A program made the position numbers and the translations under genes. 34,080 bases of DNA from a virus. Positions 1 through 34,080 of this stretch are shown here, one piece after another; positions within the stretch are counted from its first letter, which is position 1; every line of letters starts with the position of its first letter. The notes under the pieces are model-generated. The model saw only the letters and a list, made by a program, of their open reading frames with translations. It searched no databases and was not told the DNA's origin. The stretch lies in IMG/VR virus record IMGVR_UViG_3300017971_000570, positions 1 to 34,080 of that record; one strand, given 5' to 3'.

Positions 1-1
1 C

Positions 2-451
2 ATTGAGCAACTGCTATTGCACGGAAAACCACTTACAGACAATCAGATAGACAGGTACACGAAAATGTGGATAGCAAACCGCAGATGGCATGAAACTTAT
101 TTTGCCGTCAAGATGGCACACAAGGCACTGGAGAGATCTCTGAAGCTATTAAGCGAATGCAGACGCAATAACAGGATTCCCATAGCTGTGATACAGCAGG
201 TTTGCCTCAGCAGCAAACCATCGGTGGATGTCTACAACAGCCTGACCGTTCGGCTAGTAAAAGAGAAAATAATGTCACCAGATGTCTGGAGGGGAATCAA
301 GGATGACAAGATTCCAGAATTTTCCAAGGTGCTGGAGTTTGCAGTGCCACATTTTTTAAACGATAAAACTAAAAACTTGAATGAGATCCAAGAAAACCAT
401 ACTGATTCTTGGAACGGTATTAACGAAAGGGCATATGAAAAATCCATTTAA
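2..451 (+). CDS. Hypothetical protein, 5' partial
   Basis: The reading frame is open from the left edge, so the gene probably starts upstream. A TTG at 17 is the first possible start inside the window, but no ribosome binding site can be seen there. The visible 150 residues are basic and mostly helical (motif WIANRRWHETYFAVKMAHKA). I recognise no domain. It overlaps the next gene by 17 nt, so both belong to the same operon. Its function is unknown; it could be the tail of a larger DNA-metabolism protein encoded upstream. Confidence 0.6.
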   Translation: MEQLLLHGKPLTDNQIDRYTKMWIANRRWHETYFAVKMAHKALERSLKLLSECRRNNRIPIAVIQQVCLSSKPSVDVYNSLTVRLVKEKIMSPDVWRGIKDDKIPEFSKVLEFAVPHFLNDKTKNLNEIQENHTDSWNGINERAYEKSI

Positions 452-671
452 ACGAGCATATTTTGTATGTGCGATGGTCAAGACGAGAAAGAAGGGTGCT
501 AGCAGAATACAGGAGCATTTCCACAATGGCATCATCAACGTGCCGATCTTTCACAAGAAGGATTATACGTTGCTTAACAACCTGACAATGACCTTTGCCA
601 GTAACATATCGAAACAAAAAGAGGATATAGAGATCAAGGAACTGGTGATTGTTTCATTGAATAAGGTATGA
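435..671 (+). CDS. Small basic hypothetical protein
   Basis: This is a 78-residue protein beginning MKNPFKRAYFVCAMVKTRKK. The start at 435 is preferred over an in-frame ATG at 381 because a GAAAGG ribosome binding site lies at 425-430, and the 381 start would bury the gene in the previous one. No signal peptide or known domain is seen. Its stop overlaps the next start in an ATGA arrangement, which points to translational coupling. Function unknown. Confidence 0.6.
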   Translation: MKNPFKRAYFVCAMVKTRKKGASRIQEHFHNGIINVPIFHKKDYTLLNNLTMTFASNISKQKEDIEIKELVIVSLNKV

Positions 672-871
672 CTTTAGAGTTTATCAGATACCCTAATGAA
701 AGCGATCTGGATTTTGCATACAGGATCAGACAGGCAAGCAACAAGCTTGGTTATAAACTGTTGGATTCAAATGCTTGTGATCCAGAAAATACGATTCCCA
801 GTGTGCAACTGAGGAAAATAACAACAGACAACGGTACGAGATATAAATATGAAACAAATAAGAAAAGGTAG
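668..871 (+). CDS. Small hypothetical protein
   Basis: This is a 67-residue protein beginning MTLEFIRYPNESDLDFAYRI. The ATG overlaps the previous stop (ATGA), so it is probably coupled. The N-terminus alternates short strand and helix, and the C-terminus is basic (KYETNKKR). It overlaps the next small gene by 23 nt. I do not recognise the family. Its place among short overlapping ORFs is typical of phage early regions. Confidence 0.55.
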   Translation: MTLEFIRYPNESDLDFAYRIRQASNKLGYKLLDSNACDPENTIPSVQLRKITTDNGTRYKYETNKKR

Positions 872-1022
872 TTTTTATTCACAGGATTCAGATGACGAAC
901 GGGTAATCGAAAAGATTAAACGGGAACTGGGTCAGGGTGACTGGAAAATCGACATGAAGCGTTCGGGTGCCATGGTCAAGTGGGTTGCTGAAAAGGATAT
1001 TCCAATACAGGGACCACTATGA
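849..1022 (+). CDS. Very small hypothetical protein
   Basis: This is a 57-residue ORF beginning MKQIRKGSFYSQDSDDERV and ending DIPIQGPL. It is charged, and its N-terminus lies inside the end of the previous gene. Its TGA overlaps the ATG of the next gene (ATGA), which fits the coupled style of this operon and supports it as real. Ribosome binding is weak (CGAGAT upstream). No domain recognised. Confidence 0.5.
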   Translation: MKQIRKGSFYSQDSDDERVIEKIKRELGQGDWKIDMKRSGAMVKWVAEKDIPIQGPL

Positions 1023-1408
1023 AACAGGGAACAGGATACAAGGACAAGCTGGTTGCCGTAATCAAGGGCTTGCGACTGGAGGAAGGATTCACCCTCAAGG
1101 AACTGCTCAAGAAACCACCGTCATATTATGAAAAGGTTGGACTGGATTTCCTCAGGCTGGCAGAGATTGGCATGAGAGAAATCAATCGGGTCGATCAGGT
1201 CCGACACGAGTCGGGTGAGGATTTCCAGAAAGAGAAACGTAAGCTAATCATGCAGATTCTGTTGGAACCAGAAGATCAGCCAGATTATCGGATCAATATA
1301 ACAAAACTAATTGACGATTTTGAAAATCTTGTGAGACATAATCAGGACGAAATAAGGGACAAGGGAAAGAAGAACGGAAAAATATTTGGCATCTTTGGGA
1401 AGCAGTGA
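1019..1408 (+). CDS. Charged helical hypothetical protein
   Basis: This 129-residue protein begins MKQGTGYKDKLVAVIKGLRL, with an AGGGA ribosome binding site 6 nt upstream. It is rich in Lys, Glu and Arg and predicted mostly helical. The C-terminus is a basic tail with Gly and Phe (KKNGKIFGIFGKQ). It starts with an ATGA overlap and ends with TGATG, a possible start of a further, interrupted ORF. It is the last intact gene before the terminator at about 1.55 kb. Function unknown. Confidence 0.65.
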   Translation: MKQGTGYKDKLVAVIKGLRLEEGFTLKELLKKPPSYYEKVGLDFLRLAEIGMREINRVDQVRHESGEDFQKEKRKLIMQILLEPEDQPDYRINITKLIDDFENLVRHNQDEIRDKGKKNGKIFGIFGKQ

Positions 1409-1549
1409 TGGGCAGAGTCCATATTCTAACGAATGGTTGAACTGGGTTTGTCCAGCTGTTTCCCAATGCAGCGGTGCTTGACAATGACGAGAACAAGCAT
1501 GATGATGAGCATCGAGACAGTTACTCGATAACACTCATACTAAGCAAAA

Positions 1550-1578
1550 CCCCCAGTCAGATCGGCTGGGGGTTTTTT
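1550..1578 (+). terminator. Rho-independent terminator
   Basis: CCCCCAG (1550-1556) pairs perfectly with CTGGGGG (1566-1572) around a 9-nt loop, followed by six T at 1573-1578. Four A at 1546-1549 can extend the stem on the other strand, so it may act in both directions. It closes the upstream small-gene operon. Confidence 0.85.
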
Positions 1579-1595
1579 GCTTTAATAAGCAGAAA

Positions 1596-1627
1596 GGGGG
1601 GTCTATTGCATTCTCAGCAGACCCCCC
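1596..1627. terminator. Second GC-rich hairpin, possibly a minus-strand terminator
   Basis: A perfect 9-bp inverted repeat GGGGGGTCT / AGACCCCCC (1596-1604 with 1619-1627) encloses a 14-nt loop. No T-run follows it on the + strand. Read on the - strand it is followed by TTTCT, which would suit a weak terminator for antisense transcription. It lies only 18 nt after the first terminator. Confidence 0.5.
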
Positions 1628-1637
1628 TATCGACAAG

Positions 1638-1741
1638 TTAACTTTTTCATATGCTTGCATTATACACTAACTGTCAACTATTCGTAAAATATGATCATGT
1701 TTTTGTTGACTATGCTCATGCATATGATCATATTGGAGTCT
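1638..1741 (+). promoter_or_regulatory. Candidate promoter/operator region of the DNA metabolism operon
   Basis: This AT-rich stretch lies between the terminators and the next gene. Two promoter-like sets can be drawn: TTAACT (1638-1643), 17 nt, TATACA (1661-1666); and TTGACT (1706-1711) with a poor -10 near 1728-1733. TATGATCAT occurs at 1690-1698 and 1723-1731, exactly 33 bp apart, about three helical turns. The second copy is centred in a perfect 12-bp palindrome at 1722-1733. This fits an operator pair, but the regulator is unknown; the nearby ribbon-helix-helix protein at 2697 is one candidate. The gene-free stretch 1409-1741 otherwise holds only the interrupted ORF and the two hairpins. 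Confidence 0.45.
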
Positions 1742-1942
1742 ATGAAAAAAATCACAGACAAGGAACTATTCGATGAGATCTTTGCAGATCTTGATTTAGA
1801 GGCTGCTCACGATCTTTTAACTGAAGAAGAGGTAGATGACCTGTTCGAGCGTGAGAAAGCCCGTTTACGGGTGTCTCAGGGGCATTCTCGCTATGACGAG
1901 GATGGTGACATTTCGGCAATGATGGAGTTGACCATCAGCTAA
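1742..1942 (+). CDS. Small acidic hypothetical protein
   Basis: This is a 66-residue acidic protein beginning MKKITDKELFDEIFADLDLE. The start at 1742 is chosen over the in-frame ATG at 1691 because GGAG lies at 1735-1738 and the longer version would translate the promoter/operator palindromes. The sequence is helical and rich in Asp and Glu (LLTEEEVDDLFEREKARLR). It is the first gene after the promoter region and may be an early regulatory or inhibitor protein, but no family is recognised. Confidence 0.6.
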   Translation: MKKITDKELFDEIFADLDLEAAHDLLTEEEVDDLFEREKARLRVSQGHSRYDEDGDISAMMELTIS

Positions 1943-1969
1943 AATTAAGAAACATCAACGAAAGGTACT

Positions 1970-2659
1970 ATGCACGACTATATATGCGATATCGAGACTG
2001 CCCCAGATCCTGAGGTAATCGAGAAAATCAACAAGTTCTATCCATTCCGACCAGAGGACGTTAATCGAGATCCTCGCTGGAAGGATGAGACTTATGAACG
2101 CAAGGTAGAAGAGGCACGGAATAACCACCTGCCCAAGATGCTGGATAAGGCACAGCTTGATCCAGCATTATCTTTTATCTGCTCGTTTGGCTTGCTGCAC
2201 ATTGACAGTGATGAGCCAAAACTGAGGTTCACATTTAATCCAGATGAAGAGAAGGATGCTCTGGAGTGGATCTTCGACAAGATGAACAGCAGGATTGAGC
2301 CGATTCGGGTTATTGGATATAATCTGATGGATTTCGATCTGGAGTTCATTTGGAGACGGGCATGGCATCACCGCATAAAACCACCCATGCGGATGAGGAA
2401 GGGACGGTACTGGAATGCTGAACGGGTCGTGGACCTGATGGATGAATTTGCATTCAACAATTCCAAGAACCCGTGGCTTTCACTAGAGAAGGTGGTCAGG
2501 ATACTGGAGATCGAATGCCCAGAACGCCCACAGGGTATTACTGGAAAGGATTTCTGGAACCTGATCAGCAGCGGTGACCCAATCGAGCGTGGCATGGGTG
2601 ATGCCTATGCACGTTCAGATCTCTTCGAGGAAAGGGATCTCGCACGAATCATTTTATAG
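1970..2659 (+). CDS. DnaQ-like (DEDDy) 3'-5' exonuclease
   Basis: This 229-residue protein has the three motifs of DEDD exonucleases. ExoI is YICDIETAPDPE (D7, E9), ExoII is GYNLMDFDLEFIW (N118, D123) and ExoIII is YARSDLFEERDL (Y213, D217). The Tyr in ExoIII puts it in the DEDDy class. The layout resembles stand-alone exonuclease domains related to the proofreading domain of family B polymerases. It would degrade DNA 3'-5' using two metal ions bound by the acidic residues. GAAAGG before the ATG serves as ribosome binding site. Its place among replication genes suggests proofreading or recombination end-processing. Confidence 0.85.
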   Translation: MHDYICDIETAPDPEVIEKINKFYPFRPEDVNRDPRWKDETYERKVEEARNNHLPKMLDKAQLDPALSFICSFGLLHIDSDEPKLRFTFNPDEEKDALEWIFDKMNSRIEPIRVIGYNLMDFDLEFIWRRAWHHRIKPPMRMRKGRYWNAERVVDLMDEFAFNNSKNPWLSLEKVVRILEIECPERPQGITGKDFWNLISSGDPIERGMGDAYARSDLFEERDLARIIL

Positions 2660-2696
2660 GACACGAGTGTTCGAGTAACATAACCCACTTAGACCT

Positions 2697-2867
2697 ATGA
2701 AAGAAAAACAAGAAAAACCAAAAAAAATCAATCGAGTCCGACTGGGTGGAGGTGGACCCTACGTTGACAAGGAAACCTTTGATGAGATCCACAGGCGTAA
2801 AGAGGCTGAGGAAATCTCAATCGGCAAGGTGATCGACAGGGCAATCGCTGCCACCAAGAAGGACTAA
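2697..2867 (+). CDS. Small ribbon-helix-helix-like DNA-binding protein
   Basis: This 56-residue protein begins MKEKQEKPKKINRVRLGGGG. A basic N-terminus leads to a short strand (NRVRLGG), then a helix (KETFDEIHRRKEAEE), a turn, and a second helix (SIGKVIDRAIAAT). This order fits the ribbon-helix-helix fold of CopG/Arc/MetJ repressors, which bind operators as dimers through the strand. No Shine-Dalgarno sequence is seen before the ATG. It may regulate phage genes, possibly at the palindromes around 1690-1733. The fold assignment is by pattern only. Confidence 0.6.
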   Translation: MKEKQEKPKKINRVRLGGGGPYVDKETFDEIHRRKEAEEISIGKVIDRAIAATKKD

Positions 2868-2894
2868 TCTATTAACATCAAATAAATCAAAATT

Positions 2895-3437
2895 ATGTCA
2901 CAAAGCAAAATAACTGAAGTGCAGCCGAATGGTTCATTCGTTTACCAACAAGGACCACTGGCTGGAAAAACTGGATACGGGTTCATCTACAAGTTTGAAG
3001 ATGGAACCGATGGTCGTTGTGTACACATGACCGAACAACCGAAGTTCAATGTTGGAGACACCGTTGAAATCGAAGAGGCTGGAAACGATCCTCAGGGCAA
3101 CCGTAAGGTCAAACTGAGCAGACAGGGAGGTGGAAACTTCCGTGGAGGTTCTGGTGGAGGTGGTTACGATGGTGGTGTCGGTGTCGTGTGTGGCATGGCA
3201 AGTAAAGAAGCAGTCCGAATGCTTTGTTATAACAAGGCAAAACCTCTCAAGGGAGAAAGCCTAAGGGCGTTTATTGTCAGGATTGGTTCTGAGATCGTTG
3301 AAGCTGATCAGGACTTAGTGAAAAAGTACACTCCTGCAAAGCCAGCATCGCAACAGCAACAGTCCAACCAGAACCAGTCCCAACCTGAACAGCAGGATGA
3401 GGACGACATGTTCGATGAGGACGATGTTCCGTTCTGA
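2895..3437 (+). CDS. Atypical SSB-like single-stranded DNA-binding protein
   Basis: This 180-residue protein has an N-terminal beta-rich domain of about 75 residues that looks like a small OB fold (GYGFIYKFEDGTDGRCVHM, then FNVGDTVEIEEAG). A Gly-rich linker follows (about 79-95), then a helical segment (about 100-143), a Gln/Asn/Ser-rich stretch, and the acidic tip DEDDMFDEDDVPF. That tip matches the C-terminal tail by which bacterial SSBs recruit partner proteins. The OB region is shorter than in classical SSBs and a helical domain is inserted, so this is not a canonical SSB. No Shine-Dalgarno sequence; the leader is A-rich. Confidence 0.7.
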   Translation: MSQSKITEVQPNGSFVYQQGPLAGKTGYGFIYKFEDGTDGRCVHMTEQPKFNVGDTVEIEEAGNDPQGNRKVKLSRQGGGNFRGGSGGGGYDGGVGVVCGMASKEAVRMLCYNKAKPLKGESLRAFIVRIGSEIVEADQDLVKKYTPAKPASQQQQSNQNQSQPEQQDEDDMFDEDDVPF

Positions 3438-3463
3438 GACGGTGACAAATCGAGGATAATAAT

Positions 3464-4420
3464 ATGAGCAAAACCAAGGAAGAGTCTAGAAATAGCATCC
3501 TTGCCAAACCACTTGAGATCACCCCTGCCATGTTCGATGGCAAGGGTGTGATCGAGTTGGTGGATAATCTGGACAAGGATCTGCGTTCCATCGTGCTCGA
3601 TGGGACTACGGCAAAAGGTCGTCAGGAATGTGTTTCACTGGCAGCGAATGTCAGGAGTTCAAAAGTGCACATTGACAAGGTCGGTGCGGAACTCGTCAAG
3701 CCTCTCAAGGACAAGGCTAAGATCATTGATGTCCAGCGAAAGCAAGTCAGGGATAAACTTGATGCACTTGCCGTTTACCTCAGGCAACCAGCAACCGACT
3801 GGGAAACGTCTGAGGCAAAGCGTAAGGACAGTCATCGTAAGGCATTGCAGGACATCCTCAAGTTGAAGGACAATGTCGAGTTCATGGGTATCAACCAGAT
3901 CATGGACCGCATTACCAGCTTGGAAGGATACAAGACGTACAACTTCGAGGAATACTCCAATGATGCCAAGAGTTACATCACAGGCATCGAGGTTGCTCTT
4001 AACGGTGCTCTGGCTAATGCCAAGAAGCGTGAAGAGGATGCAAAGGAACTGGAACGGTTACGCAGGGAGAAAGCGGAACGTGAAGCAGCTGAAGCTAAGA
4101 AGGCAGCTGCAACACCTACACCTCTAGCACCTGAGGTTCCTGTTAAGCCGTATGCGGAATCAGTCGAACCAGAGAAACCGTTGCCACCAGAGGATGTGCC
4201 AGTAATGCCACATGCTCAAGCACAGGATGCCCGTGGACCTGCACCGACAACACCCAAACCAGTGAACAATTCCCGTGAACACATGAGGCAGGTGCACAAC
4301 GAGGTTGTGGATACGCTCATGCGTTTGACTCCACTGGATCAGGCAAGTGCACAAGCTGTTGTAGTTGCCATCGTAACGAAGAAAATTCCACATGTATCAA
4401 TAAGCTATGAAACAGATTAA
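3464..4420 (+). CDS. Coiled-coil protein of the recombination/replication cluster
   Basis: This 318-residue protein has an N-terminal segment with REC...AANVRSSKVHIDKVG and a following LDALAVYLRQPATDW block. It resembles coil-containing phage proteins often found beside SSB and recombinase genes. A basic coiled coil (about 185-215, AKKREEDAKELERLRREKAE) leads to a Pro/Ala/Glu linker (about 220-270) and a small C-terminal helical domain. CGAGGAT serves as ribosome binding site. Its end overlaps the resolvase gene by 14 nt. A role as an accessory single-strand annealing or nucleoprotein factor is inference. Confidence 0.55.
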   Translation: MSKTKEESRNSILAKPLEITPAMFDGKGVIELVDNLDKDLRSIVLDGTTAKGRQECVSLAANVRSSKVHIDKVGAELVKPLKDKAKIIDVQRKQVRDKLDALAVYLRQPATDWETSEAKRKDSHRKALQDILKLKDNVEFMGINQIMDRITSLEGYKTYNFEEYSNDAKSYITGIEVALNGALANAKKREEDAKELERLRREKAEREAAEAKKAAATPTPLAPEVPVKPYAESVEPEKPLPPEDVPVMPHAQAQDARGPAPTTPKPVNNSREHMRQVHNEVVDTLMRLTPLDQASAQAVVVAIVTKKIPHVSISYETD

Positions 4421-4847
4421 GATTGCGATTGATCCCGGCAAGACAGGTGCTTTGGCAGTACGCTACCCAGAGGGAACTGTCGATGTTTTCAAGTACAAGA
4501 GCGAGGCAGACATGAGAGACTCGTTAGCTGAAATAAAACGCTATGCTAGTACGGAAAAATATCGGCTTTCTGCTGTGCTTGAAAAAGTCCGTTCCAGCCC
4601 ACAGCAGGGTGTGACATCAGCTTTCACATTCGGATGGAATTACGGGTTCTGGAGAGGTCTTCTACAGGCATACAGGATTTCATTCCGTGAGGTTCGTCCA
4701 CAGGACTGGCAGAAGGGTCTTGTGCCAGCTAAAAAACAGAAAGGCGAACGCAAGCATGCTTTAAAGCAGATTGCAGAGGAACGGTTCCCAGAACTGAAAG
4801 TAACTTTAGCTACAGCAGATGCACTGCTGATGCTGGACAATGCATAA
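4407..4847 (+). CDS. RuvC-like Holliday junction resolvase
   Basis: This 146-residue protein has the RNase H-fold motifs of the RuvC family. The first strand is KIAIDPGKTGALAV with catalytic D9, the central acidic residue is E59 in AVLEKV, and the C-terminal helix is TLATADALLMLDNA with D138. A basic patch (KKQKGERKHALKQIAEERFP) fits DNA contact. The length is typical of phage RuvC-like enzymes. It would resolve branched intermediates before packaging. It overlaps the preceding coiled-coil gene and has no ribosome binding site of its own, so it is probably coupled. Confidence 0.85.
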   Translation: MKQIKIAIDPGKTGALAVRYPEGTVDVFKYKSEADMRDSLAEIKRYASTEKYRLSAVLEKVRSSPQQGVTSAFTFGWNYGFWRGLLQAYRISFREVRPQDWQKGLVPAKKQKGERKHALKQIAEERFPELKVTLATADALLMLDNA

Positions 4848-4863
4848 CATCAACGCAAAATAA

Positions 4864-5439
4864 ATGAAAAGAGATCACATATACAAGAAGGTTGCTGTAA
4901 CTCCGAAGAAAACGGTCATTCACTTCAAGCTGTTTGAGAATGATCCGTTTGAGCGGATTGCAGTACACGACACCGCACTGCCAGCTGAGGCAGCAGCACA
5001 CCTACAGGCATTCGTTGAAATCATCATCAAGGAAGGTGAGGACAAAATCAAGGCTGATGACCGTCAGGAACGTATCGATTTCTCTGATGACGAGATCGAG
5101 GACGATTTTCCTGAGGAAGATCCTGATGTTGAGGAAGTCGAGGATGCCGAAGAAAGCATCATCACTGAGGATGATGGAATGGAAGAAGAGGAGTCTCCAG
5201 AAGAGGAACCAGTGGACTTCACCAACGAACCGCTACCAGTAATCGAGAACACCGAAATGCCTGACTATCGGGCAATGACCAAGGAGCACCTGATCTGGTA
5301 CGTTAACAACTCAGAGAAGGATGTTTTAATTGAGGACGTGAAGTTTAACTTCAGCAAGAACCTCAGCCCAGATGCCAGTCTGGAAGTAATTCGTGAGCAG
5401 GTGATTGAACTTGCTGCGAAAGAACTCAAGTGGAAATAG
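4864..5439 (+). CDS. Acidic protein with a split-domain layout
   Basis: This 191-residue protein has a basic beta-rich N-terminus (about 1-60), a long acidic low-complexity centre (about 70-130, dominated by Glu and Asp), and a C-terminal helical domain of about 55 residues (PDYRAMTKEHLIWYVNNSEK). The acidic centre could mimic DNA or tether partners. No family recognised. The ATG lacks a Shine-Dalgarno sequence and is preceded by AACATCAACGCAAAATAA, a context shared with the gene at 1970. It ends just before a hairpin and the primase gene. Confidence 0.55.
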   Translation: MKRDHIYKKVAVTPKKTVIHFKLFENDPFERIAVHDTALPAEAAAHLQAFVEIIIKEGEDKIKADDRQERIDFSDDEIEDDFPEEDPDVEEVEDAEESIITEDDGMEEEESPEEEPVDFTNEPLPVIENTEMPDYRAMTKEHLIWYVNNSEKDVLIEDVKFNFSKNLSPDASLEVIREQVIELAAKELKWK

Positions 5440-5457
5440 CTTGGGGCATACATATCT

Positions 5458-5491
5458 GACGGGGGAGGGCTGGACCTCCCTTCCCCGTCTT
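5458..5491 (+). terminator. GC-rich hairpin before the primase gene
   Basis: GACGGGG (5458-5464) pairs with CCCCGTC (5483-5489), and GAGGG (5465-5469) with CTCCC (5476-5480), around a 6-nt loop with a TT bulge. Only TT and then AATC follow, so intrinsic termination should be weak. It may be an attenuator or a transcript-end protector that tunes primase-helicase expression from its start 15 nt downstream. Confidence 0.6.
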
Positions 5492-5505
5492 AATCACAGA
5501 AAACA

Positions 5506-7362
5506 ATGGACGCACAATCAGTTAAGGTAAAATTGCTGGCACAAATAATACCCGTGCTGGAACATCTCTTCCCAGAAGGAGTCGTCAAAGGGAAGATTTT
5601 TTATATTGGCAACATCGAGGGAGAGAAGGGCAATAGCCTACACGTCATGCTCGATGGTGAAGCAGCTGGTGGATTCAAGGACCATGCAACTGGCGAGACT
5701 GGTGACATCTATACTCTATGGATGAAAAGTCGCAACATCTCGTTCGTTGATGCACTGGATCAGGCAAAGAGATTTCTTGGCATAACCGAAGTCAGGAAGG
5801 TGATGGAATCCAAACCAAAGGGATACGACAACAAGGTCATGGGTTCGATGTCTGGTACACCTGCACACAAGTATCTAAATGATCGAGGAATATCGGATCA
5901 AACCCTGAAGAGGTATAAGGTTCGTATTCACCCAGACGCTACAAATCCAGCATATGCATTCCAGTACATGACCTGTGAAGGCGAGAGGGCACATGTGAAG
6001 TATTGTTCGCTTGCCCGTGATGATCGTGGCAGGAAGAAGATCTGGAGCACACCACCGTTCCCGACACTGTGGGGATGGTGGACCGTCACACCGCATGACC
6101 GTAGCGTTATCATCACTGAGGGTGAGATCGATGCCATGACACTTTACCAGATGAATCCAGACATGCCAGTTATGTCCATGCATTCGGGCACTGGCAACCT
6201 GAACTGGATCGATAATGACTACCATGCACTGAACCAGTTCGAGACGATCTATCTGGTGACAGACAGGGATGATGCAGGAGACAAGTGTGCTGAGGAAGTC
6301 AGCAAGAGACTGGGACAGGCACGGGTAATGCGTGTGCCGATCCCGATGCCGTACAATGATGTCAATGATGCATTCATGTCTGGGGATGAACGCATGGTGG
6401 AATGGACGAATCTGCTGGAGAAGGCATACTTCTACACCCCAGAGACGATACGCAAGCCAAGCAGTTTTGTGAAGGAAGCGAAGCGGTATGTGGCGAAAGC
6501 TAAGAAGGAGAAGGAACACAATACGTTCATGTTCCCCAGTGTGCCGTTTGCGTACAGGGATGGTGAGACGACTATCGTGTCAGGAGAGCCGGGGCACGGC
6601 AAGTCCGACTGGCTATACCAGTCCCACATCCACGAGATGCACATGGGCAAGAAGGTCATGATCTGCTCACTGGAGATCCCCCCTGCCAAGATGCTTGCAA
6701 TCCTCGTGCAACAGAAGGTCGGTGGTGAACCTACCGATGAACAGATCGACACCACTGCCAAGTGGCTTGATGAGAAGATGGTTTACCATTCAGGCAAATC
6801 ACCACGAGGTGCAGACTTCAGCCTCAAGTGGGAGGAACTTCTCGATGACATGGAGTACGCCTACAGGCGTTATGGCATAACACGGTTCGTGATCGATTCA
6901 CTGCACTTCTTGGTAATGAAGGACGACTATGAGAAGCAGGACAAGATCACAGTCCAGCTGCAACAGTTTAACCTGAACCACAACACGCACACGGCATTGG
7001 TCGCACACTCCAATCTCAAGGGCAGGAAGGAAGGATCAATACCCAGTCGCCACGATGTCGAGGGATCTGGTGGGATGATCAAGCCAATCGATAACGGGAT
7101 CACGATCTGGAGACACGAGGAAAAGCAGAGCAGGGTACAAGATCCAGACAAGTACGACACCACACTGGAGAAGGCAGAAGCACTACATGACGGTGTGATG
7201 AAGATCTGGAAGCAGCGTGAGACTGGCGACCATGGCACATGGAAAATGTATTTTGATAAGGGTAGCAGGACATTCAGGATGCAAAGCTACGGAATGAAGC
7301 ACTTCTTCAGCCGAACCACACAAGATGAAGAGAAACCAGAATTGGAACAGGGGGAATTCTAA
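5506..7362 (+). CDS. Primase-helicase (T7 gp4/TWINKLE-like)
   Basis: This 618-residue replication protein unwinds DNA and probably primes lagging-strand synthesis. The N-terminal 110 residues resemble the primase N-domain (FKDHATGETGDIYTLW) but contain no Cys, so the usual zinc ribbon is missing. A TOPRIM domain follows, with VIITEGEIDAM (E205) and LVTDRDDAGDKC (D253, D255). The RecA-like helicase domain carries Walker A GEPGHGKS (360-367), Walker B FVIDSLHFL (D464), TALVAHSN (motif H3-like) and DNGITIWRHE near the arginine finger. No Shine-Dalgarno sequence precedes the ATG. It overlaps the next gene through TAATG. Confidence 0.92.
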   Translation: MDAQSVKVKLLAQIIPVLEHLFPEGVVKGKIFYIGNIEGEKGNSLHVMLDGEAAGGFKDHATGETGDIYTLWMKSRNISFVDALDQAKRFLGITEVRKVMESKPKGYDNKVMGSMSGTPAHKYLNDRGISDQTLKRYKVRIHPDATNPAYAFQYMTCEGERAHVKYCSLARDDRGRKKIWSTPPFPTLWGWWTVTPHDRSVIITEGEIDAMTLYQMNPDMPVMSMHSGTGNLNWIDNDYHALNQFETIYLVTDRDDAGDKCAEEVSKRLGQARVMRVPIPMPYNDVNDAFMSGDERMVEWTNLLEKAYFYTPETIRKPSSFVKEAKRYVAKAKKEKEHNTFMFPSVPFAYRDGETTIVSGEPGHGKSDWLYQSHIHEMHMGKKVMICSLEIPPAKMLAILVQQKVGGEPTDEQIDTTAKWLDEKMVYHSGKSPRGADFSLKWEELLDDMEYAYRRYGITRFVIDSLHFLVMKDDYEKQDKITVQLQQFNLNHNTHTALVAHSNLKGRKEGSIPSRHDVEGSGGMIKPIDNGITIWRHEEKQSRVQDPDKYDTTLEKAEALHDGVMKIWKQRETGDHGTWKMYFDKGSRTFRMQSYGMKHFFSRTTQDEEKPELEQGEF

Positions 7363-7685
7363 TGCCAAAAAGCAAGAGAACTTATCGGTACAGGGAACTG
7401 CATAGCTGTGCAGGAACATTTGAAATCGAATCGTGGAGCACCAAGGACAAGTACTTTGTCGATATATGGGACAAGGAGGGCAACGGATCTTGCTCGTGCA
7501 AGGATTTCAACACCAGATGCCTTCCGAACTGGAAGGACAACGGGCATCAGATCGTGGACTATGGGACCACTGGCAGACCCAATCCGAAGCGTACCCAGTG
7601 CCGACACCTAAAATTCCTCTGCTGGGCAAATGCCAACAAAGTCAGGGCTGAGTGCTACAAGCAGCATAGGATGTGCAAGCAATGA
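7362..7685 (+). CDS. SWIM-type zinc-finger protein
   Basis: This 107-residue protein contains NGSCSCKDFNTRC and TQCRHLKFL, giving C44-x-C46 ... C80-x-H82. That is the CxCx(n)CxH signature of SWIM zinc fingers, which bind DNA or protein partners. The N-terminal 40 residues are beta-rich and the C-terminus adds more Cys (C87, C98, C104). Its ATG overlaps the primase-helicase stop (TAATG), and its stop overlaps the next start. Coupling to a primase that lacks its own zinc ribbon raises the possibility that it supplies template recognition in trans; this is inference. Confidence 0.7.
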   Translation: MPKSKRTYRYRELHSCAGTFEIESWSTKDKYFVDIWDKEGNGSCSCKDFNTRCLPNWKDNGHQIVDYGTTGRPNPKRTQCRHLKFLCWANANKVRAECYKQHRMCKQ

Positions 7686-7942
7686 AGAAACGCACCAGAC
7701 GGCAGATCATGGCTGCAACAGCCAAGAGAATGAGGGGTGTCAAGGTATCATTCAGGATGGACCCAGAGAAGTTTGAGTCACGGGTGAGCGGAATCGTTGA
7801 ATATGCCAAGGTAGGTGAGGTTCACGAACCATCAGGGTTGCTTGGATACGAGGTGAAAGTGCGTGGAAAGTCAGGGAAACTGGTCACTATAGACGACAAT
7901 GTCCATTTTATGACCATATACTGGGACAGCAAGAGAAGGTGA
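7682..7942 (+). CDS. Small basic protein
   Basis: This is an 86-residue protein starting MKKRTRRQIMAATAKRMRGV. The ATG at 7682 overlaps the previous TGA (ATGA) and is preferred over the in-frame ATG at 7673. The N-terminal 25 residues are strongly basic. The remainder looks like a small beta barrel (FRMDPEKFESRVSGIVEYAK, then KSGKLVTIDDNVHFMTIYW). A nucleic acid-binding role is plausible but unproven. The late promoter P1 begins at its stop codon, so it is the last gene of the replication operon. Confidence 0.6.
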   Translation: MKKRTRRQIMAATAKRMRGVKVSFRMDPEKFESRVSGIVEYAKVGEVHEPSGLLGYEVKVRGKSGKLVTIDDNVHFMTIYWDSKRR

Positions 7943-7944
7943 AA

Positions 7945-7974
7945 TTATTCATCGGCAGATCAATGTGCTATAAT
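7945..7974 (+). promoter_or_regulatory. Late promoter P1 (portal module)
   Basis: ATTCATC at 7947-7953 is followed after 15 nt by TATAATC at 7969-7975, with an extended TGC before the -10. The 34-nt block from 7942 matches the block at 12964 at 29 positions, in a gap between genes. The predicted start lies at about 7981, only a couple of bases before the portal ATG at 7983. Confidence 0.75.
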
Positions 7975-7982
7975 CTGCCCAA

Positions 7983-10016
7983 ATGGATAACGAATCACCT
8001 GCTATTGGCTCAATTCCCCAGACTCCCGAACTTAATGAATCGCTCGAAGGAACCGAACCTGCGATACGGGATGCTATGCATGCACGAGAAATCCTCAAGG
8101 GGATGTTCGATGCAAATGACGAACGGGTAAAGTTAGCTGCCAAGATCCGATCTAAGGCAGACGGCATAGATCCACCGTTGAGTTCAGCAAAGCTGGCTGA
8201 GGAAGGTAAGAAGCATAAACGGAATTATTCCACGGGCTTTCTGGGTACTATCATTCAGCGAATCGTGCCACGTCTGGTCATGCGAGTTAAGGCAACTCCG
8301 TACCTGACAGCAGCCAAGTTCCCTGTAGACAAGGTTCCCAACTCTGATCTGAAGACTGAGGTTTTCAGGAGTGTTGTGACTGACACTATCAGGAAATGGG
8401 AGGGATGGCATTTCTTCCTGTACGAACTGGCAGACAACAATGTGAAGTTCGGCAAGGCATTTGTCGCATATGATGACGAGATGGACTGGCGACCAAATGT
8501 CGAGCGGATCGATGATGCAGTTGTTCCGAACGGTGCCAAGCAGGGAATGACTCCAGACTATTTCGGTATCAGGAGAGAGTATTCTGTATCTGAGGCATAT
8601 GAGTATATTGCCAATGAGGAACTGGCAAGGGAAGCTGGATGGGATATCGAGAACATGCGTATGGCAATCAACAAGGCAAAGCCGATCAGGGAGGATGACG
8701 AGCAGCCGACAGAAGAACGTGCCATCGATGTGCAGGACGTGGAACTGGAATCCATCAAGCCAGAGAATTTTACGATAGACTGGAATGCTATCAAGATGGA
8801 GATCCTGTATGCCAAGGAATATGACGGCAGGGTATCTATGATGGTCATCGAGGGTGATTCTGGAGATGAACTATTCTATCAGGAAGGCATGTACAACTCG
8901 ATGAAGGATGTCGTGCAGCCTGTGTGTTATGACATCGGCAACGGTAAGATCTACGGATCGATGGGTGCTGGGGATATGCTCTATGACATGGCATTGAACA
9001 TCGAGAAGTCCCGTAACAAGGCACAGGACCAGTTGGATAACAGGGGCAAGTTCATCCTCACGGTAAAGGACGCAACAGACCTGAACACGGTCAAGACGCA
9101 CGTCACGGACGAATACATTTATGTGGCAGGAGCAACCGTTATAGGTGGCAACAACTCTCTGCCAGACAATGCTGAGGCATTCATCACGACAGACCGTTAC
9201 CTGCGTGGTCTGGCTGAGGAAAAGGTCGGTGCCTTCACTCCAGATTCAATGGCATCGGACAAGACTGCAACCCAGTCCCAGATTGATGCCCTGAAGGAAG
9301 CTGAGACACGGGATGCAAAACTGGATTACTGGCTAACCTACATTGGTCATATCATTGCGATGATGGTCCGTAGGATGATGGACCCGACAACTCTGGACAG
9401 GGAAGCACAGTTGGCACAGGCACGGTGTCTCGAAGTAATGAACCGTCAGGAACTGATGCTGCTGGCGATGCAACCACCTGCCACTACAGGACTTGACTGG
9501 ACCGATCTGGACCGCAACAAGAAGATCACTTTCCTCTCATCGAAACTGGGGAATCCTGCATGGAACCAGTACTGGCTAGAGCGAACCATCTCCATCCTTA
9601 CCGTAGGTAAAGAGATGACAGATCAGGGATTGCTGCCAGAGGGTGACCAAACCCAGATGATCGAGGCTACAAGGCAGCAGCAGGATGAATCGTTCACCAT
9701 GTCTGCAACTGGCACTCCTGTACTTGTCTCACCACGAGACGAGCATGTCATTCATATGCAATCTCTTTCGGGTGAGAGAGATCCAGCAACACAGATGTGG
9801 ACAGGACAACTCTACAGCATGATAGCTGAAGGCAATACGAACGGTGCTGCTGCTGCTCTTGAACATTACCAGCAACATTATATGATGGCAACTCAGCAGG
9901 AACTGCTTGGTGAGTACGAGAATGTTGCCAAGGCATTCATGAGTGATGCTCGTAAATCAATTGAACAGACGATGCAAGCTGTAGCAGCTGCAACAGGAGC
10001 AGGACCAATTCAATAA
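7983..10016 (+). CDS. Portal protein
   Basis: This 677-residue protein would form the dodecameric ring through which DNA enters and leaves the head. Support is its size, which suits podovirus portals; its place directly before scaffold and capsid genes; and a helical C-terminal half with the portal-like block SDKTATQSQIDALKEAETRD near 430-450. That block is followed by a long helix (LDYWLTYIGHIIAMMVRRMM). The N-terminus is acidic. No ribosome binding site precedes the ATG, and promoter P1 ends 9 nt upstream. An internal ATG at 8076 is a weaker alternative start. Confidence 0.8.
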   Translation: MDNESPAIGSIPQTPELNESLEGTEPAIRDAMHAREILKGMFDANDERVKLAAKIRSKADGIDPPLSSAKLAEEGKKHKRNYSTGFLGTIIQRIVPRLVMRVKATPYLTAAKFPVDKVPNSDLKTEVFRSVVTDTIRKWEGWHFFLYELADNNVKFGKAFVAYDDEMDWRPNVERIDDAVVPNGAKQGMTPDYFGIRREYSVSEAYEYIANEELAREAGWDIENMRMAINKAKPIREDDEQPTEERAIDVQDVELESIKPENFTIDWNAIKMEILYAKEYDGRVSMMVIEGDSGDELFYQEGMYNSMKDVVQPVCYDIGNGKIYGSMGAGDMLYDMALNIEKSRNKAQDQLDNRGKFILTVKDATDLNTVKTHVTDEYIYVAGATVIGGNNSLPDNAEAFITTDRYLRGLAEEKVGAFTPDSMASDKTATQSQIDALKEAETRDAKLDYWLTYIGHIIAMMVRRMMDPTTLDREAQLAQARCLEVMNRQELMLLAMQPPATTGLDWTDLDRNKKITFLSSKLGNPAWNQYWLERTISILTVGKEMTDQGLLPEGDQTQMIEATRQQQDESFTMSATGTPVLVSPRDEHVIHMQSLSGERDPATQMWTGQLYSMIAEGNTNGAAAALEHYQQHYMMATQQELLGEYENVAKAFMSDARKSIEQTMQAVAAATGAGPIQ

Positions 10017-10032
10017 TAAAAGGATAGTAACC

Positions 10033-10317
10033 ATGGCTAAAAAAGATCCACGTCTTGCTAGAGTAGGAGTATCAGGCTATAACAAACCAAAACGTACCCC
10101 TAGTCATCCAAAGAAATCTCATGTAGTTGTAGCTAAACAAGGTGACAAGGTGAAGACGATTCGCTTTGGGCAACAGGGAGTTAAGGGTTCACCCAAAAAA
10201 AGTGGAGAATCCGAAGCATATCGTAAAAGACGGGAATCATTTAAAGCCCGTCACTCCAAGAATATTGCTAAAGGAAAACTTTCAGCAGCATATTGGGCAA
10301 ACAAAGTAAAGTGGTAG
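10033..10317 (+). CDS. Small basic phage protein of the head module
   Basis: This 94-residue, very basic protein begins MAKKDPRLARVGVSGYNKPK. It carries KVKTIRFGQQGVKG and a C-terminal ESFKARHSKN...YWANKVKW block. I recall this combination (IRFG, then RRxxFxARH, then YWxxxxKW) from small conserved proteins of marine and other environmental phages with unknown role. AAAGGAT lies 8 nt before the ATG. Between portal and scaffold, it could be a DNA-binding head or packaging component. Function is not established. Confidence 0.7.
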   Translation: MAKKDPRLARVGVSGYNKPKRTPSHPKKSHVVVAKQGDKVKTIRFGQQGVKGSPKKSGESEAYRKRRESFKARHSKNIAKGKLSAAYWANKVKW

Positions 10318-10360
10318 CAGAATTTTTTAGTTAATAACGGTAAACAAATCACAACGATAT

Positions 10361-10606
10361 ATGGAAAAAACAGAACTGACCGAAGGGGCACGGGCAAAAC
10401 TCCGTGAGTTGCTTCATTCGCCAGAGGGCTATGAGATTAAGCGATTCATGGGCAGGTTGAAACCCTTGTCGAATATTGCTGATGACCATCACCCACTCGA
10501 AGTGGCTGCATTGACAGGTGCTAGAGCAAAAGGATGGGAAGAATACGAACGGACGCTGGAAGATATTTCGGACCCCAACTACGGGGAAAACAATAACCTA
10601 AAATAG
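10361..10606 (+). CDS. Small helical head-module protein (Bbp19-like pattern)
   Basis: This 81-residue helical protein has LRELLHSPEGYEIKRFMGRL and EVAALTGARAKGWEEYERTL. A segment ending with an AA.xGxRxxG helix resembles the Bbp19-like small proteins often placed between portal and scaffold genes in podovirus-like phages. The match is by pattern only. No Shine-Dalgarno sequence is visible; the leader is A-rich (AACAAATCACAACGATAT). It ends 7 nt before the next ATG. Confidence 0.55.
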   Translation: MEKTELTEGARAKLRELLHSPEGYEIKRFMGRLKPLSNIADDHHPLEVAALTGARAKGWEEYERTLEDISDPNYGENNNLK

Positions 10607-10613
10607 TATAGTG

Positions 10614-11213
10614 ATGGATAAAGACGGTATGGACACAAAACAGATCAAGCGTAACGCTGGAGAGGATGAGTTAACTCTTTCGATGGCAGATGCATTTGAT
10701 CATCTGGACAAAACAGGCGAATTGCCTGAAGACCTTCAGTTAAAGAAGGAGGAACCACCAGTAGACCCAGATGTTTCTGAAAAAACTGGAAGGAAAGTAC
10801 CTCAGGCAGAGGAGGAAAAACCACCTGAACCTGAAGCCGAACCAGAACCCGAACCTGAGCCTGAGCCAGAACCCGAACCTGAGCCAGAACCCGAACCTGA
10901 ACCTGAGCCAGTGGAAGAAGAGGAACCCAGCTATGAACTGGACGAACTCAACAAGTTGGCAGGTGATGAGGAGGAATTGAAGAAACCTGAGCACAGTCGG
11001 GCAGATGACGATGATGCCAAGGAGGAGATCGAGGAGATTCGCAAGAACCCACATACACCTGAGAAGACCAAGAAGGGAATCGACAGGCTGCTGGGTAACA
11101 ACAATCGGTTGAAGAAGTTTCTTGAGGAAGAACGAGGCAAGGTTGCGACCCTTCAAGCTGAGGTTGAAAGCCTGAAGAACGCCCAGCCACAAGAGAATCC
11201 AATCTCTGAGTAG
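10614..11213 (+). CDS. Scaffold-like protein, N-terminal ORF (acidic, Glu-Pro repeats)
   Basis: This 199-residue, strongly acidic protein has a 28-residue Glu-Pro repeat (about 72-99), an acidic region, and a C-terminal coiled coil (GIDRLLGNNNRLKKFLEEER, then KVATLQAEVESLKNA). An acidic N-part with a helical C-part is typical of capsid scaffolding proteins, and it lies between portal and capsid genes. ATG 10614 is chosen over GTG 10611. The ORF ends at an amber TAG (11211-11213), and the next ORF continues in the same frame after four sense codons, so the two may be one protein in evolutionary or functional terms. Confidence 0.65.
   Translation: MDKDGMDTKQIKRNAGEDELTLSMADAFDHLDKTGELPEDLQLKKEEPPVDPDVSEKTGRKVPQAEEEKPPEPEAEPEPEPEPEPEPEPEPEPEPEPEPVEEEEPSYELDELNKLAGDEEELKKPEHSRADDDDAKEEIEEIRKNPHTPEKTKKGIDRLLGNNNRLKKFLEEERGKVATLQAEVESLKNAQPQENPISE
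10827..10910 (+). repeat. Hexanucleotide tandem repeat coding for Glu-Pro
   Basis: Fourteen imperfect copies of a 6-nt unit GA(A/G)CC(N) encode alternating Glu and Pro. One unit encodes Glu-Ala. Larger blocks such as CCAGAACCCGAACCTGAG recur, which suggests expansion by slippage. Copy number probably varies between relatives. Confidence 0.9.
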
Positions 11214-11225
11214 GAACGGCATGAG

Positions 11226-12044
11226 TTGAATATGCTCCGAATGAAACATAACATTGGCAGCGATGAAACCATTCGGAAGAATTATGACGAACCGATTTCT
11301 GCAACTGAGAAGAAAATCTACGGTATCGTTGATCGGGCATTGCCAGATGATCAGGCAAAGCAGGTCAAGGAAATGGGCTTCGAGAATTTCGCACGGAGAT
11401 TCCCGACAGCTTACAAGGAACTGCTCACGAATTTGCAGGAAGATAGTCCACTTGATGCAAGTATCCTCAGTTCATCGGTCAACGATCTGGTGACATTGAG
11501 ATCCTCCCGTGAGGCAGCTGTCGAGAAGATGACTTCTGATGCAGATGATTATTTCAAGAATCAGGAACAGGCAATTGCTCAGGCAATGGAGAAGCGTAAA
11601 GCTGATCTGGAGCAATTGAAGCAGGACACCTACAATGAACTGATTGCTACCAATCCATTATATGCGGATATTCCGACCAAGGGACTGGCTGGAGAAGAAC
11701 TGGAACTGGCTAACCGTGAAAACAAACTCAGGGCTGGATACAGGAATATGGCACAGGAGTTTATCAATGTGAATACTGTCGATGGGCAGAAGAAGATGAT
11801 CGCTTATGCCACATTGAGTTTCAGGCTGGCAGACAGGGTTAAGCAGCTTGCTGCCAGAATCAAACAGCTGGAAGCTGGCAAAAAGGACGTGGTCGATGCC
11901 CGTAAATTGAGAAAGGGCAAGGAGACTCCAGCTGCCAAGGAGGAACCACCTCCTGCACCTGTTTCATTTGGTGAAGCACTGGATCAGGCTGCAAACAGAA
12001 GTCCGATAAGCCCATTGAGGTCAACACGTTCAGTCCCACGATAA
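11226..12044 (+). CDS. Scaffold-like helical protein, C-terminal ORF
   Basis: This 272-residue mostly helical protein has long coiled-coil segments (SREAAVEKMTSDADDYFKNQ, then QAMEKRKADLEQLKQDTYNE) and a basic coil near 205-240. Start choice is unclear: TTG 11226 has AGGA about 10 nt upstream, ATG 11232 and ATG 11241 are alternatives, and none is strong. It continues the frame of the previous ORF after a single TAG. The two together would make about 476 residues, a plausible scaffold. It ends 3 nt before the glycosyltransferase gene. Confidence 0.6.
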   Translation: MNMLRMKHNIGSDETIRKNYDEPISATEKKIYGIVDRALPDDQAKQVKEMGFENFARRFPTAYKELLTNLQEDSPLDASILSSSVNDLVTLRSSREAAVEKMTSDADDYFKNQEQAIAQAMEKRKADLEQLKQDTYNELIATNPLYADIPTKGLAGEELELANRENKLRAGYRNMAQEFINVNTVDGQKKMIAYATLSFRLADRVKQLAARIKQLEAGKKDVVDARKLRKGKETPAAKEEPPPAPVSFGEALDQAANRSPISPLRSTRSVPR

Positions 12045-12047
12045 GCC

Positions 12048-12956
12048 ATGACCACAATCAATCTTTCAGAAATAGTCGTCTCTTGGATTGAGCGAGTAGG
12101 GGTTGATGATGCCCTGAAGGAACTCCAAGAGAAACTTGGCAAGAAATACGCACCAGCAACACTCAAAAGCTGGAAGCAAGGGAATGTAGATCCACCACTA
12201 GCTGTTGCCCAAATGGTGATGGACGGGGGGAGGATCGATTGGTCCTCCCCCGAAACCCTTTTTGACGGGTCGAAGGTATACATCATATCTCCCGTATATG
12301 ATCGGGTTTCGTTTCTGATGTACAAGGCAACCCACATTCTGCGGTATCGGTATGAGAAGCAGCTGGGTATTTTGACCATGATGGGCAGCGAACTTGCCCT
12401 GTTACGCAACAAGCTGGCAGATAAGTTCCTGACAACAGATGCCGAATGGGCACTATGGTTGGATTCGGATATGGCACCACCTATGGGGTATCCAGCAGAA
12501 TCCCAGAAATGGGGAGCAGATTTTGCTCAGGAGTTCAATGAGGTCGATGTGATCGAGAAGTTGATGAGCCACGGGAAGACCATTGTCAGTGCAGTGTACT
12601 ATGACAGGTATGGAACAGGCATCCCCATGTTTGAGCAGGGAAGAAATGATCCAGCACTTGCAGCCAGACTCAGGCAGGGACCACGCAATGAACTGATGAC
12701 AACCGACTGGGTTGGTGCAGGATGCTGCCTCGTGCATCGGAAGGTGTATGAGGACATGCTGGAAAAAATTCCTGAGATTCGCAAACCGAACGAACAGACA
12801 CCGAATGGATATTATACCCCAATTGAAAACGGATACGGTGAGGATACTTCATTTTGCATTCGTGCTAAAACCATTGGGCATCAATCCCATGTGGATCTGG
12901 GGTGTATATGTGGGCATGTGGGCGAAATCGCCCATTTTAACAAGAAGATTCGATAG
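12048..12956 (+). CDS. Glycosyltransferase with a helix-turn-helix-like N-terminal domain
   Basis: This 302-residue protein joins two parts. Residues about 10-60 look like a repressor-type helix-turn-helix (ALKELQEKLGKKYAPATLKS, then PPLAVAQMVMD). Residues about 75-300 look like a GT-A glycosyltransferase: a first strand VYIISPVYDRVS, the metal-binding DxD motif WLDSDMAPP (D139, D141), an acceptor-loop segment DWVGAGCCLVHRKVYEDM, and GYGEDTSFCIRAKTIGH near the base-binding Asp/Glu. It would transfer a sugar from a nucleotide donor. Between scaffold and capsid genes, a virion protein is one possible acceptor; DNA or host surface glycan are alternatives. Confidence 0.75.
   Translation: MTTINLSEIVVSWIERVGVDDALKELQEKLGKKYAPATLKSWKQGNVDPPLAVAQMVMDGGRIDWSSPETLFDGSKVYIISPVYDRVSFLMYKATHILRYRYEKQLGILTMMGSELALLRNKLADKFLTTDAEWALWLDSDMAPPMGYPAESQKWGADFAQEFNEVDVIEKLMSHGKTIVSAVYYDRYGTGIPMFEQGRNDPALAARLRQGPRNELMTTDWVGAGCCLVHRKVYEDMLEKIPEIRKPNEQTPNGYYTPIENGYGEDTSFCIRAKTIGHQSHVDLGCICGHVGEIAHFNKKIR
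12224..12252 (+). terminator. Intragenic terminator-like hairpin
   Basis: CGGGGGGAGGA (12224-12234) pairs with TCCTCCCCCG (12243-12252) with one bulged G and an 8-nt loop. It is followed by GAAACCC and five T. It lies inside the coding sequence, just where the helix-turn-helix-like part gives way to the glycosyltransferase part. It could attenuate transcription when ribosomes are absent. Confidence 0.45.
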
Positions 12957-12966
12957 GAGGAAAAAA

Positions 12967-12996
12967 TTATTCATCAACGAATCAATATGCTATAAT
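12967..12996 (+). promoter_or_regulatory. Late promoter P2 (capsid)
   Basis: ATTCATC at 12969-12975, 15 nt, then TATAATC at 12991-12997 with extended TGC before the -10. This is the same spacing as the copies at 7947 and 25508. The predicted start is near 13003, giving a leader of about 185 nt to the capsid ATG. Confidence 0.8.
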
Positions 12997-13002
12997 CCAT
13001 AA

Positions 13003-13187
13003 AACGGAAGTAAGTGGGTTCGCCACCACATTAGCTGTAATATATCTCTCAGCGTTCAGCTAGCTGGGAACAAGGAATGGTGAAAATACGTCCATCCACC
13101 GTGGACAGACTCAGACGTGTCATGGACTGTCAGCACTTCGGCTGATCGTTCTAGATACATAACCTTATTCTAAGGAGATATTTTACT
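13003..13187 (+). ncRNA. Structured 5' leader of the capsid mRNA (candidate)
   Basis: This stretch has no ORF of note but several possible hairpins. These are GTGG/CCAC at 13014-13026, GTTC/GAAC around an AGCTAGCT core at 13054-13071 (competing with TAGCTG at 13032-13037), GTCCA/TGGAC at 13090-13106, and GTCAGC/GCTGAT at 13129-13146. It ends with an optimal AAGGAG ribosome binding site before the capsid ATG. It may stabilise the mRNA or control translation of the most abundant virion protein. No known riboswitch or ribozyme core is recognised. Confidence 0.45.
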
Positions 13188-14411
13188 ATGGCTTGTGTTG
13201 ATCCAACCACTGTATCCAGTCTTGTTGCACAACAGGTGCCTCAGGTACAGGAAAAGATTAACTACTGGATTATGGTGCATTCACCGTTCGCTAATGTTGT
13301 CAATGGTGATACATTTGAATCCAATCAGGGTGATGACATCATCAATGCGGTGACCAACCGTGTGGCACCGGGACATTCGCTCACACGTCCAGTGTTCGTG
13401 AATCGTGCCAATGCATGTGGACTTGCTCCATCGCAGGATAAGTTCGGTCAGACTCTCTTCACTGCCACAATGCAGACCCTCCGTGGTCGTGGTCCAGACG
13501 TTTGCGTGAAGCAAGCAGTCTCCACTGTGAAGAGTTCCTATGAATCTGCCGAAGACTCCCTGAAGGACAATGTTTCCAATCTGGTCAATGTCGATATCCG
13601 TGCCCAGCTGCACGATCTGTCGGGCGTGAAGATGGTTGCCAGATCTGGTGAACAGTTCGAGGACTTGCTCTCTGGTGGTCTTAATCAGATTGCCGTTGAC
13701 TACAATGGTCTGACACCAGACTCCCCGATGTCCTTCGTGGCACTTGAACTGCTCACGCAGTACATGACCGACATCCTCAAGCTGAAGATGTTCGCTAGCG
13801 GTGCCAATGCACACTTCCGTGTTATCACTGGTCGTGCCCAGAACAGCATTTTCCGTAATGAAGCGAACCCGAATCAGAACCTCTTAGGTGCTATGCAGGG
13901 TTCCTATACTGACGGCAAGAACTCCCTCTGGGGATTTGCATGGACCGACCTGACCTACCGTGGCATTGCCCTTGGTATCGATGAGGAACCACTACGTTTC
14001 AACTGTCTCGATGACGATGGTAATCCTATCTTTATTGAGCCGATCATTGAAACTGCTGGTGACCGTGGATTCAATGGTATATCCAATCCAGAATGGCAGA
14101 ATGCCAAGTATGAAGTCGGATTCTGCATTGCTCCGAACAACTTCACCCGTTACGTCCCAGCACGTTATGTCGGTGAAGGTACGTTCCGCTTCGCACCCCA
14201 GATGTCTGGTGGTGAACTGGAGTGGTTCTACAGCAAGGATTGCAATAATGAATACGGGGATGTCGGACACCACCACTACGAAATCGAACGTGCGTACAGT
14301 GCCCAACAGCCACATGCTGTTATTCCATTCATTTACCTCAGGGAAAAGTCCAATACAGGACTGGTTGCTGGTACTGCTTACAGCAATACCGATACTTGCC
14401 CAGCAGGTTAA
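13188..14411 (+). CDS. Major capsid protein
   Basis: This 407-residue protein begins MACVDPTTVSSLVAQQVPQV. Support is its place after portal and scaffold-like genes, a typical capsid length, its own promoter, a strong AAGGAGAT ribosome binding site, and flanking hairpins that isolate the gene as a high-expression unit. The sequence mixes strands and helices with no enzyme motif. A segment DLSGVKMVARSGEQFEDLLS is followed by LNQIAVDYNGLTPDSPMSFV. An HK97-type fold is expected from the gene context but cannot be proven by eye. Confidence 0.8.
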   Translation: MACVDPTTVSSLVAQQVPQVQEKINYWIMVHSPFANVVNGDTFESNQGDDIINAVTNRVAPGHSLTRPVFVNRANACGLAPSQDKFGQTLFTATMQTLRGRGPDVCVKQAVSTVKSSYESAEDSLKDNVSNLVNVDIRAQLHDLSGVKMVARSGEQFEDLLSGGLNQIAVDYNGLTPDSPMSFVALELLTQYMTDILKLKMFASGANAHFRVITGRAQNSIFRNEANPNQNLLGAMQGSYTDGKNSLWGFAWTDLTYRGIALGIDEEPLRFNCLDDDGNPIFIEPIIETAGDRGFNGISNPEWQNAKYEVGFCIAPNNFTRYVPARYVGEGTFRFAPQMSGGELEWFYSKDCNNEYGDVGHHHYEIERAYSAQQPHAVIPFIYLREKSNTGLVAGTAYSNTDTCPAG

Positions 14412-14455
14412 TTGTTCTACTCGTGGCACCTTCGGGTGCCACCTCTAGAACAATT
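14410..14455. terminator. Long perfect hairpin at the capsid stop codon
   Basis: AATTGTTCTA (14410-14419) pairs with TAGAACAATT (14446-14455). Inside, CTC faces CTC, then GTGGCACC (14423-14430) pairs with GGTGCCAC (14435-14442) around a TTCG tetraloop. It begins within the stop codon. No T-run follows, so it more likely protects the 3' end of the capsid mRNA than ends transcription by itself. Confidence 0.8.
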
Positions 14456-14502
14456 GCCTGTTATGGAATATTTCGTTGTGATAAGTACCGTTAAATCACT
14501 TG

Positions 14503-14539
14503 CCTTGCCCCGACCTATCACGGGGCAGGGCATTCTTTC
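14503..14539 (+). terminator. Terminator after the capsid unit
   Basis: CTTGCCCCG (14504-14512) pairs with CGGGGCAGG (14521-14529) around an 8-nt loop and is followed by ATTCTTTC. The T-rich tail is interrupted, so some readthrough into the next gene, which starts at 14543, is likely. Confidence 0.7.
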
Positions 14540-14542
14540 ATT

Positions 14543-17146
14543 ATGAACACCTCAGAATTTACCGAAGTAAGGATATTGCGTCAGGTTGCCATGGATTTGG
14601 GGCAGGACGTAAGTGGACTAGATACCTACGCAACCATGTTGCAAGCAATCCTCAGGGGGCTGGGGGGCACTCCTGAGCGTTTTGATACACCAGTTAAAAC
14701 ATGGAGAAAGATTCTGGAAATCTATGGTGGTACATGGGAATGGGCAGATCATGAATGGAAACTGATCTACAAGCTATGTGTTATTCTGAACACGGATCGT
14801 AGTGTAGCATACACAAGACCAAGATTAATTCATTTTTTGTATTCGTCTGGTAAGCTGGTTCCACCAAGTGTTGGACCAACTCCACCAACTCCACCAACTC
14901 CACCCGTGTTTGATCCCGGCATTATTACTGAACCATTTATTGAGGGTTCTGGCACGAATGCATTCGCCACATTTACTGGCGATCTGTACGGGTTCACTGG
15001 CACATCTGACAATGATTCGGTTGCAATGATCAATCAGGATGTCAGCATAAATGTTAAGCAGCAGAATAACAAGATCACATTTACCATCGACAGCATAACT
15101 GATGGTGGTGCAGTGGCAGTTGATATTATCTCAACATCAGATGTCACTACTGGCAATGGGACCAGCAAGACAAGACCTACGAAAAAGAATAAAGGGACAA
15201 AGGATAAGGACCGATTCATTGCATCCTCTGCTGGCGACTATGAAGTGTACATAGATGTAGAGTCAGAAGATGTTGGCGAATCCCTGTATGTTCGATTCAC
15301 AGTTCTGGGCGATGGCATAGTTGTGACCGTAAGTGATGTTGCCATATTCCCACAGGGAGATTACGACTTAGCACTTGATCGCTTGATGCACTGGACATGG
15401 AGTGAAGCAACTGGAACAGGTGACAGGGTGGATATTGTCAATAGTCGTGTATTAAAGCCAAGTGCTTCACTGACTCGCACTGTAAGTCCTATTGGATACG
15501 CTATTGATTGGGCTGCATCCAGTTTTTCTGGCCTATGTCCATTACAGAATAACGAGAACACTGGGGACGAGGACGAGTTTGACTTTGCGTGGGACTTTAC
15601 ACGCCACACCGTATCCTTCCTGTATAAGCGTAATGGGACTCCACCAACTTCAGAGATGGTTTTCTCCTGTCAAGCTGCTGCTACTTCTGATTTTTGCCCA
15701 TATTGTTATATTACTTCAGGTGGTAATGTGGTCTACTTCTTCCATGATCTAGGCGGTGGGACGCAAACAAGCTATTTCGTAGGTCAGATTAATGTTTGTG
15801 ATAATGCGTGGCACTTGATTACCATTACTTATGAAGGTGATGAGAATCCCGGCATGAGGTGTTGGGTTGATAATGTGGAGGATACCAGCACTATATCTGT
15901 GGACTTCACTGGCCGTGGACCTGATGATGTTGCGTTCAGGGATGCTTCCATCTTCAATCTTGCTGGACGTTATGATGCGGGAACTCTGCAACCTGTTGCT
16001 GGTTACTTAGGTGATTTGATTCTTTGGGAGAGAGTGCTAAGTCCTAGTGCAATCTTTGCCCTGTATAATAGTGGTAGTTTCCTGACGGCAGCGAATATTG
16101 CTGCGACTGCCAAGACCTATGCAGCAAATGAATGGGACGATCCGGGTGATGTTATATGGAGTGGTCTATCCCAACCAGATGATCGTCTTGTCAGGTGGCA
16201 GGATGCATCTATTTCCACTTATGGTTTCCAGCGTGATTCCAAAGGCCCATGGGGTGGTTACTTCACTCTCAATACTGGTAGTGAAATCGCCCTTCGTGAA
16301 GACCAATATGCTGCTCTGGCATTCAGGGCTTGGCAGGTTGACTTCGATGTTAATTATCTTGACCTGAATGGTGGTGACAATTTTGCATTCCAATTCCACA
16401 GGACAAATACTGCGGTTGACGACAACAACGCTCTTACTGGTACAGTCTTCGGAACTTTATCCGATGCAGTTGGCGGTGTTATATCTGGCTCAGAGTTCCA
16501 GATAACTACTCCCGGTGCGAAGCAGATTGTGGCAGACCTTGGTAACCCATCAACCAACACTAAAATATATGCCATGTTTGAAGCTGGGTCTACTTCTATG
16601 ACATGGGCTTTTGATAATTTCAGGCTTACTGATGTAACCCCACTGCAAAATAACGCAATCACGGGTCTGGCAACCATCAACGGTAATAACTGGGTAAAGC
16701 AGTACGCTACACCAACATTTTACGAATCAGGTGAAAACGGATTCCGTATCGGGTCAACTTCTTCTTCAACAGGAGATCATTTGCTTGATGAGGATATTCG
16801 GTCATCTGCTGGTGGCAGTCTGACGGGCAAGACCCTGCAAATAACCTTTAACTATGAGATATTTAATTCTGGGGTAGTTGACTGCGGTTTTGTGGATGGT
16901 GCTGGTTCCCCTTCGTTTTCTCCCGGTGCTACAGGTCATGGTAGTATTACCAATCCTGTTGGTTGTACGGTAGAAGGTACTGGCACTAATCAGAGGGTAA
17001 GATTAAGCAATACTGGTGGTGGTGTTACTGCCTGTTCGTTTGATGTAACCAGCTTGGAGAACGGTAATAATGTATGGTTCCAGTTTGACGGAGGTATTAC
17101 TGGAAGGATGATTATAACAGATTTTCAAATTACGGATATAACTTAA
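14543..17146 (+). CDS. Large adhesion/fibre protein with LamG-like and jelly-roll modules
   Basis: This 867-residue protein has a helical N-terminal domain of about 100 residues (anchor?) and a Pro-rich linker with repeated PTPP (106-125). A beta-sandwich follows (about 135-275, with YGFTGTSDNDSVAMINQD). Next is a LamG/concanavalin-like domain (about 285-510, HTVSFLYKRNG, WHLITITYEGD, AGYLGDLILWERVLS), then two further carbohydrate-binding-like sandwiches (about 530-690 and 695-867). Such proteins bind sugars on the host surface or decorate the head. No Shine-Dalgarno sequence precedes the ATG, so expression may rely on readthrough from the capsid unit. Confidence 0.7.
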   Translation: MNTSEFTEVRILRQVAMDLGQDVSGLDTYATMLQAILRGLGGTPERFDTPVKTWRKILEIYGGTWEWADHEWKLIYKLCVILNTDRSVAYTRPRLIHFLYSSGKLVPPSVGPTPPTPPTPPVFDPGIITEPFIEGSGTNAFATFTGDLYGFTGTSDNDSVAMINQDVSINVKQQNNKITFTIDSITDGGAVAVDIISTSDVTTGNGTSKTRPTKKNKGTKDKDRFIASSAGDYEVYIDVESEDVGESLYVRFTVLGDGIVVTVSDVAIFPQGDYDLALDRLMHWTWSEATGTGDRVDIVNSRVLKPSASLTRTVSPIGYAIDWAASSFSGLCPLQNNENTGDEDEFDFAWDFTRHTVSFLYKRNGTPPTSEMVFSCQAAATSDFCPYCYITSGGNVVYFFHDLGGGTQTSYFVGQINVCDNAWHLITITYEGDENPGMRCWVDNVEDTSTISVDFTGRGPDDVAFRDASIFNLAGRYDAGTLQPVAGYLGDLILWERVLSPSAIFALYNSGSFLTAANIAATAKTYAANEWDDPGDVIWSGLSQPDDRLVRWQDASISTYGFQRDSKGPWGGYFTLNTGSEIALREDQYAALAFRAWQVDFDVNYLDLNGGDNFAFQFHRTNTAVDDNNALTGTVFGTLSDAVGGVISGSEFQITTPGAKQIVADLGNPSTNTKIYAMFEAGSTSMTWAFDNFRLTDVTPLQNNAITGLATINGNNWVKQYATPTFYESGENGFRIGSTSSSTGDHLLDEDIRSSAGGSLTGKTLQITFNYEIFNSGVVDCGFVDGAGSPSFSPGATGHGSITNPVGCTVEGTGTNQRVRLSNTGGGVTACSFDVTSLENGNNVWFQFDGGITGRMIITDFQITDIT

Positions 17147-17157
17147 TGAGGTATATT

Positions 17158-17721
17158 ATGGCATTCAGTCTTATATTCGTGGTAATGCTTTGCGGCTTTA
17201 CCACTTGTGCTCCACGACACCAGAAGGGTGGTGGTGCAACGACTGATGTCAGACCATCTGTTGCACCAGCAACGAAACCAGCTGAGATAAACCTTCCTGA
17301 AAATGTTAACTTTGTTGGTGGACCCGATCTGCACATGGGTATCAATCAGCCAGAGAATCCAGAGGGCATATCAACCATGTCCAGCAAACAGACAACCACC
17401 ACAATTTATCCTGATGGAGTAGTGGTCATATCGAATACTGAAACATCATCCGCAATCGGTGGATCTCAAAAGCTGGCAGAGATCATGAAGGAATACTTCA
17501 GGTCAGATTATTTCAAAGGATTGCTATTTGCCATGGGACTAGCGATAGCATCATGGATGTCATACAGGAACAAGTGGCCTTTGGCAGCAGGGATATTCAT
17601 GGCAGGTGCCATTGCCAGTATCATGGTCACATGGTGGTTGGGAGCATTGTCAGCACTTGCAGTAGCTACTTTGTATGTCGGATTTAAAATGGGATTACCA
17701 ATACCGCCAGAAATAATATAA
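17158..17721 (+). CDS. Membrane protein with signal-like N-terminus and C-terminal hydrophobic segments
   Basis: This 187-residue protein has a hydrophobic N-terminus (MAFSLIFVVMLCGFTTC). A polar Gly/Pro/Thr-rich region of about 110 residues follows, then hydrophobic stretches (LLFAMGLAIASWMSY, WPLAAGIFMAGAIASIMVTW, LGALSALAVATLYVGF). ATG 17158 has GAGG 6 nt upstream; ATG 17146 overlapping the previous stop is possible. The Cys residues do not form a clean lipobox. A holin or host-envelope role is possible, but no family is recognised. It overlaps the next gene (TAATG). Confidence 0.6.
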   Translation: MAFSLIFVVMLCGFTTCAPRHQKGGGATTDVRPSVAPATKPAEINLPENVNFVGGPDLHMGINQPENPEGISTMSSKQTTTTIYPDGVVVISNTETSSAIGGSQKLAEIMKEYFRSDYFKGLLFAMGLAIASWMSYRNKWPLAAGIFMAGAIASIMVTWWLGALSALAVATLYVGFKMGLPIPPEII

Positions 17722-18233
17722 TGACAGAGGAACTACATAAGCGTATCAATGAGAACGAGAGGCAGATCGGGGAACTGACTGCTACCGTTGGTTCATTGGC
17801 TGAATCAGTTGGTCGGCTGCATGAGGATTTCCAGAAGGGCATCTCAGGTGTCTACCAAAAAATCGATAGCTTCAACGAGCGGATGTTTACCTATGGTAGG
17901 CCCAATTGGGGAGTCGTGCTGATGGGCATAGCTGCACTGGCAGCATTCATTGTGCTGCACACCCAGCCGATCAAGGAGCAATCGGAGAAGAATAATGTCC
18001 TGCTGATGGAGAGACTGAAGCAGCTGCCAGATGATTATTATCAATTTGGAAACAATTCAGCCAAGGTAGAACATTTGGAAACGCATGCACAGCATAGCGG
18101 AGAATCTATTATACAGCTTAGGGCTGAACTGAAAGCAGTGCAGCAGCATGTAAGCGATTTGGAAGTATGGCTCGAAGCTGTTGATAAGGGTGGGAGCAGA
18201 AAATGGATTGGTGAAAATGATAACCCAGAATAA
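17721..18233 (+). CDS. Membrane-anchored coiled-coil protein
   Basis: This 170-residue protein has an N-terminal coiled coil (about 5-55, ENERQIGELTATVGSLAESV), one membrane helix (about 63-82, WGVVLMGIAALAAFIVLHTQ) and a second coiled coil (about 112-157, AELKAVQQHVSDLEVWLEAV). Spanin-like or phage membrane-tether proteins share this coil-membrane-coil plan. It forms a pair with the preceding membrane protein, and the two could be a lysis or superinfection unit. No endolysin is nearby, so this stays inference. Confidence 0.6.
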   Translation: MTEELHKRINENERQIGELTATVGSLAESVGRLHEDFQKGISGVYQKIDSFNERMFTYGRPNWGVVLMGIAALAAFIVLHTQPIKEQSEKNNVLLMERLKQLPDDYYQFGNNSAKVEHLETHAQHSGESIIQLRAELKAVQQHVSDLEVWLEAVDKGGSRKWIGENDNPE

Positions 18234-18253
18234 AAATTTAAGGAGATAAAAAC

Positions 18254-18661
18254 ATGACTTGTACTGAAGAACAAATTAACAGTCTGATTCAGGCACTCAG
18301 TTGCAGCAAGCCGGGATACTGCCCACCGTGCGTTTCCACTTTGGAGACGGCACTGGAAGCATTGATCACATCAAATACGTCACGAATAGAGACGCTTGAG
18401 GACGAGATTGTCACAGGATCTGCAACACTGGATTTCCCGTCCATTGCTGCTGATGATGAGGACGAACTGACAATTACCGTGACGGGTGCAACAGTTGGAT
18501 CTGCTGTGGTCCTTGGTCCTCCAAGTGGCATCGAGGCAGGTCTTGTATGGTGTGGATATGTCAGTGCCCTGAATACGGTGACCGTAAGGGTACGCAACAC
18601 CACTGCTGGTGCCATCGATCCTGCCAGTGCAACTTGGAAAGCAGCTGTAATTGTAATTTAA
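18254..18661 (+). CDS. Small virion structural protein (fibre or head decoration type)
   Basis: This 135-residue protein has a Cys-rich helical N-terminus (CSKPGYCPPC) and a short coiled coil. A beta domain (about 55-135) ends in NTVTVRVRNTTAGAIDPASA and TWKAAVIVI. This C-terminal pattern is common in small phage structural proteins that follow fibre or capsid genes. A strong AAGGAG ribosome binding site suggests high expression. It could be a head decoration protein or a short fibre. Confidence 0.6.
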   Translation: MTCTEEQINSLIQALSCSKPGYCPPCVSTLETALEALITSNTSRIETLEDEIVTGSATLDFPSIAADDEDELTITVTGATVGSAVVLGPPSGIEAGLVWCGYVSALNTVTVRVRNTTAGAIDPASATWKAAVIVI

Positions 18662-18676
18662 TAAGGAGGAAAAAAT

Positions 18677-19945
18677 ATGTCTTATAAACCAAGAGAATCT
18701 GATGGTTCTAATTTGAACAGATTAATCACGTCACTGGGTGACAATCCCGTGCAGGGAAGTCAAAACGTGATTCAATCTAATATAATCAAATCGATGTGGA
18801 ACCTCAAACGCCAGATCGATGAAAACACGTCTGGTCTTGGTGATAAGATACCTGACCAGATTAATGCTGTCTACGTCAGTAAGGCAGGGAATGACAGTGA
18901 TGATGGTCTAACACAGGCAAAGCCAAAGCTGACGATTGCTAGTGCCAAGACGGCATCGGATGCCATGTCTGCTCCAGTGGCTATTATTGTGCTGGATGCA
19001 GGGGTGTACACGGAGAATGTTGTCCTTCCGTCAAACATTCATTTGTTCGCACCGATGGCAAGCTTGGCTGGATCGATCACAATGGGAGGTGTGTCCTCAG
19101 TAGTGCTGGACAAACATTATGCCTCTGTTAGTGGGCAGACCATGGTGGACAGGACAGATAATGGTGCTGGTCTTGCAACTTATTGTGTAAATGAAATGGA
19201 TGGTCGTGGTATTGCAGCAGGGTTTGATAATGTTTCCTGTATTTATCCAGCTGGCACGGGTTCTCTATTTGTTCAGGCCAGAAGAATTATCGTAACTTCC
19301 ACAACTGGATGGGCTATTACAGACGAAACAACTGGATGTAACATCAATTTCGATATTGGTGAAATCGCACTTGTCGGTGTTGGTTCAAACGGTATTCGTT
19401 CAGACGGTGACAGTAGTTCTATCATTGGCAGGGTAGGTACGATCTCTGGTGCCAGTGGTATTGCCATCTATGCTAATTCACAAGCAAGCATACAAGTTGT
19501 GGCAAATGCCATAGCTGGTGCTACGTCCTTCTGGGTAGCAGATGCAGCTAATCAGTTGCAGGTTATCTGTGGTGCTGTTGATGGGGCAAGGGCTGGCAGT
19601 TTCGAGCCATTTCTTGAGTTGAGTGGTGATACCGTCCTGAAGGCACGACCAATTACTGAGTCTGGTACGACCCGTACCCTGTCATTCTATGACCTGAACA
19701 AATACATCAGGTGTACGAATGCTGGTGCAGTGGTTGTCACCGTCCCAACTGGGTTGGTTACAGGATTCCAGACTACGGTCTGGGCAAATGGTGCTGGTGG
19801 TGTGACCATCCGTGGTGCAAACACAGTTACCCTAAACGGCAACACCGAAGCAGGTGGTGGCGAATCTGATGTGGCAGTTGCCCAATACAAGGCAGTGACA
19901 ATTGTTAGCAATGGTTCCAATAATTATGATGTGATAGGGGGATAA
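18677..19945 (+). CDS. Tail fibre/spike with beta-helix, adapter type A
   Basis: This 422-residue protein starts with the shared anchor peptide MSYKPRESDGSNLNRLITSL (about 1-50). A right-handed beta-helix-like region follows (about 60-310; VYVSKAGNDSDDGLTQAKPK is the typical entry to pectate-lyase-like spikes). The C-terminal domain (about 330-422) has YIRCTNAGAVVVTVPTG and TLNGNTEAGGGESDV. It has an excellent AAGGAGG ribosome binding site. It is a paralogue of the protein at 21766. It probably binds or cuts host surface glycans, but no catalytic residues can be assigned. Confidence 0.75.
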   Translation: MSYKPRESDGSNLNRLITSLGDNPVQGSQNVIQSNIIKSMWNLKRQIDENTSGLGDKIPDQINAVYVSKAGNDSDDGLTQAKPKLTIASAKTASDAMSAPVAIIVLDAGVYTENVVLPSNIHLFAPMASLAGSITMGGVSSVVLDKHYASVSGQTMVDRTDNGAGLATYCVNEMDGRGIAAGFDNVSCIYPAGTGSLFVQARRIIVTSTTGWAITDETTGCNINFDIGEIALVGVGSNGIRSDGDSSSIIGRVGTISGASGIAIYANSQASIQVVANAIAGATSFWVADAANQLQVICGAVDGARAGSFEPFLELSGDTVLKARPITESGTTRTLSFYDLNKYIRCTNAGAVVVTVPTGLVTGFQTTVWANGAGGVTIRGANTVTLNGNTEAGGGESDVAVAQYKAVTIVSNGSNNYDVIGG

Positions 19946-19946
19946 C

Positions 19947-21764
19947 ATGTTGACACGATTTGACAATCCACGGTTCAGGAAACCACAACCATTCCGTGAT
20001 AAGCGTGGCTTTATTGTCATGCCGGGGATACTATGCCAAGGGGGTGGGATTGCGTTTGATCCATGGGCAGAAGATACTGCCAATGGCTGGACATCTTTTA
20101 CAGCAAGTGGTTCAGACGGGTTCACGGGAACCAGTGATGGATCGTCTGTCACAATTGTACCACAGGATTATTCTGCTGATTTGGCAGATAGTTATGTTCA
20201 ATTTGAGTTCACGGTTGATCAGATAGATGGTGGAGTGCTTGAATTTTCATTAGACAACAGTGGAACCGTAGGCCAATCTGACGGTCAATCAGGGTCAATC
20301 GAGAAGATTACAGGTGGTGCTAAGTCTGGTTCGAGTGCAATCTTTACATCAACTGGCAGTAAGGTTGTGCTGATTAAGGGTGGTAATAATGATGGAAATA
20401 ACATCAGGCCAAAGTTTAAATATAATTCGTCTGGTGATACGGTGATTATATCAGGGTTCGTTGGTTTGCCAACCGACTACACTGCTGGCGAATACTTGGA
20501 TAGCTATGCATCAGCATTGCCCGAACACATATATTCCATGCGATATGTTACTTTGGCAGCAGCAGCAGCAGCGGGTGCTGTCATTCGGGTACAACGTAGT
20601 TCTGATAGCACTGAAGCTGACTTCACCCCGGCAGAAATTGCCGATGGAACAATGTTGGCATGGGTTGGAACTGGTGGTACAGATAACGGTCGAATCATGG
20701 ATTGGTACGATCAGGGTTCTGGTGCATCTAATTTCACAACTGCAACATTTAGCAGGGCAGCAAGAATAGTAAATGCTGGCGTACAGGTACTGACAACAAA
20801 TGGCAATCCTGCCTGTTCTGGTTCACAAGCTGCCAATGATTGTTATATGGGTGCTGGTTCCCAGACAATAGGTGCTAATTATACAGCTATGTTCGCATCT
20901 GAAACCAATGATTTCATAGGGGCAACCCCAGCATTTGGTGCGTGGCTGCATGTCAATGAAGGTTCATTGTCTGTTGGTAGAAATGGATGTGAATTGCAAT
21001 ATAATGCTGGAGGTACAAAAACTGGTAGGTTTATGTTTGGTAAGTCTTTCCAGAGGATCACCACCGTTATTCGCAATGGCACTACTGGGTATGGTTGGTC
21101 AAACAATGTTGCCATATCCACCCAAGCAGGACTAAGTTCAACAACTGGTGCAGCAAGCATGATTCTTGGTGGTCGAGGTGGTGGAAATCTGGGTGCTGAA
21201 AACTCAAATGAAGCATGGTCTGAAATCCTAGTATGGAAGACAACGGACAGGGAATCGGCTGGGGATAGGTCTGCTATTGATTCGTATATGCAACGTGCGT
21301 GGACTGATACAGCGATTCGCACATGGGTAATTTATGGAACGATATGGGATGAGTGTGCAGGGTATAACTGGTCTAGTTATAGTACGAATAATGGATACTC
21401 AACTCAATTTTCATCGGCAGTATCTGATGGTTCTTCAAGAATGTGTGTCCCTGAAGACCTTAAATCTCAGGTTGCCAACCAAACTATCAGGGTAACATTC
21501 AATGTACAGACATTATCAGCAGGAACACTCGTCTTCAATATGGAAGAAGAGGCAGATTTCAACGGTGATGGTACAGTTCTTGGAACAATGTCTAATGAGT
21601 CTGGCGGTACATTAAACGGTAACACGCTTGAAATTACCGCAACAGGTGACTGTTCGGTAGACATTGCGATAGGTTCTGTGACTGATAATGCCTACCCGAA
21701 ATTTACCTTGAATACAGCTACTGCAACTGTGTCAGTTCGGTATTTCAAGATGGAAGTATTGTAA
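19947..21764 (+). CDS. Adhesion protein with arabinofuranosidase-like concanavalin domain
   Basis: This 605-residue protein has a short basic N-terminus and a beta-sandwich (about 45-160, DGFTGTSDGSSVTIVPQD) close to one in the 14543 protein. Next comes a domain (about 180-455) with YSMRYVTL, IRVQRSSDSTEADFTPAEI and MDWYDQGSGASN. That order (YSxR, RxSSD, WYDQSG) is characteristic of the alpha-L-arabinofuranosidase B type concanavalin fold found in many phage proteins. The C-terminal sandwich spans about 465-605. It is probably a glycan-binding virion protein; hydrolase activity is unproven. Confidence 0.7.
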   Translation: MLTRFDNPRFRKPQPFRDKRGFIVMPGILCQGGGIAFDPWAEDTANGWTSFTASGSDGFTGTSDGSSVTIVPQDYSADLADSYVQFEFTVDQIDGGVLEFSLDNSGTVGQSDGQSGSIEKITGGAKSGSSAIFTSTGSKVVLIKGGNNDGNNIRPKFKYNSSGDTVIISGFVGLPTDYTAGEYLDSYASALPEHIYSMRYVTLAAAAAAGAVIRVQRSSDSTEADFTPAEIADGTMLAWVGTGGTDNGRIMDWYDQGSGASNFTTATFSRAARIVNAGVQVLTTNGNPACSGSQAANDCYMGAGSQTIGANYTAMFASETNDFIGATPAFGAWLHVNEGSLSVGRNGCELQYNAGGTKTGRFMFGKSFQRITTVIRNGTTGYGWSNNVAISTQAGLSSTTGAASMILGGRGGGNLGAENSNEAWSEILVWKTTDRESAGDRSAIDSYMQRAWTDTAIRTWVIYGTIWDECAGYNWSSYSTNNGYSTQFSSAVSDGSSRMCVPEDLKSQVANQTIRVTFNVQTLSAGTLVFNMEEEADFNGDGTVLGTMSNESGGTLNGNTLEITATGDCSVDIAIGSVTDNAYPKFTLNTATATVSVRYFKMEVL

Positions 21765-21765
21765 C

Positions 21766-23100
21766 ATGGGATATAAACCAAGAGAATCGACTGGATTAAA
21801 TCTTCAAGCCTTAATCAGAGATTTGGGAGATGTGCCGCAAGTCGGTGGACAGAACGAGTTCAATTCCAATCTTGTGAAGGGTTTGTGGAACCTGAAGGCA
21901 AGGAGTGATGAGAATGCAGCAGCAGCTGCACAGGCAGCAGTGACATCCACATTCCCTGAAGAAACCCAAACCTTCTGGGTCAGCGGTGTAGGTGATGATA
22001 CCAATATTGGAACTCGTCCTGATGCACCGTTAAAGACATTGGCAGCTGCAACTGCAAAGTGCAGTGCCAGTACACGGGATCTGATTATCGTTACGGGCAC
22101 TTGGTTTTTTCAAGAGGATGTAGTGCTGCCATCATATACGCAATTGATTGGATCTCAGATGGGGTTGCAGGGAACGATTAAGGTTGGTCGTTGGTGTGTC
22201 ATTGATATTGATCGTCACTATGCCAGTGCCACCAACTCGATCATGGTGGAAAATACCACTACTGAATTAGCTGACTTCAACTATTACCGTTGTAATTATG
22301 TTTATAATAATTACGGAGGATTTACTGGAGTCACGACATTTGGTGTGAACCTTGCCAGTGGAAGCTATACACCATGGTGGGATATTGAAATCTCATATGT
22401 CACTATTAGTAGTGGTGGCAGTATGTTTTCAGATTCTGGAAACACTGTTGGGATACAGGTTCAAAGGTGTTGGATTACTGAGGCTTATAATGCATACACA
22501 CCTTCTGAGTTTATTTCGCTCACCACAGGTTTCAGTACTGTGCATGTGGACATCGGTGAACTTACTGGAGGTGGCAAGTTCATGGTTCTGACAGGTGCAG
22601 CTACGGTATGGGTGAGGGCAAAGTCACTGTTTCCCGGTGTACTGTACGATGCCACAGCTGCAAATATAATTCACTTGGATGTCCTGTATCTCAGTCAGTT
22701 CGCTGACCGAATTGGTGATCCAAAGCTTTTTGAACAATCCAATGAAACCGTAAAGCATAACGAACCATCCACTGTACAAGACAAGACATCGAGTTTCCAA
22801 ATATCCAAAACTTCACCATTAGGTGGCACAGGATATGGATTCTATGTGGCAAACTCAGCTGGTGCGATCATCGTTACCATTCCCGATGACTCTGCATTTG
22901 ATTCACCATACCTGATAGGATTTGAAACAGAGGTCTGGCACAAGGGTGCTGGGACAGTAACTGCACGGGGAGGAACTGGCGTGACACTCAATGGCAACAC
23001 TGAGGCTGGAGGTGGTGAATCTGACGTAGTCAGTGGAGGACAGAACACTTTAATGCGGATAAAGAAAATTGCTGCCCTTGAATGGGTGGTCATCAAGTAA
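21766..23100 (+). CDS. Tail fibre/spike with beta-helix, paralogue
   Basis: This 444-residue protein has the anchor MGYKPRESTGLNLQALIRDL and an Ala-rich coil (NAAAAAQAAV). A pectate-lyase-like beta-helix entry (FWVSGVGDDTNIGTRPDAPL) and a C-terminal domain ending with TLNGNTEAGGGESDV follow. Both ends match the protein at 18677 while the middle differs, as expected of receptor-binding variants. It starts 1 nt after the previous stop and overlaps the next gene (TAATG). Confidence 0.75.
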   Translation: MGYKPRESTGLNLQALIRDLGDVPQVGGQNEFNSNLVKGLWNLKARSDENAAAAAQAAVTSTFPEETQTFWVSGVGDDTNIGTRPDAPLKTLAAATAKCSASTRDLIIVTGTWFFQEDVVLPSYTQLIGSQMGLQGTIKVGRWCVIDIDRHYASATNSIMVENTTTELADFNYYRCNYVYNNYGGFTGVTTFGVNLASGSYTPWWDIEISYVTISSGGSMFSDSGNTVGIQVQRCWITEAYNAYTPSEFISLTTGFSTVHVDIGELTGGGKFMVLTGAATVWVRAKSLFPGVLYDATAANIIHLDVLYLSQFADRIGDPKLFEQSNETVKHNEPSTVQDKTSSFQISKTSPLGGTGYGFYVANSAGAIIVTIPDDSAFDSPYLIGFETEVWHKGAGTVTARGGTGVTLNGNTEAGGGESDVVSGGQNTLMRIKKIAALEWVVIK

Positions 23101-23504
23101 TGTCATATAAACCAAGACAGTCAGATGGTTCCAACATCATGGAACTTATCGATAAGCTGGGAAGCAATCCTCCAGCCGAACGACAGGTTCCAGTTATAAC
23201 CAATATCATTCGTGCCCTATACAATTTCGACAGGGTTTTCGATGACATTGGTGGTCCTCCCATACTGTACTTCGTTTCCAGCGATTACACGGCAACAGAC
23301 AATGATCTTATCGTTATCAGGAACCTAACATCAGACATCACCATTACGCTTCCAGAGTCTGGCAGCATCTACATCAAGAGGATGGATGATTCAAATTACA
23401 CCGTAACAATCAATGGCACCATCGATGGTGAGACTGGAGTGATCCTTGACTACCGTGACGGGATGCATCTGGTCGGTTCCAGCAATCAATTCTTCTTTGT
23501 ATAG
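23100..23504 (+). CDS. Short fibre protein with the same anchor peptide
   Basis: This 134-residue protein begins MSYKPRQSDGSNIMELIDKL. It is the third neighbour with this anchor (about 1-50). It is followed directly by a small beta domain (about 57-134, LIVIRNLTSDITITLPESG) and no beta-helix. It looks like a minimal anchor-plus-tip fibre, either a natural short fibre or a deleted relative of the two long ones. The ATG overlaps the previous stop and is chosen over an upstream in-frame start at 23082. Confidence 0.7.
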   Translation: MSYKPRQSDGSNIMELIDKLGSNPPAERQVPVITNIIRALYNFDRVFDDIGGPPILYFVSSDYTATDNDLIVIRNLTSDITITLPESGSIYIKRMDDSNYTVTINGTIDGETGVILDYRDGMHLVGSSNQFFFV

Positions 23505-23512
23505 GGTAAACC

Positions 23513-25210
23513 ATGTCATATAAATTCAGTCCAAACAGTTTCGTTGATCTCAACAATAGCACCTCAGCAAATCTTGGGATAGGTGGGGTATTCACTGGTA
23601 CATCTACTGACATCAAAAATGTCAGCAGCGTAGCTGTCAGTGTGCAGTCGGATGTTGCTAGTGCAGTGGACGGTTTGAGCATCCAGCAAAGTGCAGATAA
23701 TAACCATTGGCACTGGATTGATGTCTATTGTATAAAAGCAGGTGCAGCCAAGGTATTCACAATCCCACCCCACCTGAGGTATTTCCGTATCGTATACACC
23801 AACGGTGCAGTTGCCACTACTGACTTTGAGATAAGCGTCATCATGAAGGGCAGCGTGATGACCCCATCAGGTCACAGGATACAAGATGCTATCACAGACG
23901 ATGACGATGCCCAGTTGGTGAAATCAATCCTGACTGGCAAGCAGGATAACGGAAACTTTGACAATGCCAGCCTCACAAATCGTGGAAACTTCAAGGTTGC
24001 CGTGCAGGAGTATGGTGACACCCCATCCATTGATGCGTTCGATAGGTTGAGGGTATCTGAGAACTTCACGATCTTTGATTCCAAGCAGCTGCACGATAAG
24101 CAACCCTTGTTCTGGGATGAGTCATTGGGTGGCAGTGCCACATCCGTGCACTCTATTGTAAATGCTGACGTAAGATTGACGCTGACTGCCAATGCTGCCG
24201 ACTTCGCTATTCGCCAGACAAAGCAACGGTTCAATTATCAGCCGGGGAAATCCCAGTTGATATTCATGACGTTTGCCAGTCCACAGGTTTCTGGAATGAC
24301 TAAACGTATCGGGTACTTTGATGGTACTGGTGCGAATAACCTCACACCAAACAATGGCATCTTCTTTCAATGCGATGGCACTATCTCGTGGAATATAGCC
24401 AAGAACGGATCAACCACAGAGACTGTGACACAAGCAAATTGGAATGTCGATCCAATGGATGGGACTGGTCCAAGTGAGAAGACGCTTGATATGGATGCAC
24501 CACAGATTGCAATCATCGACTTTGAATGGCTGGGCATAGGACGTGTCCGTGTCGGATTTGTAATCGATGGGATCATCTATTATGTCCACTATTTCAACCA
24601 CGCAAATGACAGTTCATTCCCAACGGTGTACATGTCCTCCCCCAATTTGCCGTTGCGTTATGACGTGCAGACTGACGGGACCAACGGTGGTTACCTTGAC
24701 CACATCTGTTCCAGCGTCATCTCTGAGGGTGGATTGCAGGAAACAGGAATCCTGCGTGGGGTAGATAGCGGTGATGCCCTGATTACTGGATATGCCAGCC
24801 CAGCAGTTGGTGATACTTATGCCCTGTTGGGTCTGCGATTGAAGGCAGCGTATGCTGATGTTACCGTCATTCCACAGGGGGTCCGTGTGGTGTGTGGTTC
24901 CTCAGATACCTTTAAGTGGTCGTTACATCTCAACCCAACTGTGTCTGGTGCATTCGCCTATAACAGCTTGGTCAACAGTTCGCTCGAATATGCCCGTGGT
25001 GTGGTGGCAACCACGATCACAGGGGTTGGCACGGTGCTGGCATACGGTGGTGCGTCAGGGGATACGGGTGTTTCTGCTGATGAGTTGAAGACTGCACTAC
25101 GCTTAGGGTCAACCATAGCTGGTGTTCAGGATGAACTTGTACTGGGCCTGACACCGCTCACAACGAATTTGTCGCAGTGGTCGGCAATCAACTTCAGGGA
25201 ACTACTCTAA
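23513..25210 (+). CDS. Large phage structural protein (conserved tail-associated type)
   Basis: This 565-residue protein begins MSYKFSPNSFVDLNNSTSAN. The N-terminal 115 residues form a beta domain (DGLSIQQSADNNHWHWIDVY). The main part carries AFDRLRVSENFTIFDSKQ, RQTKQRFNYQPGKSQLIFMT and TISWNIAKNG, a block I recall in structural proteins of many unrelated phages, function unknown. It starts 8 nt after the short fibre and ends overlapping the next ATG. A role in the tail or its adhesion complex fits the context. Confidence 0.65.
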   Translation: MSYKFSPNSFVDLNNSTSANLGIGGVFTGTSTDIKNVSSVAVSVQSDVASAVDGLSIQQSADNNHWHWIDVYCIKAGAAKVFTIPPHLRYFRIVYTNGAVATTDFEISVIMKGSVMTPSGHRIQDAITDDDDAQLVKSILTGKQDNGNFDNASLTNRGNFKVAVQEYGDTPSIDAFDRLRVSENFTIFDSKQLHDKQPLFWDESLGGSATSVHSIVNADVRLTLTANAADFAIRQTKQRFNYQPGKSQLIFMTFASPQVSGMTKRIGYFDGTGANNLTPNNGIFFQCDGTISWNIAKNGSTTETVTQANWNVDPMDGTGPSEKTLDMDAPQIAIIDFEWLGIGRVRVGFVIDGIIYYVHYFNHANDSSFPTVYMSSPNLPLRYDVQTDGTNGGYLDHICSSVISEGGLQETGILRGVDSGDALITGYASPAVGDTYALLGLRLKAAYADVTVIPQGVRVVCGSSDTFKWSLHLNPTVSGAFAYNSLVNSSLEYARGVVATTITGVGTVLAYGGASGDTGVSADELKTALRLGSTIAGVQDELVLGLTPLTTNLSQWSAINFRELL

Positions 25211-25503
25211 TGGCATGTGCAGGGTGCAAGAAAGCGGCTGAGATCAACAAGCTGGCAATGGCAGCAGGTGCCTTCAAGGCAGCAGGACGTGCAGTTCGTG
25301 CAAAGATCAATGGCAAGCCTGTATTCTCAGCAGCACAAATGGTTATGGAGAGAATGAAGATTTGCAATGATTGCCCAGACAATAAGTACATCAGGGAACA
25401 GGACAGGTGTGCGGTTTGTGGATGCTTTTTGCTAAAAAGTATTTTAGGTGCTCCCGGCAAAGTCACCCTCGCACAGGAGAAATGCCCAAGAGGTCATTGG
25501 TAA
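25210..25503 (+). CDS. Cys-rich zinc-ribbon-like small protein
   Basis: This 97-residue protein has an N-terminal MACAGCKK, an Ala-rich basic helix, and a C-terminal metal-binding-like block with ICNDCPDN, DRCAVCGCFL and KCPRGHW. The spacing CxxC...CxxCxC...C suggests one or two zinc ribbons. The ATG 25210 overlaps the previous stop (TAATG) and is chosen over upstream in-frame starts. Such proteins occur in tail regions of some phages; a structural zinc-binding or assembly role is guessed. Confidence 0.6.
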   Translation: MACAGCKKAAEINKLAMAAGAFKAAGRAVRAKINGKPVFSAAQMVMERMKICNDCPDNKYIREQDRCAVCGCFLLKSILGAPGKVTLAQEKCPRGHW

Positions 25504-25505
25504 TA

Positions 25506-25535
25506 ACATTCATCATGGAAACTTTATGATATAAT
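25506..25535 (+). promoter_or_regulatory. Late promoter P3 (tail module)
   Basis: ATTCATC at 25508-25514, 15 nt, TATAATC at 25530-25536, with extended TGA before the -10. Spacing equals P1 and P2; the sequence between is more diverged. A leader of about 14 nt with AGGA follows to the ATG at 25556. Confidence 0.7.
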
Positions 25536-25555
25536 CCACACGACAGGACAAAAAA

Positions 25556-25846
25556 ATGAAAGAAATTGATCTAGGATATAAGTATGACGAGCCAAAGGTG
25601 GAAGTCGAAATCGAATCAGAACCAGAAGTCTGTTACCCGTCCCTGTATGTGAGTAACATGAGTGAAAGCGATGGAAAGGACATCGATGAGGAATTCTACG
25701 CAAAGGTAAAACTCTGCAAGAAATCCGTCAGGAAGACCAAAAGGGGTTATGACTGCGAGTATGAGGTGAAGTCCCTTGCACCCATGCCCAGCAAACAAGA
25801 GATGAAGTCTTTTGCTGAGATGCTCGATGAGGAGATGGAGGGTTAA
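25556..25846 (+). CDS. Small acidic hypothetical protein of the tail module
   Basis: This 96-residue acidic protein begins MKEIDLGYKYDEPKVEVEIE. It has YPSLYVSNMSES and a beta segment (FYAKVKLCKKSVRKTKRGYD), ending in an acidic helix. A charged start, a short PSLYV-like strand and an EYEV strand are seen in small head or tail accessory proteins, but I cannot assign a family. It is the first gene after promoter P3 and lies 3 nt before the next gene. Confidence 0.5.
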   Translation: MKEIDLGYKYDEPKVEVEIESEPEVCYPSLYVSNMSESDGKDIDEEFYAKVKLCKKSVRKTKRGYDCEYEVKSLAPMPSKQEMKSFAEMLDEEMEG

Positions 25847-25849
25847 CCA

Positions 25850-26854
25850 ATGTTAGTAAGCGAAGTATGGTCTGCTGCCAAGAGCAGTAGGGGATATGGC
25901 TCATGCAGCAACGACAAGCTGTATGATGCTATCACTGAAGCTGTGACCATTCTCTCCGACAAGGGAGACTGGGACTGGATGGTAGGGCATATGACGCTTT
26001 GTGCATTCGATGGTTATATTGTCCTGCCAAGGGAAGTGGAAAAGATCATGGGTGCCAACGTGAACGGTTATCCGACATGGGCACGGGACAAATGGTATGT
26101 CCACCACATCAACGGCATAGGTGAATACAGCAGGATAGATGCCTTCATGAACTTTCATGACGAATGTGGAGAGGTATCTACCTTCAGGGCAGTTCCAGAA
26201 CCATCGTTCCTGCTGGGTGTACCAGAGGATGAGTCCGACAACGGTCAGGAAATGATCGTGCAGGGATATGACTGGACCGACAGGGAATTGCACCACATCG
26301 ATCCCACGTCAGGGAAGCAGGTTAAGGGCATCAGGGTGCCGATCAGCACCGCAGCTGTGCCGGGGCACAAGGACGACATTGTCGTGAAGACAGTCACCCG
26401 TGTCATCAAGCCACAGACAGCTGGCATGGTAGCACTCTGGGCAGTGCCTCAGTGCTGGACTGCTGGCACCAGTGAGGCAACCATGATCGGGAATTATTAT
26501 CCCGATGAGGTGGCACCACGTTACCGCAAATACAGGTTCCCCAAGGAATCCTGCCTGAATATCCACTATCGCAGGAAGAACCTGAGGTTCCAGAGTCAGA
26601 ATGATTTCATCCCATTCGATAACGTGACGGCATTGCTGCTCATGCTCAAGGCAGTCAGGCATTATCATGAGGCAAACATCGGCAACGGGCAACCGTTGGA
26701 AGACAAGGCAGTGGATCTGCTCAGGTCAGCTGAAGCTGCCAAGAAGGCACGGGATGATATCGGACCACAAATCATGGACTTCTCATCTGACAACAGTGAA
26801 AGGCTGAGGTCAGGCAGTGGAGGTCGATCAAGTACAGGGAGTTGCTGCTGCTAA
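25850..26854 (+). CDS. Tail adaptor/gatekeeper-like protein
   Basis: This 334-residue protein has an N-terminal helical segment (YDAITEAVTILSDKGDWDWM) and strands with LPREVEKIMGANVNGYPTWA and YVHHINGIGEY. A C-terminal helical region includes NVTALLLMLKAVRHYHEANI. This plan resembles phage proteins encoded just before the tail nozzle gene, comparable in place to the T7 tail tubular protein A. The C-terminus is an unusual Ser/Gly/Arg tail ending in three Cys. The assignment rests on context. It overlaps the next gene by TAATG. Confidence 0.55.
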   Translation: MLVSEVWSAAKSSRGYGSCSNDKLYDAITEAVTILSDKGDWDWMVGHMTLCAFDGYIVLPREVEKIMGANVNGYPTWARDKWYVHHINGIGEYSRIDAFMNFHDECGEVSTFRAVPEPSFLLGVPEDESDNGQEMIVQGYDWTDRELHHIDPTSGKQVKGIRVPISTAAVPGHKDDIVVKTVTRVIKPQTAGMVALWAVPQCWTAGTSEATMIGNYYPDEVAPRYRKYRFPKESCLNIHYRRKNLRFQSQNDFIPFDNVTALLLMLKAVRHYHEANIGNGQPLEDKAVDLLRSAEAAKKARDDIGPQIMDFSSDNSERLRSGSGGRSSTGSCCC

Positions 26855-29736
26855 TGCCAGAAGGAATTGGAAATATCGGGCAATGGATTGGAATGAACTC
26901 TGGGGTAGATCCAGAGTCGTTGCCAACCAATGTCTTGTGGCAAGCAATGAACACCATCAGCAGGGGTGGTGTAATCCGTACCCGTCCCGGCTACGGTTCA
27001 ATTTACAACGCACCATCAGGTTGGCCCCAAGGATGCACCTTCTTTACTACGTCCGATAAGAAGTACTACTTTGTCTTTGCAGTGAACGGATATGTGTATG
27101 CATCAGAGTATCCGTTCAAAGAATATTTCGCATTAGGAGGAATCCGTTTCTCCCCACGAAGTCTGCATATCAATTTTGAGTTGTGCCAGCAGACCACAAC
27201 TTATGACGAGGATGGCAACTTTGAGTTCCTTGCCAAACCTCAGAACATTTTGGTGATGCAGGATGGAAGAACCAAAGCAGCCTACTGGGATGGTACTGTT
27301 GCCAGACATCTTAATCCAGTGAAGAGTTCTGGTGAGTTCACCGAAGTTGGATTCGATGAGACACCGATGGGTCTTTGGATGGTCTGGGCAAACGATAGGC
27401 TTTGGGTCTTCCGTGATAACATGGGCTTCGCCTCTGATATTGGTAATCCCTTGAAGTTTACTGAGACACAATATCTGAGCGAAGCCCGTGCATTCCTTTT
27501 CCCCGGTGACGTGACGGGTGCCGTCCAGCCCTACGCCAGAAGTCCACTCATTGTGTTCACCTCCAGCACAAAGACCTACCTACAGGCACAGATCCGTGAC
27601 CGTACTACATGGGCTGAGACACCCGACTTCCAGACCACCGAATACAACCTTGGATGCGTCAGTGGCAAGTCCATTGTGAAGTCGTTCGGTGAAACATGGT
27701 GGTTCTCTGAATACGGTGTAGTAAACCTCGATTACGCAATGCAGTTCGAGCAGTCATCCAAGTTCCAGTACATGGACAACGAGATGGCAGTATCGAAGGC
27801 ATACCTGTCACCCACCTTGAGTCGTGTGTGTGCTGCATCGTATGAGAACTACATGCTGTTCTCCGTGCCATCTGGTCATATCTATAACAGGCATACATGG
27901 GTGCTTGACCAGATGAATACTCCACGGGGAGTATCGGCATGGGATAGTTTCTGGACAGGCATCAGACCAGTGGACTGGGCATCGGCAAACATCGATGGAC
28001 AGCAACGGGTATTTGCCCTGTCATATGACAGTGACGGTGTCTCCCGTATATGGGAGGCATTCTCAGGACAGAACAACGATAACGGTTGTCCTATCCTATG
28101 CCACATCGAGACAGGCAGGTACAACAATGGCAGCAAGACCCTGAAGAAATTCAGGAACTCACGCCTGTTCCTCGATGGTCTTGTCGGAGACAGTTACCTA
28201 TCTGCACGGGTGGCATCGGAACACGGTCCATACAATGAGATCCTGAACCGCAAGTTCGTGGTGACAGAAGGATCGATTGCTGATGGGTACACGGACGATA
28301 TCGTAGACTTTTTGCCCCAGAACAGGAGACTCAATACTGAGTATCTTGTTATTGATTCAAGTGGTTGTAACGAATGCAGTGTAGAGATAGGCGAACCACA
28401 TGATCTGGGCACGGCATTCAGTCATCAGTTTATCTGGTTGGGAGATCTTGGCATTCAAGGATTCCAGATGATCATGGTTGAAGAACCAGTCCCGACTGAT
28501 TACGAGCCAGACTGTCAGGATGATGAGGTTGGACCAAAGATTGTCACAGCAGCTGGGACTGAATCAGATGACAGGGACAATATTCCAGAATGTGCGACAG
28601 AATATGAGAGCACACAGGAAGCAAGTACGGTCTGTCCAGTTGATGAGAACATCACTGGTTATGCTGAGGTGACGAGGAGCAATCCGATCAGTCAGGATGC
28701 AGCTGATGCACAGGCAGCGTGTGCTGCTGAAACGGAAGCTGATGCCACAATGTACCAGTGCGATGATCAGGGCACTGGGGTGGATCTCCCCGGTGAGCAG
28801 GATTGTAATCCTACAGAAGTAGCAGGTCCACCACTTGGTCCATGCTGTCCAACTGCTGTAGTCGATTACTATTACAATGATGGTTCGCAGGTAATGCGGT
28901 TCAATTCAGATCAGGCCAATCGTGAGATGCCACAGTTCTGTGATTTCTTAACTAACCAGCTGACATGGGGTATGTGCTGGTGGACGCAGATCACTGAACT
29001 TGGAACCATCTGGGAATGGAATTACCAGATCAAGTGGTTGGGTGTTGATTACTGGGGATACCATCGCATCTATCATGATGGCACGGGATGGTTCTCAGAG
29101 ATGATCCTTATTGGTGATCCAGCTGATCCGTTCCTGCCAAACCAGTTGATCAAGGAAAAGGTAGCAATTCCAACGCTGCCAGCAGTACCTGATAACAACT
29201 GTTATCATATTGGCATTAAGAGTAGCCACAACCCTGTGCAACCATTGTTCAGTATGACAAACCAAATCAGAGTCAATGGTGTTGGATATTCCAATAGTAC
29301 CGTATCACCATTGACCCGTGGTTTGCGGAAGACTGGATTTACCGATTCAACTGTCTGGCGACCCAATGATGCTCGTGGTTCACTGATCTGGAATGGACGT
29401 ACAGAGAAAGGAACTGGAAGAATATCAGGATCAATAGGGCAGTTGTGCATTTGGACAGATCCAACATATAGTGGCGTACAACCTATCCATGTAGAGGACT
29501 TTGATAACATCTACAATAGCTGCAATGGTCTGGCCTATTCACAATTCCCATTTACAGCTAAAACATTCGCTGCTGGCAACTTGGATGCCCTGCTGTATGG
29601 ATACTATGACTTTGGCGATTTAACAAACTTCCCGAAATTCTATAATGCTGCACCACTGTCTGATGGTCAGGACTTTATCGAGATGGCAGCAGATGAAGCA
29701 TCTGGACCTGAAGACACATTAGTAGTTGTACCATAA
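26854..29736 (+). CDS. Tail nozzle/hub-like protein with inserted and C-terminal modules
   Basis: This 960-residue protein begins MPEGIGNIGQWIGMNSGVDP. The first 570 residues are rich in Trp and beta strands (GVIRTRPGYGSIYNAP, AYWDGTVARHL, MVWANDRLWVF), the style of beta-propeller tail nozzle proteins. At about 575-670 is a Cys-rich region with SNPISQDAADAQAACAAETE, a pattern like the DUF5977 segment. A LamG-like domain (about 675-910) follows. ATG 26854 overlaps the previous stop; an in-frame TTG at 26842 is less likely. It probably forms the distal tail tube and adds glycan-binding modules. Confidence 0.6.
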   Translation: MPEGIGNIGQWIGMNSGVDPESLPTNVLWQAMNTISRGGVIRTRPGYGSIYNAPSGWPQGCTFFTTSDKKYYFVFAVNGYVYASEYPFKEYFALGGIRFSPRSLHINFELCQQTTTYDEDGNFEFLAKPQNILVMQDGRTKAAYWDGTVARHLNPVKSSGEFTEVGFDETPMGLWMVWANDRLWVFRDNMGFASDIGNPLKFTETQYLSEARAFLFPGDVTGAVQPYARSPLIVFTSSTKTYLQAQIRDRTTWAETPDFQTTEYNLGCVSGKSIVKSFGETWWFSEYGVVNLDYAMQFEQSSKFQYMDNEMAVSKAYLSPTLSRVCAASYENYMLFSVPSGHIYNRHTWVLDQMNTPRGVSAWDSFWTGIRPVDWASANIDGQQRVFALSYDSDGVSRIWEAFSGQNNDNGCPILCHIETGRYNNGSKTLKKFRNSRLFLDGLVGDSYLSARVASEHGPYNEILNRKFVVTEGSIADGYTDDIVDFLPQNRRLNTEYLVIDSSGCNECSVEIGEPHDLGTAFSHQFIWLGDLGIQGFQMIMVEEPVPTDYEPDCQDDEVGPKIVTAAGTESDDRDNIPECATEYESTQEASTVCPVDENITGYAEVTRSNPISQDAADAQAACAAETEADATMYQCDDQGTGVDLPGEQDCNPTEVAGPPLGPCCPTAVVDYYYNDGSQVMRFNSDQANREMPQFCDFLTNQLTWGMCWWTQITELGTIWEWNYQIKWLGVDYWGYHRIYHDGTGWFSEMILIGDPADPFLPNQLIKEKVAIPTLPAVPDNNCYHIGIKSSHNPVQPLFSMTNQIRVNGVGYSNSTVSPLTRGLRKTGFTDSTVWRPNDARGSLIWNGRTEKGTGRISGSIGQLCIWTDPTYSGVQPIHVEDFDNIYNSCNGLAYSQFPFTAKTFAAGNLDALLYGYYDFGDLTNFPKFYNAAPLSDGQDFIEMAADEASGPEDTLVVVP

Positions 29737-30008
29737 TGCCTGATTTCATTCACAGTCTAAACGTCAAAACTAGGGCAATTGCTCCTGAGTATAATTCTCA
29801 GTGGTATGACCGTGTGCTCGTGTTTCAGAGAGTGCCTGATGGAATAGACTGGTTGGACCTTGGTTATCCATACAGCATGTCCGACAAGAAGGTTGTTGAT
29901 GGACCTTACCAGCTTGACGGTGAAGTTAATCCATGTGCCCTGCTGACCATCGCAGGTGATGTCATGTTCGGAATTGATGGAGATTATTTAAGGAGAATAC
30001 AAGCATGA
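29736..30008 (+). CDS. Small tail-module protein
   Basis: This 90-residue protein begins MPDFIHSLNVKTRAIAPEYN. It is beta-rich with YDRVLVFQRVPDGIDWLDLG and ends in a FGIDGDYLRRIQ segment. Its start and stop overlap the neighbouring genes (TAATG and ATGA), so it is probably made together with them. No family recognised. It may link the nozzle to the following fibre. Confidence 0.5.
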   Translation: MPDFIHSLNVKTRAIAPEYNSQWYDRVLVFQRVPDGIDWLDLGYPYSMSDKKVVDGPYQLDGEVNPCALLTIAGDVMFGIDGDYLRRIQA

Positions 30009-31123
30009 GTAATCAGTTTAATACATTTGATACTTCACTCACGCCACTGCTTGCAGATTTCATTGTAGGCTATGGGCTAATCGGTGCTGTTGAGATCGAG
30101 AAGAGGTGGACGATATCAGAACTGAATGATCTGTTGGGAACCAACATCAACGTCACTGAATTGCACCGTGCAGCCGACAATTATCTGACGGTGACTGGAA
30201 CTGGTGCAGGTGGTGGACAGGTAACTATTGCACCAGCTGGTGCTGATGCAAATATCGATCTGATTGTTGGTGCAAAGGGTGCTGGGACAGTCACATTTGC
30301 TGGCAGCTTAACGATTGCTGCCGACTTGAATCTTGGTGGATTCGACCTGAACACCCAGACGGGTGACGTAAACACTGCTGGAGGTGCTATCAATACAGCT
30401 GGTGGCAACGTCTCTCTGGCTGCTGGCAGTCTTTCGTTCACTTCAGGCAGTATCACTATGACCTCAGGTGACATAACCCTCTCAGGAGGGGATATCAATA
30501 TGTCAGCAGGGGGAACCATCGATGTTGCTGGTGGCAGTTTGCTGACTGATAACCTTGCAGTATCGTTGGCTGCATTCATTACGGTTGCGAGTGATATGGC
30601 AGTTGGTGTTGGTGGTGCGAATAAGGTGCTGTCAACGGCACAGGTGACAGGGAACAAAGATGCCCCCGGTGCAGGTAACGAACCACCTGATCTGGTCCTC
30701 AACGGTATTGTCGAACTCGATGATGAAATTTTTGTCCGTGATAAGGCATACTTTGACAATGATGTCATGACTCTGTCATATCTCAGGGCATCAGCCAGTG
30801 TGGGACTTACAGCTGATGTGTCATCGGTTCAGGGTGGTGGACTTATCACAACTGAATTCAACCAGTACAGCACTGTAGCCAATATCGGAGACTGTGCCAC
30901 ACTACCTGTCTTGGCACCTGAAGGTTATTCCTTGGCATATCGTTACCCGTATCTGCATATCATTGTCAGGAATGATGGTGCCAATGCAATGGATGTATTC
31001 CCGAATACAAGTGGAACGATTAACGGTGGTGCAGCAGATGCAGCAGTATCTGTAGCAGCTGGAGCACAGGCACATTTTTATGGCAAGGACATCGGTGGTG
31101 TAGATACATGGTTCACCGCATAA
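30005..31123 (+). CDS. Tail fibre with heptad beta-solenoid
   Basis: This 372-residue protein has an N-terminal attachment region (about 1-60). A beta-solenoid (about 75-185) includes seven strict 7-residue turns at 120-168 of the form G-x-(V/I/L)-x-x-x-(G/A/S), for example GDVNTAG and GSITMTS. A globular C-terminal domain (about 280-372) has YLHIIVRNDGANAMDVFPN and ends GGVDTWFTA, a common fibre tip fold. It overlaps the previous gene by ATGA. It probably forms a trimeric fibre. Confidence 0.7.
   Translation: MSNQFNTFDTSLTPLLADFIVGYGLIGAVEIEKRWTISELNDLLGTNINVTELHRAADNYLTVTGTGAGGGQVTIAPAGADANIDLIVGAKGAGTVTFAGSLTIAADLNLGGFDLNTQTGDVNTAGGAINTAGGNVSLAAGSLSFTSGSITMTSGDITLSGGDINMSAGGTIDVAGGSLLTDNLAVSLAAFITVASDMAVGVGGANKVLSTAQVTGNKDAPGAGNEPPDLVLNGIVELDDEIFVRDKAYFDNDVMTLSYLRASASVGLTADVSSVQGGGLITTEFNQYSTVANIGDCATLPVLAPEGYSLAYRYPYLHIIVRNDGANAMDVFPNTSGTINGGAADAAVSVAAGAQAHFYGKDIGGVDTWFTA
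30362..30508 (+). repeat. Seven 21-nt coding repeats (heptad solenoid)
   Basis: Seven consecutive units of 7 codons each start with Gly and carry Val, Ile or Leu at the third position. The DNA of the units has diverged, so this is an old repeat kept at protein level and not a recent expansion. Confidence 0.75.
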
Positions 31124-31137
31124 TGGAGAGATAGAAA

Positions 31138-32217
31138 ATGGCATCAGAATTAGTACAACTTTTAGTTCAGATCGGGACGCTGCCACCTAAGCCAGCTAAC
31201 GAATCAAGACAGCAGTATGCTGAGGCAATTGCTGAACGGTTGCTGGTATACCTGCCATCGACCAACATGACATTCAACATCGGTGGATCTAAGCCGACAT
31301 CCGATGAAGGTCCATGGTTCAAGGAGGTGACCGATCCCAAGTCAGGCAATGCCAGCTACGAGTTGTGGGTATGGTCATCGACTGCTGCCGACTACGTCCT
31401 GCTGACCTTGAATCAGGCACAGCTGAGATACTATTATGGGACAGCAGCACCCAGTCAGGCAATCTATGATGTCTGGGTGCAGGTGAACAGTGCTGGTCAA
31501 CCACTGGGTGTACTCACCTACAACACGACAACTGCTGCATGGGAACCCGTGTCTTATACCCCAACTGAGATCGATGATTTCTTTGAGGGTGAAACTGGTG
31601 GTGGCAAGAAACAGGTGGACTGGTCAAGCCTGACCAATGTACCTGCGAGTGCATCGTTTGTGCCACGGTCAGTGACTGGAGCACTGGCAGTTGGTGATGC
31701 AGAATATGACTGGGAACAGGTTTACCATACGGACATCGGTGCCATGGTTGTGTATGATCCTATCAGTGCGGTGTGGAAGACCGTTGATGGAGTGATAGGG
31801 GATCTAAAGTTTGTGAGCGGTGCGTTGCTGGGTACAACAGGAGACTTTGCAGCTGCTACGTTCAATACTGTGCTGGGGAAGAATCCCGGCTGGGCACTGG
31901 ATACCGTATCACAAGGAAGGGTGCTTGTGGGTGCTGATCCGACAGATCCATGGGATGCCCTGACACCTGCATCGTTCAAAGATCCCGGCACCACGCACGG
32001 TGCTGATGACTTCATCATGACCACTGGACAGCTGGCACAGCACAATCACACGCTGCCAACCGACACGGGTGGAACTGTTGATCTGCAAACACTCACACCG
32101 ACACCGAATGTCGATGAAAAACCAACTGGATCATTCACTGGTGATGAAGGTAATAGTGACCCGATCAGCTTGGTACAGAAATCAATTGCATATTACTGTT
32201 TAAGGAAGACTTTATAA
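31138..32217 (+). CDS. Tail collar-domain fibre protein
   Basis: This 359-residue protein begins MASELVQLLVQIGTLPPKPA. The middle is beta-rich with many Trp-containing segments (YELWVWSSTAADYVLL). The C-terminal part has KDPGTTHGADDFIMTTGQLA, then QHNHTLPTDTGG and QKSIAYYCLRKTL. A GADxxxLTxxQLPxHxH-like loop followed by a YxLR end is characteristic of phage tail collar domains. GGAGAG precedes the ATG. It is probably a receptor-binding or collar fibre. Confidence 0.7.
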   Translation: MASELVQLLVQIGTLPPKPANESRQQYAEAIAERLLVYLPSTNMTFNIGGSKPTSDEGPWFKEVTDPKSGNASYELWVWSSTAADYVLLTLNQAQLRYYYGTAAPSQAIYDVWVQVNSAGQPLGVLTYNTTTAAWEPVSYTPTEIDDFFEGETGGGKKQVDWSSLTNVPASASFVPRSVTGALAVGDAEYDWEQVYHTDIGAMVVYDPISAVWKTVDGVIGDLKFVSGALLGTTGDFAAATFNTVLGKNPGWALDTVSQGRVLVGADPTDPWDALTPASFKDPGTTHGADDFIMTTGQLAQHNHTLPTDTGGTVDLQTLTPTPNVDEKPTGSFTGDEGNSDPISLVQKSIAYYCLRKTL

Positions 32218-32229
32218 GGAGAATTAATT

Positions 32230-33567
32230 ATGCCGGGAATGAATCTACCAGATAATATGCCCTTATCAAGAGGGAGAGTTGGCAAACGGACTGGTCTTGG
32301 AACAATAGATCCAGCATCAGCAACAGGTGTTGGATTGAAACAGTTAGGCGAAGAGTACTTAGGACTAGGACTTGAGCAGAGGTTAAACAGACTGAACAGA
32401 CCAAGTTCAACAATCAGTACACCGACTGCCTACGGAACCCGTGAACAGTACACCCCCGGTGTTTCATTCACGAGCAATGATCCATTGCAAGGGACTATTT
32501 TCGAGGAGGGTGCGTTTGCTGGTCTTGATCCTTTGGGCATATTCGATGTTCCCCAGATCGGTGTGGATATAGAACGCATTGATCCGCAGTACTTGTCAGA
32601 TGCAGTTGCTGCACAGGCACGAAGAAATGCGTTTGCAAGTGCAGCCTTGGAAAGGGAACTTGAACCCTTCACGGCACAGGCACGGCAGACTGCAATGCAG
32701 CAGCTGCTGGGACAGGTTGAGGGTGGCATGGGTCTTGGTACAGATGTCGAGCGTATGCTCATGGAAGCAGGTGCTGGTATCGATATGCCAGAACTCCAGC
32801 AGAGTGAACTTCTTAATCGGGCACGGGAAGAAGCACTCAGGGAACTGGAACTGGGTTACGCACTACCAAGGGATGTACAGAATCTAGTCATGCGTACAGC
32901 AGCTGGCAGGACATCTGGTGCTGGCACAATGGGATCTCTTGGCAGGGATGTAGCTGCACGGGATCTTGGACTTACCAGTCTGGATCTGTTTGACCGCAGG
33001 ATGGACAGGGCAGCTGGTCTTGGATACCAGCAGGAACAGACCAATATCGGACAGCAGGGACTGGCAGCTAATATTGCCCAGCAGAACAGGGCAATGCAGA
33101 TGCAAGCTGGTGGTGCACTGGGTAACTTGCGTCAGGCACAACAGGGCAACCTGTTAGCGGCTAATCAATTGTTGCAGGGAATCGAGCAACCTGTGGCTGG
33201 GCTTGATCCCGGTGATCTTGCCTCGTACATGGTCGGAGATGTCAACCTCCGCAACCAGCTGATCAATCAGGCTAACGTGGCACAGTTGAATGCAGCCACA
33301 GGTGCCAAGAGTTCACAGCTTGGTCTGATGGGTGATGTTTTCCAAGGATTGTCAGGACTGTTTGGCATGTGCTGGATTGCACAGGAAGTCTATCAGGACG
33401 ACACATGGCTTGACTTCCAGAACTGGATGTTCACCCGTGCAGATAACGACCTGTTCAACTGGTATGCAAATCACGGTTGGGAATTTGCCCAGCATCTCAA
33501 GGAAAACCCAGTAACAAAACCACTGATTAAATGGTGGATGGATAGGAAGATTGCTGAAGTAGCATAA
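32230..33567 (+). CDS. Internal virion/ejection-like helical protein
   Basis: This 445-residue protein has a flexible N-terminus and a long Ala/Gln-rich helical body (about 120-350; AVAAQARRNAFASAALEREL). A compact C-terminal domain (about 372-445) has CWIAQEVYQDDTWLDFQNWM and NHGWEFAQHLKENP. I recall a C-W-(I/V)-A-x-E-V-Y ... W(M) block of this type at the ends of structural proteins from many small phages. The Gln/Ala-rich coil suits proteins packaged in the head and ejected with DNA. It has a strong AAGGAG ribosome binding site. Confidence 0.6.
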   Translation: MPGMNLPDNMPLSRGRVGKRTGLGTIDPASATGVGLKQLGEEYLGLGLEQRLNRLNRPSSTISTPTAYGTREQYTPGVSFTSNDPLQGTIFEEGAFAGLDPLGIFDVPQIGVDIERIDPQYLSDAVAAQARRNAFASAALERELEPFTAQARQTAMQQLLGQVEGGMGLGTDVERMLMEAGAGIDMPELQQSELLNRAREEALRELELGYALPRDVQNLVMRTAAGRTSGAGTMGSLGRDVAARDLGLTSLDLFDRRMDRAAGLGYQQEQTNIGQQGLAANIAQQNRAMQMQAGGALGNLRQAQQGNLLAANQLLQGIEQPVAGLDPGDLASYMVGDVNLRNQLINQANVAQLNAATGAKSSQLGLMGDVFQGLSGLFGMCWIAQEVYQDDTWLDFQNWMFTRADNDLFNWYANHGWEFAQHLKENPVTKPLIKWWMDRKIAEVA

Positions 33568-33578
33568 GGAGAAACATC

Positions 33579-34080
33579 ATGGCTATTCAAACAGGAGGAT
33601 ATAGATTAAGCACAATGCCACGGGTCAACGTGGACTTTCGTGTGCAACCAATCGACTTGAGTGGTCTTGGTGCTGGATTCCGTGGTGGGATGCAGCAGAT
33701 CGGTGCTGGCATCAAGGAACGCAGGGAAAAGGACAGACAGGGAAGGATTCGTCTCGCTGCTCTTGGTGATCCAGATGCCATGGCATCATTGAGCGATGCT
33801 GATAAGGGATTCGCTCAGGAGATGATGATCGAGATCGAACGCAAAAGATTGCAGAACGAATTGTTCGAGGCACAGATTGCAGAAGCAAAAGAAGCAATTG
33901 GTGAAAAAGGACGAGAACGAGCAGTGGAAGAAAAAACTGAAAGAGATACTGGTAGAATTGGAATCAATCCAGATACAGGTCGAATCGATTTCGTTCCATT
34001 TGATTATGGGACAACAATGACCGAAGGCACTGAGGAAGAAAAGCGTATAGCTGGAGAAACATTAGGGCGTCTAGAAAAGA
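33579..34080 (+). CDS. Helical structural protein, 3' partial
   Basis: The ORF starts at ATG 33579 with AAGGAG about 6 nt upstream and stays open to the window edge (167 codons seen). It begins MAIQTGGYRLSTMPRVNVDF. It then has a Gly-rich turn (LGAGFRGGMQQIGAGIKERR) and a long charged helix (EMMIEIERKRLQNELFEAQI and on). Together with the previous gene it looks like part of a set of internal virion or ejection proteins. The C-terminal part is not visible. Confidence 0.6.
   Translation, partial: MAIQTGGYRLSTMPRVNVDFRVQPIDLSGLGAGFRGGMQQIGAGIKERREKDRQGRIRLAALGDPDAMASLSDADKGFAQEMMIEIERKRLQNELFEAQIAEAKEAIGEKGRERAVEEKTERDTGRIGINPDTGRIDFVPFDYGTTMTEGTEEEKRIAGETLGRLEK

Follow-up and report, generated by a model that had tools for sequence, protein, structure and literature searches.

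The window analysed here is a 34,080-nt stretch of viral DNA (positions 1 to 34,080 of IMG/VR record IMGVR_UViG_3300017971_000570), and it raises the question of what a glycosyltransferase (GT) with an extra N-terminal domain is doing among the head genes of a tailed phage. The original prediction had described a GT-A type enzyme with a DxD motif at residues 139-141 and a repressor-like N-terminus, encoded between scaffold and capsid genes, and had proposed that it modifies either a head protein or DNA. The features of the locus are collected in Table 1.

Table 1 Features of the locus (window positions, unless a related contig is named)
Feature	Position	Strand	Basis or remark
Portal-position gene, 677 aa	7983..10016	+	31% identity to the same-place gene in L178; named by position and size
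Scaffold candidate, 272 aa, charged, coiled-coil-like	11226..12044	+	position and composition only
HTH-like / GT-A glycosyltransferase gene	12048..12956	+	302 aa plus stop
Four-helix HTH-like domain, residues 1-62	12048..12233	+	AlphaFold2 helices; link to HTH-GT relatives via L184 and L327
Disordered linker, residues 63-70	12234..12257	+	pLDDT under 50
GT-A catalytic domain, about residues 76-302	12273..12953	+	alignment, AlphaFold2 model, fold and profile matches
DxD motif D139-S140-D141	12462..12470	+	both D invariant, 53-row alignment
E265-D266, candidate catalytic acid pair	12840..12845	+	invariant, 53-row alignment; role inferred from GT-A enzymes generally
H290, candidate metal ligand	12915..12917	+	invariant, 53-row alignment; role inferred
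Non-coding leader of capsid gene	12957..13187	+	no ORF listed as gene; similar length in relatives
H-type RNA pseudoknot candidate	13032..13069	+	0/50 shuffles as good; covarying counterparts in relatives
Major capsid protein, HK97-type fold	13188..14411	+	structural neighbours of model
Examples of the 240-260-aa protein	L178 6939-7667; L179 6969-7691; L183 2104-2826		

The start codon of the GT gene lies 3 nt past the stop of the preceding gene, a spacing as in one transcription unit. An AlphaFold2 model of the 302-residue protein (40-row alignment) had a mean pLDDT of 89.5 and a pTM of 0.78, and the residues after the linker formed an alternating GT-A domain. The fold was recovered in structural searches, with Foldseek E-values down to 6.7e-9 and VIA Z-scores up to 19.0 over residues 75-301. 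When the Foldseek list was ordered by VIA, STIV A197 came top (Z 19.0, 2.1 Å over 169 residues), followed by the collagen transferase LH3, yeast Mnn9, mimivirus R699 and a second collagen transferase, COLGALT1. A profile of the GT family searched against PDB sequences gave Mnn9 (8.8e-8) and STIV A197 (8.3e-6). In PHROGs the protein matched phrog_1574 (8.5e-9) and, at 6e-4, the glycosyltransferase family phrog_34859. The sole Pfam match was to Anp1 (PF03452), at 22 bits below the gathering cut-off of 28.8; this family (Mnn9/Anp1) corresponds to CAZy GT62. The likeness to Mnn9/Anp1 thus lies in the GT-A core (VIA Z 16.8) and the profile match, whereas Mnn9/Anp1 is a eukaryotic mannan polymerase and the window protein falls under the Pfam cut-off.

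Nine residues (R120, D139, D141, G223, G264, E265, D266, G277 and H290) were invariant across 53 aligned sequences; they include both aspartates of the DxD-type metal motif, the conserved acidic residues E265 and D266, and H290. Since the active-site residues of the GT-A fold are conserved, the enzyme is probably active. It has no membrane segment (the highest 19-residue hydropathy is 0.9) and is soluble and probably metal-dependent. The ORF, its DSD triplet, the AlphaFold2 model, the Foldseek and VIA matches and the profile matches together bear out the GT-A assignment that had been made from the letters.

In a search of the phage set, the window GT (P0001) matched only Synechococcus phages and two Caudoviricetes; used as a single query against the viral contigs it gave no match, nor did the GT of L158 against the phage set, and an NCBIfam search returned nothing. 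Small members of the wider GT family adjoin head genes in more distant phages. When 89 proteins neighbouring wider-family GTs were scanned, the commonest matches were to two families of major head proteins, with 13 and 12 members, and proteases and portals were also present. The families phrog_1574 and phrog_34859 and these small head-side enzymes resemble the window GT in sequence and in such neighbours, but they are about 200 aa long and have no HTH, and in MW202711 and MW202496 the 'putative glycosyltransferase' stands one gene past the capsid gene. Another branch of the GT family (L085, L091, L095, L101, L110, L123, L131, L140, L142, L151 and L153) carries, in place of the HTH, an N-terminal extension of about 100-160 aa that is proline- and charge-rich and starts like ...LDSxNPF...

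The gene following the GT was identified as a capsid gene from its product. The model was poor (pLDDT 49); even so, Foldseek ranks 1-33 in the PDB were all phage or satellite capsid structures (best E 1.1e-3), and the VIA rows were capsids or capsid-fold proteins, encapsulins included (best Z 10.3), which confirms an HK97 fold although the model is of low confidence. A BFVD search with the same model gave weak rows only. The protein shared 37-43% identity with a family present in 142 of the 241 pattern-matched viral-contig stretches; as a single query against the viral contigs it gave no match. The 50,697-record phage set yielded no relative at the E-value applied, so on these data the lineage counts as uncultured; close relatives of the window may have escaped the searches. 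The product of the portal-position gene had no PHROG match of weight, and the scaffold candidate did not resemble its scaffold-like counterpart in relatives. Placement between scaffold and capsid, as originally claimed, is thus secure on its capsid side, but the scaffold is named by position and composition. Ahead of the scaffold candidate, positions 10611-11213 encode a strongly acidic protein that contains a long stretch of PEPEPE repeat.

The gene order was examined in related loci collected by their capsid genes, with the GT ignored in the seeding. A GT homologue was found upstream on the same strand in 69 of 80 such loci; the 11 lacking it had at most 4160 nt of upstream DNA each, and all 66 loci with at least 4500 nt upstream had the GT. 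It lay between the two genes in every locus (49/49) that held both a portal homologue and a capsid gene. Seeding with the portal gave the same picture: among 75 of 80 loci (five listed under earlier ids were left out), the GT was present 1.6-2.6 kb past the portal in all 49 with at least 3.5 kb of downstream DNA, and the order portal-GT-capsid was seen in 34 of the 36 with at least 7.5 kb, the other two having no capsid gene in the fetched DNA. Some contigs occur in both seed sets and many are near-copies or overlapping, so these counts are consistency checks and not independent trials; clustering at 80% identity reduces the capsid sequences to 10 groups. Across this uncultured lineage, portal, scaffold-like gene, GT and capsid gene follow one another in a near-absolute order.

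The DNA between the GT and the capsid gene is far less constant. In 69 loci the gap varied between less than 200 nt and about 5 kb, and enzymes of the GDP-mannose dehydratase or sugar epimerase types, assigned with two single-sequence profiles, were present in 33 of them, with both types together in 15. Such a pair can lead to GDP-fucose or a similar deoxyhexose, and GDP-fucose genes are known in phages (PMC10611076). Among 82 representatives of 173 interval proteins (some of which, coming from a simple gene caller, may be false ORFs), Pfam identified GDP_Man_Dehyd in 14 and PS_pyruv_trans in 2, and an FkbM methyltransferase, a DUF6492 protein and a sulfotransferase match in one each. Genes of the Endonuclease VII type (HNH-like; Endonuclease_7, 10 of the 82) are also frequent guests of the interval (L184-L263).

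A conserved protein of 240-260 aa is encoded between the GT and the capsid gene in 64 of the 69 loci and is absent from the window. It was considered as a second transferase, and this idea was set aside because the protein has no Pfam family or informative PDB match and its profile does not resemble that of the first GT. Five loci are like the window in having the GT with no dehydratase, epimerase or 240-260-aa protein; the window itself holds no sugar-supply gene.

In the predicted structure the N-terminal domain consists of four helices (residues 6-17, 19-30, 36-43 and 51-59), with mean pLDDT of 69 for residues 1-10 and block means of 82-92 from there to residue 60. Searched by itself, the domain matched no Pfam family and no HTH regulator among PDB sequences, and against the N-termini of seven HTH-GTs it scored like its shuffles (85/1000 as high). 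The sequence link to the HTH-GTs runs only through two intermediates, L184 and L327: phmmer with L184 gave 16.4 bits to the window domain (0/1000 shuffles as high), and a profile including L184 and L327 gave 10.5 bits (0/5000 shuffles as high). The relatives themselves reached at best 0.001 against the HTH models of Pfam (HTH_3, HTH_31, HTH_28), below the curated cut-offs, L184 scoring 16.2 bits against HTH_3 where the gathering cut-off is 23; with the domain profile against the PDB, eight of ten weak rows were HTH regulators by our reading (best E 0.083). L184 and L327 show a plain Cro/CI-type HTH pattern. The modelled helix layout and the W..G..P.L pattern recall this type; as differences, additional residues are inserted in the turn of the window domain, it lacks a match of its own and it is fused to a GT. 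The repressor-like N-terminus of the original prediction is therefore supported by the four predicted helices and the shuffle-tested link, but not by any HTH match of the domain itself, and an HTH is likely rather than proven. The domain is neutral in charge (8 K/R, 8 D/E), and those of L158 and L088 are slightly acidic; such neutrality in the window gives no reason to expect strong DNA binding.

A domain of about this length occupies the same place in nine other contigs (L184, L327, L158, L088, L105, L145, L165, L182 and L183), giving an HTH-GT fusion at the same locus position in ten contigs, the window included. When 32,301 ORFs were searched with the HTH profile (E up to 0.05), all 18 matches were HTH-GTs, from nine contigs; the window ORF was absent from the matches and no stand-alone copy of the domain was among them. 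Most relatives have no HTH, their GT core being preceded by a short tail at most, and the HTH is therefore not needed for the core task. A quick tree asked for at least three changes to account for five HTH rows, of which its starred branches force only one, and the placement of L184, a long branch, is unsure; the fusion may have had a single origin. One HTH-GT phage segment (L183, JABFSS010000103.1) lies inside a contig binned as Candidatus Peribacteraceae, which is a possible hint at the host or else a binning error.

The leader of the capsid gene keeps a narrow length range in the relatives (median 183 nt, 69 loci). The RNA fold of the window leader had a z of -2.0, and the pseudoknot candidate is the only place in the window, on either strand, with the properties that were searched for. 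For a survey of relatives, 58 of 79 leaders were kept as different enough. Their mean best pseudoknot score was 27.9, compared with 7.9 for dinucleotide shuffles and 11.3 for the opening 230 nt of the capsid genes; all 50 shuffles were outscored in 28 of the 58 leaders, and four leaders had no match. Position and loops agreed in 46 of the 54 matches, among which the first stem took 31 different forms and the second 39, each position showing several pair types. The matches were chosen for pairing, for which the shuffles serve as the control. Stems that vary strongly and stay complementary are thus seen ahead of the capsid gene across the lineage (window; L184-L263). Rfam gave no match for the window, ten loci or the leader, and a pseudoknot in the leader of a phage capsid gene was not found described in titles and abstract openings of the literature.

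The explanation that we favour, at a probability of about 0.6, is that the window GT is a virion glycosyltransferase, probably acting on the capsid, that a tailed phage produces along with its head proteins. The enzyme would use a nucleotide sugar as donor to glycosylate a virion protein, the first candidate being the adjoining major capsid protein, and would do so in the cytoplasm, before or during head assembly. Three lines of evidence support a head protein, the first of the two substrates originally proposed: the GT is very tightly linked to the portal-position and capsid genes, nucleotide-sugar genes occupy the same interval in relatives, and the closest folds are mostly protein or glycan transferases. 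In the relatives, the interval between GT and capsid would be a changeable cassette of genes for supplying or altering the sugar, while the window phage would use its single transferase alone with donors from the host. The HTH-like domain would be an add-on present in some branches, which probably helps to dock or position the enzyme.

The archaeal virus STIV offers the closest comparison. Its coat protein is glycosylated, and its GT, A197, is essential and has been proposed to glycosylate a virion protein in the cytoplasm, before or during assembly (PMC10551542). A197 is a viral GT-A enzyme like the window GT, of which it is the best structural match; it differs in coming from an archaeal virus with another capsid fold and in having no additional domain (PMC10551542). 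Glycosylation of the virions of tailed phages has been demonstrated only recently and in few phages (PMC12691614, PMC12363180 and PMC11256854). Among them, GTs of the mycobacteriophages Che8 (gp110), Corndog (gp38) and Myrna glycosylate capsid and tail tube proteins (PMC12363180); the window GT is likened to these for its proposed function. In a related F1 phage, GT genes are placed near the 3' end of the genome and not among the head genes (PMC11256854). Capsid glycosylation by phage enzymes is thus known already, whereas the fixed place of the GT in the head operon, often with nucleotide-sugar genes, and the HTH fusion look like new findings; neither an HTH-glycosyltransferase fusion nor a GT cassette between scaffold and capsid was found described in titles and abstract openings.

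The linkage that argues for the capsid would also fit another virion protein. A fibre, a decoration protein or a LamG-like protein whose gene lies downstream of the capsid gene could be the acceptor, since the late structural genes all follow downstream in the same direction and one of the 18 Pfam families found among the 38 window proteins is a LamG-like domain; but it is the capsid gene that is the fixed neighbour of the GT in relatives, and we consider such an acceptor unlikely. The nucleotide-sugar genes, for their part, would equally serve an enzyme that alters a surface glycan of the host, for instance to block superinfection or modify a receptor. This is improbable for a soluble protein with no membrane segment, placed among late head genes, and no Gtr-like membrane partner was noted among the interval proteins.

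Glycosylation of the phage DNA, the second of the substrates first proposed, was not supported. DNA glycosylation by phage enzymes is known, and the HTH-like domain could be the DNA-binding part of such an enzyme; however, the Pfam matches of the 38 window proteins include no hydroxymethyl-pyrimidine or other hypermodification family (in a record that is probably incomplete), the HTH is missing from most relatives with the same gene order, and the best fold matches are not DNA transferases. We hold this reading to be very improbable. The domain might instead make the protein bifunctional, binding the DNA of the head operon or the leader RNA of the capsid gene and so tying capsid synthesis to glycosylation. 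The Cro/CI-like pattern in relatives would suit this, as would the position of the leader directly 3' of the GT gene, with its conserved pseudoknot, but the pseudoknot also occurs in relatives that lack the HTH and the charge of the domain, neutral in the window and slightly acidic in two others, is against it; it is very improbable.

Returning to virion glycosylation, the GT keeps its place in nearly all relatives and is often accompanied by sugar-making genes, which suggests that viruses of this lineage sugar-coat their own capsids. Such a coat might stabilise the virion, help it to escape binding or aid attachment. As the GT is fixed between portal and capsid genes, a direct prediction can be made about its acceptor, and the lineage provides many natural variants, with and without the HTH and with and without sugar genes, for testing how and why phages sugar their shells. 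A wider proposal, and a quite unlikely one, would be that the whole lineage has a modular virion-glycosylation locus in its head operon, in which sugar genes are swapped like serotype cassettes and, in some branches including that of the window, the HTH ties the first transferase to the head operon or the leader RNA, so that capsid synthesis and glycosylation are controlled together.

Elsewhere in the window, the proteins encoded at 18677-19945, 21766-23100 and 23082-23504 resemble one another at the N-terminus (M..KPRES/QS.G.N), as paralogues among fibre or adaptor proteins would.
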